Shown piece by piece: positions 1 through 64,000 of a stretch of 64,000 nucleotides of DNA. Under the pieces are notes generated by a model. That model searched no databases, was not told where the DNA came from, and saw only the letters and a list, made by a program, of their open reading frames with translations. How positions within the stretch are numbered: the first letter of the stretch is position 1; each line of letters opens with the position of its first letter. The DNA comes from Sulfuriferula sp. AH1 (lineage in GTDB: Bacteria; Pseudomonadota; Gammaproteobacteria; Burkholderiales; Sulfuriferulaceae). The translations under genes were made by a program, and so were the position numbers. The stretch lies in assembly GCF_002162035.1 (NCBI RefSeq), contig NZ_CP021138.1, forward strand, positions 434,001 through 498,000, in the 5' to 3' direction.

Positions 1-275
1 TGTTCTCGGCGATGCTGGAGACAATCAAGCGCGAAGTCACGCAGATCACGTTGACGGTGCAGATTCATTCCGAAGCCGATATCGAGGCTGTAGAGACGCC
101 AGCATCATTGGCTAACGTCGAATATCATCATGCCGATTATGATGAGGCGTTGGCAGGGGAAGACGAGCCAATCAACGAAAAGGTACCTTCCCAATATGCC
201 AATGTCGGCCGCAATGATCCATGCCCGTGCGGTTCCGGTAAAAAATTCAAGCACTGCCATGGCAAATTGAGCTAA
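1..275 (+). CDS. secA: SecA preprotein translocase ATPase, C-terminal fragment
   Basis: This is the last part of SecA, the ATP-driven motor that pushes unfolded preproteins through SecYEG at the inner membrane. The frame is already open at base 3 and ends at a TAA at 273-275, so the gene begins before the window. The opening residues ([12 protein letters not shown]) match the end of the helical wing and scaffold region. The tail holds the zinc-binding SEC-C module [14 protein letters not shown], whose three Cys and one His bind zinc and help contact SecB. About 90 residues are visible. SEC-C modules also occur in other proteins, but the preceding sequence is typical of SecA. Confidence 0.93.
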
Positions 276-373
276 TCGCAACCAGGGCGCAGCGCAATTT
301 ACTGTAAACACCGATGTGATTGGTCAGCCAGATCAAGCAGTCGGTGTTTTGTTTTTCCTTTCGGTACCTGTCC

Positions 374-1522
374 ATGAAACGCATTACCGCATCCCCACGG
401 CTCACTCGTGAATCGACCAAATTGGTCCGGCTTGCGCTGGCTTTGCACACATCGGGCAGCCTGCTGGAAAGCCAGTCATGGCAACAGCAGATCAATAGAC
501 TGATCGCGACTTTGTTCCAGAAAAAACAGAACGAAATGCTGGAGCAGTCGCTGGATTATCTGTGGACGGAGAATCCGCCCGCATGCGATGTGCTGGCGCA
601 ATTGATCGAAAGCTATGCGGAAAGCATCGTCGATGCGGATGCTGCGGATGCAGTGCTGATCGCGATCCCTTTGCTGGTATGGTCGCGTTACGCCATTCCC
701 ACCGGTCAGATCGGCAAGCCGCGCTTGCGGGAATTGCACGAACTGATGATGACGCATGTGCTGGCGGATTCTGCGCGGCTGGCGATTGCCGATGTGTTGT
801 TTAGCCCGGATCAATTGCCGCGCGGATTCACCGAGACCCGGGCGCTGCTGCAGCAACTGGCGCAATGCGCAGCCGATGGACAGGATCTGCATCTGGACAG
901 CTCGGAATTGATCGCCGCAGGAGAATTTGTTGCAGATGTGCGTTATATCTTTGCCGCAGTCGTCGTGGACAAAGGAGCGCCGTTATTCCGCTGGCAGCAG
1001 GCCGATATCACTCAGAGTGAAGCGTTGCAGGCCTGGCAGTTGCATACCAAATCCACTTTTGCAGCGATGCTGCCCGGTTGCCATTTTCAAGGGCTATTGC
1101 CTAACGCGTTTTTTAGCGCGTGGCGCAAGCTGGAACATGAAGCGCGGGCTTTTTCCCTGCAGGCGGCCATCGCCTATCTGTGCACGATGCTGAATGTTGA
1201 ACCCGGTGAATTGCGCGCAGTGATTGCGCCATTCTACGATCAGGTGCTGGAAGAGTATCGCATCGGTTTCGGTTTGCTGCGCTCGCCACAGGTGCTGCAC
1301 GGCGTGGTATGGCCGCTGATCGGCGATGAAAGCGAAGAGAGCGATATTCTCAGTCAAATCGAGCACGAACTGGGCGCGCTGGGCAAGACTGTGGTATTGA
1401 CGACAGCAATGCCGATGGAATATTGCGATGATTGCGGTACGCCATTGTTTCCGAATGCCGATGCAGAGCTGGTGCATCCGGAAATGCCGGAATCGGACAG
1501 CGCATTGCCGCAGTTGCATTGA
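374..1522 (+). CDS. DUF2863 family protein
   Basis: A protein of about 382 residues that I recognise as the betaproteobacterial DUF2863 family, which has no known function. It has no signal peptide or membrane segment. Near the C-terminus there is a pair of cysteines in EYCDDCGTPLFPNADAE, which looks like a small metal-binding or zinc-ribbon-like end. The frame is open from 320, but I chose the ATG at 374 because the protein then begins MKRITASPRLTRES; no good Shine-Dalgarno supports either start. It follows secA after about 100 bases with no clear terminator and converges on the pteridine reductase. The family call is from memory, so moderate certainty. Confidence 0.75.
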   Translation: MKRITASPRLTRESTKLVRLALALHTSGSLLESQSWQQQINRLIATLFQKKQNEMLEQSLDYLWTENPPACDVLAQLIESYAESIVDADAADAVLIAIPLLVWSRYAIPTGQIGKPRLRELHELMMTHVLADSARLAIADVLFSPDQLPRGFTETRALLQQLAQCAADGQDLHLDSSELIAAGEFVADVRYIFAAVVVDKGAPLFRWQQADITQSEALQAWQLHTKSTFAAMLPGCHFQGLLPNAFFSAWRKLEHEARAFSLQAAIAYLCTMLNVEPGELRAVIAPFYDQVLEEYRIGFGLLRSPQVLHGVVWPLIGDESEESDILSQIEHELGALGKTVVLTTAMPMEYCDDCGTPLFPNADAELVHPEMPESDSALPQLH

Positions 1523-1534
1523 ACCCGCTGGTGT

Positions 1535-2278
1535 TTACAGCCGGACGCTACGGCCGCCGTCGACGTTAATGACTTGTCCGGTCACATAGTTGGCCTCGGC
1601 AACCAGATAATGTACGGCCTTGGCGATGTCGTCCGGATCGCCGGCCTGTTTGAGGATGGTGTGCGAAATAATACGCTGGCGCGATACTTCGTCCAGATCC
1701 GGCGCATCTTCCGGCCAGATGATAGGGCCGGGTGCGACAGCATTGACGCGCACTTCGGGCCCCAATTCACGTGCCAGTGAGCGGGTCAGCCCGACCAGCC
1801 CGGCTTTGGCGATGCTGTAAATCACGTAATTTTTCATCGGCCGTTCCGCATGAATGTCGGTGATATTGACGATGCAGCCTTGCTGCCGGCGCAATTCGGC
1901 AGCGGCAGCCTGAGCCAGAAACAGCGGGGCCTTGAGGTTGGTGCCGATCAAATCCAGCCAGTTGCTTTCGCTGATGGCGCCTATCGGCGAGGCATAAAAA
2001 CTGGAAGCATTGTTGATGAGTACGTCGAGTTGGCCAAAACTGGAGAGTGTGGTCTGAATCAGATTGGGGAAGCTGTCGCAGTCGAGCAGGTCGGCCTGGA
2101 TCAGCGTGACGGAGCCTGCGCGGATGGCATTGAGCTCGGTTTGCAGCGCACGCGCTTCGGTCACCGAGGAACGGTAATGCACCATCAGATTGGCGCCGGC
2201 CCGATGAAGGCGCCGGCAGATGGCTGCGCCTACGCGTTTTGCGCCTCCGGTGATCAATACTGTTTTGCCTTGCATCAT
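1535..2278 (-). CDS. pteridine reductase (short-chain dehydrogenase)
   Basis: An NADPH-dependent short-chain dehydrogenase of the pteridine reductase (PTR1/FolM-like) type, expected to reduce dihydrofolate or biopterin-type pterins in the cytoplasm. The nucleotide-binding motif TGGAKRVG lies at residues 10-17; the Arg at position 15 fits NADPH preference. The catalytic set is Asp141, Tyr154 and Lys158, in NITD and YSIAK. The Asp replacing the usual Ser, and the 13 and 4 residue spacing, match PTR1-type enzymes rather than generic dehydrogenases. The length of 247 residues is normal. Translation may start at the second Met (2275), which is better spaced from an AAGGA. The gene is divergent from the MidA-type methyltransferase, with 41 bases between the starts. 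Confidence 0.85.
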   Translation of the reverse strand: MMQGKTVLITGGAKRVGAAICRRLHRAGANLMVHYRSSVTEARALQTELNAIRAGSVTLIQADLLDCDSFPNLIQTTLSSFGQLDVLINNASSFYASPIGAISESNWLDLIGTNLKAPLFLAQAAAAELRRQQGCIVNITDIHAERPMKNYVIYSIAKAGLVGLTRSLARELGPEVRVNAVAPGPIIWPEDAPDLDEVSRQRIISHTILKQAGDPDDIAKAVHYLVAEANYVTGQVINVDGGRSVRL

Positions 2279-2319
2279 ATTTCCTTTATGCTTACGTCAT
2301 TTTACCATTAGCCAATACG

Positions 2320-3465
2320 ATGTCTCTACCCGCCCCTACCCCTGCTGCGTTAACGATCAGCACGCAGCTTACCCAGCATATTGCGAGTGAAATAGCAGAA
2401 CATGGCTGGATTTCGTTCGCGCGCTATATGGAGCTTGCGCTCTATGCACCAGGGCTGGGTTATTACAGTGCGGGGGCAGCAAAATTCGGCGCGGCTGGGG
2501 ATTTTGTAACCGCACCGGAAATCTCGCCGCTGTTTGGACGTAGCCTAGCACAGCAGATCGCTCAGGTGTTGAAGATGACGGGCGGTGATGTACTGGAAGT
2601 GGGGGCAGGTAGCGGACGTCTGGCATGCGATGTCATGGCAGAACTGGCGCGTTTGGATAGCATGCCGCAGCGCTATTGCATCCTGGAAGTAAGCGCCGAC
2701 TTGCGTGAGCGCCAGCAGCGCTTGCTGGCGACCGAGTTGCCCGAGTGGGCGGCGCGCGTAGTGTGGCTGGATCGTTTGCCGAATGCGTTTAACGGCTGCA
2801 TCATCGGCAATGAGGTACTGGATGCCATGCCGGTCCATGTGCTGCACTGGCATGATGGCGGCATAGCCGAACGTGGCGTGGTCCGGGAGGGCGAGCGATT
2901 CGGGTGGGGCGATCGCGTCCTGCCAGCCGGACGCTTGCGCGAGCAGGCAGAAGCGTTGCAGGTGCCTGGCGAGTATATCAGCGAGGTGGGTCTGGCTGCG
3001 CAAGGGTTCATCAGCAGCTTGGGCCAATGCCTGACCGCTGGGGCTATTGTCATGATTGACTACGGTTTCGGCGAGAGTGAGTACTACCATCCGCAGCGCG
3101 ATCAGGGCACCATCATGTGTCATTATCGTCAGCATGCGCATGATGATCCATTCCATTTTCCGGGTTTGCAGGACATCACCGCACATGTCGATTTTACTGC
3201 AATGGCGGTGGCCGGCATCGATGCAGGTTTAAGCCTGGCCGGTTATACCAGTCAGGCGCAATTCCTCATCAATTGCGGCATCACTGACCTGCTTGCGCAA
3301 ACGCCGGCAACCGATGTCGCGGCCTATATTCCTCAAGTCACGGCCGTGCAAAAATTGATGAGCCCTGCGGAAATGGGGGAGCTGTTTAAAGTGATGGCAT
3401 GGACGCGCGGCCTCGATATACCTCTGCTGGGATTTGCGCAAGGCGATCAGCGCCGGCGTTTGTGA
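2320..3465 (+). CDS. MidA/NDUFAF7-type SAM-dependent methyltransferase
   Basis: A class I SAM-dependent methyltransferase of the DUF185 family, related to mitochondrial NDUFAF7/MidA, which methylates an arginine of a complex I subunit. The bacterial substrate is not established. The N-terminal signature includes FARYMELALYAPGLGYYS and FGAAGDFVTAPEISPLFG, followed by the SAM-binding motif VLEVGAGSGRLACDV at about residue 90 and MIDYGFGESEYYHP near residue 245. At 381 residues it has typical length. It lies divergent from the pteridine reductase and just upstream of waaA, whose start is 11 bases past its stop, so the two are probably co-transcribed. Confidence 0.87.
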   Translation: MSLPAPTPAALTISTQLTQHIASEIAEHGWISFARYMELALYAPGLGYYSAGAAKFGAAGDFVTAPEISPLFGRSLAQQIAQVLKMTGGDVLEVGAGSGRLACDVMAELARLDSMPQRYCILEVSADLRERQQRLLATELPEWAARVVWLDRLPNAFNGCIIGNEVLDAMPVHVLHWHDGGIAERGVVREGERFGWGDRVLPAGRLREQAEALQVPGEYISEVGLAAQGFISSLGQCLTAGAIVMIDYGFGESEYYHPQRDQGTIMCHYRQHAHDDPFHFPGLQDITAHVDFTAMAVAGIDAGLSLAGYTSQAQFLINCGITDLLAQTPATDVAAYIPQVTAVQKLMSPAEMGELFKVMAWTRGLDIPLLGFAQGDQRRRL

Positions 3466-3476
3466 GCACCCACTGC

Positions 3477-4736
3477 ATGCTGTCGCGTTTATTTTATTCG
3501 CTGATGCTGGTGCTGGCATTGCCGTACCTGGTGCTGCATCTGCTTTGGCGCGGCTGGCGGCAGCGCGGTTATTGGCGACATTGGGGGGAGCGTTTCGGTT
3601 TTTATACCCGGCGCAGCGCCAGACCGGTGATCTGGCTGCATGCGGTGTCCGTGGGCGAGACCCGCGCTGCCGTGCCGCTGGTGCAGTCTTTGCTGGCGCG
3701 TTACCCCGGCCACCAGATACTGCTTACCCATACCACTCCTACCGGGCGCGAGACCAGTGAGCAGCTCTTCGGCGATAAGGTATGGCGGGTGTATCTGCCA
3801 TACGATTATGCTTTTGCGGTACGCCGTTTCGTGCGGCAATTTCGTCCTGTTCTGGGCATGCTGATGGAAACCGAAATCTGGCCGAATCTGATTGCGATCT
3901 GCCGCTGCGAAGGGGTGCCGGTCATGCTGGTCAATGCCCGGTTGTCCGAACGTTCGGCGCGACGTTACCGGCGCCTGGCCGGACTGGTGCGATACAGTTT
4001 GACTGGCTTGACCGCCATTGCCGCGCAAACGCCGGCAGACGCAGTGCGCTTGCAAGCGCTGGGCGGCCAGCAGATCAAGGTCATGGGCAATCTGAAATTC
4101 GACAGTGTGCCGCCGGTGGCGCAATTGCAGCTTGGTCAGCAATGGCGCAGCGCTATCGGCGAACAGCGTCCGGTGTGGCTTGCCGCCAGCACGCGTGAAG
4201 GTGAGGAGGCGCTGGTGCTGGATGCGTGGCAGCGGCTCCACGCTGCCGCAGCGTTGCTGATTATCGTGCCGCGGCATCCGCAACGTTTTGACGAAGTGGC
4301 CGCCTTGCTGGAAAAGCGCGATATCCGTTATCAGCGACGCAGCAGCGGTCAGCCGGTCGATGCGAGTACGCAAGTATGGCTGGGTGACAGCATGGGCGAG
4401 TTGTTCGCCTATTACCGGGCGGCGGATGTGGCTTTGGTTGGCGGCAGCCTGTTGCCGCTGGGTGGCCAGAATCTGATTGAGGCCGCTGCTGTTGGCTGTC
4501 CGGTCATCATCGGGCAGCATGTGTGGAATTTTGCCGAAGTTAGCCGTGCCGCCCTTGCCAGCGGCGCGGCGTTACAGGTAAACAGCCCGGAAGCATTGGC
4601 GTTGGCTGTCGGGCGACTGCTGAACGACGGCGTGCGACGCGAACAAATGCGCCAGGCGGCACTGGCTTTTGCCCGCAGTCATCAAGGTGCAACCGAACGT
4701 TTGCTGACATTGGTGGCCAGTCATCTGGCCGCTTAG
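3477..4736 (+). CDS. waaA: 3-deoxy-D-manno-octulosonic acid (Kdo) transferase
   Basis: Kdo transferase adds Kdo from CMP-Kdo to lipid IVA, the first step of lipopolysaccharide core assembly, on the inner face of the inner membrane. A single N-terminal membrane anchor (LFYSLMLVLALPYLVLHLL) comes first, then HAVSVGETRAAVPL near residue 45, the TGRETSEQLFG and LMETEIWPNL motifs, and the C-terminal donor-site region PRHPQRFDEV and GGSLLPLGGQNLIEAA. I chose the ATG at 3477 because it puts the membrane anchor at the start; the frame stays open further upstream into the methyltransferase gene. Its length of about 419 residues is normal. Its end overlaps the convergent tolC-type gene by 4 bases. Confidence 0.92.
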   Translation: MLSRLFYSLMLVLALPYLVLHLLWRGWRQRGYWRHWGERFGFYTRRSARPVIWLHAVSVGETRAAVPLVQSLLARYPGHQILLTHTTPTGRETSEQLFGDKVWRVYLPYDYAFAVRRFVRQFRPVLGMLMETEIWPNLIAICRCEGVPVMLVNARLSERSARRYRRLAGLVRYSLTGLTAIAAQTPADAVRLQALGGQQIKVMGNLKFDSVPPVAQLQLGQQWRSAIGEQRPVWLAASTREGEEALVLDAWQRLHAAAALLIIVPRHPQRFDEVAALLEKRDIRYQRRSSGQPVDASTQVWLGDSMGELFAYYRAADVALVGGSLLPLGGQNLIEAAAVGCPVIIGQHVWNFAEVSRAALASGAALQVNSPEALALAVGRLLNDGVRREQMRQAALAFARSHQGATERLLTLVASHLAA

Positions 4737-6022
4737 TTGACTTCGGCCAGGTCGGCTTCGCGCAGCGTGCCGAGGTCGGCTTTGAGGCGCAGTTTTGCCA
4801 GCCAGTAACCATAGCGTGCTGCAGCCAGATCGCGCTGTGCGGCATAGTATTGCTGTTGCGCATTGAGTACATCGATATTGGTGCGTATGCCTACCGTCAG
4901 CCCGAGTTTGTTGGACTCAAGCGCTGACAGGCTGGCGTTGACTGCCTGCGTATAAGCCGCTACCTGCGCTGCCTGACTGTTGATGTTGCTGGCGGCCTGC
5001 CGGATGTTGAGATCGATCTGGCGGCGGATGACCAGCAGGTTCTGCTGGGCGCGGTCCTTGTTGGCTTCGGCTTCGCGGATGCGTGAACTGACCAGACCGC
5101 CTTGGTAGAGCGGCAGGTTGAGAGCAAGCCCGATGCTGGCATTGCGCGTATCGACGAAGGTGTTGCCGAAGAGCTGGTTGGTGTTGTCGGTGTAATTGGC
5201 GACGGCGTCCAGTGTAGGCAAGTGACCACTGCGGGCGCGTGCGATCTCCTGCTCTGCAATATTGAAGCTGGCTTGCTCGATCTGGATTTGCGGGTTGTTA
5301 TCTACGGCATCGGCTATCCAGTTGTTGAGCTGATTCAGCGCTATCGGGTTCAACGGGTAGTGCGTATTGAGTCCGCGAAGTGTGTTCGGCAGTTTGCCCG
5401 TCAGAACGGACAAGGCCTGTTGCTTGATGTTGAGATCGTTCTGCGCGGCAATGAGCTGGGCCTGGGTGAGTTCGAAGCGGGCCCGGGCTTCATCGGTGTC
5501 GGTAATGGTTGCGGTGCCTGCAGTGAAATTGGCTTTGGCGAGTTCCAGCTGCTGATTGATCGCTGTTTTTTGAGTCTGCAATACATTCAGATTATCTTGC
5601 GCCAGCAGCACGTCGAAATACGCGCTGGCAACCCGCAATATCAGCTCTTGCTGTTTGCTGTCGAGTTGCGCGGAGTTGGCGCGGATCAGCTGTTTGGCTT
5701 GTTCGTATTGAACCAGACTGGCCTTCCGGTACAGAGGCTGCGTTACATTGACGCCCATGCCGTTGGAGCTGTAGTTTTGTACACCGCCAAACGATGAGTC
5801 GGTGCGGTTCTGCTGGACATTGGCATTGAGCTGGATTTGCGGCAGCAGGGCTGAACGTGCTTGCGGCAGTTTTTCCAGACCGGCGCGATAGTTGGCCAAG
5901 CTGGCGGCATATTCGGCGTCATGATTCAACGCATCCGCGTAGACGTGGCTTAACTCGCTGGCAAAGCTGGCCGGGTTCCAGACCGCGAGCAACAGCAGCA
6001 AAGCGCGAGTTAATTTAGGCAT
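4733..6022 (-). CDS. tolC: TolC family outer-membrane efflux/type I secretion protein
   Basis: An outer-membrane channel of the TolC family, which forms a trimeric beta-barrel with a long periplasmic helical tunnel and works with RND or ABC exporters. A signal peptide (MPKLTRALLLLLAVWNPASFAS) is followed by DALNHDAEYAASLANYRAGLEKLPQARSAL-type helical repeats seen twice, the expected internal duplication; the second half carries the matching IASFNIAEQEIARARSGHLP-like repeat. Length is about 430 residues, typical. A GTG at 6031 is possible, but the ATG at 6022 gives the cleaner signal peptide. It is the third gene of pcm-rhodanese-tolC. No partner pump is encoded nearby, so the exporter it serves is unknown. 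Confidence 0.88.
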   Translation of the reverse strand: MPKLTRALLLLLAVWNPASFASELSHVYADALNHDAEYAASLANYRAGLEKLPQARSALLPQIQLNANVQQNRTDSSFGGVQNYSSNGMGVNVTQPLYRKASLVQYEQAKQLIRANSAQLDSKQQELILRVASAYFDVLLAQDNLNVLQTQKTAINQQLELAKANFTAGTATITDTDEARARFELTQAQLIAAQNDLNIKQQALSVLTGKLPNTLRGLNTHYPLNPIALNQLNNWIADAVDNNPQIQIEQASFNIAEQEIARARSGHLPTLDAVANYTDNTNQLFGNTFVDTRNASIGLALNLPLYQGGLVSSRIREAEANKDRAQQNLLVIRRQIDLNIRQAASNINSQAAQVAAYTQAVNASLSALESNKLGLTVGIRTNIDVLNAQQQYYAAQRDLAAARYGYWLAKLRLKADLGTLREADLAEVN

Positions 6023-6035
6023 TTGAGGCACCCGG

Positions 6036-6359
6036 TTAATAGGTCGGCATGTTTTTATCTACTGATTGCGCCCAGGCATCTACGCCGCCCTGCAAATTAT
6101 AAACATGTTCAAATCCGGAGTATTCCAGGAAACGTGCAATTTGCATGCTGCGTACACCATGATGGCAAATTACAACGATCTCGGTTTGCGCGTCAAGCTT
6201 ATCCAGCTGGGAGGGTACCGAGTGCATGGGCATCAGTTGCGCGCCGCTGATGTGCGCAATCTGATATTCCCAGGGTTCGCGCACATCGAGCAGCAATGGC
6301 GCTACGCGTGAGTCGTCGGCAAGCCATTGCTGCAAATGCTGCGCATTGATGTGTTGCAT
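6036..6359 (-). CDS. single-domain rhodanese-like protein
   Basis: A 107-residue cytoplasmic rhodanese domain, the kind that carries a persulfide on an active-site cysteine for sulfur transfer. The loop CHHGVRS holds the candidate nucleophile Cys65, and the family hallmarks LLDVREPWEYQIAHISGA and NLQGGVDAWA are both present. It sits 3 bases after pcm and 13 bases before the likely tolC start, so the three genes form one transcript. This trio recurs in betaproteobacteria in my memory, but I know of no established reason for the grouping. The physiological donor and acceptor cannot be read from the sequence. Confidence 0.88.
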   Translation of the reverse strand: MQHINAQHLQQWLADDSRVAPLLLDVREPWEYQIAHISGAQLMPMHSVPSQLDKLDAQTEIVVICHHGVRSMQIARFLEYSGFEHVYNLQGGVDAWAQSVDKNMPTY

Positions 6360-6362
6360 GCC

Positions 6363-7016
6363 TTAAAACACAAAGCGCTCGGGCTGCACTGCATTCTTGA
6401 GCAGCGGTATATTGGTTTCAAACAGGGTAATCGTGTTATACGCGTCTTCTGCGACACAGGTAATCAGCTGCGCGGTCATTGCCGGCGCATCCCCGGTGAT
6501 CGCGAACAGGCGCCCGCCAATCTTCAGGTCATGCATGAAAGTTTCCGGCAATACGGGGGTCGAACCGGTGAGCACGATCACATCATACTTGCCATGACGT
6601 GACCAGCCCCGGGCTGCATCGCCCACTTCCAGACTGGTATTGGTGTAGCCATGCGCTTGCAGTTTGGCGCTGGCCTGGGTTTTGAATTCAGGAACGATGT
6701 CGACGCTGTGCACGTGCTGGCCGAGCTCGGCAAGCAATGCGGTCAGGTAGCCGCTGCCGGTGCCGATTTCCAGAATGATGTCGGATTTTTTGATGGATAG
6801 TTCCTGCAGAATGCGTGCCTCGAGTTTCGGTGACATCATGACTTCGCCGTGACCCAGCGGGATCTCCATATCCACGAAGGCCAGAGTGCGATACATCTGC
6901 GGGACGAAATCTTCGCGTTTGACCTTGGTTAACAGGTCAAGCACTTGCGGGTTGAGGACATCCCAAGGGCGAATCTGTTGTTCTATCATGTTGAAGCGGG
7001 CTTGTTCGATATTCAT
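6363..7016 (-). CDS. pcm: protein-L-isoaspartate O-methyltransferase
   Basis: Methylates L-isoaspartyl residues that arise by spontaneous damage of Asp and Asn in ageing proteins, using S-adenosylmethionine, so they can return to normal aspartate. The SAM-binding motif ILEIGTGSGYLTALLAELG lies near residues 80-98, preceded by the PIMT signature MEIPLGHGEVMMSPKLEARIL and followed by VHSVDIVPEF. Its 217 residues are normal. It is the first gene of the pcm-rhodanese-tolC unit and is divergent from the thiC riboswitch transcript; the 60-base stretch between its start and the riboswitch must hold both promoters. Confidence 0.92.
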   Translation of the reverse strand: MNIEQARFNMIEQQIRPWDVLNPQVLDLLTKVKREDFVPQMYRTLAFVDMEIPLGHGEVMMSPKLEARILQELSIKKSDIILEIGTGSGYLTALLAELGQHVHSVDIVPEFKTQASAKLQAHGYTNTSLEVGDAARGWSRHGKYDVIVLTGSTPVLPETFMHDLKIGGRLFAITGDAPAMTAQLITCVAEDAYNTITLFETNIPLLKNAVQPERFVF

Positions 7017-7040
7017 TTCTACACCTATATCACTAATCTC

Positions 7041-7067
7041 TTGCGATTATTCCATATTTCCTATAAT
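7041..7067 (+). promoter_or_regulatory. sigma70-type promoter of thiC
   Basis: A TTGCGA at 7041-7046 and a perfect TATAAT at 7062-7067, separated by 15 bases (slightly short). Transcription would begin at about 7074, immediately before the TPP aptamer, which is what the riboswitch needs. The location supports the call more than the -35 match does. Confidence 0.6.
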
Positions 7068-7075
7068 TTAACACC

Positions 7076-9118
<2,043 letters not shown>

Positions 9119-9143
9119 ACAACATTTGGGAATTGTATGCTTC

Positions 9144-9178
9144 CGCAGTTGTCATGGAAGTGGCAACTGCGTTTTTTT
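9144..9178 (+). terminator. intrinsic terminator after thiC
   Basis: CGCAGTTG at 9144-9151 pairs with CAACTGCG at 9164-9171 across a 12-base loop, followed at once by seven T (9172-9178). It makes thiC monocistronic. Confidence 0.85.
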
Positions 9179-9255
9179 GTGCCTGCGTTACGTAAATCGT
9201 TAAGCAGAGTGTCATGCTGCTTTGTTAAGCTGTTTTTATTTTGGGTGATTCGATC

Positions 9256-10083
9256 ATGGATATGGTATTGGCATTAAAAGCATTGATACTCGGGCTGGTT
9301 GAAGGTTTGACTGAATTTCTGCCGATTTCGAGTACCGGACATTTGATATTGGCAGGCGATTTGCTGAATTTTAACGATGAGCGCGGCAAGGCTTTTGAAA
9401 TCATTATTCAGGCGGGAGCGATCCTCGCGGTATGCTGGGAGTATCGCGTCAAGCTGATCGCCGTGACTCGCGGGCTGGGGCAGCCCGATGCCAACCGTTT
9501 TGTCCTGAATCTGTTCATTGCTTTCCTGCCTGCAGCAGTGCTCGGTTTGCTGTTCGCGCATAAAATCAAGGAATATCTGTTCCAGCCGGTACCGGTTGCC
9601 ATGGCCTTTATCATCGGCGGTTTGCTGATTTTATGGGCAGAGAAGCGCCAGCATGTTATCCGGGTGGAAAGTGTCGATGCGATGAACTGGAAAGATGCAC
9701 TTAAAGTAGGTCTCGCCCAGACGCTGGCGCTGATTCCGGGGACTTCGCGTTCCGGCGCAACTATCATCGGCGGCTTGCTGTTCGGCATGTCGCGGCGTAC
9801 AGCGACCGAGTTTTCTTTTTTCCTGGCGATTCCGACCCTGCTGGCGGCAACCTTCTATGAAGCATTCAAGCATCGCGATATCTTATTGCGCTCGGAAGGC
9901 GATTTGATGTTGTTCGTAATCGGTTTTGTGATGTCGTTCGTGAGCGCGATGTTTGCCATACGTGCATTGCTGCGCTTTATCAGCAACCACGATTTTACGG
10001 TGTTTGCATGGTATCGGATCGTGTTTGGCATTGTGGTGCTGGTGACAGCCTATAGCGGCGTGGTGGACTGGTCGGCTAACTGA
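9256..10083 (+). CDS. uppP: undecaprenyl-diphosphatase UppP/BacA
   Basis: Integral membrane phosphatase that turns undecaprenyl diphosphate into the monophosphate carrier needed for peptidoglycan and O-antigen synthesis; overproduction is known to give bacitracin resistance. The family motifs [17 protein letters not shown] near the N-terminus and [20 protein letters not shown] in the middle are both present and form the active site. About seven to eight hydrophobic segments can be seen. I chose the ATG at 9256 because the protein then starts [13 protein letters not shown]; a TTG at 9241 in the same frame is less likely. Length is about 275 residues. It is a single gene, with a terminator upstream and a strong hairpin downstream. 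Confidence 0.95.
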
Positions 10084-10098
10084 GTAGGTCTTTTTTCC

Positions 10099-10135
10099 AA
10101 ACGACAATGCCCGCGAAAAGCGGGCATTGTCGTTT
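10099..10135. terminator. bidirectional hairpin between uppP and chpA
   Basis: A perfect 16-bp stem: 10099-10114 pairs with 10120-10135 around a GAAAA loop. It separates the convergent ends of uppP and chpA. The run of T after the stem is poor on both strands, so termination may be inefficient, or the hairpin may chiefly protect 3' ends. Confidence 0.65.
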
Positions 10136-10147
10136 GCTTCGCCTGGA

Positions 10148-13100
10148 TCAGGCTGCGTAAGCTTTGTCGGTGAGCTCCACGATCTTGGCAAGTACCACAT
10201 CTTCCTGGAACGGTTTGCCCAAATACGCATTCACCCCGAGATTCATTGCGTGTTCGCGATGCTTGTCTGCGGTGCGCGAAGTGATCATGATGATGGGAAT
10301 ATGCGCCAGTCTGTGATCGGCACGCATTACTTTGGTAAGCTCGAAACCATCCATGCGCGGCATTTCGATGTCGAGCAACATCAGATCAGGCAGGGTATTT
10401 TGCAGTATCTGCAAGGCATCCACGCCGTCCTTGGCGGTAATGACTTCGTAGCCTTCGCGGACGAGCATGCGGGTAGTGATTTTGCGCACGGTCAGCGAGT
10501 CATCGACTACCATCACGGTTTTCGCTGTGGTCATCTGGTCTACGGCTGCCATTGGCGTACGGCTGATACGTTGCCGTACTTGTGCGCCCTGACGTTGCGC
10601 CAGTTGTACCGGATTGAGGATCAGGACGATTTGACCGTTACCCATCACGGTTGCACCGGCGATGCCGAGTACGCCGGCCAGTTGCGGCCCTATGTTTTTA
10701 ATCACGATCTCACGGTTGCCGGTGAGGTGATCTACCAGTATGGCGACGCGCTGGTTACCGCTCTTCAATAACAGTACAGGACTGTATTGCTGTTGTATTG
10801 GCTGCGAGCCGATGTCGCCTAATAGATGCGGCAGATAGAAGAAATCGTAGTGATTGCCTTGCCAGTCAATGCTGCCTTGTCCGAGCAGTTCATCGAGTTG
10901 GGTGGTTTTGTATTCCTGCACTTGTTCTACCATGGACGAAGAGATCGCATACAGGCGGTCGCCTACAGTGACCATGACCGTTTGGGTAACTGCCAGCGTA
11001 AGCGGCAAATACACGGAGAACTGTACTCCTTTGCCCATTTCCGATGCGATATCAATGCGTCCGCCGAGCTGGCTGATCTCGTTTTTAACCACGTCCATGC
11101 CCACGCCGCGGCCGGATAACGTAGTGATGGATTCCGCAGTGGAGAAGCCGCTGGCAAAAATCAATTGCATTAGTTCGTCGGCAGTCAATTCTGCATCGGG
11201 CGAGATTAATTCACGACTGATCGCTTTGGCCCGGATAGCCTGCAAATCAAGGCCACGGCCATCGTCGCGCAGTGCGATGACAACCTCGTTACCTTCTTGC
11301 CGGGCGTACAGCACGATCTCGCCGTATTCGGACTTTCCTGCTGCCAGCCGCTCGCCAGGCATTTCGATGCCATGAGCAACTGAATTGCGCAGCAGGTGTT
11401 CCAGCGGTGCGACCATTTTATCGAGTACGCTACGGTCGAATTCAACGTGTTCCCCAATCAGTTGCAGACTGGCTTTCTTGCCCAGATCCTTGGCAGCAAG
11501 GCGAACGGTTCTATGCAGACGGTCGGAAATGCTGGATAAGGGCACCATGCGAATATGCATCAGCGCTTGCTGCAAATCTTTCGCCAGACGGCCTTGCTGG
11601 TTGATGGCTGCGTCGGTTTCATTCAATCCGACGGTCAGGTTTTGTTGCACAGTGCCGATGTCATTGACGCTTTCCGCAATCATGCGGGTAAGTTCCTGCA
11701 GGCGGGTAAAACGGTCGAATTCGAGCGGATCGAATTCTGCATCTTCATTGCGCATGAGGGACAATGTCGACTGCATCTGACTTTCGGCCTGGATTTCCAG
11801 TTCGCGCAATTGCGCGCGCAGGCGGCTGATGTTTTCGTTCAGTTCCAGCGTGCCGGTTTTGATATTGGCTACGCTGCTTTCCAGCCGCGAACGGGCAATA
11901 TTTATTTCGCCGGCCTCGTTGACCAAACGGTCGACCGTATCGGCGCGCACGCGCAGCGTTTGAGCGTTGGCTTCGGCGTCAACCGAGGCAATCTGATTAT
12001 TTTGCATCATGACAGCTTGAGGCGCAGTAACCATGCCGTCTTTAGACGCGTGATCTGCGGTTACCGCGGGCGCTTGGTCTGGATTGCGTAATTGTTCGAC
12101 CGCTATGTTCAGCTGGTCTATCTGAGCCTCAAAACGTTCGAAGTCATGTGCGCCAAAGTTTTGCTTGGTGATGGCATCGATGATTTCTGTTTCCAGCACA
12201 TGGGTAAGTTCACCCAGACGCATGGCACCTGCCATCCGCGCGCTGCCTTTGAGCGTGTGCAATAGTCGCTGCAGATTGGCTTGTTCTTCGCCTTGGGGCA
12301 GCTGTTGCCAATTGCGAATGGACTTTTCGATTGCCGGCATCAGATCAGCGGCTTCTTCGAGGAAGATTGGCAGGAGCTGCTCGTCCACATCGTCCGTAAC
12401 CGTGATGTGGTGATGCGATGGTTCGTCGCTAGGCAGTAATAATTTTTCCAGAGTCGAGGTGATATGTGGGGATTGCGCTTCGGCCTCCACTGCCCCCACC
12501 TCGTCGCGGGCAAGGTCGCTATTGTCGTCAGAAGTCGACTCGGCAACGTCGGATTCACTGGCTAGCAGCGTATCGTCAGATGACGGATGACTGAGTTGCG
12601 CCTGGGCTTTGTCGAGCAGGGCGACCAGCTCAGGCGCAGCTTGCGGAGCCTCCTGTTTGCGGATGCTATGGAGCATGCTGGCGATATGCGTGATCGCGAG
12701 GTCGGCGGCATTCTCATGGTGGGGGAGCGGTGCAGCGTTGACATGCAGACGATTCAGCCAGCCTTCCAGCGCATGGGCAAGTTCTGCAATGGGCTTGAAT
12801 CCGGTCAAACCGGCAATGCCCGCCAGGGTGTGGGCAGCCCGCATGAATTCGTAACTGACGGCTTCATGGGGGTGATTTTGCAAGCGGGTAAATTCCTCGC
12901 GCAGGGTATGGTAATGCTGATCGGCTTCACGCAGGAAAATATCGAGCAGCATTGGCGAGATCAGGTTGGTGCCAATCGCTATGCGCTCATCTGCCGGTTC
13001 ATGCGTGAGCGTGTCGTCTGTCGGAGGCAGTATCTGTTCCGTGGCATGAATCGGCTCTGCCGGTTCGGCGGCAATATCGCTGACGTCATCGCTTGCGATT

Positions 13101-15844
13101 GCGCTGTCAGCGGTATCATGTGACGGATTTTCTCCATCACTGTCGCCGGCCATGGCAGTATCATCGCTTGTGTGGGCTTCTGGGGCGCTTGTGTCGATCG
13201 CGGAAACCGGCGTTTCTTCATGGAGCACCGCGATTTCCGGGAGTCCGGAATCCATTGCATCAGGTGCGCTCGGCGTTTCGGCAGCGATTTCTGCAAAATC
13301 GGTATCCGTGTGTTCGGTTACCTGCTTGACTGGCGGGGTGTGCGTCATTACCTCTGCATCAGTGGGTTCGGTTTTTGCAGCACTCGGCATTATTTCGACT
13401 GCCTGCTCAGCAAGATCAGGGTGGTCGACAGTTTCCGGGGTTAATGATGTGCGCAATTGATCGGCTTGCGTACTCAGGGCTGCATAATCGACGCTTACCG
13501 GCTCGCCGGTTTTGAGCGCATCGACCCAGCTGGAGAATAACTGGTGAGCGCGGTTGAGGAATGAAGTTAATTCCGGTGTCGCATTTTTTTCTTCATGCAG
13601 CCATTGGTTGAGCAGTTGTTCAACCGACCAGGCTGTTTCGCCGAGTTCATGGAGTTCTACCATGCGGCCGCTACCCTTCAGCGTATGGAAGCTGCGGCGC
13701 ACAGTACGCAATGATTCGCCATCATGCGGTTGCTGGGCCAGGGTTTGCAATTCATGCTGAATGGTTGACAGCACTTCGGTGGCTTCTTCCAGAAATATTT
13801 CCAGCAGCTCTGCGTCGATTTCATGTGCAGCGATTTCAGCCGGTCTGGATTCGTCGTGTCCTTGCGACTCTCCTGCCATATGGCTGGCCAGCTCGTTTAA
13901 TGCTTGCGCGCTTTGGCCGGCGTTGATCTGTTGCAGGACTTCGGCAGTTTGCAGTTTAAGGGCCTGATCTCCTACCAGTTCGGCATCCTGATTGATTTCG
14001 CGCAGGGTTTCAACGAGCTTTTTTTTTGCATCCTCCTCATCAGGATTCTGTTGCCAGGCGTCCAGTTGATGATGCAAGTCAGCCTTGAGTGAATCGAGCT
14101 CATCCTCGACTCGTTCTTCATCAGGGTGCGCTGTGACATCATCCGCGATCAGGCCAAACTGTTTGAGGATGGGTTGCAGGATGCTGGCAGCATCCTGGCG
14201 CTGATAACGTTGTGCATCGACATACAGGCTAATGCTGCTGATGGCATCGGCAATAACGGGAAATTGCGATTCATCAACGGCAATCGCCGGGTCGCGCAAT
14301 TGCCGTATTATTTCCTGAGTGCGTTCCAGCACCTGATTCGCAGCATCGAGTTGCATGATGCTGAGTGCGCCGTGAATCTCGGTTAACGGACGATCCAGTT
14401 CTGCAATGAGCTGTCTGTTATGGAAGTTGTCGCGGAAGAAATTATCCAGCGCTTCTTCGATTTTCTGCACGTTGATTTGAATTTCCTGAGCGACTTGGGC
14501 CATGAGCAGTTTTTCTTGCGCTTGCCGGGAGAATTCATCAAGTAACGGCACTTCCGCAATGTCGGCTATGTCGGTTTCGGCATAGGCTGCTGCACGCAAT
14601 CGCTGGCTTTGTACTTCCGCCTGGTGAACCAGTTCGCCGCTGATGTTTTCGTAATGCTCCAGATTATTCTGGATGAGCAGCAACGCCGTCGCTACTTCCA
14701 GGCTAATGGCTTCATAGCGCTGTTTGGGTAACTGCATGTAATCGCACGCAACGTTGCTGATTTCGGCTACCAGTTGCGAAATCGGGGTATTGTTCAGGGT
14801 GTCGGTCAGATCCTTTAACTCGTTCAGCTGAATCTGAAATTGGCTCAAACTGTCCTGATTGCCGGAGACGAATTTGATCCAGGCTTCCTTGGCGCTGCCA
14901 ACCGTGGCTAACAGTTGTTTGAGAAGCGGGCGCAGCGCACTGATTTCATCAATCGAGCCGGTTTGCTGCGGAATCAGATGCGACAGATTGAAAGTGTTTT
15001 TGACTTCGGCAATGTGCTCATTGATGTCACGGCTTTGTGCGACAAAGTACAGCAAATCCCGCAGCAGGCGTTCAGCAATCTTGTGCGATCCTTCGATGTG
15101 ACGCCGCATTTGCAAATCGATACGCCCGCATAGCTGTTTGACCGCAAAGGTTGGCTCGATGGAATGATTGAGCAGACAATCGACAAACGCGCTGGCACCC
15201 CACCAGAAAGTCCGGCTCGCAGGTATGCTCATTCCGGTTTCTATGGCATGTACAGCCGAGCGCATGGTTGTCAGGCCTTGCTCGGTATTTTGTTGGCGCA
15301 GGAAATCCAGCAAGCCGCGTTGAAAGGCTGTTCGCGATTTTTTAATCAGCTGTGTCAGTTCTTCCGGGGAGAGATTCTGCTGGTCGACAGTGCGCGGTGC
15401 GCGATTAGCCATATCGGGAAAGAACAGGTCGCTGGCCGATGTTTGTGTAATGCCTTGTGCAGTTCTTAATTGCTGATAGATGGGGAGCAGTTGTAATTCA
15501 AGGTTGGGTTTGCCGTTGAGCAGTTCATCCAGGTAGTGTTCAATCTCATGGCAGGCATTGCCAACCAGATCAAGCATGGGCCGGTCGATAGCGAGATGGC
15601 CTGTTTCAAGTGCGCCCACCAGTTTCTCGATTTCCTGACATACCAAAGTGACGCCTTGTAAACCGACCATTGCGATTGCGCCGGTTACCTGATGCAGGTA
15701 GGTGCGCGCCTGGCGCAGTTTGGCGGGATCGTCTTCAGCCAGCTTGTATTGTTCCAAGATTTCGCTGGCTTGTCGCAAGGCGCGATCTATTTCATCTTTG
15801 ACCCAGCTGAGAGGTCCGATATCGTATTCTGGCGTCAAGCTCAT
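10148..15844 (-). CDS. chpA: ChpA/PilL-type hybrid CheA histidine kinase with response-regulator domain
   Basis: Large (1898-residue) signalling hub of the type IV pilus chemosensory (Pil-Chp) system, expected to take signals from PilJ through PilI and phosphorylate PilG and PilH. Order: Hpt-like modules around His51 (YLHQVTGAIAMVGL) and His491 (EIHGALSIM), canonical Hpt at His720 (HTLKGSGRM), a variant at His1005 (HTLAGIAGL), canonical Hpt at His1196 (HTLKGSARM), then CheA dimerisation and ATPase domains (HLLRNSVAHGIE, DDGRGLD, LSGRGVGMDVVKNE), a CheW-like domain, and a C-terminal receiver with Asp1825 in LLDIEMPRMDG. An acidic linker rich in Asp, Glu, Ser and Thr separates the Hpt repeats. 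It is last in the operon, after an attenuator-like hairpin. Confidence 0.95.
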   Translation of the reverse strand: MSLTPEYDIGPLSWVKDEIDRALRQASEILEQYKLAEDDPAKLRQARTYLHQVTGAIAMVGLQGVTLVCQEIEKLVGALETGHLAIDRPMLDLVGNACHEIEHYLDELLNGKPNLELQLLPIYQQLRTAQGITQTSASDLFFPDMANRAPRTVDQQNLSPEELTQLIKKSRTAFQRGLLDFLRQQNTEQGLTTMRSAVHAIETGMSIPASRTFWWGASAFVDCLLNHSIEPTFAVKQLCGRIDLQMRRHIEGSHKIAERLLRDLLYFVAQSRDINEHIAEVKNTFNLSHLIPQQTGSIDEISALRPLLKQLLATVGSAKEAWIKFVSGNQDSLSQFQIQLNELKDLTDTLNNTPISQLVAEISNVACDYMQLPKQRYEAISLEVATALLLIQNNLEHYENISGELVHQAEVQSQRLRAAAYAETDIADIAEVPLLDEFSRQAQEKLLMAQVAQEIQINVQKIEEALDNFFRDNFHNRQLIAELDRPLTEIHGALSIMQLDAANQVLERTQEIIRQLRDPAIAVDESQFPVIADAISSISLYVDAQRYQRQDAASILQPILKQFGLIADDVTAHPDEERVEDELDSLKADLHHQLDAWQQNPDEEDAKKKLVETLREINQDAELVGDQALKLQTAEVLQQINAGQSAQALNELASHMAGESQGHDESRPAEIAAHEIDAELLEIFLEEATEVLSTIQHELQTLAQQPHDGESLRTVRRSFHTLKGSGRMVELHELGETAWSVEQLLNQWLHEEKNATPELTSFLNRAHQLFSSWVDALKTGEPVSVDYAALSTQADQLRTSLTPETVDHPDLAEQAVEIMPSAAKTEPTDAEVMTHTPPVKQVTEHTDTDFAEIAAETPSAPDAMDSGLPEIAVLHEETPVSAIDTSAPEAHTSDDTAMAGDSDGENPSHDTADSAIASDDVSDIAAEPAEPIHATEQILPPTDDTLTHEPADERIAIGTNLISPMLLDIFLREADQHYHTLREEFTRLQNHPHEAVSYEFMRAAHTLAGIAGLTGFKPIAELAHALEGWLNRLHVNAAPLPHHENAADLAITHIASMLHSIRKQEAPQAAPELVALLDKAQAQLSHPSSDDTLLASESDVAESTSDDNSDLARDEVGAVEAEAQSPHITSTLEKLLLPSDEPSHHHITVTDDVDEQLLPIFLEEAADLMPAIEKSIRNWQQLPQGEEQANLQRLLHTLKGSARMAGAMRLGELTHVLETEIIDAITKQNFGAHDFERFEAQIDQLNIAVEQLRNPDQAPAVTADHASKDGMVTAPQAVMMQNNQIASVDAEANAQTLRVRADTVDRLVNEAGEINIARSRLESSVANIKTGTLELNENISRLRAQLRELEIQAESQMQSTLSLMRNEDAEFDPLEFDRFTRLQELTRMIAESVNDIGTVQQNLTVGLNETDAAINQQGRLAKDLQQALMHIRMVPLSSISDRLHRTVRLAAKDLGKKASLQLIGEHVEFDRSVLDKMVAPLEHLLRNSVAHGIEMPGERLAAGKSEYGEIVLYARQEGNEVVIALRDDGRGLDLQAIRAKAISRELISPDAELTADELMQLIFASGFSTAESITTLSGRGVGMDVVKNEISQLGGRIDIASEMGKGVQFSVYLPLTLAVTQTVMVTVGDRLYAISSSMVEQVQEYKTTQLDELLGQGSIDWQGNHYDFFYLPHLLGDIGSQPIQQQYSPVLLLKSGNQRVAILVDHLTGNREIVIKNIGPQLAGVLGIAGATVMGNGQIVLILNPVQLAQRQGAQVRQRISRTPMAAVDQMTTAKTVMVVDDSLTVRKITTRMLVREGYEVITAKDGVDALQILQNTLPDLMLLDIEMPRMDGFELTKVMRADHRLAHIPIIMITSRTADKHREHAMNLGVNAYLGKPFQEDVVLAKIVELTDKAYAA

Positions 15845-15907
15845 GGTTTTTCCTGTTTAGTTCGCTGAATGCGCTTTAAGCGATTTACTGTACGCTAACG
15901 TGTAAAA

Positions 15908-15941
15908 GGATGTTTTTCAAGATCTGCTATGAAAAACACCC
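15908..15941 (-). terminator. attenuator-like hairpin between pilJ and chpA
   Basis: On the minus strand a 12-bp stem (arms 15930-15941 and 15908-15919, loop of ten) is followed by TTTT. The single imperfect pair is a G-U on the minus-strand RNA but an A-C on the plus strand, so it favours minus-strand transcripts. It lies inside the pilGHIJ-chpA operon and could reduce chpA expression. Confidence 0.5.
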
Positions 15942-15954
15942 TTTATAAACAACG

Positions 15955-18087
15955 TTATGCTAATTTGAAACCGGAAATGGATTTTTTCAAATCAGCCGCG
16001 AGTGCTGTCAACTCACCAATTGAGGATGCGGTTTGTTGCGTACCGGCGGTGGTCTGCTCGGTAATTTGCTGGATATCCTGCATGGCCTGGGCAACCCTGG
16101 TTGCAGCAATGGCCTGGCTGTCCGTCACGGTCGAGATATTTTCGATCAGACTGGCGAGGTTACGTGACACCTGACCGATTTCGTTCAGCGCCTGACCTGC
16201 CGCATCGGAAAGTTTGGCACCTTCCACTACCCCCTGGGTACTGGTTTCCATGGCGGACACCGCATCCTGGGTATCGGATTGAATGGTCTTTACAATCGCA
16301 GCAATCTGCTTTGTTGCTTGTCCGGAACGTTCAGCAAGGCGTTGCACCTCTTCTGCAACCACGGAGAAACCGCGGCCGGCTTCTCCGGCCGCTGCCGCCT
16401 GAATAGCCGCATTAAGCGCCAGCACGTTGGTTTGTTCGGTAATGTCGGAAATCAGTTCCACAATTTCACCGATCTCTTGTGAGGATTCGCCCAGACGTTT
16501 AATGCGTTTTGAAGTTTCCTGGATGTTTTCACGGATGCTGTTCATGCCGCTAATGGAGTTTTCTACCGCCTTGGTACCTTTTTCCGCTGATTCCAGAGAT
16601 TGAGTTGCCACTTGTGCGGATTGAGTCGCGCTAGCCGACACTTCATTAATGGACTGGGAGATACCCAGAATAGCGGCCGATGTTTCTTCGATTTCCTGCG
16701 ACTGGCGCTGAGCAGCAGCCAGCAGCTCTTCGGAAATGGCTTGGGCTTGCAGCGTAGTGTTGGTCACCTTTTCCGTTGCGCGGTTAATCCCGGATACCAG
16801 GCCACGCAATTCGTCGATCGTGAAATTGATCGAGTCGGCAATAGCGCCGGTAATGTCTTCGGTCACAGTGGCGTTGGTGGTGAGGTCGCCGTCAGCCAGA
16901 TCGCCCAGTTCGTTCAGCAGACGCAAAATGGCTTCCTGGTTGCGCTTGTTCTCGGCTTCGCTCAATTGCACGCGGCGTTTGGACTCATTGATGTTCACAA
17001 AACCGAACAGCACCAGACTCGCCAGAGCCATCAAGCCGGATACGACAGCAATCATGTTGCCGATCGAGCCCAGGCTTTCATAGGCCTTGGCTGCGACTTG
17101 ACTGTCTTTCAGGATTTCGTCACTGGATTTGAAAATGGCCAGACTGGCCTGCTTGGTTTCAACCAGAGGCTGCATATTGCTCAGAATGCTGGTGACCGAG
17201 GCTTCGAACGGCTTGAATGCGGCAGTCAGCTCGCCTAATTTGTTGTGGGCATCGGTATCAGACAATGCTGCAATGTGCATACGTTCGCTGCCATCACGCA
17301 GGCCACGCAATGTTTCCTGGAACGTTGTCGTGTCTTTCCCCAGCTGGAAAGCCACATCCTGGTCGATCGCGTCAGATGCGGCAAGGGCGTTGGCATTTTT
17401 TGCCATGCGCTGGGTCAGCATGACCATCTGGCTGGCGAGCGTGGTTTCACGCTGGCCCAGATTGGCGTCCGTCATGCGGCCAACGAGCTGTTCCGAAATT
17501 TCCAGCAAGTCGTTAGTGCTGGAGTTGATGTTTTCAACGCTGCTATGCAATTCGACTAACGCTTTTTCCTGTTTCAGGATCTGATTGATCTGATTTTCAA
17601 CCGGAGTCCAGTCCTTCTTCAAGTCGGCGAGCAGGGGCTGAATCGATTTGGGTGAGGCGGGCAGGCTGATGCTGCCTTTGGTTATGGCGGTGAAGTCGTC
17701 TATGAATTGTTTTTCGCTGTCCTTGAGCTGGGCGAAAGCTTCACGGTTACCTGCGACAGCCTGTTGCGCACCTTTCGCAATCCGCTGTGAAAGCATCTGC
17801 ATTTCAGTTGCTTTGGTGATGTATTCCGTTTTGTTGCCAACCTGTATGCCGTTATAAACCAGCAGCACACCAGCCAGCACCAGGAAACCCAAGCCCGAGA
17901 CCATGGTCAGGATATATTGTTTCTCGATCGGCAAATGTCCGATCAATGGTGTTTCAGCGGCGGCGCTGTTGGACATTTTCTTCAGGCCGCTCATGATCAG
18001 TGTGGTGTTTTCCTGCTTCGATGCCTCCCTGCCGGATTTTCTGGGTTGGTGTTTCGGATTGATTAAGCTAAGCAGGTTAAAAGCCAT
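15955..18087 (-). CDS. pilJ: methyl-accepting chemotaxis protein PilJ
   Basis: Inner-membrane receptor for the type IV pilus chemosensory pathway. After a basic N-terminal tail, a first membrane segment ([20 protein letters not shown]) lies near residue 65. A periplasmic region of about 260 residues follows, with two PilJ-type helical repeats ([16 protein letters not shown] and [16 protein letters not shown]), then a second membrane segment ([20 protein letters not shown]), a HAMP-like part, and the signalling domain with the hairpin tip [20 protein letters not shown]. The 710 residues are normal for PilJ. Its upstream neighbours pilG, pilH and pilI and downstream chpA complete the pathway. 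Confidence 0.95.
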
Positions 18088-18131
18088 CGTGTGTCTCCGC
18101 TGAATATTTTATTAGATTGGTTGAATTTGAA

Positions 18132-18641
18132 TTAAATGCCAACGGCAAGGAACTTGGGGTCGGTTACTAAAGCAGCCATATTCAGATTGTGCCAGATATC
18201 CCCGTTATCATCGCGATGAGTGCTGGAACACCAGGCTGATTGGTCATTGCCGGTTTCCGCTTGCATCTTGTTGATGTTGCGCAAACCCAGCGCCTGATCA
18301 ATAAGTAGTGCAGCATTGGTGGCAAAGCGCGGGTGCACAATCAGCAGCCTGTTATCCAGATTGCGCTGGATATTGCTTTGCCCGGCAAAACCCGGCAGAT
18401 CTATCACGCTAAATAATTTTCCGCGTATATTGGTTACGCCGAGAAACCATGTTTGTGTAAGCGGGACGCTGGCAAATGGGGATGGCGTGATTACTTCGCT
18501 TATTTCGGCCAGATCTATCAACCAGTTTTGCGTGCCAACCCGAATTGCAAGCCGGCTGTTGGCGGTTGATTGACTTGTTGCTATTTGCAATCGATCGCTT
18601 AGGTCCTGCTGAAACTGTTTGAGACTGACACGTTTTGACAT
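18132..18641 (-). CDS. pilI: CheW-like adaptor PilI
   Basis: A 169-residue CheW-domain scaffold that couples the receptor PilJ to the kinase ChpA in the cytoplasm. The typical fold markers are LAIRVGTQNWLIDLAEISEV at residues about 28-47 and WFLGVTNIRGKLFSVIDLPGF about 65-85. Position in pilG-pilH-pilI-pilJ-chpA identifies it as PilI, not a flagellar CheW; no flagellar gene is present in the window. It is 31 bases downstream of pilH and 44 bases upstream of pilJ, so the genes are probably one transcript. Confidence 0.92.
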   Translation of the reverse strand: MSKRVSLKQFQQDLSDRLQIATSQSTANSRLAIRVGTQNWLIDLAEISEVITPSPFASVPLTQTWFLGVTNIRGKLFSVIDLPGFAGQSNIQRNLDNRLLIVHPRFATNAALLIDQALGLRNINKMQAETGNDQSAWCSSTHRDDNGDIWHNLNMAALVTDPKFLAVGI

Positions 18642-18672
18642 GGTCGTAATTTAGTGAGGTAGGGGGATTTGC

Positions 18673-19035
18673 TTACAGCGAACGAATTTTTTGCAATAGC
18701 GCATTACCATCGACCGGTTTGATGATGTATTCAATCGCGCCTTGACGTAATCCCCAGATTTTGTCGGTTTCCTGATCCTTGGTCGTGCACAGGATGACAG
18801 GGATATGTTTCAGTTCTTCGTCCTTCGATAATGCACGTGTTGCCTGGAAGCCGTTAAGGCCGGGCATAACCACATCCATAAGAATCAGATCGGGCATGAT
18901 TTGCTTGGCTTTTTCCAGCGCTTCGGTACCGTTTTCTGCCAAATTGATCTGATAGCCTTGTTTGCTTAATAGGTCGGCAAGAAAAAAACGTTCGGTAGGG
19001 GAATCATCGACGATAAGTATTTTGTGTACTGCCAT
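18673..19035 (-). CDS. pilH: response regulator PilH (CheY-like)
   Basis: A single-domain CheY-like receiver of 120 residues. The acidic pocket and phosphoacceptor are in ILIVDDSPTER and DLILMDVVMPGLNGFQATR; the conserved Thr and Lys are in ILCTTKDQETD and IIKPVD. In the known Pil-Chp pathway PilH opposes or balances PilG, favouring pilus retraction or acting as a phosphate sink. It is the second gene of the operon, 14 bases after pilG. Assignment as PilH rather than PilG rests on gene order and on its shorter form. Confidence 0.93.
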   Translation of the reverse strand: MAVHKILIVDDSPTERFFLADLLSKQGYQINLAENGTEALEKAKQIMPDLILMDVVMPGLNGFQATRALSKDEELKHIPVILCTTKDQETDKIWGLRQGAIEYIIKPVDGNALLQKIRSL

Positions 19036-19049
19036 GGTTTACCTCAGTA

Positions 19050-19457
19050 TTAAATATTCGATTCATTAGTCGTTGGTGCATAACGCTGCACAGCCGTTAA
19101 TAATGTATCTTTAGTAAAAGGTTTGGTAAGGTATTCGTTGGACCCCACGATGCGGCCGCGGGCCTTGTCAAAGAGGCCGTCCTTGCTGGAAAGCATAATG
19201 ACCGGCGTGGCTTTGAAACGACTGTTTTTTTTGATGAGAGCGCAAGTTTGATAACCGTCCAGGCGTGGCATCATCACATCTACGAAGATGACATCAGGCT
19301 GCCGGTCGGTGATTTTGGCAAGGGCGTCAAAGCCATCCTCGGCGAGGATAATTTCGCAGCCAGCCTGTTGCAGAAATATTTCTGCGCTTCTGCGTATGGT
19401 GTTGCTGTCATCGATCACCATTACTTTAACGCCGTTCAGATTTTTAGTGTCGGTCAC
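19050..19457 (-). CDS. pilG: response regulator PilG (CheY-like)
   Basis: First gene of the Pil-Chp operon, a 135-residue CheY-like receiver. Motifs are VMVIDDSNTIRRSAEIFL, the phosphoacceptor in VIFVDVMMPRLDGYQTC and the switch residues in IMLSSKDG and YLTKPFTKD. In characterised systems phospho-PilG promotes pilus extension and interacts with FimV-type hubs, and a FimV-like gene is present at 52.4 kb. It starts at a GTG (19457) with a strong GGGGG Shine-Dalgarno. The GTG overlaps by 4 bases the stop of a small upstream frame that may be a leader peptide. Confidence 0.93.
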   Translation of the reverse strand: MTDTKNLNGVKVMVIDDSNTIRRSAEIFLQQAGCEIILAEDGFDALAKITDRQPDVIFVDVMMPRLDGYQTCALIKKNSRFKATPVIMLSSKDGLFDKARGRIVGSNEYLTKPFTKDTLLTAVQRYAPTTNESNI

Positions 19458-19555
19458 ACTGCCCCCAGTAATGATTTTTCAAATTTCTTGTAATTGGTAT
19501 GGATGATTAAGTTAGGGCCAGACCCGGTTTCATGATGTTTTTCGATTTTCATCAT
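19454..19555 (-). CDS. possible small leader ORF of the pilG operon
   Basis: A 33-codon frame beginning MMKIEKHHETG and ending KKFEKSLLGAV. Its TGA (19454-19456) overlaps the GTG start of pilG, the arrangement used in translational coupling. The same frame can start earlier, at an ATG at 19567. No good Shine-Dalgarno is visible for either start, and the region is AT-rich, so it may be chance. I do not recognise the peptide. It would be real if ribosome profiling or conservation in relatives showed it. Confidence 0.25.
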   Translation of the reverse strand: MMKIEKHHETGSGPNLIIHTNYKKFEKSLLGAV

Positions 19556-19642
19556 CTGATTAATCATAATTGCATTTTTAATCTTATTTTGCCATGCTGG
19601 CAAGTATTTATTATGAATTTTCCCGGGTCAGAAGGGTTTTAT

Positions 19643-19822
19643 CTAAACGGCTACCATTTCGAAGTCATCTTTACGGGCGCCGCATTCGGGGCAGGTCCAG
19701 TTAAGAGGCACATCTTCCCAGCGGGTACCGGCGGGAATGCCATCGGCAGGGCTACCTTGCGATTCGTCGTAAATATAACCGCAGACCACGCACATATAGC
19801 AATTGTAGGCTGATTCCATCAT
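19643..19822 (-). CDS. rubA: rubredoxin
   Basis: A 59-residue rubredoxin, an electron carrier with one iron held by four cysteines. The two binding loops are CVVCGYIYDESQG near residues 11-23 and CPECGARKDDFE near residues 44-55, with the usual PAGTRWEDVPLNW between them. The start may be Met1 or Met2 (ATGATG, 19817-19822). It is divergent from thiD and lies upstream of the pilG operon on the same strand, 185 bases before pilG; that gap holds only a weak inverted repeat and the small leader frame. No rubredoxin reductase or alkane hydroxylase is nearby, so the electron partners are unknown. Confidence 0.95.
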   Translation of the reverse strand: MMESAYNCYMCVVCGYIYDESQGSPADGIPAGTRWEDVPLNWTCPECGARKDDFEMVAV

Positions 19823-19890
19823 TTCTTCGCTTTTCAGTTAAAATACTCATTCTAATCCAGTTATACGCTTTTATGGCGTGGTTTTTTAAA

Positions 19891-20712
19891 ATGACAAATG
19901 ATCCACCTCCAGTTGTTCTGACTTTTGCCGCATCTGACCCAACCGGCGGTGCAGGGATACAGGCGGACATATTGACACTCACCAGTATGGGATGTCATGC
20001 CTTGTCGGTGCTGACGGCGATTACGGTTCAGGATACCGTGGGAGTAGAAGACTATCTGCCGCTAGATGCCGAGTGGATTGCCGATCAGGCACGCTGTGTA
20101 TTGGAAGATATGCCGGTAGCAGCATTCAAGATCGGCATGCTGGGCAGTATCGAAGCGATAGCGGCGATTGCGGCCATCGTGGCCGATTATCCGGATGTCC
20201 CCCTGGTGCTGGATCCGGTGTTGGCATCCGGCCGTGGCGACGAGTTGGCGAATGAGGACATGCGTGCCGCTTTGGTGGATATGCTGATCCCGCAGACCAC
20301 TATCTTGACGCCGAACAGTGTGGAGGCGCGAAGCCTTGTGCAGGATGACATGGACGGTGCAGACGAGGCGAGCCTGGAAGAATGCGCGCGGCATCTGTTG
20401 AGCACCGGATGCGAGTATGTGCTGATTACCGGCACGCATGAGAATACCGTGCAAGTGATCAATACGCTGTATGACAATACGGGAGTGGTACGTTCTGATG
20501 CGTGGACACGGCTGCCTGGCAGTTATCATGGTTCCGGCTGCACGCTGGCTTCGGCCATTGCTGCTACGCTTGCGCATACAATGAGTCTGCCTGAAGCGGT
20601 GCGCGAAGCGCAGGAATTTACCTACGAGAGTTTGCGTGCAGGATTCAGGCCAGGCATGGGGCAATATATCCCGGATCGATTGTTCTGGGCGCGATCCGGG
20701 GATGAGCAATGA
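19891..20712 (+). CDS. thiD: hydroxymethylpyrimidine/phosphomethylpyrimidine kinase ThiD
   Basis: Ribokinase-fold enzyme that phosphorylates hydroxymethylpyrimidine, and then its monophosphate, to give the pyrophosphate used by ThiE. The N-terminal motif LTFAASDPTGGAGIQADILT and the C-terminal anion-hole region GSYHGSGCTLASAIAA are diagnostic. About 273 residues if the ATG at 19891 is used, which matches family N-termini; an in-frame ATG at 19873 is possible. It overlaps thiE by 4 bases and is followed by hemL, so thiD-thiE-hemL looks like one operon. No riboswitch is visible upstream, unlike thiC. Confidence 0.94.
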   Translation: MTNDPPPVVLTFAASDPTGGAGIQADILTLTSMGCHALSVLTAITVQDTVGVEDYLPLDAEWIADQARCVLEDMPVAAFKIGMLGSIEAIAAIAAIVADYPDVPLVLDPVLASGRGDELANEDMRAALVDMLIPQTTILTPNSVEARSLVQDDMDGADEASLEECARHLLSTGCEYVLITGTHENTVQVINTLYDNTGVVRSDAWTRLPGSYHGSGCTLASAIAATLAHTMSLPEAVREAQEFTYESLRAGFRPGMGQYIPDRLFWARSGDEQ

Positions 20713-21335
20713 TTGCCGGCTTGTATGCAATCACACGTGAGACCGACGATACGGGCTATTTGCTGACTTCGGTCGAGGCTGCGTTGCGTGGCGGTGCCGC
20801 AGTGGTGCAGTATCGGGACAAGAGTGGCGACATAGCGCGGCAGCATGAGCAGGCGAGCGAATTGCTGATAGTGTGTCGGCGCTATCATGTGCCGCTGATT
20901 ATTAACGACAGTTTGCGTCTGGCCGATCTGACCGGTGCAGATGGTGTCCATCTCGGACGGGATGACGGTGCCATTCATGAGGCGAGAATTGTGCTTGGCC
21001 ACGACAAGATCATCGGCGTGTCGTGTTATCAATCACTGGAACTGGCGATGGCGGCGCAGGCGGCTGGTGCCGATTACGTTGCTTTCGGCAGTTTCTTTCC
21101 GTCGCCTACCAAGCCGGATGCAGTGCACGCGGAACTGGATTTGCTGCGCGAGGCTGCTCGGATTATCCATTTGCCGATGGTGGCGATAGGCGGCATTACA
21201 TTGAGCAATGCCACCAGCCTGATTGATGCGGGGGCTGATGCCGTTGCAGTGATCAGCGCCTTGTTCGGCAGCAAGGATATTGAAGATACAGCGCGGCAAT
21301 TTGCCGATTTGTTTGTGGATGAAACTGAAGACTAG
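20709..21335 (+). CDS. thiE: thiamine-phosphate synthase ThiE
   Basis: TIM-barrel enzyme that joins hydroxymethylpyrimidine pyrophosphate to the thiazole phosphate, making thiamine monophosphate. Key segments are the start GLYAITRETDD, the phosphate-binding QYRDKSGD, the substrate loop LIINDSLRLADLTGADGVHLG, GADYVAFGSFFPSPTKPDA and the late MVAIGGITLSNATSLIDAGAD. Its 208 residues are normal. It overlaps the end of thiD by 4 bases and ends 3 bases before hemL, so translation of the three genes is probably coupled. Confidence 0.95.
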   Translation: MIAGLYAITRETDDTGYLLTSVEAALRGGAAVVQYRDKSGDIARQHEQASELLIVCRRYHVPLIINDSLRLADLTGADGVHLGRDDGAIHEARIVLGHDKIIGVSCYQSLELAMAAQAAGADYVAFGSFFPSPTKPDAVHAELDLLREAARIIHLPMVAIGGITLSNATSLIDAGADAVAVISALFGSKDIEDTARQFADLFVDETED

Positions 21336-21338
21336 ATT

Positions 21339-22621
21339 ATGACCAAAAACCAAATGTTGTTTGAGCGGGCGCTGCGCCATATTCCTGGCGGCGTCAATTC
21401 GCCGGTGCGGGCATTTCGTGCCGTGGGCGGAACTCCCTGTTTCTTCGAGCGCGCCAAGGGTGCCCGGGTCTGGGATGCGGACGGACGCGAGTTTATCGAC
21501 TATGTGGGCTCCTGGGGCCGATGATAGTCGGACATAGTCATCCGGACGTGTTGCAGGCGGTTTGTGATGCTGCGGCCAATGGGTTGAGTTTCGGTGCGCC
21601 TACTGCACGCGAAGTCGAAATGGCCGATTTGCTCACCGAGCTGATTCCAAGTATGGATATGGTGCGGCTGACCAGTTCCGGTACCGAGGCGACCATGAGC
21701 GCGATACGGCTGGCACGAGGTTATACCGGACGTTCCAAGATCATCAAATTTGAAGGTTGTTATCACGGGCATAGCGATTCGCTGCTGGTGAAGGCCGGGT
21801 CAGGCGCTTTGACCTTCGGGCAGCCCAGTTCTGCCGGCGTGCCGCCGGAGCTGGCAGCGTATACGATCGTGCTGGAATACAATGCGCCGCAACCGCTGGT
21901 GGATACATTTGCGCAATGGGGCGATCAGATAGCCGCGGTTATTGTAGAACCTGTGGTCGGCAACATGAATCTGATTGCGCCGCGTACCGAATTTCTGCAA
22001 ACCATGCGCGAGGTATGTACCCGGTATGGTGCCGTACTGATTTTTGACGAGGTAATGACGGGATTCCGTGTTGCGTTGGGCGGGGCGCAGGCTTTGTATG
22101 AGATCACACCGGACATTTCGACCTTCGGCAAGGTGATCGGCGGCGGCATGCCGGTGGGTGCATTTGGCGGGCGTCGCGATATCATGGAGCAGCTTGCGCC
22201 ATTGGGACCGGTTTATCAGGCGGGTACGTTGTCAGGTAATCCGGTAGCGGTTGCTGCCGGTCTGGCGACCTTGAAATTGATACAGGTGCCAGGTTTCCAT
22301 CAGCGCCTGGATGACACTGCCCGGCAGCTGACCGAAGGATTGGTGGCGATGGCTGGAAAACACGGTATAAGCTTCTCCGCGCAGCATGTCGGCGGTATGT
22401 TCGGTTTGTATTTCCGTGCACAGGTGCCGCAGACTTATGATGAAGTCACGGAATGTGACAAAGAGGCGTTCAATCGTTTCTTCCATGCGATGCTGGATGA
22501 GGGGATTTATTTCGCGCCATCGGCATTCGAGGCCGGATTCGTATCTGCTGCGCACGGGACGACGGAAATAGAGGCGACGCTGGCAGCCGCAGATCGCGTG
22601 TTTGTAAAAATGGCTGCTTGA
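21339..22621 (+). pseudogene. hemL: glutamate-1-semialdehyde 2,1-aminomutase HemL, frameshifted
   Basis: PLP enzyme that converts glutamate-1-semialdehyde to 5-aminolevulinate, the haem precursor in the C5 pathway. The sequence reads as two frames. 21339-21524 gives the N-terminal 61 residues ([20 protein letters not shown] ... VGSWGR, then TGA), and 21521-22621 gives the remaining 366 residues from [10 protein letters not shown]. Family members read VGSWGP-MIVGH without a break, so one C is missing at about 21516-21520 (GGGGCC where GGGGCCC is expected). Everything else is intact, including the PLP lysine region [18 protein letters not shown]. Because hemL should be essential here, a consensus error is likely; a true split gene coupled through the ATGA overlap is the alternative. 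Confidence 0.88.
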
Positions 22622-22639
22622 GTTACTGGCGGAGGTGGG

Positions 22640-22684
22640 AAACAGAAAGGGCGGACTGGTTAAACCAGTCCGCCCTTTCTGTTT
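22640..22684. terminator. bidirectional terminator between hemL and ccsB
   Basis: A 21-bp perfect stem (22640-22660 with 22664-22684) around a TAA loop, with paired A/T ends, lies between the convergent ends of hemL and ccsB. It can fold equally from either strand. Confidence 0.85.
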
Positions 22685-22701
22685 GAGATTATCTGCTGCA
22701 G

Positions 22702-23844
22702 TTAGAGGGTGCCGTAGGAATGCAACCCGGACAGGAACATATTGACGCCGAGGAAAGCGAATACGGTAACGAACAGTCCGACTACTGCCCACCAGGCCAG
22801 CAGCGGGCCGCGCAAGCCTTTAACCAGGCGGATATGCAGCCATGCGGCGTAATTCAGCCATACGATCAATGCCCAGGTTTCCTTGGGATCCCAGGACCAG
22901 TAGCCGCCCCATGCCTCGGCTGCCCACATGGCGCCCAGAATTGTCGCAAGGGTAAAAAAGCCGAAGCCGACAGCGATGGATTTGTACATGACGTCATCCA
23001 GCACTTCCAGCTTGGGTAAACGCGAAGTCAGAATGCCTTTGGATGAGAGCAGGTAAGCGACACCTATCATGGCGGCAAGCGAGAATGAGCCATAGCCGAT
23101 GAAGTTGGCCGGGACGTGTATTTTCATCCAGTATGACTGCAAGGCTGGCACGAGCGGCTGGATGCTTTGTGCCTGGCGGTCGAATGTGTACCACAGCAAA
23201 AAACCTACCGCCGCACTGATTACCGGTAATACGAATGCGCCCATCTGACGATTGGCATAGCGGTTCTCGTAATGCAGGTAGAGTAACGCGGTAATGATCG
23301 AGAACAGGATAAACACTTCATACAGGTTGGAGATGGGAATATGGCCCACATCAGGGCTGATCAAATAGGATTCATACCAGCGTACCATGAGACCGACCAG
23401 GCCCATGGTCAGTGCGCTCCAGGTCAGCGCTGTACCCACTTTGGCGACGAAGTCGGAGCGGGATGCCAGACTGATCCAGTAGGTGATCGTGGCCAGCACA
23501 AAGAGCACGCTCATCCACATGATGGCCGACTGGCTGGCGAGCAGGTATTTAAGGAAGAAAGCCTGCTCTGCGCGGCCAAGATCAGCATGATAATCGGAGA
23601 TGCCGAACAGGCTGAGCGCAGCAACTACCAGAATCAGGGTGCGTATGGGTTTCCAGAGCCAGCCTAAAATCGAAAAACCCGTAGCCGCACCGAACAGAAA
23701 GCCTTTTTCATACACATCCATGTAGTTGCCATATAAGTTGAAGGCATAGATTGCGCCCGACCATAATAGAACGGCAAATAGCCAATCCAGTATGTTGAGT
23801 TGTTTGACAAGCGCGGGGCGCGGCATAGTTTGGGTGAGTTGCAT
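22702..23844 (-). CDS. ccsB: cytochrome c biogenesis protein CcsB/CcsA (ResC), System II haem handling
   Basis: Polytopic membrane protein of System II cytochrome c maturation, which moves haem across the inner membrane and, with ResB, attaches it to apocytochromes. The tryptophan-rich haem-handling WWD-type motif is AEAWGGYWSWDPKETWAL near residues 300-320. Conserved membrane histidines appear to be present, for example in the segment starting HVPANFIGYGSF. About eight to ten hydrophobic segments are visible over 380 residues. It starts directly after the resB stop. Naming in this family is confusing: ccsB, ccsA and resC are all used for this protein. Confidence 0.93.
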   Translation of the reverse strand: MQLTQTMPRPALVKQLNILDWLFAVLLWSGAIYAFNLYGNYMDVYEKGFLFGAATGFSILGWLWKPIRTLILVVAALSLFGISDYHADLGRAEQAFFLKYLLASQSAIMWMSVLFVLATITYWISLASRSDFVAKVGTALTWSALTMGLVGLMVRWYESYLISPDVGHIPISNLYEVFILFSIITALLYLHYENRYANRQMGAFVLPVISAAVGFLLWYTFDRQAQSIQPLVPALQSYWMKIHVPANFIGYGSFSLAAMIGVAYLLSSKGILTSRLPKLEVLDDVMYKSIAVGFGFFTLATILGAMWAAEAWGGYWSWDPKETWALIVWLNYAAWLHIRLVKGLRGPLLAWWAVVGLFVTVFAFLGVNMFLSGLHSYGTL

Positions 23845-25872
23845 TTAAGTTTCCTTTACGATTTCGGCAATATGCTGCTGATGTTGCGTAAATTCATTTT
23901 CAAAATCCAGCGTTTTCCGATTGCTGGACATTGCAAATAATACTTGATCTGATTTGATCAGTAACCACAATCTGCGTTCGCGAATAAAGAACATGGCAAA
24001 CACGCCCAGAATTAACAGCGCGGAGCCGGCATATACGATATTTTTACCCGGCGATCGGGTTAACTGCAGACCGGTTGCTTGGACCTCATCAAAGGTGGCA
24101 AGTTGCAAATAAACCGGGGCGCCATAAAAGAAAATATCGCTAAAGCTGTTTAGGCTGTCCCGGATAAACCAGCCGGTTTCGTCATCCTTTTTCGGCGCAG
24201 ACTGATTTGCTCTCGCTTCGGTGATGCTGTAAGCCTCGAATGCCGACATTTCCAGTATCTTGAGATAGGTTTGCGCCGCCTTGTCGCGTTCAGCAGCCGG
24301 GATGCGGCTTTCGATAAAGTCGGACAAGGCTTTGTAGCCGCCCTTGGCAAAGATGTTCAGTACCTTGACCGTGCTGTCTGCCAGTTTGAGCTGGGCATCG
24401 GGATTGGCGTCGGGTATCGCGCTTTTGGCAAAGCGCCGCGCGATCTCGGGATAAAGTGTCGCATCCAGCAAAGCACCGCGCAAGCGCATGAATCCTGCCA
24501 ATGTCCGGTTCGGGTCAAGCGGGAAGCGGATGTAGTGGAAAGGCTCGTTTGGCGCTTCGCGCATTCCTGACATCATGTACCAGCGGCCATCGATCTGAAG
24601 AGGCAGCATGTAATTGCTGTATTCCCGCGCCTGTCCGTCCGGGTTGCGGATTTTGTACTGGAAGCTCGGACCTACATTATGCAGATCCTTGTGGTCAGCG
24701 ACGGCATTGCCGCCAATGACGGCACGAGTATCGCGGGACAGCTCGGTGGTCGGTTCGCCCGTGTTCTCGATGTTGAAGGGGCGGAAATCGGTAAATTCCA
24801 CTGTGTACTGGGTGCTGTCGGCGGCCAGTCTGGATTCGTCATGAATCGCACCGCTTACCGGGAATGACTCGCCACCGTGGTCGAACAGGTTCCAGCCATC
24901 CATGTTCAGGCGGGTGCCGCCATCGCCGAAGCTGGCCTGGTAAATGGCTACGCCATCGTAGATCAGGGGATGGTTGACCGTTACTGTGTGCGTCAATACC
25001 GGCTTGCCGGTATCCTTGTCGATGATGACAATGTCGCTGGCAAAGGATTTGGGTTGCCCGGTACTGTAATGTTCGATATGAAATTTGTTAAGTGCGATCT
25101 TGAATGGCAGGTCTTGCACCATGTAGCCATCGCCAATATTGAGGAAAACGACATCCGCACTGGTGCCTTCCGGAATTGTGACGTTGCCGCGAAACGACAG
25201 GTTGTCGGGAGTCAGGCGACTGATGGCGGGTACTTGGCTTTCCGGTATGTCGCGTGTTTCAATGCGTTTCATGCCAAAAGCCTGTTCCAGTTTAAGCGGA
25301 ATATTGCTGTCTATCAGGCCGCCGATGCAGATGAATACGATGGCGCTATGGGTAAGGATGTAGCCCAGGCGATTGGTGCTGCCGCGCTTTGCGGCCAGCA
25401 GTAAATTCCCGTCGTTTTGTTGCTGTTTGTAATGATAGCCTTGTACATCGAGATATTGCATCAATGCCGATGCCGGATTGCCTGTGCGGGTGAATTCGGC
25501 AAAATGCTGGAAATGGCGTAACGATTGCTCATTCGCATGTTCGCGATAACTGCGCATCTCTCGCAGCATGGATGGCAGGTTGCGATAAATGCAAGTACTC
25601 GTGGAAAGCACCAGGAAGGTAAGGATGACGACAAACCAGGGGCTGTGATAAACATCGTAGAGCCCCAGCCATTTGAATACGGTAAACCAGTATTGGCCGA
25701 ATTGGATGATGTAGTTTGCGTACGGTTCGTTCTGCTTGAGTACGGTGCCGATGATGGAAGCAATGGCAAGCAGGCTTAGCAGGCTGATGGCGAAGCGCAT
25801 TGAGCTAAGCAACTCATAAAACGAGCGGGAAAATGTGGCAGACGATTTGTTCATTTTGGTAGTTGAGTGCAT
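23845..25872 (-). CDS. resB: cytochrome c biogenesis protein ResB (System II)
   Basis: The second core System II component, partner of the CcsB/ResC protein in haem ligation to apocytochrome c at the periplasmic side. Four membrane segments are visible: three near the N-terminus (about residues 25-45, 75-95 and 170-190) and one at the C-terminal end (IVYAGSALLILGVFAMFFI), with a large periplasmic domain between. The 675 residues are normal. An in-frame ATG at 25854 is an alternative start. The gene abuts ccsB with no spacer and lies just past the cytochrome c4 terminator, so resB-ccsB has its own expression or depends on readthrough. Confidence 0.93.
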   Translation of the reverse strand: MHSTTKMNKSSATFSRSFYELLSSMRFAISLLSLLAIASIIGTVLKQNEPYANYIIQFGQYWFTVFKWLGLYDVYHSPWFVVILTFLVLSTSTCIYRNLPSMLREMRSYREHANEQSLRHFQHFAEFTRTGNPASALMQYLDVQGYHYKQQQNDGNLLLAAKRGSTNRLGYILTHSAIVFICIGGLIDSNIPLKLEQAFGMKRIETRDIPESQVPAISRLTPDNLSFRGNVTIPEGTSADVVFLNIGDGYMVQDLPFKIALNKFHIEHYSTGQPKSFASDIVIIDKDTGKPVLTHTVTVNHPLIYDGVAIYQASFGDGGTRLNMDGWNLFDHGGESFPVSGAIHDESRLAADSTQYTVEFTDFRPFNIENTGEPTTELSRDTRAVIGGNAVADHKDLHNVGPSFQYKIRNPDGQAREYSNYMLPLQIDGRWYMMSGMREAPNEPFHYIRFPLDPNRTLAGFMRLRGALLDATLYPEIARRFAKSAIPDANPDAQLKLADSTVKVLNIFAKGGYKALSDFIESRIPAAERDKAAQTYLKILEMSAFEAYSITEARANQSAPKKDDETGWFIRDSLNSFSDIFFYGAPVYLQLATFDEVQATGLQLTRSPGKNIVYAGSALLILGVFAMFFIRERRLWLLIKSDQVLFAMSSNRKTLDFENEFTQHQQHIAEIVKET

Positions 25873-25880
25873 ACCCTGAA

Positions 25881-25911
25881 AAATAAAGGGGTGACAATCG
25901 CCACCCCTTTA
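25881..25911 (-). terminator. intrinsic terminator of the cytochrome c4 gene
   Basis: TAAAGGGGTG at 25884-25893 pairs with CACCCCTTTA at 25902-25911. On the minus strand the stem is followed by TATTTTT. It lies just past the cytochrome c4 stop and immediately before resB. Confidence 0.82.
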
Positions 25912-25948
25912 TGGACTGCTAAAATGTCGTCAGGTTCCGACGGCAGGA

Positions 25949-26578
25949 TTAATGCAAGCCTGAGATGTACTCGGCAACAGCTTTCATTTCTTGATCAGTC
26001 ATTTTTGCTGCGATCATACGCATCATTTTGCCACCGTCGTTAGCGCGGTCGCCCATACGGAAGTTATTTAATTGCGAGTAGATGTATTCTTTATGCTGAC
26101 TGGCCAGACGCGGGAACTGTACTGGGATGCCGGCACCTGCAGGGCCATGGCATGCTGCACAGGCAGGTACGCCGCTACCGGGGTTGCCGCCTTTGAAAAT
26201 CTTTTCACCGGCTTCTACCAGAGTTTTATCTTTGGCAGCGCCAGGTTTGGGTGTCTGGCTGGCGAAATAGGCGCCCAGATTTTTCATGTCATCAGGTGTA
26301 AGGTTGTTGCTAGTAACAATACCTTGCATGATCGCGTTTTTACGATCGCCTGATTTGAAGTTGGTTAACTGCTTAGTGATATACTCTGCATGCTGGCCAG
26401 CAAGATTGGGGTTGGCTGGAGCAGTGCTATTACCATCCGCGCCGTGGCAGGCTGCACAAACCGCAGTCACCAGTTGTTGTGCTTTGGCTGGGTCACCTTT
26501 CGCTACCGCTTCATCTGCGTGAGCAGGAGAAAATGCGGTTAAAGCAGCGAGTGCCGCGAACGCCATAGTATTTTTCAT
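25949..26578 (-). CDS. diheme cytochrome c4
   Basis: Periplasmic electron carrier with two class I c-type haem domains, known in this family to feed electrons to terminal oxidases. The signal peptide (MKNTMAFAALAALTAFSPAHA) is cut at about residue 21. The haem-binding sites are CAACH at residues 41-45 and CAACH at 140-144; each domain has downstream Met ligand candidates. The two halves are clearly duplicated (AEYITKQLTNFKSGDR and KEYIYSQLNNFRMGDR). Length 209 is normal. A strong AGGAG Shine-Dalgarno precedes the start. It is the probable client of the adjacent ResB/CcsB maturation machinery. Confidence 0.95.
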   Translation of the reverse strand: MKNTMAFAALAALTAFSPAHADEAVAKGDPAKAQQLVTAVCAACHGADGNSTAPANPNLAGQHAEYITKQLTNFKSGDRKNAIMQGIVTSNNLTPDDMKNLGAYFASQTPKPGAAKDKTLVEAGEKIFKGGNPGSGVPACAACHGPAGAGIPVQFPRLASQHKEYIYSQLNNFRMGDRANDGGKMMRMIAAKMTDQEMKAVAEYISGLH

Positions 26579-26685
26579 CGTGAGCTCCTCTTACCGTAAC
26601 ATGCTAAAAAGTAATTATTTTATCCCTGTTTTATTTTTCACGCTAGCCCGAATCTGATGGGATGTGTTTTTTTGGAACTAAATTT

Positions 26686-27306
26686 ATGAATTTTTTTCAA
26701 CCGGCTGTGTTTTATACCACAGTGAATCACTTGCGTGACCTGCCTGTGGAGAGTCATGCCGAAGTCGCTTTTGCGGGCCGCTCGAACGCCGGTAAGTCAA
26801 GTGCAATCAATACGTTGGCAAACAGGACGCGGCTGGCGTTCGTAAGTAAAACGCCCGGACGGACGCAGCATATTAACTATTTCAGTTTGGGTGGCCAGCG
26901 CTACCTGGTGGATTTGCCTGGCTATGGCTATGCCAAAGTACCCGGAGCAATAAAAGATCATTGGCGTGATTTGCTGAGTGATTATTTGACGCAGCGTCCT
27001 CAGTTGCGTGGTTTGATCCTGATCATGGATTCGCGTCACCCGCTGACGGAACTGGATCGAAATATGCTGCAATGGTTTCTGCCTACCGGCAAGCCGGTGC
27101 ATTGCCTGCTGACCAAAAGCGATAAGCTGAACCGCAGTGAATCTGTAGCTGTGTTGCGTCTGGTTAAGCAGGAGCTGGAAAAATTATCGCCTTCATACAG
27201 TGCGCAACTATTTTCCAGTTCCAAGAAGCTGGGTATGGCCGAAGTGGAGACAGTGGTGTCGAAATGGTTTGCGCAAGACGAGCAGGCAGAAAAAAACCTC
27301 GGTTAA
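26686..27306 (+). CDS. engB: ribosome biogenesis GTPase EngB/YsxC
   Basis: Essential GTPase that assists assembly of the large ribosomal subunit. GTP-binding motifs are G1 [10 protein letters not shown]2 around KTPGRTQ, G3 DLPGYGYA, G4 TKSDK and a G5-like SSSKKLG. Length is about 206 residues from the ATG at 26686, which begins [10 protein letters not shown] and is preceded by GGA at a suitable distance; an in-frame ATG at 26662 is less likely. It is divergent from cytochrome c4 and followed by hemB, the two being separated by a folded 150-base leader. The stop codon lies inside the first hairpin of that leader. Confidence 0.95.
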
Positions 27307-27400
27307 AGGGGAGAATAACCGAGGTCAAAACGTCCCGACTAGCATCAGGACACCCGCTCAGGGAGGAGAAGCGGGAGACAGCAACAAATGCTATCTGGAT
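27297..27400 (+). ncRNA. structured engB-hemB intergenic RNA (candidate hemB leader)
   Basis: Several nested or alternative stems occur here. CCTCGGTTA (27297-27305) pairs with TAACCGAGG (27316-27324) over the engB stop. CCCGCT (27353-27358) pairs with AGCGGG (27370-27375), with a purine loop containing GGGAGGAG. TAGCAT (27340-27345) can pair with ATGCTA (27388-27393), or GTCC (27332-27335) with GGAC (27348-27351). No U-tract follows the first or second stem. I recall a hemB-associated candidate RNA motif in betaproteobacteria but cannot confirm the match from sequence alone. Confidence 0.5.
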
Positions 27401-27449
27401 GGTAAGATGATCGTGTTTTAAGAAAGTTCAATATTTTTTGAGTGGCTGA

Positions 27450-29058
<1,609 letters not shown>

Positions 29059-29062
29059 CAAA

Positions 29063-31408
29063 TTAAATTAAGGGATTTCCCGCTCCGGTGGTGTCAGGAC
29101 TGCTGGGATCAGCCGGAGTTTCTCCGCTGTTGTCCGGCGCAGGCGTGCTGACGGCAGGCATCGGTACCGCCTCCTGATAGAAATATTCAGGCGTTCCCTG
29201 TTCTCCATCGGGAACAGGCAGTCCGGTCAAAGGATTGATGGGGACGGTAACGACGCCCTTGGGTGCTGTGAAAGGGGCCTGCGGTACGCCTTTCAGTATT
29301 TCGCCCATGTATTTCATCCACATTGGCAGCGCGGCTTGCGCGCCTGTTTCGCCTCTGCCGAGAGTGCGCGGCTGATCGAAACCTATCCAGGCAACGGCGA
29401 CCAGAGAAGGCTGGAAACCCGCAAACCATGCATCGACCTGGTCATTGGTTGTTCCGGTTTTGCCGGCCAAATCGTTGCGGCCCAGCTGCGCCACTTTGGC
29501 CGCTGTGCCTCGTCTGACGACATCCTGCATGAGACTGGTAATAATGAATGCATTGCGTGGGTCAATGGCCGGTTTGGCTGCTTCCGGAATCGTCTTCATA
29601 ATGGTTTTTCCATTTTGGTCAACGATGTGGTCGATTAAATACGGCTTGGTTTGCTGGCCGGCATTGGCAAATACCGCATAAGCCGAAGCCAGTTGAATTG
29701 GTGTCACCGACCCTGCGCCGAGCGCCAGCGTCAGATAAGGGGGTTGACGTGAAGCATCGAATCCAAAGCGTTGGACGTAGTCCCGGGCGTAAGCCGGGGT
29801 AATGGCTTGCAGAATACGTATGGTCGGCAAATTGAGCGACTTGGTCAATGCCTGTCTGACGCTGACAATGCCGGAGTAATCGCCTTCATAATTCTTGGGT
29901 TCCCATAATACGCCGCCGGTTTCTGCGGGGCTGATGGTGATGGGTTCATCTTCTACCAGTGTTGCGGCGGTAAAGCCTTTTTCCAGCGCTGCAGAGTAGA
30001 TGAATGGCTTGAATGTCGAGCCGGGTTGACGCCATGCTTGCGTGACATGATTGAATTTATTCTTGTTGTAGTCGATTCCGCCCACTAAAGACCTGATGGC
30101 GCCTGTTTTGGGATCCAGTGAAACGAAAGCTGCTTCAACTTGCGGCAGTTGGGTAATGCGCCATTTGTCGGTGCCGGCGATTTTTTGCACGCGGATCAAT
30201 GAGCCCGTGTGCAACGCGAGTTTGTTCTGTGACGGACTGGTCAATAAACGCTGGGCGAATTTCAAGCCGTCCCCGCGTACATCAATCTCGCCAACGTCCT
30301 TGACGTATGCATGCACACGCTTGGCATTGGCGGCCAAAACGACGGCAGGAACCAGGTCGTGGACTGGCTGAGTGTCCTGCAAAGCGTTATCCAGATCATT
30401 TTGCAGGGATTGCGGGTCGGCAGGCAAGGGAATGTTGCCTTCTGCGCCGCGATATCCATGACGATGGTCATATTCCTCTACCCCCTGCCAAAGAGCGAGG
30501 TTGGCGACATCCTGATCACGTTTGCGCAGCGTAGTGTAGACCTTTATCCCATTGGTGTAGATCGCGTCCTGATATCGGTCATACATTGCCTGGCGTATCA
30601 TTTCTGCAACATAGTCGGCGTCAACTTCATTGCCGGCTTCTTTCGCATTGCGGATTATCAGCGGCTGGCTGATTGCGGCCTGATATTGGGCGTCATCAAT
30701 ATAATGCAGCTCCAGCATGCGGTGCAGCACATAGTGCTGACGAGCCTGTGCTCGAGGTAGATTCACTACCGGGTTATAGCGCGATGGGGCTTTAGGCAAT
30801 CCTGCCAGCATGGCCGCCTCGGCCAGATTGATCTTTTCCAGCGGTTTGCCGAAGTAAGCCATGGAGGCAGCACCGAAGCCATACGCGCGCTGGCCCAGAT
30901 AAATCTGGTTGATATACAGCGTGAGAATCTGATCCTTGCTTAAGGTGTGTTCGATTTTGATCGCGAGCAGGGCTTCATTCAATTTGCGCGTAAGCGTTTT
31001 CTCGCTCGACAGAAAGAAATTGCGTGCCACCTGCATGGTAATGGTGGATGCGCCTTCTTTTGCACCGCCGGCAGTGAGGTTGCTTAATGCCGCGCGCAAT
31101 ACTCCCATGGTATCGACGCCGCCATGTTGATAGAATCTGTCATCTTCTGCTGCCAGAATGGCATGCTGCAGGACTTTTGGTGTTTTTGCCAAATCGACCA
31201 CTGCTCGATGCTCGGCACCAAATTCGGCGATCAATGCGCCGTCAGCCGTGTATATCCGCATCGGTATTTTGGGTTGATAGTCGGTGAGCGTATCCAGGCT
31301 TGGTAATTTAGGGTAGATTAATGCGACAGTTAATAGCGCTAACGAAACTGCGAGAACAATAAAGCCAACAAGTATGGCTACAATATAACGCCAGTGCGAT
31401 TTGAGCAT
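29063..31408 (-). CDS. mrcA: penicillin-binding protein 1A (bifunctional transglycosylase/transpeptidase)
   Basis: Inner-membrane enzyme that polymerises and cross-links peptidoglycan. Order: a cytoplasmic tail, a membrane anchor (IVAILVGFIVLAVSLALLTVAL), the glycosyltransferase domain with the catalytic ILAAEDDRFYQHGGVD and RKLNEALLAIKIEHTLSKDQIL, then the transpeptidase with the active-site serine in PGSTFKPF, SLN in SLNLPTIR and KTGTTNDQ. A Pro/Ser-rich tail ends the 781-residue protein. In betaproteobacteria it is classically divergent from pilMNOPQ, as here. The long intergenic gap to pilM (185 bases) must hold both promoters. Confidence 0.94.
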   Translation of the reverse strand: MLKSHWRYIVAILVGFIVLAVSLALLTVALIYPKLPSLDTLTDYQPKIPMRIYTADGALIAEFGAEHRAVVDLAKTPKVLQHAILAAEDDRFYQHGGVDTMGVLRAALSNLTAGGAKEGASTITMQVARNFFLSSEKTLTRKLNEALLAIKIEHTLSKDQILTLYINQIYLGQRAYGFGAASMAYFGKPLEKINLAEAAMLAGLPKAPSRYNPVVNLPRAQARQHYVLHRMLELHYIDDAQYQAAISQPLIIRNAKEAGNEVDADYVAEMIRQAMYDRYQDAIYTNGIKVYTTLRKRDQDVANLALWQGVEEYDHRHGYRGAEGNIPLPADPQSLQNDLDNALQDTQPVHDLVPAVVLAANAKRVHAYVKDVGEIDVRGDGLKFAQRLLTSPSQNKLALHTGSLIRVQKIAGTDKWRITQLPQVEAAFVSLDPKTGAIRSLVGGIDYNKNKFNHVTQAWRQPGSTFKPFIYSAALEKGFTAATLVEDEPITISPAETGGVLWEPKNYEGDYSGIVSVRQALTKSLNLPTIRILQAITPAYARDYVQRFGFDASRQPPYLTLALGAGSVTPIQLASAYAVFANAGQQTKPYLIDHIVDQNGKTIMKTIPEAAKPAIDPRNAFIITSLMQDVVRRGTAAKVAQLGRNDLAGKTGTTNDQVDAWFAGFQPSLVAVAWIGFDQPRTLGRGETGAQAALPMWMKYMGEILKGVPQAPFTAPKGVVTVPINPLTGLPVPDGEQGTPEYFYQEAVPMPAVSTPAPDNSGETPADPSSPDTTGAGNPLI

Positions 31409-31510
31409 GAAGGATAATCCAATTTTAGAACGTTCTGAACGACATTATAGATGCGAAATCCATGCGATTAGCAAAATGATGAATAGTTCGAAATCGTAAT
31501 AAAAAAATAG

Positions 31511-31539
31511 TTTACACTCTAGTAAGTTGCTGATAGTCT
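31511..31539 (+). promoter_or_regulatory. candidate promoter of pilMNOPQ
   Basis: TTTACA (31511-31516) and TAGTCT (31534-31539), spaced by 17 bases and with a TG before the -10 (extended -10). It would start transcription about 45 bases before the pilM start. The -10 match is weak. Confidence 0.4.
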
Positions 31540-31593
31540 TTAACGTGAATTGTTGATTTGTTTCCTAACCATTAAATAAAAAAGGGATTTCTG

Positions 31594-32670
31594 TTGCAGT
31601 TCGACTTCCTCAAAATAAAATCCCCACCCATGATAGGCGTCGATATCAGTTCGTCCGCTATCAAAATGGTGGAATTAAGCGATGCTGGTCGCAATCAGCG
31701 TTGTATCGAACGATATGTCATCGAGCCTTTATCCAAAGATGCGGTAGTGGAGGGAAACATCGCAAAAATGGACGAGGTGGTGGAAGCGATGAAGCGCGCC
31801 TGGGCAAGCATGGGTACGCGTACCCGGCATGTGGCATTGGCTTTGCCGGCTGCGGCGGTGATCACCAAGAAAATCATTTTGCCTGTAACCCTGTCTGAAA
31901 CGGATATGGAAATCCAGGTTGAGGCGGAAGCCAATCAGGCGATACCGTTTGCGCTGGATGAAGTAAACCTGGATTTCCAGGTGTTGGGGCCGTCCGCTAA
32001 TTCGCCGGAAGATGTGGAAGTATTGATCGTCGCCAGTCGCAAGGAAAAAGTGGAAGATCGTGTGGCGGTGGCCGAATCGGCCGGATTGAAAGTCCTGGTC
32101 ATGGATGCGGAATTTAATGCCAGCCAGACCGCTTACGAAGGCATGGCGCACGTGTTGCCGGATGGCGGGGACGGACAATCGGTTGCATTGATAGATATCG
32201 GTGCGACAACCATGCATATCATGGTGTTTGTTAACAATGTGATGGTTTACTCGCGCGAGCAATCATTCGGGGGGAACCAGCTGACGCAGGAAATACAGCG
32301 TCGATACGGGATGTCCTCCGAAGAAGCAGAAAAGGCAAAACGCAAAGGGAAATTGCCCGAGAATTACGCCCTGGAAGTATTGCAGCCTTTTACCGAGACC
32401 CTAGCCCTGGAAATAAGCAGGGCATTGCAGTTGTTTTTCTCCTCAACCTCTTATATCAAAGTTGATCATGTGGTGCTGGCAGGCGGTTGCGCAGTGATTC
32501 CCGGATTGGATGAAGCCGTCGCCAATCGCACCGAAGCCAGTACTCTGGTTGCCAATCCATTTGTCGGCATGGTTCTGTCGTCTCGCGTTCTGGCTGCCAA
32601 ATTGGCCGTCGATGCCCCTGCCCTGATGGTGGCTTGCGGATTAGCAATGCGGAGGTTTGATCCAGCATGA
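31594..32670 (+). CDS. pilM: type IV pilus inner-membrane assembly protein PilM
   Basis: Cytoplasmic actin-like ATPase-fold protein that binds the N-terminus of PilN and joins the inner-membrane alignment complex of the type IV pilus. Recognisable motifs are IGVDISSSAIKMVELS at the start, ALPAAAVITKKI, the phosphate loop VALIDIGATTMHIMVF and VVLAGGCAVIPGLDEAV. Its 358 residues are standard. It begins at a TTG (31594) with an AAAGGG Shine-Dalgarno 7 bases away; no better start is seen. It is the first gene of pilM-N-O-P-Q, each junction overlapping by 4 bases except pilP-pilQ. Confidence 0.95.
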   Translation: MQFDFLKIKSPPMIGVDISSSAIKMVELSDAGRNQRCIERYVIEPLSKDAVVEGNIAKMDEVVEAMKRAWASMGTRTRHVALALPAAAVITKKIILPVTLSETDMEIQVEAEANQAIPFALDEVNLDFQVLGPSANSPEDVEVLIVASRKEKVEDRVAVAESAGLKVLVMDAEFNASQTAYEGMAHVLPDGGDGQSVALIDIGATTMHIMVFVNNVMVYSREQSFGGNQLTQEIQRRYGMSSEEAEKAKRKGKLPENYALEVLQPFTETLALEISRALQLFFSSTSYIKVDHVVLAGGCAVIPGLDEAVANRTEASTLVANPFVGMVLSSRVLAAKLAVDAPALMVACGLAMRRFDPA

Positions 32671-33260
32671 TACGTATCAATTTACTTCCTTATCGCGAAA
32701 TGCAGCGTGCCGCACGCTTGCGGCATTTTACTCTGATGCTGGGTGCAGTTGCTGCATTGGGTCTGGCCATAGTCATATTGGGTTATCTGACCTTGGAGGC
32801 GCGGATCGCAAATCAGCAGGCACGGAATGAGTATCTTAAAAGCGAAATTGCCAAGCTGGATAAAGACATTGCCGATATTAAGAAACTTAAAGAGCAGACT
32901 CAGGCTTTGCTGGCACGTAAGCAGGTCGTTGAAACTTTGCAGACCAATCGTTCCGAATCGGTTCATTTGCTGGATCAGTTGGTCAGGCAATTGCCTGAGG
33001 GCGTTTATCTGAAATCCATCAAGCAGACTGGAAATTCGGTCAATTTGCAAGGCTACGCTCAGTCCAGTGCGCGGGTATCTACGCTGATGCGTAATCTGGA
33101 TGCTTCACCATGGCTGGATGGTTCGACATTGGTCGAAATCAAGGCGGCGACAGTACAAGGTCTGCGCGCAAATGAATTCAGCTTGAATGTACAGTTGGTG
33201 CAACCCGGTACTGAAAACACAGAGACTAATAATAAGCAGGCAGCCGGAGGTAAGTCATGA
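32667..33260 (+). CDS. pilN: type IV pilus alignment protein PilN
   Basis: Bitopic inner-membrane protein whose short cytoplasmic tail, beginning MIRINLLPYREMQR, docks into PilM. A membrane segment follows (LMLGAVAALGLAIVILGYLTL, residues about 23-43), then a coiled coil and a periplasmic ferredoxin-like domain that pairs with PilO. INLLPYR is the diagnostic PilN motif. The 197 residues are typical. It overlaps pilM and pilO by 4 bases each, suggesting coupled translation and stoichiometric production. Confidence 0.95.
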   Translation: MIRINLLPYREMQRAARLRHFTLMLGAVAALGLAIVILGYLTLEARIANQQARNEYLKSEIAKLDKDIADIKKLKEQTQALLARKQVVETLQTNRSESVHLLDQLVRQLPEGVYLKSIKQTGNSVNLQGYAQSSARVSTLMRNLDASPWLDGSTLVEIKAATVQGLRANEFSLNVQLVQPGTENTETNNKQAAGGKS

Positions 33261-33883
33261 ATTTCAATGATTTAAATAACCTCAATTTGAAAGATCTGGC
33301 AAATGCGCCCATGTCGATCAAGACGATTGTCCTGGCTGTTGCGCTAGCCGTGATTGTGTTCTTTGGATACTGGTTTTTATGGAGTGGACAGCTGGATAGT
33401 GTGAATGCCGCACAGCAAGAAGAAATGACTTTGCGCGACAGCTTCATGAATAAGAAACGTCAGGCAGTTAATCTGGATATTTACAAGCAACAACTCAACG
33501 ATATCGACCACTCTTTTGGCGCTTTGCTGAAGCAGCTCCCCAATAAATCCCAAATGGATGCCTTGTTAAGCGACATTAACCAGGCAGGACTGGGGCGTGG
33601 ATTGCAGTTTGAGTTATTCAGGCCGGGCACCGAGACGCCGAAGGATTTTTATGCTGAATTGCCTATCAGTATTCGTGTAACCGGCGCATATCACGACTTC
33701 GGCGCTTTTGCGAGCGACATTTCTCAACTGTCGCGCATAGTTACCCTGCATGACCTGGATATCGGTCCGGATAAGGATGGCAATCTTTACATGAATGCGA
33801 CAATCAAGACTTATCGCTATCTGGATGAAGACGAACTTGCGGCCCAAAATAAAAGCAATAAAAAGGGGGACGTTAAAAAATGA
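33257..33883 (+). CDS. pilO: type IV pilus alignment protein PilO
   Basis: Partner of PilN in the inner-membrane alignment subcomplex that links the pilus motor to the secretin. It has a short cytoplasmic start (NFNDLNNLNLKDLANAP), one membrane segment (IKTIVLAVALAVIVFFGYWFLW), a coiled coil, and a periplasmic domain with the family segment VTGAYHDFGAFASDISQLSRIVTLHDLDI. The 208 residues are normal. It overlaps pilP by 4 bases. Confidence 0.95.
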   Translation: MNFNDLNNLNLKDLANAPMSIKTIVLAVALAVIVFFGYWFLWSGQLDSVNAAQQEEMTLRDSFMNKKRQAVNLDIYKQQLNDIDHSFGALLKQLPNKSQMDALLSDINQAGLGRGLQFELFRPGTETPKDFYAELPISIRVTGAYHDFGAFASDISQLSRIVTLHDLDIGPDKDGNLYMNATIKTYRYLDEDELAAQNKSNKKGDVKK

Positions 33884-34386
33884 AACAGCTGATAACTGTT
33901 GCTGCGTTATTGAGTTTGGCCGCCTGCTCGGGGAGCGGTCATGATGATTTGACTCAATTCGTGAAGGAATCGGGAGCCAATTTGCGGGGTAAGGTGGAAG
34001 CGTTGCCGGAAATGCGGCCTTACCAGCCTTTCGCGTATAACGCTTTTGAATTGCCGGATCCATTCAAGCCGCGCAAATTGAAGCCGAGCGCTGGCGGTGG
34101 CGGCGGTGCGCAACCGGATATGACCAGGCCAAAAGAGCCGTTGGAATCCTTTGCGTTGGAAACATTGAAGATGGTCGGTGTTTTGAAACAAAAGAATGCT
34201 ATCTATGCAGTGATTAAAACACCTGAGAACACTATTTATCGGGTTCGGACAGGCAATTATCTGGGGCAGAATTTTGGCAAGGTGGTTGCGATAACCGATA
34301 CCGAAGTGAAATTAAAAGAAATTGTGCAAGACAGTACTGGTGATTGGGCGGAGCGCGATAGCACGCTGACGTTGCAAGAACAATAA
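33880..34386 (+). CDS. pilP: type IV pilus lipoprotein PilP
   Basis: A periplasmic lipoprotein that bridges PilNO to the secretin PilQ. The signal peptide ends in a lipobox (LAAC, residues 13-16), so it is anchored by an acylated Cys. A proline-rich linker (RPYQPFAYNAFELPDPFKP) precedes a small beta-sandwich HR-type domain with FALETLKMVGVLKQKNAIYAV and VRTGNYLGQNFGKV. The 168 residues are usual. It is 13 bases upstream of pilQ; an AGGAG Shine-Dalgarno for pilQ lies between them. Confidence 0.95.
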   Translation: MKQLITVAALLSLAACSGSGHDDLTQFVKESGANLRGKVEALPEMRPYQPFAYNAFELPDPFKPRKLKPSAGGGGGAQPDMTRPKEPLESFALETLKMVGVLKQKNAIYAVIKTPENTIYRVRTGNYLGQNFGKVVAITDTEVKLKEIVQDSTGDWAERDSTLTLQEQ

Positions 34387-34399
34387 GGAGTATGACCAA

Positions 34400-36625
34400 A
34401 TGAAAACAAAAATCGTGCAAATGAGCCATCGTTTAACAATATATATCGCCATGATGCTGGTCATGCTACTGAATGTACAGCTGGCAAATGCCGAGACAAC
34501 GAATAGTGTGGACACCGTTGATTTCTCTACATTGGAGGGTGGCAAACTGTTAGTGAAAGTGGGTCTAAAACAGAATCTGCAAAATACGCCAGCGGGCTTT
34601 ACGGTAAACAATCCCCCGCGTGTGGCGCTCGATCTTGCAAACACGGCTAACGGTTTGGGTAAAAATACGGTTAATGTCAATCAGGGGCCGTTGCGCTCCA
34701 TTAATGTGGTTCAGGCGGGAGAGCGGACACGTCTGGTACTGAATCTTTCCAAACCGGCGCAATATGAAACCCGAATTGACGGGAATGCACTATTCATTAC
34801 CTTGCAAGAGTCCGATAGCCAAACTACCAGCAACGTGACCCCACGATTTGCCGAACCGGTTGTGGGTGCGGGCAAGCACACTATAAAAGACATAGATTTC
34901 CGTCGCGGGGCAGGTGGTGAAGGCCGTGTGATTGCGACTCTTTCGGACAGTTCGACCGGTATCGACATCCGTAAACAGGGCAACGGTTTGTCAGTCGATT
35001 TTATGAGTACCGATATTGCGCGTAATTTGCAGCGGCGCCTTGATGTTACCGATTTCGGTACGCCTGTTCAGTTTGTGGAAACCGAAGGCCGCGGCAATAA
35101 CGTCAAGATGACGATCACGCCCAAGGGAGAGTACGAATATTCAGCTTATCAGGCTGATAATCAGTTCATTATCGAGGTGCGAGCCAAGGTCGAGGATACT
35201 GCAGGCAAGGCTGCGGGCGTTCGGCCAAAATATGTAGGCGAGAAACTTTCGTTGAATTTCCAGAACGTCGAAGTCCGTTCGGTATTGCAGGTGATTGCCG
35301 ACTTTACCGGCAAGAATATCATTACCAGCGATACGGTAACTGGAAACCTGACTTTGCGTCTTAAGGACGTGCCATGGGATCAGGCGCTTGACATCATCTT
35401 GCAGAGCAAAGGTCTGGATAAGCGTGAAAATGGCAATGTGATTTGGGTCGCGCCCAAAGATGAGTTGATCGCCAAAGAAAAGAGTGAACTGGAATCCCGC
35501 CAGAGCATGGAAGCCCTGGAGCCATTAGTGGTGCGCCAGTATCAGTTGAATTACAAGAAGGCTGATCAGGCTGCACGTGTCTTGCTGGGATTGCCACCCG
35601 CCCCCGGTGATACAGGCGAGGATGTGAGCTGTTCCGCCCAGGCGCAAGGGGTAAAAGCGGACAAGCCGATATTAACTGCGGTTACTCCCACAACGACAGT
35701 TGCCAATCCTAATCGCATTTTGTCAGCAAGAGGTAGTGCAACTTCTGAATCGCAAACCAATACGCTGATTGTGAATGACATTCCAAGCAAACAGGCTGAA
35801 GTGGCCGAAATGCTGAAGCTGATCGATACACCGGCGAAGCAGGTAATGATAGAAGCGCGTGTGGTGGTTGCCAATGATACTTTCAGTCGCCAATTGGGTG
35901 CGCGATTTGGCGTGCAGCAAGGGATACTGGCTGGAAATCGTATCGGCTACGCGAACACTGCAGCCAATGCATCTGCCGCGACAACTTCCGGTGCGGTTGG
36001 CACTGCGCCCTTCAACGTTGACTTGCCAGCTGCGAATGTCGGCAATGGCACACCAGGTACTTTGGGCCTCTCATTGTTGAACTTGGGTAGTGGTGCTCTG
36101 TTAAGCCTGGAGCTTTCGGCTTTGGAGGCCGATAACCGCGGGAAAATCATTTCCAGTCCGCGGATTATTACTGCAAATCAGAAACCGGCAGTGATTCTGC
36201 AGGGTATACAGATTCCTAACGTGACCCCGGGTACTGCTAATTCGCCAGCGACAGTGACATTCAAGGACGCATTCCTGTGCCTGCTGGTTAATCCGCAGAT
36301 TCTGAATAATGATTCGGTAATTCTGACTGTCGAAGTGCAAAAGGATGCTCAGGGCCAAGCTGTGCAGCTAGGTGGCGGTGGTGTGGCTTATCCGATTGAC
36401 ACCAAGCGGGTGAAGACTCAGATTCGTATTAATAACGGGGAAACTGCAGTATTAGGCGGTATTTATGAACAGCAAACTGTGAATAACGTTTCTAAAATAC
36501 CGCTTTTGGGTGACATTCCTGTGCTGGGTAATTTATTCAAGACCTCCAACAAGCAGAATAATAAGACCGAATTGTTGGTATTCCTGACGCCACGCATCGT
36601 TAAAGAGGATTTGAGCTTTAAATAA
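34400..36625 (+). CDS. pilQ: type IV pilus secretin PilQ
   Basis: Outer-membrane multimeric channel through which the pilus fibre leaves the cell. Order: signal peptide ending at about residue 31 (MLLNVQLANA), one or two AMIN domains that bind peptidoglycan (FSTLEGGKLLVKVGLK, KDIDFRRGAGGEGRVIATL), a secretin/TonB short N-terminal domain near residue 285 (LSLNFQNVEVRSVLQVIADF), an N1-type domain (SQTNTLIVNDIPSKQAEVAEM), and the barrel-forming secretin domain ending QQTVNNVSKIPLLGDIPVLG. Length 741 is normal. An AGGAG Shine-Dalgarno precedes it, and an intrinsic terminator follows. Confidence 0.96.
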   Translation: MKTKIVQMSHRLTIYIAMMLVMLLNVQLANAETTNSVDTVDFSTLEGGKLLVKVGLKQNLQNTPAGFTVNNPPRVALDLANTANGLGKNTVNVNQGPLRSINVVQAGERTRLVLNLSKPAQYETRIDGNALFITLQESDSQTTSNVTPRFAEPVVGAGKHTIKDIDFRRGAGGEGRVIATLSDSSTGIDIRKQGNGLSVDFMSTDIARNLQRRLDVTDFGTPVQFVETEGRGNNVKMTITPKGEYEYSAYQADNQFIIEVRAKVEDTAGKAAGVRPKYVGEKLSLNFQNVEVRSVLQVIADFTGKNIITSDTVTGNLTLRLKDVPWDQALDIILQSKGLDKRENGNVIWVAPKDELIAKEKSELESRQSMEALEPLVVRQYQLNYKKADQAARVLLGLPPAPGDTGEDVSCSAQAQGVKADKPILTAVTPTTTVANPNRILSARGSATSESQTNTLIVNDIPSKQAEVAEMLKLIDTPAKQVMIEARVVVANDTFSRQLGARFGVQQGILAGNRIGYANTAANASAATTSGAVGTAPFNVDLPAANVGNGTPGTLGLSLLNLGSGALLSLELSALEADNRGKIISSPRIITANQKPAVILQGIQIPNVTPGTANSPATVTFKDAFLCLLVNPQILNNDSVILTVEVQKDAQGQAVQLGGGGVAYPIDTKRVKTQIRINNGETAVLGGIYEQQTVNNVSKIPLLGDIPVLGNLFKTSNKQNNKTELLVFLTPRIVKEDLSFK

Positions 36626-36641
36626 ATTTTTTGCAGCAAAT

Positions 36642-36670
36642 AAAAAGGCGGGTAATCCCCGCCTTTTTAT
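36642..36670 (+). terminator. intrinsic terminator after pilQ
   Basis: GGCGGG (36647-36652) pairs with CCCGCC (36658-36663) and is extended by A5/T5 pairs; a T-rich run follows. It ends the pilMNOPQ operon before aroK. Confidence 0.88.
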
Positions 36671-36698
36671 TTGTTAAGTACAGGGCTTGCGCTACAAT
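36671..36698 (+). promoter_or_regulatory. sigma70-like promoter of aroK
   Basis: TTGTTA (36671-36676) and TACAAT (36693-36698) with 16-base spacing. It lies right after the pilQ terminator. The start of transcription would fall at about 36705, which is the A of the aroK ATG, so the mRNA may be leaderless. Confidence 0.6.
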
Positions 36699-36704
36699 CT
36701 TCGT

Positions 36705-37241
36705 ATGAACAACCAAAATAACAATATTTATCTTGTTGGCCTGATGGGGTCGGGCAAGACCACTGTCGGTAAATTGCTATCCAAACAGCTGCGCCGTCCA
36801 TTCTATGATACTGATCATGAGATCGTGCGCCGTACCGGCGTGACTATTCCCATGATATTCGAAGTAGAGGGTGAGGCCGGCTTCCGCAAGCGGGAAGAGC
36901 AAATGATTGCCGAACTGACCCGGCTTGATGGAGTGATATTGGCGACAGGCGGTGGGGCGATCATCAGTCCGGCTAATCGCGAGCAATTAAAGCAGCACGG
37001 CACAGTGGTTTATTTGCGTGGTACGGTGGATGAGTTGTGGCAGCGTACTCGACATGATCGTAATCGTCCGTTATTGCAAACCCAGGATCCCAAGGCGCGT
37101 TTGCGTGAGCTGTATGCGCAGCGGGACCCCTTGTACCGGGAGATAGCCGATGTCATCGTCGATACCGGCCGGCAGAATGTCAATGTGCTGGTACAGCAGC
37201 TGGTGCAATATTTAACTGCGAAATCAGTTTCTGCCAAATAA
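36705..37241 (+). CDS. aroK: shikimate kinase AroK
   Basis: Phosphorylates shikimate at the 3-OH in aromatic amino acid synthesis. The P-loop is GLMGSGKTTVGKLL near residues 12-25, followed by the shikimate-binding FYDTDHEIVRRTG, the RKREE/FRKREEQM element and the GGGAII loop. About 178 residues. I chose the ATG at 36705 because the upstream in-frame TTG (36687) lies inside the promoter; neither has a clear Shine-Dalgarno. In many relatives aroB follows aroK, but here the next gene is a convergent oxidoreductase. Confidence 0.94.
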   Translation: MNNQNNNIYLVGLMGSGKTTVGKLLSKQLRRPFYDTDHEIVRRTGVTIPMIFEVEGEAGFRKREEQMIAELTRLDGVILATGGGAIISPANREQLKQHGTVVYLRGTVDELWQRTRHDRNRPLLQTQDPKARLRELYAQRDPLYREIADVIVDTGRQNVNVLVQQLVQYLTAKSVSAK

Positions 37242-37338
37242 GGCCAGAAACGCGGCGGTCCAAGGGTCATGCACCGATCCTCGCTCGGAAATTCAACCAG
37301 CCAGAGCAGCATATGCACCGACTCCGGCTGGTGCACGA

Positions 37339-40300
37339 CTATAACAATACGCGTTCTATGCCGCCGTGATTGGCTTGCTCGATATAATTTTCCATCCAGT
37401 TGTCACCTAACAGCTTTTTGGCCATTTCGACCACGATGTAATCCGTAGTAGTGTCAGCATCATTGTCGTAGCGCGCCAGGCCCTGCAGGCAGGAAGGACA
37501 GGCGGTTAGTATTTTCACGGGTGTTGCCGCGCCGGAATCGGCACGGATTTCCCCGACGGCTTTGCGGATTTCTTCTTCCTTGCGGAAGCGAACCTGTGTG
37601 GAAATGTCTGGGCGGGTGACCGCGAGCGTGCCTGATTCGCCACAGCAGCGGTCGGATAGCGTGACGGGTTCGCCCATGAGCTGATTCACGACTTTCAGCG
37701 GTTGATATGTCTTCATGGGAGTATGGCAAGGATCATGATACATATAGCGCGTGCCGGAAACACCATCGAGTTTCAATCCTTTTTCCATCAAATATTCGTG
37801 GATGTCAAGCAGACGGCAGCCGGGGAATATTTTCTCGAACTGGTACTTGAGTAATTGATCCATGCAGGTGCCGCACGATACGATTACTGTTTTGATATCC
37901 AGATAATTGAGCGTATTGGCAACACGATGGAACAGCACGCGATTTTCTGTGGTGATCGCCTCCCCTTTATCCGCCTGACCGCCAGAAGTTTGCGGATAAC
38001 CGCAGCACAGATATCCGGGCGGCAGGACGGTTTGCGCACCCAGTTCAAACAGCATGGCCTGTGTTGCCAGCCCTACCTGCGAAAACAGACGTTCCGAACC
38101 GCAGCCGGGGAAATAGAATACCGCATCCGAATCCTCGGTGACTTTTGCCGGATTGCGAATGACCGGCACAATCTTGGCATCTTCCAGCCCTAATAAGGCG
38201 CGGCTGGTTTTCTTTGGCAGACCGCCGGGCATGGGCTTGTTGATGAAATGAATCACTTGTGCCTTAATCGGTGCTTTGCCTAAAGTGGCCGGCGGATGTG
38301 CGGTTTGCGCCTTAATCAGGCCGATTCTTTTACCGAATTGGTAACCCAGACGCTGTGCTTTGTAGCCCCATTCTATCATGATCTTGCGGGTCAGCTTGAT
38401 CGTAGTCGGATCGGTGGCATTGAGGAAGAACATGCTAGCAGACGTCCCGGGATTGAATTTCTTCTTCCCCTGCTTGCGCAGGAAATTGCGCATCGCAATG
38501 GAAACATCGCCAAAATCGATATTCACCGGGCACGGATTGAGACATTTATGGCATACCGTGCAATGATCGGCAACATCGCCGAATTCGTCGAAATGCTTGA
38601 TCGATATGCCGCGCCGGGTCTGTTCCTCGTACAGGAACGCCTCGATCAGCAACGAGGTGGCCAGAATCTTGTTGCGCGGCGAATAAAGCAAATTTGCACG
38701 CGGGATATGGGTATTGCAAACCGGCTTGCATTTGCCGCAACGCAAGCAATCCTTGATCGAGTCGGCGATTTCGCCGATCTCGGATTTTTCCATGATCAGC
38801 GATTCGGTTTCCAGCAGCGAAAAGCTCGGGGTATAGGCGTTGCGCAGGTCGGCGCCGGGCAGCAGTTTGCCTTTGTTAAAACGGCCTTCCGGGTCTACCT
38901 TGTTTTTATATTGGACAAAACTGTCTATGGCAGCCTCTTCCAGATACTCCATTTTGGTCAGGCCGATGCCATGCTCGCCGGAAATCACGCCACCAAGATC
39001 GCCGGCCAGTTGCATGATGCGCGCCACGGCAGCGTTCGCAGTTTGCAGCATGGCATAATCATCGGAATTGACCGGCAGATTGGTATGCACATTGCCATCG
39101 CCGGCATGCATGTGTAACGCCACGAATACCCGGCTCTTGCGTATCGCCAGATGAATCTCGTCGCATTTGTCCAGAATAGGCTGGTATTCGCGGCCGACAA
39201 AAATCTGATGTATCTCACGGCGTACTTCGCGTTTCCACGATACGCGGATGGTGTGGTCCTGCAACGCATGGAATACGCTTGTGTGGGTATTGGCCCCGAT
39301 CATTTCGGTGGTGGCGATGCCGAGCTCTGCAGTCGCCGGCGAGTCGTCGAGATGGGCAAGCAGCCACTTCCAGCGCGTGCGTGTCTTGTTCAGCATCTCA
39401 AGTGTGCGGGCCCGGCGCTGTTCCGTCATTTGCGGGTCGGCGACGGTATCTTCGTCGCTGAATAACGGTAATTCGCTCTGGAAGAATTCGAGCAGGGCAT
39501 CAATCAATGCCAGCTTGTTCCGGGTGGACAGCTCGATGTTGATGCGTTCTATGCCATCTGAATAGTCAGCCAGTCGCGGCAGCGGAATGACCACATCCTC
39601 ATTGATCTTGAAAGCATTGGTGTGAGCGGCAATGGCGGCAGTACGCGCGCGATCCAGCCAGAATTTCCGCCGAGCCTCGACGCTGACAGCCACGAACCCT
39701 TCGCCGCCGCGGGCGTTGGCAAGCTGCACAATATGGGCGGCAGCTTCACCGCAAGCGGTTTCACTGTCCGATACGACATCGGCCAGCAATACCATGTTGG
39801 GCCGATGATTGCGGTTAGCCTTGGTCGCATAGCCGACAGCCTTGATGTAACGCGCATCCAGATGTTCCAGTCCCGCCAGGATGGCATCGGGATGGGCGTC
39901 CAGATAATCCTTGATCTCGACGATGGCAGGCACCGCGTCACGGACCTGGCCAAAGAATTCCAGGCAAACGGTGCGTGTGTGTGCGGGCAGCTTGTGCAGG
40001 ATGAAGCGGGCCGAGGTGATGATGCCGTCGCAGCCTTCTTTCTGTATGCCAGGAAGGCCGGCCAGAAACTTGTCGGTGACATCCTTGCCCAGGCCGACCT
40101 TGCGGAAATGCTGGCCCGGTATCGCGAGTATTTCCGGTTCGGCAACGGGTGTTACGCCATCAATGGCATAACGGCGCACTTCGAAACGTGCCATTTCCGC
40201 ATCGTGGATCTTGCCGAAATTATGGCCGATGCGGGTAATTTCCAGCCATTCGGCATCGGGCGTCACCATGCGCCAGGACACCAGATTGTCAAGCGCAGTG

Positions 40301-41169
40301 CCCCACAATACGGCCTTTTTACCACCGGCGTTCATTGCAACATTACCGCCTATGCACGACGCATCTGCCGAGGTGGGATCAACTGCGAATACCAGTCCTG
40401 CCGCATCGGCGGCTTCCATTACGCGCCGGGTCACTACCCCTGCGCCGCAATGGATGGTGGCGTAATCGCGGTCAGCTCCGGCCAGACGCAATACTTCCAC
40501 GCTGGAAAGCGCCTCCAGTTTTTCGGTGTTGATCACAGCCGAGTATTTGTCGAGCGGGATGGCACCGCCGGTATAACCCGTGCCGCCACCACGAGGAATG
40601 ATGGTCAATCCTAATTCAATGCAGCCTTTTACCAGATGAGCGATTTCGGCTTCGGTATCGGGATTGAGTACGACAAACGGGTATTCGACTCGCCAGTCGG
40701 TTGCATCGGTGACGTGGGATACGCGCGCCAGGCCATCGAACTGGATGTTGTCACGGCGGGTATGACGCGCAAGTTTCTTGATGACATCGCGGCGCAATTG
40801 CAGCGTGCGCGCAAAGCCGGCCTCGAAATCGACGATGGCCTGCCGCGCGGCGGACAGCACAGGGGCTACCAGCGCATTATCCTGGCGTCTGGATTCGATT
40901 TCGTTGAGTCGATGATTGAGGGCTTCGATGAGTGCTGCAAGCCGTTTGGGATTGGCGAGCAAGTCATCTTGCAGGTAGGGGTTGCGTGACACCACCCAGA
41001 TATCGCCCAGCACCTCGAATAACATGCGCGCTGAACGACCGGTACGGCGTTCGTCGCGGAGCTGATTGAGTATGGTCCATGCGTCATTTCCCAACAGGCG
41101 AATGACGATCTCGCGGTCGGAAAACGAAGTGTAGTTATAGGGAATTTCGCGTAAGCGTGGGCTGTTCAT
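37339..41169 (-). CDS. DUF3683 FAD/FMN-binding and Fe-S oxidoreductase (GlcD-GlcF-like fusion)
   Basis: A very large (about 1276-residue) oxidoreductase. An N-terminal DUF3683-type region of about 150 residues is followed by an FAD-binding PCMH/GlcD-like domain ([38 protein letters not shown]), an FAD-linked C-terminal oxidase domain ([31 protein letters not shown]), two 4Fe-4S motifs ([23 protein letters not shown]) and two CCG-type cysteine-rich domains ([32 protein letters not shown]). This is like a fused GlcD-GlcF or D-lactate dehydrogenase. The substrate is unknown; D-2-hydroxyacids are a reasonable guess. Start is ATG 41169 or GTG 41175. It is monocistronic and convergent with aroK. 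Confidence 0.85.
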
Positions 41170-41328
41170 GAGCACGAGCGGTGATTACCAAAGTGCTATT
41201 TTAACAGCAACTCGCGCGATATATAACCATTTCAATGTGCAGGTTAAATGCGGTACGCCTATGCTTTCAAGCAACAAAAGTAGTTTGATACTGTTTTTGA
41301 CGAAGCAGGCAGCGGATTTATGCTTCCC

Positions 41329-42075
41329 CTAATCACAGGGTGCATCGCATGCATTCTTGTTCAACGAGCCCATTTTCTTAAGCCGTCGCGCCATGTGATA
41401 AGCCAGCTTATCGGCCGAGGCAGGATTCTGTCCGGTATAAAGCTGGCGGTCGATGACGACATGTTCGGTACCGGGCGCGGCGAAACTCAGTTTGCCGCCC
41501 AGAGCAGCCAATTGGTCTGCCAGCAGGTCGGGCAGGCGCTGGCTTAATCCCGCGAGCTGCTCTTCTTCAGGACTGAAACAGGTGAGCTGGTAACCTGCAA
41601 ACAGCCAGTGGCCTTCATGCTGGGCAGGGATCAGGCCGGCGGGGCCATGGCAGATGGCGCCGATCAGTCCATGATTGGCCAGAGTGCGCTTCACCAGCGT
41701 GCCGGCAGCTGCGGAATCAATCAGATCGACCATGGGGCCGTGTCCGCCCGGGAAAAAGACCGCATCGTATTTCACGCCGGTAAGGGCGATGCGTTCCAGC
41801 GACAACGGCGTACGCCAGGCGTCGATCTCGTCCAGCTGCTCGCGCAGATTAAGGATGCGTCCCATGTCGTGGCCATGGAATTCGGGGGCAAAGCAGTTTT
41901 CATCCAGCATCGCAGGCTTGCCTTTGGGTGTGGCGATGCTGATCTGGTGGCCGTGTTCCAGGAATAAATGGTGCGCAGGGACAAATTCCTGTGCCCAGAA
42001 ACCGGTGGCCATCATGGTACCGTCATTGAGCGGCAGACTGTCGGCCGCGGTGAGGATGAAAAGAACATGTGCCAT
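41329..42075 (-). CDS. DJ-1/PfpI superfamily protein (class I glutamine amidotransferase-like)
   Basis: A DJ-1/PfpI fold protein of 248 residues, closest in look to Hsp31/glyoxalase III-type members that act as glutathione-independent glyoxalases or chaperones. The nucleophile elbow is ICHGPAG with Cys142; the glycine-rich FFPGGHGPM precedes it, and TGFWAQEFVPAHHLF near residue 30 supplies the usual Glu (Glu30). The C-terminal tail (NKNACDAPCD) is unusual in holding two cysteines. It overlaps nothing; DUF4197 lies 3 bases downstream of its start, on the same strand and upstream in transcription. Chemistry cannot be settled from sequence. Confidence 0.82.
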   Translation of the reverse strand: MAHVLFILTAADSLPLNDGTMMATGFWAQEFVPAHHLFLEHGHQISIATPKGKPAMLDENCFAPEFHGHDMGRILNLREQLDEIDAWRTPLSLERIALTGVKYDAVFFPGGHGPMVDLIDSAAAGTLVKRTLANHGLIGAICHGPAGLIPAQHEGHWLFAGYQLTCFSPEEEQLAGLSQRLPDLLADQLAALGGKLSFAAPGTEHVVIDRQLYTGQNPASADKLAYHMARRLKKMGSLNKNACDAPCD

Positions 42076-42078
42076 AGG

Positions 42079-42876
42079 TTATTGCTGTAACGCGCCGAAT
42101 ACTGTTTTTAAAAGAGTGCTGCTGTATTTGCTTGCGATGTTGCTGGTGTATTGTACCGGATCGGCGCGCAAGGATTTTTCCTCATTGCCGATCGTCAGAT
42201 ACAGGCCATCGAGCGCTTTTTGGGTAATATAACGCTCTATATTGGCATCCTGCTGATTAACCAGTCCGACCTGGGCGGCTTGCCCTGCCAGCTGGTTATA
42301 CTGTTGCGCCAATCCGAGTTTTCGGGTGTAACGGCTTACGATGGGCAGGAATGTCTGCTGCAGCCTGGTCTCCGAATTTCGGCGGAAATATTCGGTTCCT
42401 GCGGTGTCGCCGCCAGTGAGGATGCCCTTCGCATCGGTCAGCGTCATATTCTTGACAGCATTTATGAGTAAAGTCCTGGCAGCGGGGACTGCCGCTTCCG
42501 CGGCGCGGTTCATCGCAACGTTCAGATCGTCAAAGGCCTGGCCCTGCCCCAGCATGCGCATGACGCCTTCCGCTTTCTGCAGGCCCGGCGGCAACGGGAT
42601 TTTGACTTGCGGATTGTCCAGAAAGCCGCCATTACGGCCAAGCTGGCTGACGGCGTTATTGGCGCCTTGTATCAGCGCCTGTTTTAAACCGGTATTGGCC
42701 TGGGCATCGGTGATATTGTCGACGCCGGCTGCCAATGTGGCTGTGCTGATGACAAGTCCGATAAAAAAGATGACAATTGCAGGAATTCGCCGCACTTGAT
42801 TCGCCGCACATGCAGTGCCGTTTTGCGGAGTGGTGCAAAGCGCAAGGCAAATCCGATTCGGCAGGCCTTTAAGCAT
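42079..42876 (-). CDS. DUF4197 family exported protein
   Basis: Recognised as DUF4197, a family of periplasmic proteins of unknown function. Typical parts are GLKQALIQGANNAVSQLGRNGG, IPLPPGLQKAEGVMRMLGQG and the C-terminal DGLYLTIGNEEKSLRADP. I chose the ATG at 42876 for its GAGGAA Shine-Dalgarno; this leaves a long n-region before the signal-peptide core (RRIPAIVIFFIGLVISTATLAA). A GTG at 42795 would begin right at MRRIPAIVIF and is a good alternative. The tlpA-like gene on the other strand starts only 28 bases from this ATG. The transcript continues into the DJ-1 gene. Confidence 0.82.
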   Translation of the reverse strand: MLKGLPNRICLALCTTPQNGTACAANQVRRIPAIVIFFIGLVISTATLAAGVDNITDAQANTGLKQALIQGANNAVSQLGRNGGFLDNPQVKIPLPPGLQKAEGVMRMLGQGQAFDDLNVAMNRAAEAAVPAARTLLINAVKNMTLTDAKGILTGGDTAGTEYFRRNSETRLQQTFLPIVSRYTRKLGLAQQYNQLAGQAAQVGLVNQQDANIERYITQKALDGLYLTIGNEEKSLRADPVQYTSNIASKYSSTLLKTVFGALQQ

Positions 42877-42904
42877 ATGGAAATTCCTCAAGGATATAAA
42901 CGAG

Positions 42905-43414
42905 ATGGGTAACAAACAATATCACAAGTTATTCGTATTTGCTGCTCTGGGCATCGTGCTCGCGGTGATGTTGTATCTGGGGCTGACGCAGAAACCTGCG
43001 GCACCGGCCTTGACCATGACCGATTTGTCGGGGAAACCGGTCGCTTTGGCGCAATTGCGCGGCAAAACGGTGCTGGTTAATTTTTGGGCGACGAGTTGCC
43101 CGGGATGCGTCAAGGAAATGCCGCAATTGGTTGATACCTATACCCGTTACCACGATAAAGGATTCGAGTTGGTGGCCGTATCCATGAGTTACGATCCTGC
43201 CGATCATGTGCGGCAGTTCGCGGCTGAACGCGGTCTGCCCTTCCCGGTGGTGATGGATAGCCGGGGCGATATTGCGCATGCGTTCGGCGATGTCAAATTG
43301 ACACCGACGTCGTTCCTGATCGATGCAGATGGGCATATTGTCGAGCAGACCATAGGCGATCTGGATTTTGTGAAACTGCGGCAATATCTTGACGGCATAG
43401 GCAAACACTCATGA
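42905..43414 (+). CDS. TlpA/ResA-like thiol-disulfide oxidoreductase (first)
   Basis: A membrane-anchored thioredoxin-fold protein of 169 residues. The N-terminal anchor is KLFVFAALGIVLAVMLYLGL; the active site is CPGC within FWATSCPGCVKEMPQL; the cis-Pro loop is KLTPTSFLIDADG. Such proteins reduce apocytochrome or copper-site thiols in the periplasm. The start at 42905 has AAGGA upstream, overlapping the minus-strand Shine-Dalgarno of DUF4197. It overlaps the DinB-like gene by 4 bases. Given System II genes elsewhere in the window it could act as the ResA/CcsX-type reductant, an inference only. Confidence 0.85.
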   Translation: MGNKQYHKLFVFAALGIVLAVMLYLGLTQKPAAPALTMTDLSGKPVALAQLRGKTVLVNFWATSCPGCVKEMPQLVDTYTRYHDKGFELVAVSMSYDPADHVRQFAAERGLPFPVVMDSRGDIAHAFGDVKLTPTSFLIDADGHIVEQTIGDLDFVKLRQYLDGIGKHS

Positions 43415-43956
43415 GTGCGAATGCGCCGTATGCATGGAAAAGTTATTTTGTCGTGCAGGCCGATTATCAGCAGTGGGCGAATGACAGGCTGTTTGCCGCT
43501 TTGGGACGAGTGGATGCCGATTTGCTGACGAGCGCTCAGGGCTTGTATTTCGATAGCATACATCACACCGTCGACCACATATTGCTGGTCAACCGGCTTT
43601 GGTTTGCGCGTTTGCGCGGCGAGAGGTTTGTTGCGGATTTCGCCAAAATAACCCACACGGACTGGAATCAGCTGATAGAAGTCACCCAGGCCCAAGCGCG
43701 AGAATTACAGCTTTGGCTGGAGCAATGCGATGATGCGTTTTTTGAGCGTCAATTGGCCTATTTCACGACCAAGGGAGAGCCGCAGCAAATGTGGATGCGG
43801 GATGTCCTTACCCATATGATGACGCATCAGGTGCATCATCGCGGACAGATTTCGGCGGTCATCACGCGTTTGGGTTATCGCAGTCTGGAAATGGACTATG
43901 TCTATTACAAGCGCCAGATGGATGCGTACCGGAGCGAAGTGGCTGCTATTCCTTGA
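43411..43956 (+). CDS. DinB family protein (putative metal-dependent)
   Basis: A 181-residue four-helix DinB/YfiT-type protein, a superfamily whose members usually bind a metal with three histidines and often act in thiol-dependent transferase reactions. Candidate ligands are in SIHHTVDHILLVNRLWF near residue 50 and THQVHHRGQISAVI near residue 138. The N-terminal FVVQADYQQWANDRLFAALG is a family signature. It overlaps the end of the upstream thioredoxin gene by 4 bases, and its 3' end overlaps the convergent second thioredoxin gene by 11 bases. Substrate unknown. Confidence 0.87.
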   Translation: MSANAPYAWKSYFVVQADYQQWANDRLFAALGRVDADLLTSAQGLYFDSIHHTVDHILLVNRLWFARLRGERFVADFAKITHTDWNQLIEVTQAQARELQLWLEQCDDAFFERQLAYFTTKGEPQQMWMRDVLTHMMTHQVHHRGQISAVITRLGYRSLEMDYVYYKRQMDAYRSEVAAIP

Positions 43957-44482
43957 GTAAAGGCGTCACCAGGTTTTCGAGCCGGCCGTAATATACCTGA
44001 CCGCTGATTTTATGGCGGATCACTCCCTTTTTATCAATGACGAACGACATCGGGACTTTTTTGATCTCGCCGAACGCCTGCTGTGTGGCGGCATCGGCTA
44101 GCCCTGCCGGAAAAGTATAAGCCTGCTGTTGCATAAACTGGGCAACCAGTTTCGGGTCGTCTTCAATCGACAGCGCCAAAATTTCGACGCCTTTCGCATG
44201 CCAGTCGCGGTAGAATGCCTGCATGCCGGGCATTTCATGGCGGCAATACGGGCACCAGGTCGCCCAGAAATTCACTACCACGACTTTGCCGCGCAAGGAG
44301 GCGAGCGGGATCACCCGCCCATCGGTGGTGGTGATCGCCACATTGGCGACGGGGCGATCTTCATCCGATACCCAGGCCGGTGGCCGGAACCAGAAATACA
44401 CGATCAGAATCAGTAAAATCAGGGTGAATGGGCTGGGAGTGAGTTTCCTGACCCAGGGATGGCTGGCAAATTGTTTAAGCAT
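43946..44482 (-). CDS. TlpA/ResA-like thiol-disulfide oxidoreductase (second)
   Basis: Another membrane-anchored thioredoxin-fold protein (about 178 residues). Anchor: TPSPFTLILLILIVYFWF; active site CPYC in FWATWCPYCRHEMPG; cis-Pro loop KKVPMSFVIDKKG. It differs from the first one in the active-site dipeptide (PY against PG), which usually shifts redox potential. I chose the ATG at 44482; a TTG at 44494 is also in frame. The start lies only 12 bases from that of hemJ on the other strand. No clear Shine-Dalgarno is visible. The two thioredoxin genes flank dinB and face each other. Confidence 0.85.
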   Translation of the reverse strand: MLKQFASHPWVRKLTPSPFTLILLILIVYFWFRPPAWVSDEDRPVANVAITTTDGRVIPLASLRGKVVVVNFWATWCPYCRHEMPGMQAFYRDWHAKGVEILALSIEDDPKLVAQFMQQQAYTFPAGLADAATQQAFGEIKKVPMSFVIDKKGVIRHKISGQVYYGRLENLVTPLLKE

Positions 44483-44494
44483 GTAGGGGTTCAA

Positions 44495-44911
44495 ATGTTG
44501 TGGATTAAGGCGTTACATATCATTTTCGTAACCAGCTGGTTCGCCGGGCTGTTCTATTTGCCGCGGTTGTTCGTTAACCACGCCATGGTTAATGACACTG
44601 CAACGGTTGCCCAGTTCAAATTGATGGAACGCAAATTGTATCGGTTTATGACGCCGTTAGGGGTGTTGGCATTGGTCTTCGGCACCTGGCTCTGGCTCGG
44701 ATACGGTTATACAGGCACATGGTTGCATATTAAACTGGCTCTGGTCGGGGGGCTTGTTGTCTATCATTTGTATTGCGGGCATCTGGTAAAAGTGTTCGCA
44801 GCAGACGGGAATAAGCGTAGCCACGTGTTTTACCGCTGGTTTAATGAATTGCCGGTATTGGTCTTGTTTGTAGTGGTGTTGTTGGTGGTATTGAAACCGG
44901 AGTTTGCATGA
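44495..44911 (+). CDS. hemJ: HemJ-type protoporphyrinogen oxidase (CopD-like membrane protein)
   Basis: A small polytopic membrane protein of 138 residues that I recognise as HemJ, the protoporphyrinogen IX oxidase found in bacteria lacking HemG or HemY. It begins MLWIKALHIIFVTSWFAGLF, has the conserved LPRLFV and the helix with LHIKLALVGGLVVYHLYCG, and ends VVVLLVVLKPEFA. Four hydrophobic segments are visible. The start at 44495 has GGGG 5-9 bases upstream. It is followed by an RlmL-type methyltransferase with a 4-base overlap. HemJ together with hemL and hemB places three haem pathway genes in this window. Confidence 0.85.
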   Translation: MLWIKALHIIFVTSWFAGLFYLPRLFVNHAMVNDTATVAQFKLMERKLYRFMTPLGVLALVFGTWLWLGYGYTGTWLHIKLALVGGLVVYHLYCGHLVKVFAADGNKRSHVFYRWFNELPVLVLFVVVLLVVLKPEFA

Positions 44912-46059
44912 CAAAAAAATTGGAACAGTTTTTCGCTACCTGCCCGCGCGGGCTTGAAGGTCTGCTTGGCGACGAATTGCGCGAGCAGGGCGCTGAGGCG
45001 ATTGCGCCGACTTACGGCGGGGTGGCATTTTCGGGTGGATTCGAACTGTGTTACCGGGTGAATCTGTATTCGCGTCTGGCGAGCCGGGTGTTATGGCGGG
45101 TAGGCGGCGGCGAATATCGGGACGAGGAGGATATTTACCAGGGCGCATTGTCGTTCGACTGGCCTGCGCTGTTCAGCGTCGAGCGCACGATCGTGGTGAA
45201 GATGACGGCGCAGAAATCGCCATTGAAGAGTCTGGAGTTCACGACATTACGCATCAAGGATGCGGTTTGTGACCGTTTTCGCGATGCGACCGGCAAGCGC
45301 CCCGATGTGGATATCCGCGAGCCGGATGTGCGCATCCATGCCTTTCTGACGGCGACGACATGTACGCTGTATCTGGATACGTCGGGTGCCTCGCTGTTCA
45401 AGCGCGGCCTGCGCAAACAGGCCGGCGCGGCACCGCTGAACGAGAATCTGGCGGCGGGCATGATCAAGCTGTCGGGCTGGCAACCTGGCGTACCGTTTTT
45501 TGACCCGATGTGCGGCAGCGGCACCATCCTGATGGAAGCCGCGCAGGTGGCGCTGAATATCGCGCCGGGCAGTCATCGCGATTTCGGCTTCGAAAAATTG
45601 ACCCGTTTCGACCCCGGGGTATGGCTGCCGATCAAGCAAGCCGCCGTCGATGCGCAATTGCCGGCCACGCCGCAACCGATTTATGGCAGGGACATGTTCG
45701 GTGATTCATTGCGCGACGCGCGCGTGAATCTGGAAGCGGCCGGGCTGGGAAATGTGATCGAGCTGAAGCAGGGGAACGTGCTGGAAGTGCCGGCACCGGC
45801 TGAATCCGGCATCATTGTGACCAATCCGCCGTATGGCATCCGCATCGGCGAACAGGCTGAGCTGGCTGAATTCTATCCCAGGCTGGGCGACTGGCTGAAA
45901 CGCAGATGTGCGGGGTGGAATGCCTACATCCTGTCGGCGGACATGAATCTGCCCAAGCTGATACGGCTCAATGCGAGCAAACGCACGCCGTTGTTCAACG
46001 GTGCGCTGGAGTGCCGCTTGTTCGAATACAAGATTGTAGCGGGGTCGGCGCGGAAATAA
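44908..46059 (+). CDS. RlmL-type 23S rRNA guanine-N2 methyltransferase
   Basis: A THUMP-domain SAM-dependent RNA methyltransferase, like the N-terminal half of RlmL, which makes m2G2445 in 23S rRNA. The start has the family segment FFATCPRGLEGLLGDEL; the SAM site is FFDPMCGSGTILMEAA near residue 200, and the catalytic NPPYG (TNPPYGIRIG) near residue 311. It lacks the fused RlmK half found in gammaproteobacteria; 383 residues is right for the separate form. It overlaps the hemJ stop by 4 bases and converges on pilU with a 32-base gap. Confidence 0.9.
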   Translation: MTKKLEQFFATCPRGLEGLLGDELREQGAEAIAPTYGGVAFSGGFELCYRVNLYSRLASRVLWRVGGGEYRDEEDIYQGALSFDWPALFSVERTIVVKMTAQKSPLKSLEFTTLRIKDAVCDRFRDATGKRPDVDIREPDVRIHAFLTATTCTLYLDTSGASLFKRGLRKQAGAAPLNENLAAGMIKLSGWQPGVPFFDPMCGSGTILMEAAQVALNIAPGSHRDFGFEKLTRFDPGVWLPIKQAAVDAQLPATPQPIYGRDMFGDSLRDARVNLEAAGLGNVIELKQGNVLEVPAPAESGIIVTNPPYGIRIGEQAELAEFYPRLGDWLKRRCAGWNAYILSADMNLPKLIRLNASKRTPLFNGALECRLFEYKIVAGSARK

Positions 46060-46091
46060 ATGAGCGACGCCGCAGCGCCGCAAATTCAATT

Positions 46092-47219
46092 TCAAACGAT
46101 ATTGAGATTGTTGATCCCGGACATGATGTCGCGGTCCTTGGATTCCTGACCCTGCAATTTGATCTTGAGCCGGAGATCATTGAGCGAGTCGGCATTGCGC
46201 AATGCGTCTTCGTAGGTAATCAGGCCGGCTTCGTACAAGTCGAATAACGACTGGTCGAAAGTCTGCATGCCCAGTTCGCGCGACTTGGCCATGATCTCCT
46301 TGATTTCGTGTACCTGTCCCTTGAAGATCAGATCGGCGATAAGCGGCGAATTGAGCAGCACTTCGACCGCCGCGATACGGCCGGTCGTGCCCTTGCGCGC
46401 AACCAGGCGCTGCGAGATGAAAGCCTTGAGGTTGAGCGACAAATCCATCAGTAATTGCTGACGGCGATCATCCGGGAAGAAATTGATGATACGGTCCAGT
46501 GCCTGGTTGGCCGAGTTGGCGTGCAGCGTGGTCAGACACAGGTGCCCGGTTTCTGCGAAAGCAATCGCGTATTCCATGGTTTCGCGGTCGCGTACCTCGC
46601 CGATGAGGATGACGTCGGGGGCCTGGCGCAAGGTGTTTTTCAGCGCGGCAAACCAGTTTTCCGTATCGACGCCTACTTCACGCTGAGTGACGATGGATTT
46701 TTTGTGTTCGTGTACGTACTCGACCGGATCTTCGATGGTAATGATATGGTCTTGCGCATTCTCGTTGCGATGGCCGACCATGGCTGCCAGCGAAGTGGAT
46801 TTGCCGGAACCGGTACCGCCGACAAAAATGACCAGACCGCGTTTTACCATGGCGACATCGCGTAATACCGGCGGCAGATTGAGCTGGTCCAGTTTGGGTA
46901 TCTGGGTAGTGATGGTCCGCATGACGACGCCGATGCGTCCCTGCTGCACGAAGGCGTTGACCCGGAAGCGTCCGATTTCTGCCGGTGAGATGGCGAAGTT
47001 GGCTTCGTGATGGGCCTCGAAATCCTTCCATTGCTTCTCGTTCATGATGCTGCGCGCGAGTTCGCGGGTATGCGAAGGCGTCAGCGTCTGATTGGAAACC
47101 GGAGCGATTTTGCCGTCGACCTTGATGGCAGGCGGAAACCCGGCAGTGATGAACAGGTCGGATGCGCGTTTACTCAGCATCAGGCGCAGCAGGTCGTGTA
47201 TGGTATTCAGTGCGTCCAT
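46092..47219 (-). CDS. pilU: type IV pilus retraction ATPase PilU
   Basis: Second PilT-family ATPase, an accessory that helps PilT depolymerise pilin at the inner-membrane base. Walker A is GGTGSGKSTSLAAMVG near residues 133-148; the Walker B-type region is DVILIGEVRDRETM; the Asp box EDPVEYVHEHK and His box HLCLTTLHANSANQ are present. Length is about 375 residues from the ATG at 47219, beginning MDALNTIHDLL. It is 4 bases after pilT and co-transcribed. The assignment as PilU rather than PilT rests on gene order and on the lack of the AIRNLIRE motif. Confidence 0.93.
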   Translation of the reverse strand: MDALNTIHDLLRLMLSKRASDLFITAGFPPAIKVDGKIAPVSNQTLTPSHTRELARSIMNEKQWKDFEAHHEANFAISPAEIGRFRVNAFVQQGRIGVVMRTITTQIPKLDQLNLPPVLRDVAMVKRGLVIFVGGTGSGKSTSLAAMVGHRNENAQDHIITIEDPVEYVHEHKKSIVTQREVGVDTENWFAALKNTLRQAPDVILIGEVRDRETMEYAIAFAETGHLCLTTLHANSANQALDRIINFFPDDRRQQLLMDLSLNLKAFISQRLVARKGTTGRIAAVEVLLNSPLIADLIFKGQVHEIKEIMAKSRELGMQTFDQSLFDLYEAGLITYEDALRNADSLNDLRLKIKLQGQESKDRDIMSGINNLNIV

Positions 47220-47223
47220 TGGT

Positions 47224-48267
47224 TTATCCCAGGAACATGTCTTTGTTAGCGGCGCGTGAACGGGCTTCGCCGACGGAAATGACGTTGCGTTTAACCAAAT
47301 CCTGCAAACATTGATCCAGTGTCTGCATGCCGACATTCTGGCCGGTCTGGATGGAGGAATACATCTGGGCGATCTTGTTTTCGCGGATCAGGTTGCGAAT
47401 TGCAGGTGTGCCTATCATGATTTCATGAGCGGCCACGCGGCCTGTGCCTTCCTTGTTCTTGAGCAGCGTTTGCGAAATGACCGCACGGATGGATTCGGAC
47501 AGCATGGAACGCACCATCTCCTTTTCGGCTGCAGGAAAAACGTCCACGATCCGGTCTATGGTCTTGGCTGCCGAGCTGGTGTGCAGGGTGCCGAACACCA
47601 GGTGACCGGTCTCCGCCGCGGTAAGGGCAAGGCGGATGGTTTCAAGGTCACGCATTTCGCCGACGAGGATGACGTCCGGATCTTCACGCAGCGCCGAGCG
47701 CAGTGCGTTGGCAAACGACAAGGTATGCGGCCCGACTTCGCGCTGGTTGATCACGCATTTTTTGCTTTGATGTACGAATTCGATCGGGTCTTCGACGGTG
47801 AGGATGTGGCCATATTCGTTTTCATTGACGTAATCCACCATGGCCGCAAGTGTCGTCGATTTGCCCGAGCCGGTAGGTCCGGTAACGAGTACAATGCCGC
47901 GAGGGGTATCGGCGATGTCCTTGAATATCTTGGGCGCATTCAGCTCTTCCAGCGTCAGTACCTTGCTGGGAATGGTACGGAATACCGCGCCTGCGCCGCG
48001 ATTCTGGTTGAACGCATTGACGCGGAAACGTGCCAGCGTGGGGACCTCGAACGAAAAGTCCACTTCCAGGGTTTCTTCGTATATTTTGCGTTGGCCATCG
48101 TTCATAATGTCGTACACCATGTCGTGTACGGTTTGATGATTCATGTCCGGCAGATTGATGCGGCGGATATCGCCGTGGACGCGTATCATCGGCGGCAAGC
48201 CGGCCGAGAGATGCAAGTCGGATGCCTTGTTTTTGACTGCGAAAGCCAGCAGTTCGGATATTTCCAT
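47224..48267 (-). CDS. pilT: type IV pilus retraction ATPase PilT
   Basis: Hexameric ATPase that powers pilus retraction and twitching motility. Key elements: Walker A GPTGSGKSTTLAAMVDYV, Asp box EDPIEFVHQSK, Walker B DPDVILVGEMRDLETI, His box HLVFGTLHTSSAAKT, and the retraction-specific TPAIRNLIRENKIAQM. The 347 residues are normal. A GGGGAA Shine-Dalgarno precedes the start. It is divergent from yggS with only 33 bases between starts; TATAAT at 48272-48277 may serve one of the pair. Target of regulation by the Pil-Chp system. Confidence 0.96.
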   Translation of the reverse strand: MEISELLAFAVKNKASDLHLSAGLPPMIRVHGDIRRINLPDMNHQTVHDMVYDIMNDGQRKIYEETLEVDFSFEVPTLARFRVNAFNQNRGAGAVFRTIPSKVLTLEELNAPKIFKDIADTPRGIVLVTGPTGSGKSTTLAAMVDYVNENEYGHILTVEDPIEFVHQSKKCVINQREVGPHTLSFANALRSALREDPDVILVGEMRDLETIRLALTAAETGHLVFGTLHTSSAAKTIDRIVDVFPAAEKEMVRSMLSESIRAVISQTLLKNKEGTGRVAAHEIMIGTPAIRNLIRENKIAQMYSSIQTGQNVGMQTLDQCLQDLVKRNVISVGEARSRAANKDMFLG

Positions 48268-48300
48268 TTGTTATAATTCCCCAATTTACTTTCGGCTATT

Positions 48301-48990
48301 ATGGACACAGTGAAAAGCACATTGCAAGCAGTTCAAACACGAATTGCAGCTGCCGCCGAATTGGCAGGTCGTGTGGCGCAGGATGTGACGTTATTGGCGG
48401 TGAGTAAAAACTGTACGGCGGATGCGGTGCGTGCGCTGGCAGAGGCCGGACAGAAGGCATTCGGCGAGAGCTACGTGCAGGAAGCGGTGGCTAAAATAGC
48501 CGCATTGGCAGATATGCATTTGTGCTGGCATTTTATCGGGCCTATCCAGCGTAACAAGACCGGCCAGATCGCTGCCAGTTTCGACTGGGTACATGGCGTG
48601 GATCGTGCGATTATTGCCCAGCGTTTATCGGCGGCGCGTGCGCCCGATCAGGCACCGCTGAATATCTGCTTGCAGGTCAATGTGAGCGGTGAAGCGAGCA
48701 AAAGCGGCGTGACGCCGGAACAACTGGTGGAGCTGGTTGCCGAGGTGCGCGATTTGCCGGGATTGCGGTTGCGTGGCTTAATGGCGATTCCCCGTGCAAC
48801 CGCTGATGTGGCGGAGCAGCGGGCGCAATTTGCGCTGTTGCGCCAGTGCTTTGAGCAAATGAATGCGCAGGGTGCGGGCATGGATACCCTGTCGATGGGC
48901 ATGTCGGGCGACCTGGAGGCCGCAATTGCTGAAGGGGCTACCATAGTGCGTGTGGGGACGGCCCTGTTTGGAACCAGAATAAGAGGATGA
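48301..48990 (+). CDS. yggS: YggS/PROSC family PLP homeostasis protein
   Basis: A pyridoxal-phosphate binding TIM-barrel protein that keeps PLP levels balanced without known enzyme activity. The PLP lysine is in LLAVSKNCTADAVRALAEAG near residues 30-40; other landmarks are AFGESYVQEAV, WHFIGPIQRNK and the late SMGMSGDLEAAIAEGATIVRVG. The 229 residues are normal. It starts the yggS-proC-yggT cluster that is widely conserved. Its TGA overlaps an ATG (48987) that is in frame with proC. Confidence 0.94.
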   Translation: MDTVKSTLQAVQTRIAAAAELAGRVAQDVTLLAVSKNCTADAVRALAEAGQKAFGESYVQEAVAKIAALADMHLCWHFIGPIQRNKTGQIAASFDWVHGVDRAIIAQRLSAARAPDQAPLNICLQVNVSGEASKSGVTPEQLVELVAEVRDLPGLRLRGLMAIPRATADVAEQRAQFALLRQCFEQMNAQGAGMDTLSMGMSGDLEAAIAEGATIVRVGTALFGTRIRG

Positions 48991-48995
48991 AATTT

Positions 48996-49802
48996 ATGCA
49001 TATTGCATTTGTTGGTGGCGGCAACATGGCTTCAGCCCTGATTGCAGGCTTGTTGCGCGAAGGCTTCGGCGCCGAGCGTATCACGGTGATTGAGCACAAC
49101 GTCGATGCGCAGCGTCATCTGCATACCGAATTCCGGGTCAGCGTGAGTAGCGGACTCGATGCAGCTGCTGTAGCCGCTGATGTGGTGGTGCTGGCGGTCA
49201 AGCCGCAGCAATTGCAGGCAGTCGCCGAGCAATTGGCGCCTTTGCTGGATCAGCAGCTGGTGGTTTCCATCGCCGCTGGGGTGCGTGCCGGTACCTTGTC
49301 CGCATGGCTGGGCAATTATGAACGGGTGGTGCGCACCATGCCGAATACGCCCGCGATGGTAGGCGCCGGAGTGACCGCGCTGTTTGCGCTGCCCGCGGTG
49401 ACGGCGTTGCAACGCAAGCAGGCCGAAGTGGTGATGGAGGCAGCAGGCAGCGTGCTGTGGCTGGAAGATGAGGTGTTGATGGATGCCGTTACCGCCGTGT
49501 CGGGCAGCGGCCCGGCGTATGTGTTCTATTTTATGGAAGCCATGCAACAGGCCGGGATGGATCAGGGGCTGAGCGCAGCTGCCGCGCGCCAATTGACGCT
49601 GGAAACGTTTCTGGGGGCGGCCAAGCTGGCTGAAAGCAGCCCCGAGGATGTTGCCCAGCTGCGGGCGCGGGTGACATCCAAAGGTGGTACGACCGAACAG
49701 GCCATTTTGAGTATGCAGGCAGCGGGTGTGCAGGCAGCCATCGTCGAGGCGGTTTATGCAGCGGCACGCCGTTCCAAAGAACTGGGGGATGCGCTGGCGT
49801 AA
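48996..49802 (+). CDS. proC: pyrroline-5-carboxylate reductase
   Basis: Final step of proline synthesis: NADPH reduction of pyrroline-5-carboxylate. The Rossmann motif is IAFVGGGNMASALIAGLL at the N-terminus, and the signature AVSGSGPAYVFYFMEAM lies near residue 165, followed by the C-terminal helical domain ending TSKGGTTEQAIL. About 268 residues. I prefer the ATG at 48996, because AGAGGA is 9 bases upstream; the ATG at 48987 is too close. The proA gene is 8 kb downstream on the other strand. It is followed by yggT 17 bases on. Confidence 0.94.
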   Translation: MHIAFVGGGNMASALIAGLLREGFGAERITVIEHNVDAQRHLHTEFRVSVSSGLDAAAVAADVVVLAVKPQQLQAVAEQLAPLLDQQLVVSIAAGVRAGTLSAWLGNYERVVRTMPNTPAMVGAGVTALFALPAVTALQRKQAEVVMEAAGSVLWLEDEVLMDAVTAVSGSGPAYVFYFMEAMQQAGMDQGLSAAAARQLTLETFLGAAKLAESSPEDVAQLRARVTSKGGTTEQAILSMQAAGVQAAIVEAVYAAARRSKELGDALA

Positions 49803-49819
49803 ATGCCGCGTAACAAATC

Positions 49820-50395
49820 ATGCTGAATCAAGCTTTTGCCTTTATTTTACAAAATGTGACGAACCTGTTCCTGATCGCGCTGTTATTGCGCGTTTATATG
49901 CAATGGATGAGAGTGCCGTTTCAAAACCCGTTCGCACAGTTCGTGGTGAAGTTTACTGATTTTGTCGTGCGTCCGTTGCGCCGCGTTATTCCCGGACTGT
50001 TTGGATTGGATCTGGCAACCCTGCTGCTTGCGGTGGTCTTGCAGTTTGTCCTGACATTGGTGTTGTACGCGTTGCAGGGGTTTCCCTTTGCGGTTGCAGG
50101 GATAGGCGTGCTGTCAGGATTCCTGCTGTTAGCCCTGGTCGATTTGCTGGTGCTGGCATGTTATGTGCTTATGGGTTTGGTATTGGTAACGGCGGTCTTG
50201 TCGCTGGTGAACCCGTTTTCGCCATTCATGGTGGTCTTCGATTCGCTGACAGCCCCATTGCTGCGCCCTTTCAGACGTATCGTGCCATTGGTGGGTAACG
50301 TCGATTTGTCACCCATGATATTTCTGCTGTTGTGTCAATTTGTTGTCACATTTCCGTTGGCATGGTTGGGTGCCTGGGCGCGGCACTTGCTGTGA
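49820..50395 (+). CDS. yggT: YggT family membrane protein
   Basis: A small membrane protein with two YggT repeats (FILQNVTNLFLIALLLRVYM and VTAVLSLVNPFSPFMVVFDS), each followed by a conserved PFRR/PLRRVIP element (RPLRRVIPGL; PFRRIVPLVG). About four membrane segments in 191 residues. The family is associated with osmotic tolerance and, in plastids and actinobacteria, with cell-division proteins; no exact function is proven. It completes the yggS-proC-yggT cluster. The next gene begins 82 bases on. Confidence 0.92.
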   Translation: MLNQAFAFILQNVTNLFLIALLLRVYMQWMRVPFQNPFAQFVVKFTDFVVRPLRRVIPGLFGLDLATLLLAVVLQFVLTLVLYALQGFPFAVAGIGVLSGFLLLALVDLLVLACYVLMGLVLVTAVLSLVNPFSPFMVVFDSLTAPLLRPFRRIVPLVGNVDLSPMIFLLLCQFVVTFPLAWLGAWARHLL

Positions 50396-50477
50396 TTCGT
50401 CACCGAAGCGCAGGAATACTTCCGACTGCAGACGGAAATTATATAAATAATAATCAAGGAATTTGGAGCGCTACAAA

Positions 50478-52397
50478 ATGGACAGCAGGCTCGATCAGGG
50501 AATAGCGCAGTACCAGCGCCAGCGTGGCGAGATTCTGGCAACTCTGGAATCTTACCGCGCGTGGCTGGAGCGTTATACCGACGTCGAGTCCGGGCAGAGT
50601 CTGCGCCTGTATGATCTGGCCGAAAGCCTTAAGCGCGATAAATTATTGCTGGCTTTCGTGGCTGAATTTTCGCGCGGCAAATCCGAGCTGATTAATGCCT
50701 TGTTCTTTGCCGATCTGAAACAGCGCTTGCTGCCGTCCGATGTCGGCCGTACCACCATGTGTCCGACCGAATTGTTCTACGACGCCGATAGCGAACCTTA
50801 CCTGCGCCTGCTGCCGATAGAAACGCGGCTGCGTGATGATTCGATTTCACGCCTGAAGCGTTTGTCCATCGAGTGGAGCAGTATTCGCCTGGATCCCGCC
50901 GATCCTCAGCAAATGAGCGCAGCCTTGCGTTCACTGGCTGATGTGAAAAGAGTCGCTGTTGCCGAGGCTCAGGCAATGGGGCTGTGCGATGCCGGCGATA
51001 TCGTCAAATCCCACGATGGCATGGTTGAAATCCCGGTCTGGCGTTATGCGATGATTAATTTCCCTCATCCGTTGCTGAAAAGCGGTCTGGCGATACTGGA
51101 TACGCCGGGTTTGAATGCGCTCGGTTCCGAACCGGAATTAACCCTGAATACGATCCCTAACGCGCACGGCGTATTGTTTTTGCTGGCGACAGACACCGGC
51201 GTGACGCGTTCCGATCTGGAGATATGGGAAAACAGTGTGCGCCATCATGCCAACCATCACGTGGCGATTCTGAACAAGGTCGATATGTTATGGGATGAGC
51301 TCAAATCCGAGGCGGAAATCGAGCAGAGCATACATAAACAGAAGCAGCACACGGCGCAGCAATTGCAGTTGGCGGAAGATCAGGTTTTGGCCTTGTCTGC
51401 GCAAAAGGCGTTGCTGGGGAAAATCCGCGGCGATCAGGCCCTGATCCAGCGTTCCGGCATCGGCGCGCTGGAAAGCCTGCTGGCGGACAAGATCATTCCC
51501 GACCGTCAGGTGATACTCTACAAGTCGGTATGCAACGAAGTGCAAACGATGGCTGGCGCGTCCCGCCAGAGCGTGAACATGCAGCTCGAAGGCGTGCGCC
51601 AGGATCTGGAACAGCTCAGCGCATTCTCGGGCAAGAATTGCGAAATCGTGACTAATTTGCGCGACAAGCTGATCAAGGAAAAGTCGGCATACGATGCCAC
51701 TACCATGAATTTCAAAATAACCCGCACGCTGATACAGGAACAAGGCCGTTTGCTGCTGGATGCGCTGGCTGAGGAAGTGCTGGATGAAATGCTGGTTGCC
51801 GGACGTGCCCGTCTGGAGGATTGCTGGACGACTCCCGGACTGGTGCAGGGAATGAATGATTTGTTTGCACAAATCATTCAGCGTTTCCATGAAGTCGAAG
51901 ACCGGGCAACCAGAATCGTGGAACTGCTTGACGCCGCTTATCTGCGTTTTCACCAGGAACATGGTTTCCCGCTGTTGAGCCCGCCACAATTGACGATGGA
52001 TAATTGCCGGCAAAAACTCGCCGTACTCATGTTGCAGGTGGATCAGTTCGGGCATGATCCGGTCAATCTGATCATGGAAAAACGTTTCATGGTCAAAAAG
52101 TTCTACCTGAGTCTGGTGGCAGAGGCGCGCGGCATGTTCATGCTCGCCAAAACCGAGGCCGATAGCTGGTTGCGGCGCAGCCTTGACCCTGTGGTCATGC
52201 GTATTCGCGATCATAAAAAACAGCTGGAAATCCGTATCGAGAATATCAAGCAAGTGCATGACAATCTGGATAACCTGCAAGCCAGAACGCTTGCATTGAA
52301 AAGCCAGCAAGCCACGCTGGAGCAGCAGCAGGCTGAAATTGGCGTGATCCTGCAAGGGTCGGCCTGTCTGTCGGCAACTGTGGCAAGCCAGATTTGA
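50478..52397 (+). CDS. dynamin-like GTPase
   Basis: A 639-residue protein of the bacterial dynamin family. GTPase motifs: G1 FSRGKSELINAL near residues 57-68, with Arg where Gly is common; G2 Thr candidate in GRTTMCPTELF; G3 ILDTPGLNALG; G4 ILNKVDMLWDEL. Long helices follow (NMQLEGVRQDLEQLSAF, residue 350 onward), with a coiled coil at the end (KQLEIRIENIKQVHDNLDNL). No membrane segment. The ATG at 50478 has a GGAG at 9 bases. Bacterial dynamins remodel or protect membranes. A FimV-like gene lies 14 bases downstream, so the two are probably co-expressed. I know of no described role for this pairing. Confidence 0.82.
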   Translation: MDSRLDQGIAQYQRQRGEILATLESYRAWLERYTDVESGQSLRLYDLAESLKRDKLLLAFVAEFSRGKSELINALFFADLKQRLLPSDVGRTTMCPTELFYDADSEPYLRLLPIETRLRDDSISRLKRLSIEWSSIRLDPADPQQMSAALRSLADVKRVAVAEAQAMGLCDAGDIVKSHDGMVEIPVWRYAMINFPHPLLKSGLAILDTPGLNALGSEPELTLNTIPNAHGVLFLLATDTGVTRSDLEIWENSVRHHANHHVAILNKVDMLWDELKSEAEIEQSIHKQKQHTAQQLQLAEDQVLALSAQKALLGKIRGDQALIQRSGIGALESLLADKIIPDRQVILYKSVCNEVQTMAGASRQSVNMQLEGVRQDLEQLSAFSGKNCEIVTNLRDKLIKEKSAYDATTMNFKITRTLIQEQGRLLLDALAEEVLDEMLVAGRARLEDCWTTPGLVQGMNDLFAQIIQRFHEVEDRATRIVELLDAAYLRFHQEHGFPLLSPPQLTMDNCRQKLAVLMLQVDQFGHDPVNLIMEKRFMVKKFYLSLVAEARGMFMLAKTEADSWLRRSLDPVVMRIRDHKKQLEIRIENIKQVHDNLDNLQARTLALKSQQATLEQQQAEIGVILQGSACLSATVASQI

Positions 52398-52411
52398 GCC
52401 CGGGTGCGCGG

Positions 52412-54103
52412 ATGCATCAGCGCATATCCCGAACCATCCTGCTGGTTGCAGCCATGACTGCAACCGGCGTTACTGCGGCCATGGGGTTCGGAGCGGCTCG
52501 GGTCAGATCCGGCTAGGGGCAGCCGCTCGATGTGATGATCCCTGTGTTAAGCGACGATGCAGGTGAGTTGGCCGATAATTGTTTTGTGCTGACACAGCCT
52601 GGCCAGGCTGATGACAGTTTGCCTTCGTTAAAGAAAGCCAGGCTGACAGTGAAAAATATGGCGGGCATCCCTTATCTGGCATTGACGACCCAATACGCGG
52701 TCAATGACCCTGTGCTCGTATTCGCGATAGAAACACGCTGTTCAGGCCTGGTGCGACGCGAATATACCTTGTTGCTGGATGTGGCAAGCAATGCAAGTAA
52801 TGCCGCTGTTGTTGTCAGCCCAGTAATCGTCCCGCCAGTGGTAGCCAGACCGCGAGTGGCACAACCTGCTCCCAAAACCGACGCTGAACTGTTCAGCAGC
52901 AAGCAGGGCCTTGTGGCCAAGCGCAAACTTCCGGCCTCTGACAGGCATCCTGCGGCTGTGGCGAGACCGGCTGTGATTCAGCCCGCTTTCGCTGTGAACC
53001 TGCATCTGAGTACATCTCTGTCCAGTTTGCCCGGGCAGTACCCGTTATCGGCGGAGCAGTTGATTGCGTTGAAGCGCATGCGCGGCATGCTGTCGATAGA
53101 CGCAGGCAGACCCGCATCGGAAATCGACCGGCTGCGCGATGATCTCGTCGCCAGTCAGCAGCAACTGGCTCAGGCAAAACACGCTTTGGTGCTGTTAAGA
53201 GCGCAGACGGTCAAGCCAGCTCAGCCTCAGCCGGCACTCCAGCCGACAGCTGCCAGAAATGCAGCCGCAAGCTGGCGGCGGTCTGGTTGGCTGTGGATCG
53301 GTCTGGCATTGCTGGTATTGGTTGCGGGTTATGTGCTGGATCGCCGCCGGAAATTGTCGAATCTGATGTTTACCGTACCATCGCCCGACGATCAGGCCGA
53401 CAAAGGCCAAATTAAATTGGGTGCCATTGCGCAGGTAGATTCGGCGACGAATGACTTGTGGGCGCATGTGGATGATGTTGCTGCGCCGTCTTCGCAACAG
53501 CATCCGGATATCGAGTTCGCGGTAGATAAATTGCCGGGGCATGATCTGCTTGCCCGGCCCGCGGAACGACATAATACGGTGCAGTCAGAGGCGCTGTCGG
53601 TCTCCAGTTTGATGCGCGTAACCGAAGAAGCCGAGGTGTTTCTGGGGCTGGGCTATAAGGACAGGGCGATTGCCGTGTTGTCGGAAGATATTGCCGGGCA
53701 TCCGCGTAATCATCCGGCGGTGTGGTTCATGCTGTTAGGCATCTATCGTGAACTGGGTGACCATGAATCGTTCGATCGGACGGTAGCCGGATTCAAACAG
53801 CGCTTTAACCTGATTGTGCCGACCTGGAATTTGATTATGCCGGCAGAGCAAAAGGGGGAGGGTGTGCTGGCAATGACGCACATCATGACCAGAATCATAT
53901 CCTTGTGGCCTGACCATGAATGCTACGATTATCTGAGCGAGCTGCTCTACGACGACAGGCAGGGGAGCCGCCAGGGATTCAGTCTGGACGTCTATCGCGA
54001 TATTATCTGGTTGAAGGAAGTTCTGGATATTCTGAGCAAACCGGAAACAAAGATCGCCGAAGAAGTGGCGGCTGAAGATAATCTGGATTGGGATTTTCAA
54101 TAA
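52412..54103 (+). pseudogene. FimV-like pilus/polar hub protein interrupted by an in-frame amber codon
   Basis: A single frame from ATG 52412 to TAA 54101-54103, broken only by TAG at 52514-52516. Before it lies a signal peptide (MHQRISRTILLVAAMTATG) and GFGAARVRSG; after it GQPLDVMIPVLSDDAGE, the usual FimV N-terminal S-x-L-G-Q-P-L pattern, with TAG where Leu is expected. The FimV-type REYTLLLD sequence, a coiled coil, a membrane segment (SGWLWIGLALLVLVAGYVL, about 250 residues after 52532) and a C-terminal TPR-like EVFLGLGYKDRAIAVLSEDI follow. No LysM is obvious. A downstream start at GTG 52529 or ATG 52532, with AGGGG ahead, would make a protein without signal peptide. Confidence 0.72.
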
Positions 54104-54131
54104 GTCCGATCGCTGCCCATGCCAGTCGGAC
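54104..54131. terminator. hairpin between the FimV-like gene and rng
   Basis: GTCCGA (54104-54109) pairs with TCGGAC (54126-54131), with a T-rich run (ATTTTTCT) a few bases further on the plus strand. It lies between convergent genes. The stem is short and the spacing to the T-run is long, so this is weak. Confidence 0.4.
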
Positions 54132-54144
54132 CCGGATCATTTTT

Positions 54145-55599
54145 CTAGATTAGAATAATATCGTACTGCTCCTGGGTATAAAAAGTCTCGACCTGCAAGG
54201 ACACGGGCTTGGCGATAAAGTCGCCCAATTGCGCCAGACTCTGCGATTCCTCCTCCAGAAACAAGTCGATTACCAGTTGCGATGCCAGAATGCGGTATTC
54301 CTTGGCATTGAACTGACGGGCTTCGCGCACGATTTCCCGCAATATTTCGTAGCATACGGTCTTCGCGGTTTTTACCTGGCCGCGTCCCTGACAGGTAGGG
54401 CACGGCTCGCACAGGATATGCGCCAGGCTTTCTCGGGTGCGTTTGCGCGTCATTTCCACCAGGCCTAGCGGAGAGAAGTCGTGTACCGACATGCGGGTAT
54501 TGTCGCGCGACAGCGCTTTTTTGAATTCCAGAAACACTTCCTGCTGGTGGTCGCGGTTATCCATGTCGATGAAATCGACGATGATCATGCCGCCCAGATT
54601 GCGTAACCGCAATTGCCGTGCGATGGCTTGTGCCGCCTCCAGATTGGTTTTGAAAATGGTGTCGTCAAAATTGCGGACACCGACAAAGCCGCCGGTGTTG
54701 ACGTCAACCGTGGTCAGGGCTTCGGTCTGGTCGATGATCAGATAGCCGCCGGATTTGAGATCGACACGGCGCGCGAGCGCTTTTTCGATTTCCGCTTCGA
54801 CGGCGTACAGGTCGAACAAGGGGCGTTCCGCAGCGTAATGCTGTAATTTTTCGATTACTCCTTGCGTGTAATTCTGGGCGAACTCAAACATCTTTTGATA
54901 GGTTTCGCGCGAATCCACCAGTATCCGGCTGGTTTCATCGTTGGCAAAGTCGCGCAGTACCCGTAATGCCAGATTCAGATCCTGATAGAGCAGGGTTTTC
55001 ACTGCTGCGACCTTGGCGCGGCTCTGGATGTCTGCCCACAACCGGCGCAGGTAATCCACATCGGCCTGCAGTTCGGCGGTTTGCGCCTGTTCGGCCATGG
55101 TGCGGATAATAAAGCCGCCAGGTTCGCCTTCGGGAATGATGAGCTGAAGTTTTTGGCGTAACTGTTCGCGTTCGGCCTCATCCTCGATCTTTTGGGAAAT
55201 GCCGATGTGCGAGTCTTGCGGCAAATACACCAGGAAGCGGCCCGCAAAGCTGATCTGGGTAGAAAGGCGGGCGCCTTTGGTGCCGATAGGGTCCTTGATG
55301 ACCTGCACCATGATGCTCTGGCCTTCGAACAGGATGCGTTCGATCGGACGTTCTTCGCCGATGTGCTGGCGTTCTTCCCAGATATCGGCGACATGCAGAA
55401 AAGCGGCACGTTCCAGGCCGATATCGATGAACGCGGATTGCATGCCCGGCAATACGCGACACACCTTGCCGAAATAAATATTGCCTACCAGGCCGCGCTG
55501 ACTGCTGCGTTCTATATGCAGCTCTTGCACTACGCCCAGATGCATGACAGCTACACGGGTTTCCTGCGGAGTGACGTTGATCAGTATTTCTTCGCTCAT
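54145..55599 (-). CDS. rng: ribonuclease G
   Basis: Endoribonuclease of the RNase E/G family that matures the 5' end of 16S rRNA and degrades some mRNAs. N-terminal S1-like domain around LVGNIYFGKVCRVLPGMQSAF, then the catalytic DNase I-like domain with GGMIIVDFIDMDNRDHQQEV (metal-binding Asp) and the zinc-link cysteines CEPCPTCQG. Length 484 is RNase G size, without the long RNase E degradosome tail. It overlaps maf by 4 bases and ends the proA-nadD-rsfS-rlmH-maf-rng operon. Confidence 0.94.
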   Translation of the reverse strand: MSEEILINVTPQETRVAVMHLGVVQELHIERSSQRGLVGNIYFGKVCRVLPGMQSAFIDIGLERAAFLHVADIWEERQHIGEERPIERILFEGQSIMVQVIKDPIGTKGARLSTQISFAGRFLVYLPQDSHIGISQKIEDEAEREQLRQKLQLIIPEGEPGGFIIRTMAEQAQTAELQADVDYLRRLWADIQSRAKVAAVKTLLYQDLNLALRVLRDFANDETSRILVDSRETYQKMFEFAQNYTQGVIEKLQHYAAERPLFDLYAVEAEIEKALARRVDLKSGGYLIIDQTEALTTVDVNTGGFVGVRNFDDTIFKTNLEAAQAIARQLRLRNLGGMIIVDFIDMDNRDHQQEVFLEFKKALSRDNTRMSVHDFSPLGLVEMTRKRTRESLAHILCEPCPTCQGRGQVKTAKTVCYEILREIVREARQFNAKEYRILASQLVIDLFLEEESQSLAQLGDFIAKPVSLQVETFYTQEQYDIILI

Positions 55600-56234
55600 G
55601 ATGGGGTATCGGTCAGCTGTGCGGTAGGGGAATTATAGCGGTTTAACAGTTCGGCAGTTTCGAATATCGGCAGACCCATGACGCCGGAATAACTTCCGTT
55701 CAGATGACGGACGAAAATCGCGCCGCGGCCTTGTATGGCATAACCGCCAGCCTTGTCCAGCGGTTCGCCGCTGATGGCATACTGTTCGATTTCATGGGAA
55801 GACAAATGTTTGAAAGTCACTTCGGAAACGCTGGTAAGCTGATGAACCCGGTTCTGATAGGCCAGCGCAACCGACGTCATCACCTGATGGGTGCGTCCAG
55901 ACAGTTTGGCTAGCATGGCGACAGCGCGTTCGACGCTGCCGGGTTTGCCGAGGATTTCGTTATCCAGCGTGACCGTGGTATCCGCGCCGAGCACAGGATG
56001 GCGCAGGATGCCACGTTGGCAGGCACGTTGCCAGCCCAGCTCGGCTTTGGCCAGCGCGATGCGCGCAACATAATCATGGGGTAATTCGTTTTCCTTCGGC
56101 GTTTCATCGACGTCGCAGCGGCCGCTCGTTTCGCGCAGCAGCAATACGTCGTAATTTACCCCCATCTGTGCCAGCAATTCACGGCGGCGGGGGGAACGGG
56201 AAGCCAGATAAATGCGGGGCGGGAAATTATTCAC
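55596..56234 (-). CDS. maf: Maf-type nucleoside triphosphate pyrophosphatase (YhdE-like)
   Basis: House-cleaning enzyme that hydrolyses dTTP/UTP and modified nucleotides to monophosphates. Characteristic motifs are [17 protein letters not shown] at the start, [17 protein letters not shown] in the middle, and [20 protein letters not shown] and [18 protein letters not shown] at the end. The GGYAIQGRG form fits the YhdE (dTTP/UTP) rather than the YceF (m7GTP) subfamily. Its 212 residues are normal. It overlaps rlmH by 8 bases and rng by 4 bases. Confidence 0.92.
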
Positions 56235-56697
56235 GATGGTAGGGATGGTTCTGGGTAATGCTCCAGGCGCGGTACAGCTGTTCTGCGAGCAGTACGCGTA
56301 CCATGCCGTGCGGGAGGGTGAGCCGGGAAAGTGCGAATAGCTTGTCGCCGCGTTGTTTCACGTCGTCGTGCAAGCCGTCCGCACCGCCAATAATAAAACA
56401 GGTATCGCGCCCGGCACCTTGCCATTCGCGTAAATGGCCGGCCAGGGCAAGGGTGGTGAGCTGTTCGCCGCGTTCATCCAGCGCCCACACCGTGGCGTCG
56501 CGTGGAATGGCGGCGAGGATGCGGTCGCGTTCGGCGATTTTGATTTGCTCGCCGGTCTTGCCGCTGGCGCGTTTTTCGGGCTTGAGCTCGAGCAGATGGA
56601 TAGCCGTTTCTCTGGGCATGCGTTTGGCATACTCGTCAAAGCCGGCACTGATCCAGTCCGGCATTTTCTGCCCTACTGCGATGATGTACAGTTTCAT
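56227..56697 (-). CDS. rlmH: 23S rRNA pseudouridine1915 N3-methyltransferase RlmH
   Basis: SPOUT-fold methyltransferase that modifies pseudouridine 1915 in helix 69 of 23S rRNA, acting on assembled 70S ribosomes. Signature segments: [26 protein letters not shown] (start), [29 protein letters not shown] and the C-terminal [23 protein letters not shown] knot. The 156 residues match the family. It lies 26 bases after rsfS, the widely conserved rsfS-rlmH pair. Confidence 0.95.
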
Positions 56698-56723
56698 GGC
56701 ACGCTACGATCAATGCTCGGGTT

Positions 56724-57080
56724 TCAGGCTTCGCTCTGGCGGCGGCTGCGCTGATCGGCGGCGGCGCTCCATAAGGCTTCCAGGTTGTAATACTGGCGCA
56801 CGGCCGGCTGCATCACGTGCACGATGACGCTGCCGAGGTCGAGCAACACCCATTCACCTGAAGCCAGTCCTTCGATGCCCTGATCGGGTATGCCGGCTTC
56901 CTTGAGTTTTTCCTGCACGTTATGGGCAATGGCTTTGGTCTGGCGCGTGGAGTCGGCGCTGGCAATCACCATGCGTTCGAACAGCGAACTTTGTGCCGAA
57001 ACGTCCAGCACAACGATGTCCTGGCCTTTGATATCTTCAATGGCCTCAACAACGGCGGCGGTAATCTGATCTGTATTCAT
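56724..57080 (-). CDS. rsfS: ribosomal silencing factor RsfS
   Basis: Binds uL14 on the large ribosomal subunit and blocks 30S joining when nutrients are short. Motifs: IVVLDVSAQSSLFERMVIASADSTRQTKA and the C-terminal WVLLDLGSVIVHVMQP, with the tyrosine-rich YYNLEALW. The 118 residues are normal, including a short charged tail. It overlaps nadD by 4 bases, the usual nadD-rsfS arrangement. Confidence 0.95.
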   Translation of the reverse strand: MNTDQITAAVVEAIEDIKGQDIVVLDVSAQSSLFERMVIASADSTRQTKAIAHNVQEKLKEAGIPDQGIEGLASGEWVLLDLGSVIVHVMQPAVRQYYNLEALWSAAADQRSRRQSEA

Positions 57081-57754
57081 GCGGTTTCCGGTAAGTAAAG
57101 TTGATGGGCGTTAATGTAATCAAGCACCGCATCGGGGAGTAAATAGCGCGGGTTGCGCCCAGCGCGTAAGGTATCACGAATATGCGTGGCTGAAATGTCC
57201 AGCGCCGTGATCGGGCGCGTCACGATCAATCCGGCCGGACAGGTATTGAGATCCTCCGGATTGGCCATGCGCGTCTCGATCGCATCACGCAGGATGTCCG
57301 CCATGGCGTCTTTCCAGGTGCTTTGCGGGAATCCGGGGCGATGGGCGATGGCGATGTGGGCGAGATCGAACAGTTCCTGCCAGTTATGCCAGCTGGACAG
57401 CCCGAGGAAAGCGTCCGCGCCAAGCAGCAAACACAATGGTTGATTACTGCCCAGCTCGGCGCGCAGCGAATGCAGGGTGTCTACCGTATAGGATAAACGC
57501 GGCAGCTGGACTTCACGCTGATCGACGACGAAACGCGGATTGTTGGCGGTGGCAATCTTCACCATCGCCAGTCGATGGGGAGCGTCGGTGCGCGGCCGGC
57601 TGCGATGCGGCGGCGTACCGGCGGGGACGAAGCGGACATGGTCCAGCTCCAATGCCTCGGCCATTTCTTCGGCCAGGCGCAGATGCCCGAAATGGATCGG
57701 GTCGAAGGTGCCGCCGAAGATGCCGATAGGCCGCAAATTACGTGGATTACCCAC
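57077..57754 (-). CDS. nadD: nicotinate-nucleotide adenylyltransferase NadD
   Basis: Joins ATP to nicotinate mononucleotide in NAD synthesis. The nucleotidyltransferase motif [20 protein letters not shown] is at the N-terminus (H-x-G-H form HFGH), and the C-terminal [21 protein letters not shown] carries the ISSTxIR-type element. The 225 residues are normal. It overlaps proA by 8 bases and rsfS by 4, so all are translated from one mRNA. Confidence 0.95.
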
Positions 57755-59003
57755 GTATGTGCCCGTCGCCGAGTACTACCCATTTTTGCGAAGTGAGGCC
57801 TTCCAGACCAACCGGGCCGCGGGCATGGATCTTGTCAGTGGAAATGCCGATTTCGGCACCCAAACCATATTCGAAACCGTCGGCGAAACGGGTCGAGGCA
57901 TTTACCATGACGCTGCTGGAGTCGACCTCGCGCAGGAAGCGGCGCGCGCGCGTGTAATTCTCGGTAACGATGGCATCGGTGTGTTGCGAGCCGTAGTGAT
58001 TGATGTGGCTGATCGCCGCATCCATGTCGTCGACCACGCGGATGGAAATGATCGGCGCCAGGTACTCGGTGAACCAGTCTTCATCAGTCGCCGGGTTAAT
58101 GCCATTGAGTATGCTCTGGGTGATGGCGCAGCCGCGCATTTCCACTCCCTTGGCGATATAAATCGCGGCAATCTCGGGCAATACCTGAGCGGCCACGCCT
58201 TGCGCTACCAGCAAGGTCTCCGTGGTGTTGCAGGTGCCGTAGCGGCTGGTTTTGGCGTTGTCGGCGATACGCACTGCCTTGGTCAGATCGGCATGATCGT
58301 CGATATACACGTGGCACACGCCATGCAAATGCTTGATGACCGGAATACGCGCTTCGTTCATCAGGCGCTCGATCAGGCCTTTGCCGCCACGCGGAACGAT
58401 GACGTCGACAAATTCGCGCATGGTAATCAGTTCGGCCACCGCGGTGCGATCCGTGGTATTGATGACTTGTACTGCGGTTTCCGGCAGACCGGCTGCAGCG
58501 AGTCCTTCGCGCACACAGACTGCAATGGCCTGGTTGCTGTGCAGCGCCTCGGAGCCGCCGCGCAGGATCGCTGCATTGCTGGATTTCAGACACAGCCCGG
58601 CGGCATCGGCGGTCACGTTCGGCCGCGCTTCGTAAATAATGCCGATGACGCCCAGCGGTACGCGCATTTTCCCGACCTGGATACCTGACGGGCGATATTT
58701 GAGATCGGTGATCTCGCCGACCGGATCTGGCAACGCGGCGATCTGGCGCAGGCCTTCGGCCATGCCGGTGATGGATTTGGCGTTCAACGCCAACCGGTCG
58801 AGCAACGCCGCGTCCAGTCCGTTGGCGCGCGCTGCAGCCATGTCCTGGCCATTCGCGGCCTGTAAAATTTCCGTGTCGCGTTCGATAGCGTCAGCGATTG
58901 CCAGCAGCGCACGATCCTTGGCAAGTGTGTCAGCGCGTGCCAGGGCGCGGGAAGCCGTGCGTGCTGCTTGCCCAATCTGGTGCATATAGGTTTTAATATC
59001 CAT
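57747..59003 (-). CDS. proA: glutamate-5-semialdehyde dehydrogenase (gamma-glutamyl phosphate reductase)
   Basis: Second step of proline synthesis: NADPH reduction of gamma-glutamyl phosphate. The catalytic cysteine is in [13 protein letters not shown]; other landmarks are [41 protein letters not shown] and the C-terminal [19 protein letters not shown]. The 418 residues are normal. It opens the minus-strand operon; the 45-base gap to the divergent exported-repeat gene must hold both starts. proB is not in the window. Confidence 0.95.
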
Positions 59004-59048
59004 CTTTAACCACTGCGTTGAAAATTAAAACTTAATTTTAACCTAAAA

Positions 59049-60725
59049 ATGAAAATATCGAATTTTTTAATCGGTCTCGGTTTGCTGCTGTCCAGCCATG
59101 TGCCGGCGCTGGCTGGCGGGCTGGATGACGCCAAACAATTGGCTGACGCCGGTTCGCCGCAATTGGCATTGTTGCAGCTGGATCAGGGGTTGGCACATGC
59201 CAGTCAGGATGCGCGTCCGGACTGGCTGCGCTGGCAATGGCAGTTACTGGGGAAAGTCGGCCAGACCGATGATGTGCTCAAACGTGCCGCCGCTTTGCCG
59301 GAAGATGCTCCGGATGATGTCAAGCATACGGCTGCGTTACTGGCGGCGCGGGCAGCTATAAAGAAAGGCGATGGCAGTCTGGCGCGAGGCTATCTGGCTA
59401 AGCTGCTATGGGTGCTGCCGAGCGACAAGGTCGAGTATCAGGAGTTGCGTAATCTGGCCGTACAAAGTCATCTGCTGCCGCAGCCGGATGGCGAAGCGGC
59501 CAGCGTGATGTTGCGCTATCAGCAGGATTTTGGCGTGGATGTGGCATTGCTGCATATCTATGCGCTGGCGATGCTGCAGGCGGGGCGTGCAACCGACGTC
59601 AATTGGGTGCGGACGCAATTGGTCAATAATGACCCGATGGCGGCGTTGATCGATGCGGCTGGCGGCCAATTGAGTGACGATGACAGCAAACAGCGTTTGC
59701 AGGCGGTACTCGGCAGCGATGCCAGTGCACCGATGCTGTTAGTGGCACGCAAGATCGCGGCACAAATGAACGCCCCCGAGTTGCAGATACAGATCAGCGA
59801 GCATTTGCTCAATCTGACTGCCGCGCCTGATGAAGCGAGTGCACCCGCCTTGTGGAAGGCCTATCGCGACCTGACCCAGAGTTTTGGCAATGTCAGGTTG
59901 CTGCTGTTTGGTTCCGATGCCGGCTGGGCCGATCTGGCGCGGGAGTCGGCGTCGACCGATCCGGTGATGGCGCGGGCTATCTGGGCGTACCTGGCACGCG
60001 ATGGCAAAGACCCGGCATTGCGCAGTTCGGCGCAACAGCAATTCCTGGAGCAATTGCTGGCGCAACATCTCGATCGTGCTGCATTGCGTCTGTTCGTATC
60101 GGTGTGGCCCGGATTGCCGGCGTCGGCATTCAACGCGACGGTGCGCTATCGTCTGGGCAAGCTGGCGCTGGATGCAGGCGAATTCGAGCTGGCCGCAGGC
60201 CTGTGGCATGACCTGGATGCGCCAGCGGAAGGCGTCGATGCGGCGGATTGGCAAGCACGTCGCGCGGCCTTGTACGCACGCCTTCATGACTGGCCATCCG
60301 CTGCCAAGGCGGTGTCGGCGTGGCTGACAGGATTGTCGGCAGTGCCGTCCGCTTCCGGCTGGCAGATGCTGGCAGTGGTGCAGCAGTTATCCCGGCAGGC
60401 ATCTGAGGCAGCGTCGGCACGCGACTTGCTCACACGCTTGTTACCTGTCGTCGAGCCGTTGCAACGGCGTGCCGTGCTGTATCGGCTGGGGCAGCTAGCC
60501 GCTGCCGACAAACAGCCGGCAGCGGCCGCACAATGGTATTTGCAGGCGGCGACGGAAATGCCGCAGGCTGATGCCATGACCGTGCAATCCCGCCTCGATG
60601 CGGCAGCCAGCCTGGAGCAGGCAGGTTTGCATGAAGATGCCGGCATGCAGTATCAATGGGTGTTGAAAAACAGTACGGACGCGGCACAACAAGCGGCGGC
60701 CAGTTATGCGCTCAGCCTCCGCTGA
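59049..60725 (+). CDS. exported helical-repeat protein of unknown function
   Basis: A 558-residue protein with a signal peptide (MKISNFLIGLGLLLSSHVPALAGG) and an otherwise Ala/Leu/Gln-rich helical sequence like TPR or Sel1-type solenoids. Repeat-like units include AKQLADAGSPQLALLQLDQGLA, ALDAGEFELAAGLWHDL and ADKQPAAAAQWYLQAATEMP. No catalytic motif or known domain is apparent to me. It starts divergently from proA and overlaps the start of ogt by 20 bases. It may be a periplasmic scaffold, but function is unknown. Confidence 0.7.
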   Translation: MKISNFLIGLGLLLSSHVPALAGGLDDAKQLADAGSPQLALLQLDQGLAHASQDARPDWLRWQWQLLGKVGQTDDVLKRAAALPEDAPDDVKHTAALLAARAAIKKGDGSLARGYLAKLLWVLPSDKVEYQELRNLAVQSHLLPQPDGEAASVMLRYQQDFGVDVALLHIYALAMLQAGRATDVNWVRTQLVNNDPMAALIDAAGGQLSDDDSKQRLQAVLGSDASAPMLLVARKIAAQMNAPELQIQISEHLLNLTAAPDEASAPALWKAYRDLTQSFGNVRLLLFGSDAGWADLARESASTDPVMARAIWAYLARDGKDPALRSSAQQQFLEQLLAQHLDRAALRLFVSVWPGLPASAFNATVRYRLGKLALDAGEFELAAGLWHDLDAPAEGVDAADWQARRAALYARLHDWPSAAKAVSAWLTGLSAVPSASGWQMLAVVQQLSRQASEAASARDLLTRLLPVVEPLQRRAVLYRLGQLAAADKQPAAAAQWYLQAATEMPQADAMTVQSRLDAAASLEQAGLHEDAGMQYQWVLKNSTDAAQQAAASYALSLR

Positions 60726-61200
60726 ACCGCATTACGATGCGGTGCTTGCTGCGCCGTTTGCGCATCTGGGCGTAATGGCGGATGCGCAAGGAGTGCGGCG
60801 GATAGATTTTTTGCCGGCCGATTTCCCGCTTCAGGCAGGCTCGACTCCGCATGTGCAGCGTCTGGTGCAGGGGCTGGCGCACTATTGGCGTGATCCTGTG
60901 CAAACATTCGACGTACCTCTGTCGTACCAGGGTAGCGAGCATCAACTGCGGGTGTGGCAGGCGTTGCTCGCCATCCCCGTCGGACAGACACGCAGTTATG
61001 GCGATATTGCCAGGGAGATCGGTTCCAGTCCGCGTGCTGTCGGCCAGGCATGCGGCGCCAATCCGCTGCCTATTCTGATCCCGTGCCACCGCGTAGTGGC
61101 CAGGGCCGGCCCTGGAGGGTTCATGCACCGCAGGGATGATGCCGCACTGGCCTACAAGGACTGGCTGCTGCGGCATGAGTCCGGCGCCGCCCGCAGATGA
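60706..61200 (+). CDS. ogt: methylated-DNA-[protein]-cysteine S-methyltransferase (Ogt)
   Basis: DNA repair protein that removes O6-methyl from guanine by transfer to its own cysteine, a one-use reaction. The active site is LIPCHRV with Cys127; the helix-turn-helix arm is SYGDIAREIGSSPRAVGQACG. The 164 residues are normal. The start overlaps the upstream gene by 20 bases, an unusually long overlap but with a good N-terminus. It overlaps xerD by 4 bases. Confidence 0.93.
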   Translation: MRSASAEPHYDAVLAAPFAHLGVMADAQGVRRIDFLPADFPLQAGSTPHVQRLVQGLAHYWRDPVQTFDVPLSYQGSEHQLRVWQALLAIPVGQTRSYGDIAREIGSSPRAVGQACGANPLPILIPCHRVVARAGPGGFMHRRDDAALAYKDWLLRHESGAARR

Positions 61201-62087
61201 ATCCGGATACCCGGCAACTCATAGACGGATTTTGTGATCTGGTCTGGCTGGAAGACGGGCTGGCTGCCAATACCATGCAGAGTTATCGCCGCGATCTGAT
61301 GCAATTGGCCACCTGGCTGGCGGGAAAATCGTTACTTGCGGTGACGCAGACCGACCTGGAAAGCTATCTGCATTATCGTTATGCGCAACGTGCCAGTCCG
61401 CGCAGTACCGCACGCCAGCTGTCGGCATTCAAACGCTTTTACCGGCTAGCGCTGCGCGACGGGCGCATTGCGCAAGATCCGACGTTGAAAATCGACACGC
61501 CCAAGCTGCCGCGCACACTGCCAAAGTCCATGAGCGAAGCCGAAGTCGAAGCCCTGCTGGCTGCGCCGGTCGGTGAAGAGCCGCTGGCGGTACGGGATCG
61601 GGCGATGCTGGAAATTCTTTATGCCAGCGGTTTGCGTGTATCCGAGTTAGTCGGCTTGCACCTGCGCAGCGTGAATATCGATATGGGCGTGGTGCAGGTC
61701 ATCGGCAAGGGCAGTAAGGAGCGTCTGGTGCCGCTGGGAGAAGTCGCGGTGGATGCGCTGCTGCAGTACATCCGGCACGCGCGGCCGCAGCTGTTGCACG
61801 GGCGGGTGAGCGATGCCTTGTTCGTGACCCAGCGCGGGGAAGCGATGACGCGCCAGGCTTTCTGGTATCTGATCAAACGCCGTGCACGGCAGGTAGGATT
61901 GACGAAACTGCCGTCGCCGCATGTGATGCGCCATGCCTTTGCGACCCATCTGCTGAATCATGGCGCGGACTTGCGTGTGGTGCAATTGTTGCTGGGGCAT
62001 GCCGATATCGCTACGACCCAGATCTATACGCATGTCGCCCGTGAACGTCTCAAGCAGCTGCATGCCAGGCATCATCCGCGTGGCTAG
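61197..62087 (+). CDS. xerD: site-specific tyrosine recombinase XerD
   Basis: Recombinase that, with XerC, resolves chromosome dimers at dif during division. All catalytic residues are present: Arg147 (LYASGLRVSE), Lys171 (GKGSKER), His242 and Arg245 (HVMRH), His268 (LLGH) and Tyr277 (TTQIYTHV). The N-terminal core-binding domain is normal (DLVWLEDGLAANTMQSYRRD). Length 296 is typical. XerD rather than XerC is suggested by the close spacing to E. coli XerD residues and by LEILYASGLRVSELVGL. Its end overlaps the convergent TauE gene by 4 bases. Confidence 0.93.
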   Translation: MNPDTRQLIDGFCDLVWLEDGLAANTMQSYRRDLMQLATWLAGKSLLAVTQTDLESYLHYRYAQRASPRSTARQLSAFKRFYRLALRDGRIAQDPTLKIDTPKLPRTLPKSMSEAEVEALLAAPVGEEPLAVRDRAMLEILYASGLRVSELVGLHLRSVNIDMGVVQVIGKGSKERLVPLGEVAVDALLQYIRHARPQLLHGRVSDALFVTQRGEAMTRQAFWYLIKRRARQVGLTKLPSPHVMRHAFATHLLNHGADLRVVQLLLGHADIATTQIYTHVARERLKQLHARHHPRG

Positions 62088-62827
62088 GATTGTGCGGCGA
62101 AAGCCTTGACCATCAGGCTGATACTGCTGCCAAGCAACAACAAGCCGATCAGCCGCATCATCTGCTCGCGACTCAGGCCAACATGGGCGCGATGTCCCAA
62201 CGTCAAGCCGAGGGCGACCACGGGCATGGCGGCGAGGTAGGAAAACAGCAGGCGCGTGTCCGAAAACAGGCCAGCGTAGGCAAAACTGCTGATGCGTAAT
62301 GAGCCTTCAATTAGAATCAATCCGGAAAAAGTGGCGCGCAATGCGGTCTTGTCGCTGATGCGATGTCCCAGATAAATGATGTAAGGCGGGCCGCCGGTGC
62401 CGAATAACGAGCCGACTGTGCCGCCGCCCAATCCCGCAGGAATGGCCCATTTGCGCGAGATGGGCTTGTCGCCGTGTAGATTGAACAGCGAGCGAAACCC
62501 GAAAATGGCGACGAAAACCGACAGCGTGATGAGCATGGGCTGCATCGGCAGACTCGTCAGCAAGTGAGTGCCGAGCAATATACCGATAATGCTGAACGGA
62601 ATCAGCGTGCGGATTTCGCGCCAGTTAACCTGACGCAAATTGACTCCGCTCAACATCACCGAGGCGGAAAAATCCAGTAGCAGCATCAGCGGTACGACAA
62701 AAGTCAGCGGCAGCCATAACGCCATGATGGGAATGGCGACCAGACCGGAACCGAAACCGGATGTGCCGCGGATGAAATAAGCTGCGAGCAGGATGAGGCC
62801 GGAGAGCGCGATGAGTTCCGCGCTCAA
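62084..62827 (-). CDS. TauE/SafE family sulfite exporter-like permease
   Basis: A polytopic membrane protein of about 247 residues with seven or eight hydrophobic segments. The family pattern is present in both halves: AAYFIRGTSGFGSGLVAIPIMAL and the second-half IPAGLGGGTVGSLFGTGGPPYIIYL. Members are linked to export of sulfite or other sulfur anions, and to import of small organic acids; the substrate is unknown. The likely start is a TTG (62827) that overlaps the folB stop as TTGA. A longer frame continues upstream inside folB but reads as non-protein-like and was rejected. Confidence 0.83.
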   Translation of the reverse strand: MSAELIALSGLILLAAYFIRGTSGFGSGLVAIPIMALWLPLTFVVPLMLLLDFSASVMLSGVNLRQVNWREIRTLIPFSIIGILLGTHLLTSLPMQPMLITLSVFVAIFGFRSLFNLHGDKPISRKWAIPAGLGGGTVGSLFGTGGPPYIIYLGHRISDKTALRATFSGLILIEGSLRISSFAYAGLFSDTRLLFSYLAAMPVVALGLTLGHRAHVGLSREQMMRLIGLLLLGSSISLMVKAFAAQS

Positions 62828-63180
62828 GCTTTTTGCCCGCGTTCGATGCAGATGCCCAGCTGTTTGATGCCGCGGACCACGGCCAGTTTGGTCACGCATA
62901 CCTTGACCCATGGCGAGCCGAATTCGGTCAATATCACTTGTGCCACATGTTCGGCCAGTGCTTCCACCAGATTGAAATTGCGCTGTGCTACGGTATCGCG
63001 GATGCGTTGCGCGACATCGGCATAATTGATGGAGTCGGCGACATCGTCGGTTTGGCAGGCACGGCTGTGCGGCAAGCCGATCTCGAGATCGAGCTGTACG
63101 GTTTGCGGTACTTTGCGTTCCCACTCGTAAATGCCGATAATCATTTGCAATCTGAAATCACGCAAAAACAGCGTATCCAT
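62824..63180 (-). CDS. folB: dihydroneopterin aldolase FolB
   Basis: Cleaves dihydroneopterin to hydroxymethyl-dihydropterin in folate synthesis. The start MDTLFLRDFRLQMIIGIYEWE and the motifs PQTVQLDLEI and NLVEALAEHVAQVIL are typical. About 118 residues. I chose the ATG at 63180, with AAGG upstream; an in-frame ATG at 63198 is less likely. It is divergent from the last gene; the 120-base gap has only a TACAAT-like element (63260-63265). It overlaps the permease start. Confidence 0.92.
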   Translation of the reverse strand: MDTLFLRDFRLQMIIGIYEWERKVPQTVQLDLEIGLPHSRACQTDDVADSINYADVAQRIRDTVAQRNFNLVEALAEHVAQVILTEFGSPWVKVCVTKLAVVRGIKQLGICIERGQKA

Positions 63181-63300
63181 GAGGTTTTGCCTTAGCATTA
63201 AAAGACATCATTTTAACCCTATTAGGATGTTGTGTGATGGCGCAGTTACGCTACGCGGTTACAATGCCGTCTGTTTGCCGCTTTTTAAGAAAGAAACAAA

Positions 63301-64000
63301 ATGTTCGCAATCCCTGAAATCAGGCCCGGTCAATCCATAGAACTGCTCAAGGCTTTGCATATCCTCACGCGGGACGGCAAGCTGAATCAGGATAGCCGAC
63401 GCAAGCTGAAGCAGGTCTACCACCTGTATCAGTTCATCGAGCCGCTGTTGCAGGAGATAGGCGGGAATGTGCAACTGGTGGATCACGGCGCGGGCAAATC
63501 GTATCTGGGTTTTATTCTTTACGACCTGTTCTTCAAGCAGCGCAATGACGCGTCGCACATCTACGGCATCGAAACGCGCGAAGCATTGGTGCAAAGCTCG
63601 GTCGAGCTGGCCCAGCAATTGGGTTTTGCCGGCATGTCATTCCTCAACCTGTCGGTGGCGGATTCGATCACATCGGCCCTGTTGCCGGAAAAGATCGATG
63701 TTGTCACGGCCTTGCATGCCTGCGATACCGCTACCGATGATGCCATCCGTTTCGGATTGGAGAAGCAAGCCAGGTTCATGGTGCTGGTGCCGTGCTGCCA
63801 GGCCGAAGTTGCGGCGGCCCTGCGGCAGGGCAAGGCACAGGCGTTAGCGCGCGGAGCGCTGGCCGAAGTTTGGCGGCATCCGATCCATACCAGGGAATTC
63901 GGCAGTCATCTGACCAATGTATTGCGCTGTCTGCAGCTGGAAGCGCATGGCTATCAGGTCACGGTGACAGAGCTGGTGGGGTGGGAGCATTCGATGAAGA
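63301..64000 (+). CDS. SAM-dependent methyltransferase-like protein, N-terminal fragment
   Basis: The frame is open from an ATG at 63301 to the end of the window without a stop (about 233 residues). Start MFAIPEIRPGQSIELLKALH follows a purine-rich AAGAAAGAAA. It contains a class I methyltransferase SAM-site pattern, VQLVDHGAGKSYLGFILYD, then GIETREALVQSSVELAQQLG, and VTALHACDTATDDAIRFGL followed by VPCCQAEVAAAL. These resemble the Methyltransf_32 type (CPC/CCQ motif, as in RNA or small-molecule methyltransferase relatives). The C-terminus is missing, so its length and substrate cannot be judged. Confidence 0.75.
   Translation, partial: MFAIPEIRPGQSIELLKALHILTRDGKLNQDSRRKLKQVYHLYQFIEPLLQEIGGNVQLVDHGAGKSYLGFILYDLFFKQRNDASHIYGIETREALVQSSVELAQQLGFAGMSFLNLSVADSITSALLPEKIDVVTALHACDTATDDAIRFGLEKQARFMVLVPCCQAEVAAALRQGKAQALARGALAEVWRHPIHTREFGSHLTNVLRCLQLEAHGYQVTVTELVGWEHSMK

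Follow-up and report, generated by a model that had tools for sequence, protein, structure and literature searches.

A probable recent, strain-specific nonsense mutation in a second FimV-like gene of Sulfuriferula sp. AH1

In Sulfuriferula sp. AH1 an in-frame amber codon stands behind the signal peptide of a FimV-like gene. We consider this TAG, with a probability of about 0.78, to be a genuine and recent nonsense mutation that is specific to the strain, and the gene to be a second FimV-like copy that the strain can dispense with. This verdict is based on seven syntenic, stop-free orthologues, all with Leu or Ile at the codon; on four genomes that have no such gene at the locus, together with an intact 918-aa FimV in AH1 and no polar cost of the stop; on a tRNA set without a CUA anticodon and a normal use of TAG as terminator; and on the isolation of the lesion, the lone clear internal nonsense codon in our survey, and a substitution, in an assembly with 303x coverage and a reported QV > 50 (PMC5552976). 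The published genome has 2,877,007 and 39,138 bp (CP021138/CP021139; PMC5552976), in agreement with the 2,916,145 bases in two contigs analysed here, the larger of 2,877,007. The window, i.e. the whole stretch of 64,000 nucleotides that was analysed, is AH1 chromosome 434001-498000, and the TAG lies at 486514-486516 in chromosome numbering. The features of the locus, in window positions, are the following.

50463-52397, + strand: dynamin-like gene (Pfam Dynamin_N, synteny), with a 14-base gap to the FimV-like gene 3' of it
52412-52513, + strand: signal peptide and first FimV_N residues, 34 codons (translation, homologous N-termini in relatives)
52514-52516, + strand: in-frame amber TAG (Leu or Ile in seven genus orthologues)
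52515-52519, + strand: AGGGG, Shine-Dalgarno-like by chance, 12 bases to GTG 52532 and 15 to ATG 52535
52517-54103, + strand: FimV-like body, 528 codons plus TAA (FimV_N Ig-like domain, linker, hydrophobic segment, C-terminal conserved region)
52532-52537, + strand: putative restart codons GTG and ATG, without conservation in relatives
about 53280-53345, + strand: single hydrophobic segment of the FimV-like body, followed by RRRK
54145-55599, - strand: RNase G gene, rng (NCBIfam ribonuclease G, synteny), convergent, downstream boundary of the locus

The frame 52412-54103 translates as MHQRISRTILLVAAMTATGVTAAMGFGAARVRSG, followed by the stop and then by GQPLDVMIPV, and the TAG is the sole internal stop before the terminal TAA. 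A profile of the genus orthologues aligned to AH1 from 52415 to 54100 in one frame, across the TAG, with 833 bits. The Ig-like domain FimV_N (PF25800) was found after the signal peptide above its cut-off, with 29.6 bits for the body and 44.9 bits when the part before the stop was included. The one-frame alignment and this gain of 15 bits indicate that the codons upstream of the stop are part of the gene and that the frame is not due to chance. Translation, profile and FimV_N together confirm the first-pass annotation, which had described a FimV-like gene with a signal peptide, one amber codon and no other lesion.

An orthologue between the dynamin-like gene and the RNase G gene is present in eight of the 18 genus genomes, AH1 included, and AH1 alone has an internal stop (0/7 in the others). 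At the amber site six of the other seven have Leu and one has Ile: the codon is TTG in G014/MAG_CA113 and G013, TTA in G012 and G017, CTG in G003 and ATT (Ile) in G008, and the residue in G016 is Leu. The Leu codon that had been proposed as the ancestor is supported by these residues. The orthologue comparison recommended by the same annotation also found that the relatives do have a signal peptide at that position, and none was found without it. On the evidence of the genomes compared, the FimV-like gene is variable in the genus, since dynamin adjoins rng with the gene missing between them in G001, G002, G007 and G011, and different genes follow dynamin in G006 and G015; for G004, G005, G009 and G010 the dynamin match examined was only a more distant one. 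Considering the four genomes without the gene at the locus and the intact canonical FimV (918 aa) encoded elsewhere in AH1, the copy at this locus looks dispensable.

Regarding its family, the protein shares with the polar landmark proteins FimV/HubP/TspA (such as Pseudomonas FimV) a signal peptide, a FimV_N Ig-like domain, one hydrophobic segment and a C-terminal region, as well as a position near type IV pilus genes. It differs from them in having no Pfam LysM match at E 0.001 (a divergent copy is possible) and no FimV_Cterm motif (TIGR03504), which is present in the 918-aa FimV at 582936-583067; in its length of about 560 against about 910 codons; and, in AH1, in the stop behind the signal peptide. 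By the absence of the FimV_Cterm motif, the locus protein is best classed as a FimV_N protein and not as canonical FimV. By description it may be likened to Rsp0189 of Ralstonia solanacearum, also a shorter second paralogue alongside a full-length FimV-type protein, although Rsp0189 is intact, megaplasmid-borne and outside a dynamin-rng locus. Twitching is unchanged when Rsp0189 is deleted (PMC7214476), a precedent that agrees with a second FimV-type copy being dispensable.

The gene order is yggS-proC-yggT-dynamin-fimV-like, the last gene being the end of the run and convergent with rng. No operon gene lies between it and this convergent neighbour, so the stop carries no cost through polarity. 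Two T2SSE-family ATPases, probably PilT and PilU by their position, lie upstream of the FimV-like gene on the opposite strand, and the same window also holds pilMNOPQ and a Pil-Chp-type chemosensory cluster. AH1 has two dynamin-like genes (window 50463-52397 and chromosome 2735355-2737217) that are 39% identical, a pair found also in several members of the genus and perhaps of interest as bacterial dynamins. A 558-codon open frame at window 59049-60725 matches no Pfam family at E 0.001.

The simplest path to the present sequence would be a single T-to-A change, turning a TTG Leu codon into TAG. Translation from 52412 would then give only a 34-residue signal-peptide fragment, and the exported, membrane-anchored protein would not be made, or would be made in traces. 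The gene would be a young pseudogene with a body yet undecayed, and of the options named in the first-pass annotation recent decay is the best account. A single stop, an intact body, intact orthologues and an intact paralogue in the genome are all shared with young bacterial pseudogenes of one nonsense codon, from which the AH1 copy has no notable difference.

The FimV-like body shows purifying selection. In a codon model (five taxa, 445 codons), omega was 0.146 for the AH1 branch and 0.107 for the rest of the tree, a difference that is not significant (2 delta lnL 1.2); by the likelihood profile, omega for AH1 stays under about 0.27, and a value of 1 over the whole branch is rejected. Relative-rate tests leaned towards a faster AH1, not significantly, and the neighbouring genes have no consistent acceleration in AH1. 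As the AH1 body has no significant relaxation, its decay is deduced from the stop alone, and the constraint along the branch agrees with a lesion that arose late in its course. Saturation of synonymous sites precludes a date for the lesion.

Against a recent mutation stand the apparent errors of the AH1 assembly, though these are of another kind. The strain was sequenced with PacBio RSII, and Quiver was the sole polishing (PMC5552976); according to PMC8812927, the errors that most often remain in assemblies from long reads alone are those of homopolymer length. In the AH1 assembly the following five genes are each frameshifted, with a net one-base deficit beside or within a G run, and three of them we take to be truB, nuoI and sbcB by our own reading of the sequences.

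window 21339-22621: hemL, G-run frameshift relative to G014 and G012, lesion at about 21506-21518
chromosome 503776-504680: truB-like gene, net one-base deficit relative to G014, placed less exactly where the alignment around it is poorer
chromosome 563707-564194: nuoI-like gene, net one-base deficit relative to G014
chromosome 624210-625636: sbcB-like gene, net one-base deficit relative to G014
chromosome about 2087410 (region 2086600-2089000): prfA (RF1), split into two frames near codon 303, one base fewer than G014, beside a G run

The frameshift in hemL was probably introduced by the assembly, as a homopolymer error of the long reads. The prfA frameshift is most likely an artefact of the same kind, since so many truly broken core genes would be improbable in a living autotroph and homopolymer errors are the commonest. 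Counts of G/C runs in AH1 and its relatives revealed no clear shortage in AH1, so the reading of these lesions as undercalls rests on the genes themselves and not on genome-wide statistics.

The TAG could itself be a consensus error of this PacBio-only assembly, by a substitution or by two compensating indels, the strain having a sense codon; we regard this as unlikely. The apparent residual errors in the five genes and the constraint still seen in the body are consistent with it, and a route through indels can be drawn, as G012 and G017 have TTA followed by GGG or GGT, and the loss of one T and the gain of one G would give TAGGGG. However, two adjacent compensating errors are unlikely, and all the other lesions are net one-base deficits that break the frame. 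In our survey, 424 kb of AH1, taken in stretches, was compared with G014 over its syntenic contig. The 166 conserved genes gave 54,676 aligned codons, and among these no overcall and no second internal nonsense substitution was seen. No clear in-frame nonsense codon other than the FimV-like amber lies inside any of the 166 genes; the other stops that were flagged sit before plausible start codons, close to a C-terminus, or in frames that are themselves doubtful. PacBio substitution errors are rare at 303x coverage. A lone internal nonsense codon that is a substitution, unlike the observed error pattern of the assembly, is probably real.

By itself the amber codon is of little importance, as it would mark the early stage of a pseudogene for an additional FimV-type protein, and some members of the genus lack this gene at the locus. 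A more useful by-product is the finding that the AH1 reference genome has apparent homopolymer deficits in the core genes hemL, prfA, nuoI, truB and sbcB. Taken at face value, these would make the strain unable to produce heme by the usual route, or leave it without RF1. Physiological claims for AH1 that are based on the broken genes call for caution and a check of the reads.

A real stop could still be followed by reinitiation at GTG 52532 or ATG 52535, giving a protein without signal peptide, with a changed location and perhaps function; we consider this improbable. The AGGGG has an anti-Shine-Dalgarno duplex energy of -5.6 kcal/mol, which makes it nearly as strong as the native start (-6.1), and the GTG and ATG follow the stop by 16-19 bases. 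The spacing of the AGGGG had been given as 9 bases to the GTG and 12 to the ATG, a miscount by three; the real values of 12 and 15 are long and poor. The AGGGG simply arises where the TAG meets a Gly codon, GGG, which relatives have as well, and the pair of start codons is not common to them (DVM in AH1, SVV in G012, NLI in G014), so the earlier suggestion of reinitiation from this site is weak. The product would also miss the start of the Ig-like domain, which Pseudomonas putida FimV requires for its placement and for swimming, although an atypical FimV homologue of Acinetobacter baumannii is functional without a periplasmic domain (PMC12918733). In addition, the RRRK after the hydrophobic segment would imply an N-out topology, in which about 290 residues would have to be moved across the membrane.

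Decoding of the amber as sense, through weak RF1 termination or a suppressor, is very improbable, in spite of a conserved body and of a prfA that is frameshifted in the assembly while whole in 16 of the 17 genus relatives (the exception, G003, is an incomplete, fragmented genome). The loss of RF1 looked real at first and was set aside, because hemL, nuoI, truB and sbcB, four conserved genes, are broken by a one-base deficit of the same type, which points to assembly error. Depletion of TAG as a terminator was likewise rejected: it ends 25 of 162 AH1 genes against 22 of 162 orthologues in G014, and is thus a normal terminator. The proposed search for an amber suppressor tRNA was run and came back empty, with no CUA anticodon among the 47 tRNA matches of AH1, all read with ARAGORN. 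Nor is there any conservation of the stop in the other seven orthologues of the genus, as a site decoded as sense might have. That the prfA frameshift is real, with RF1 absent or impaired in AH1 and ribosomes reading through the FimV-like amber as sense, is likewise very improbable, although if true it would show a wild bacterium at an early stage of freeing its UAG codon. As a separate observation on the tRNAs, the chromosome has a tRNA-Sec gene with anticodon TCA at 1398360-1398450, and AH1 may therefore make selenoproteins.
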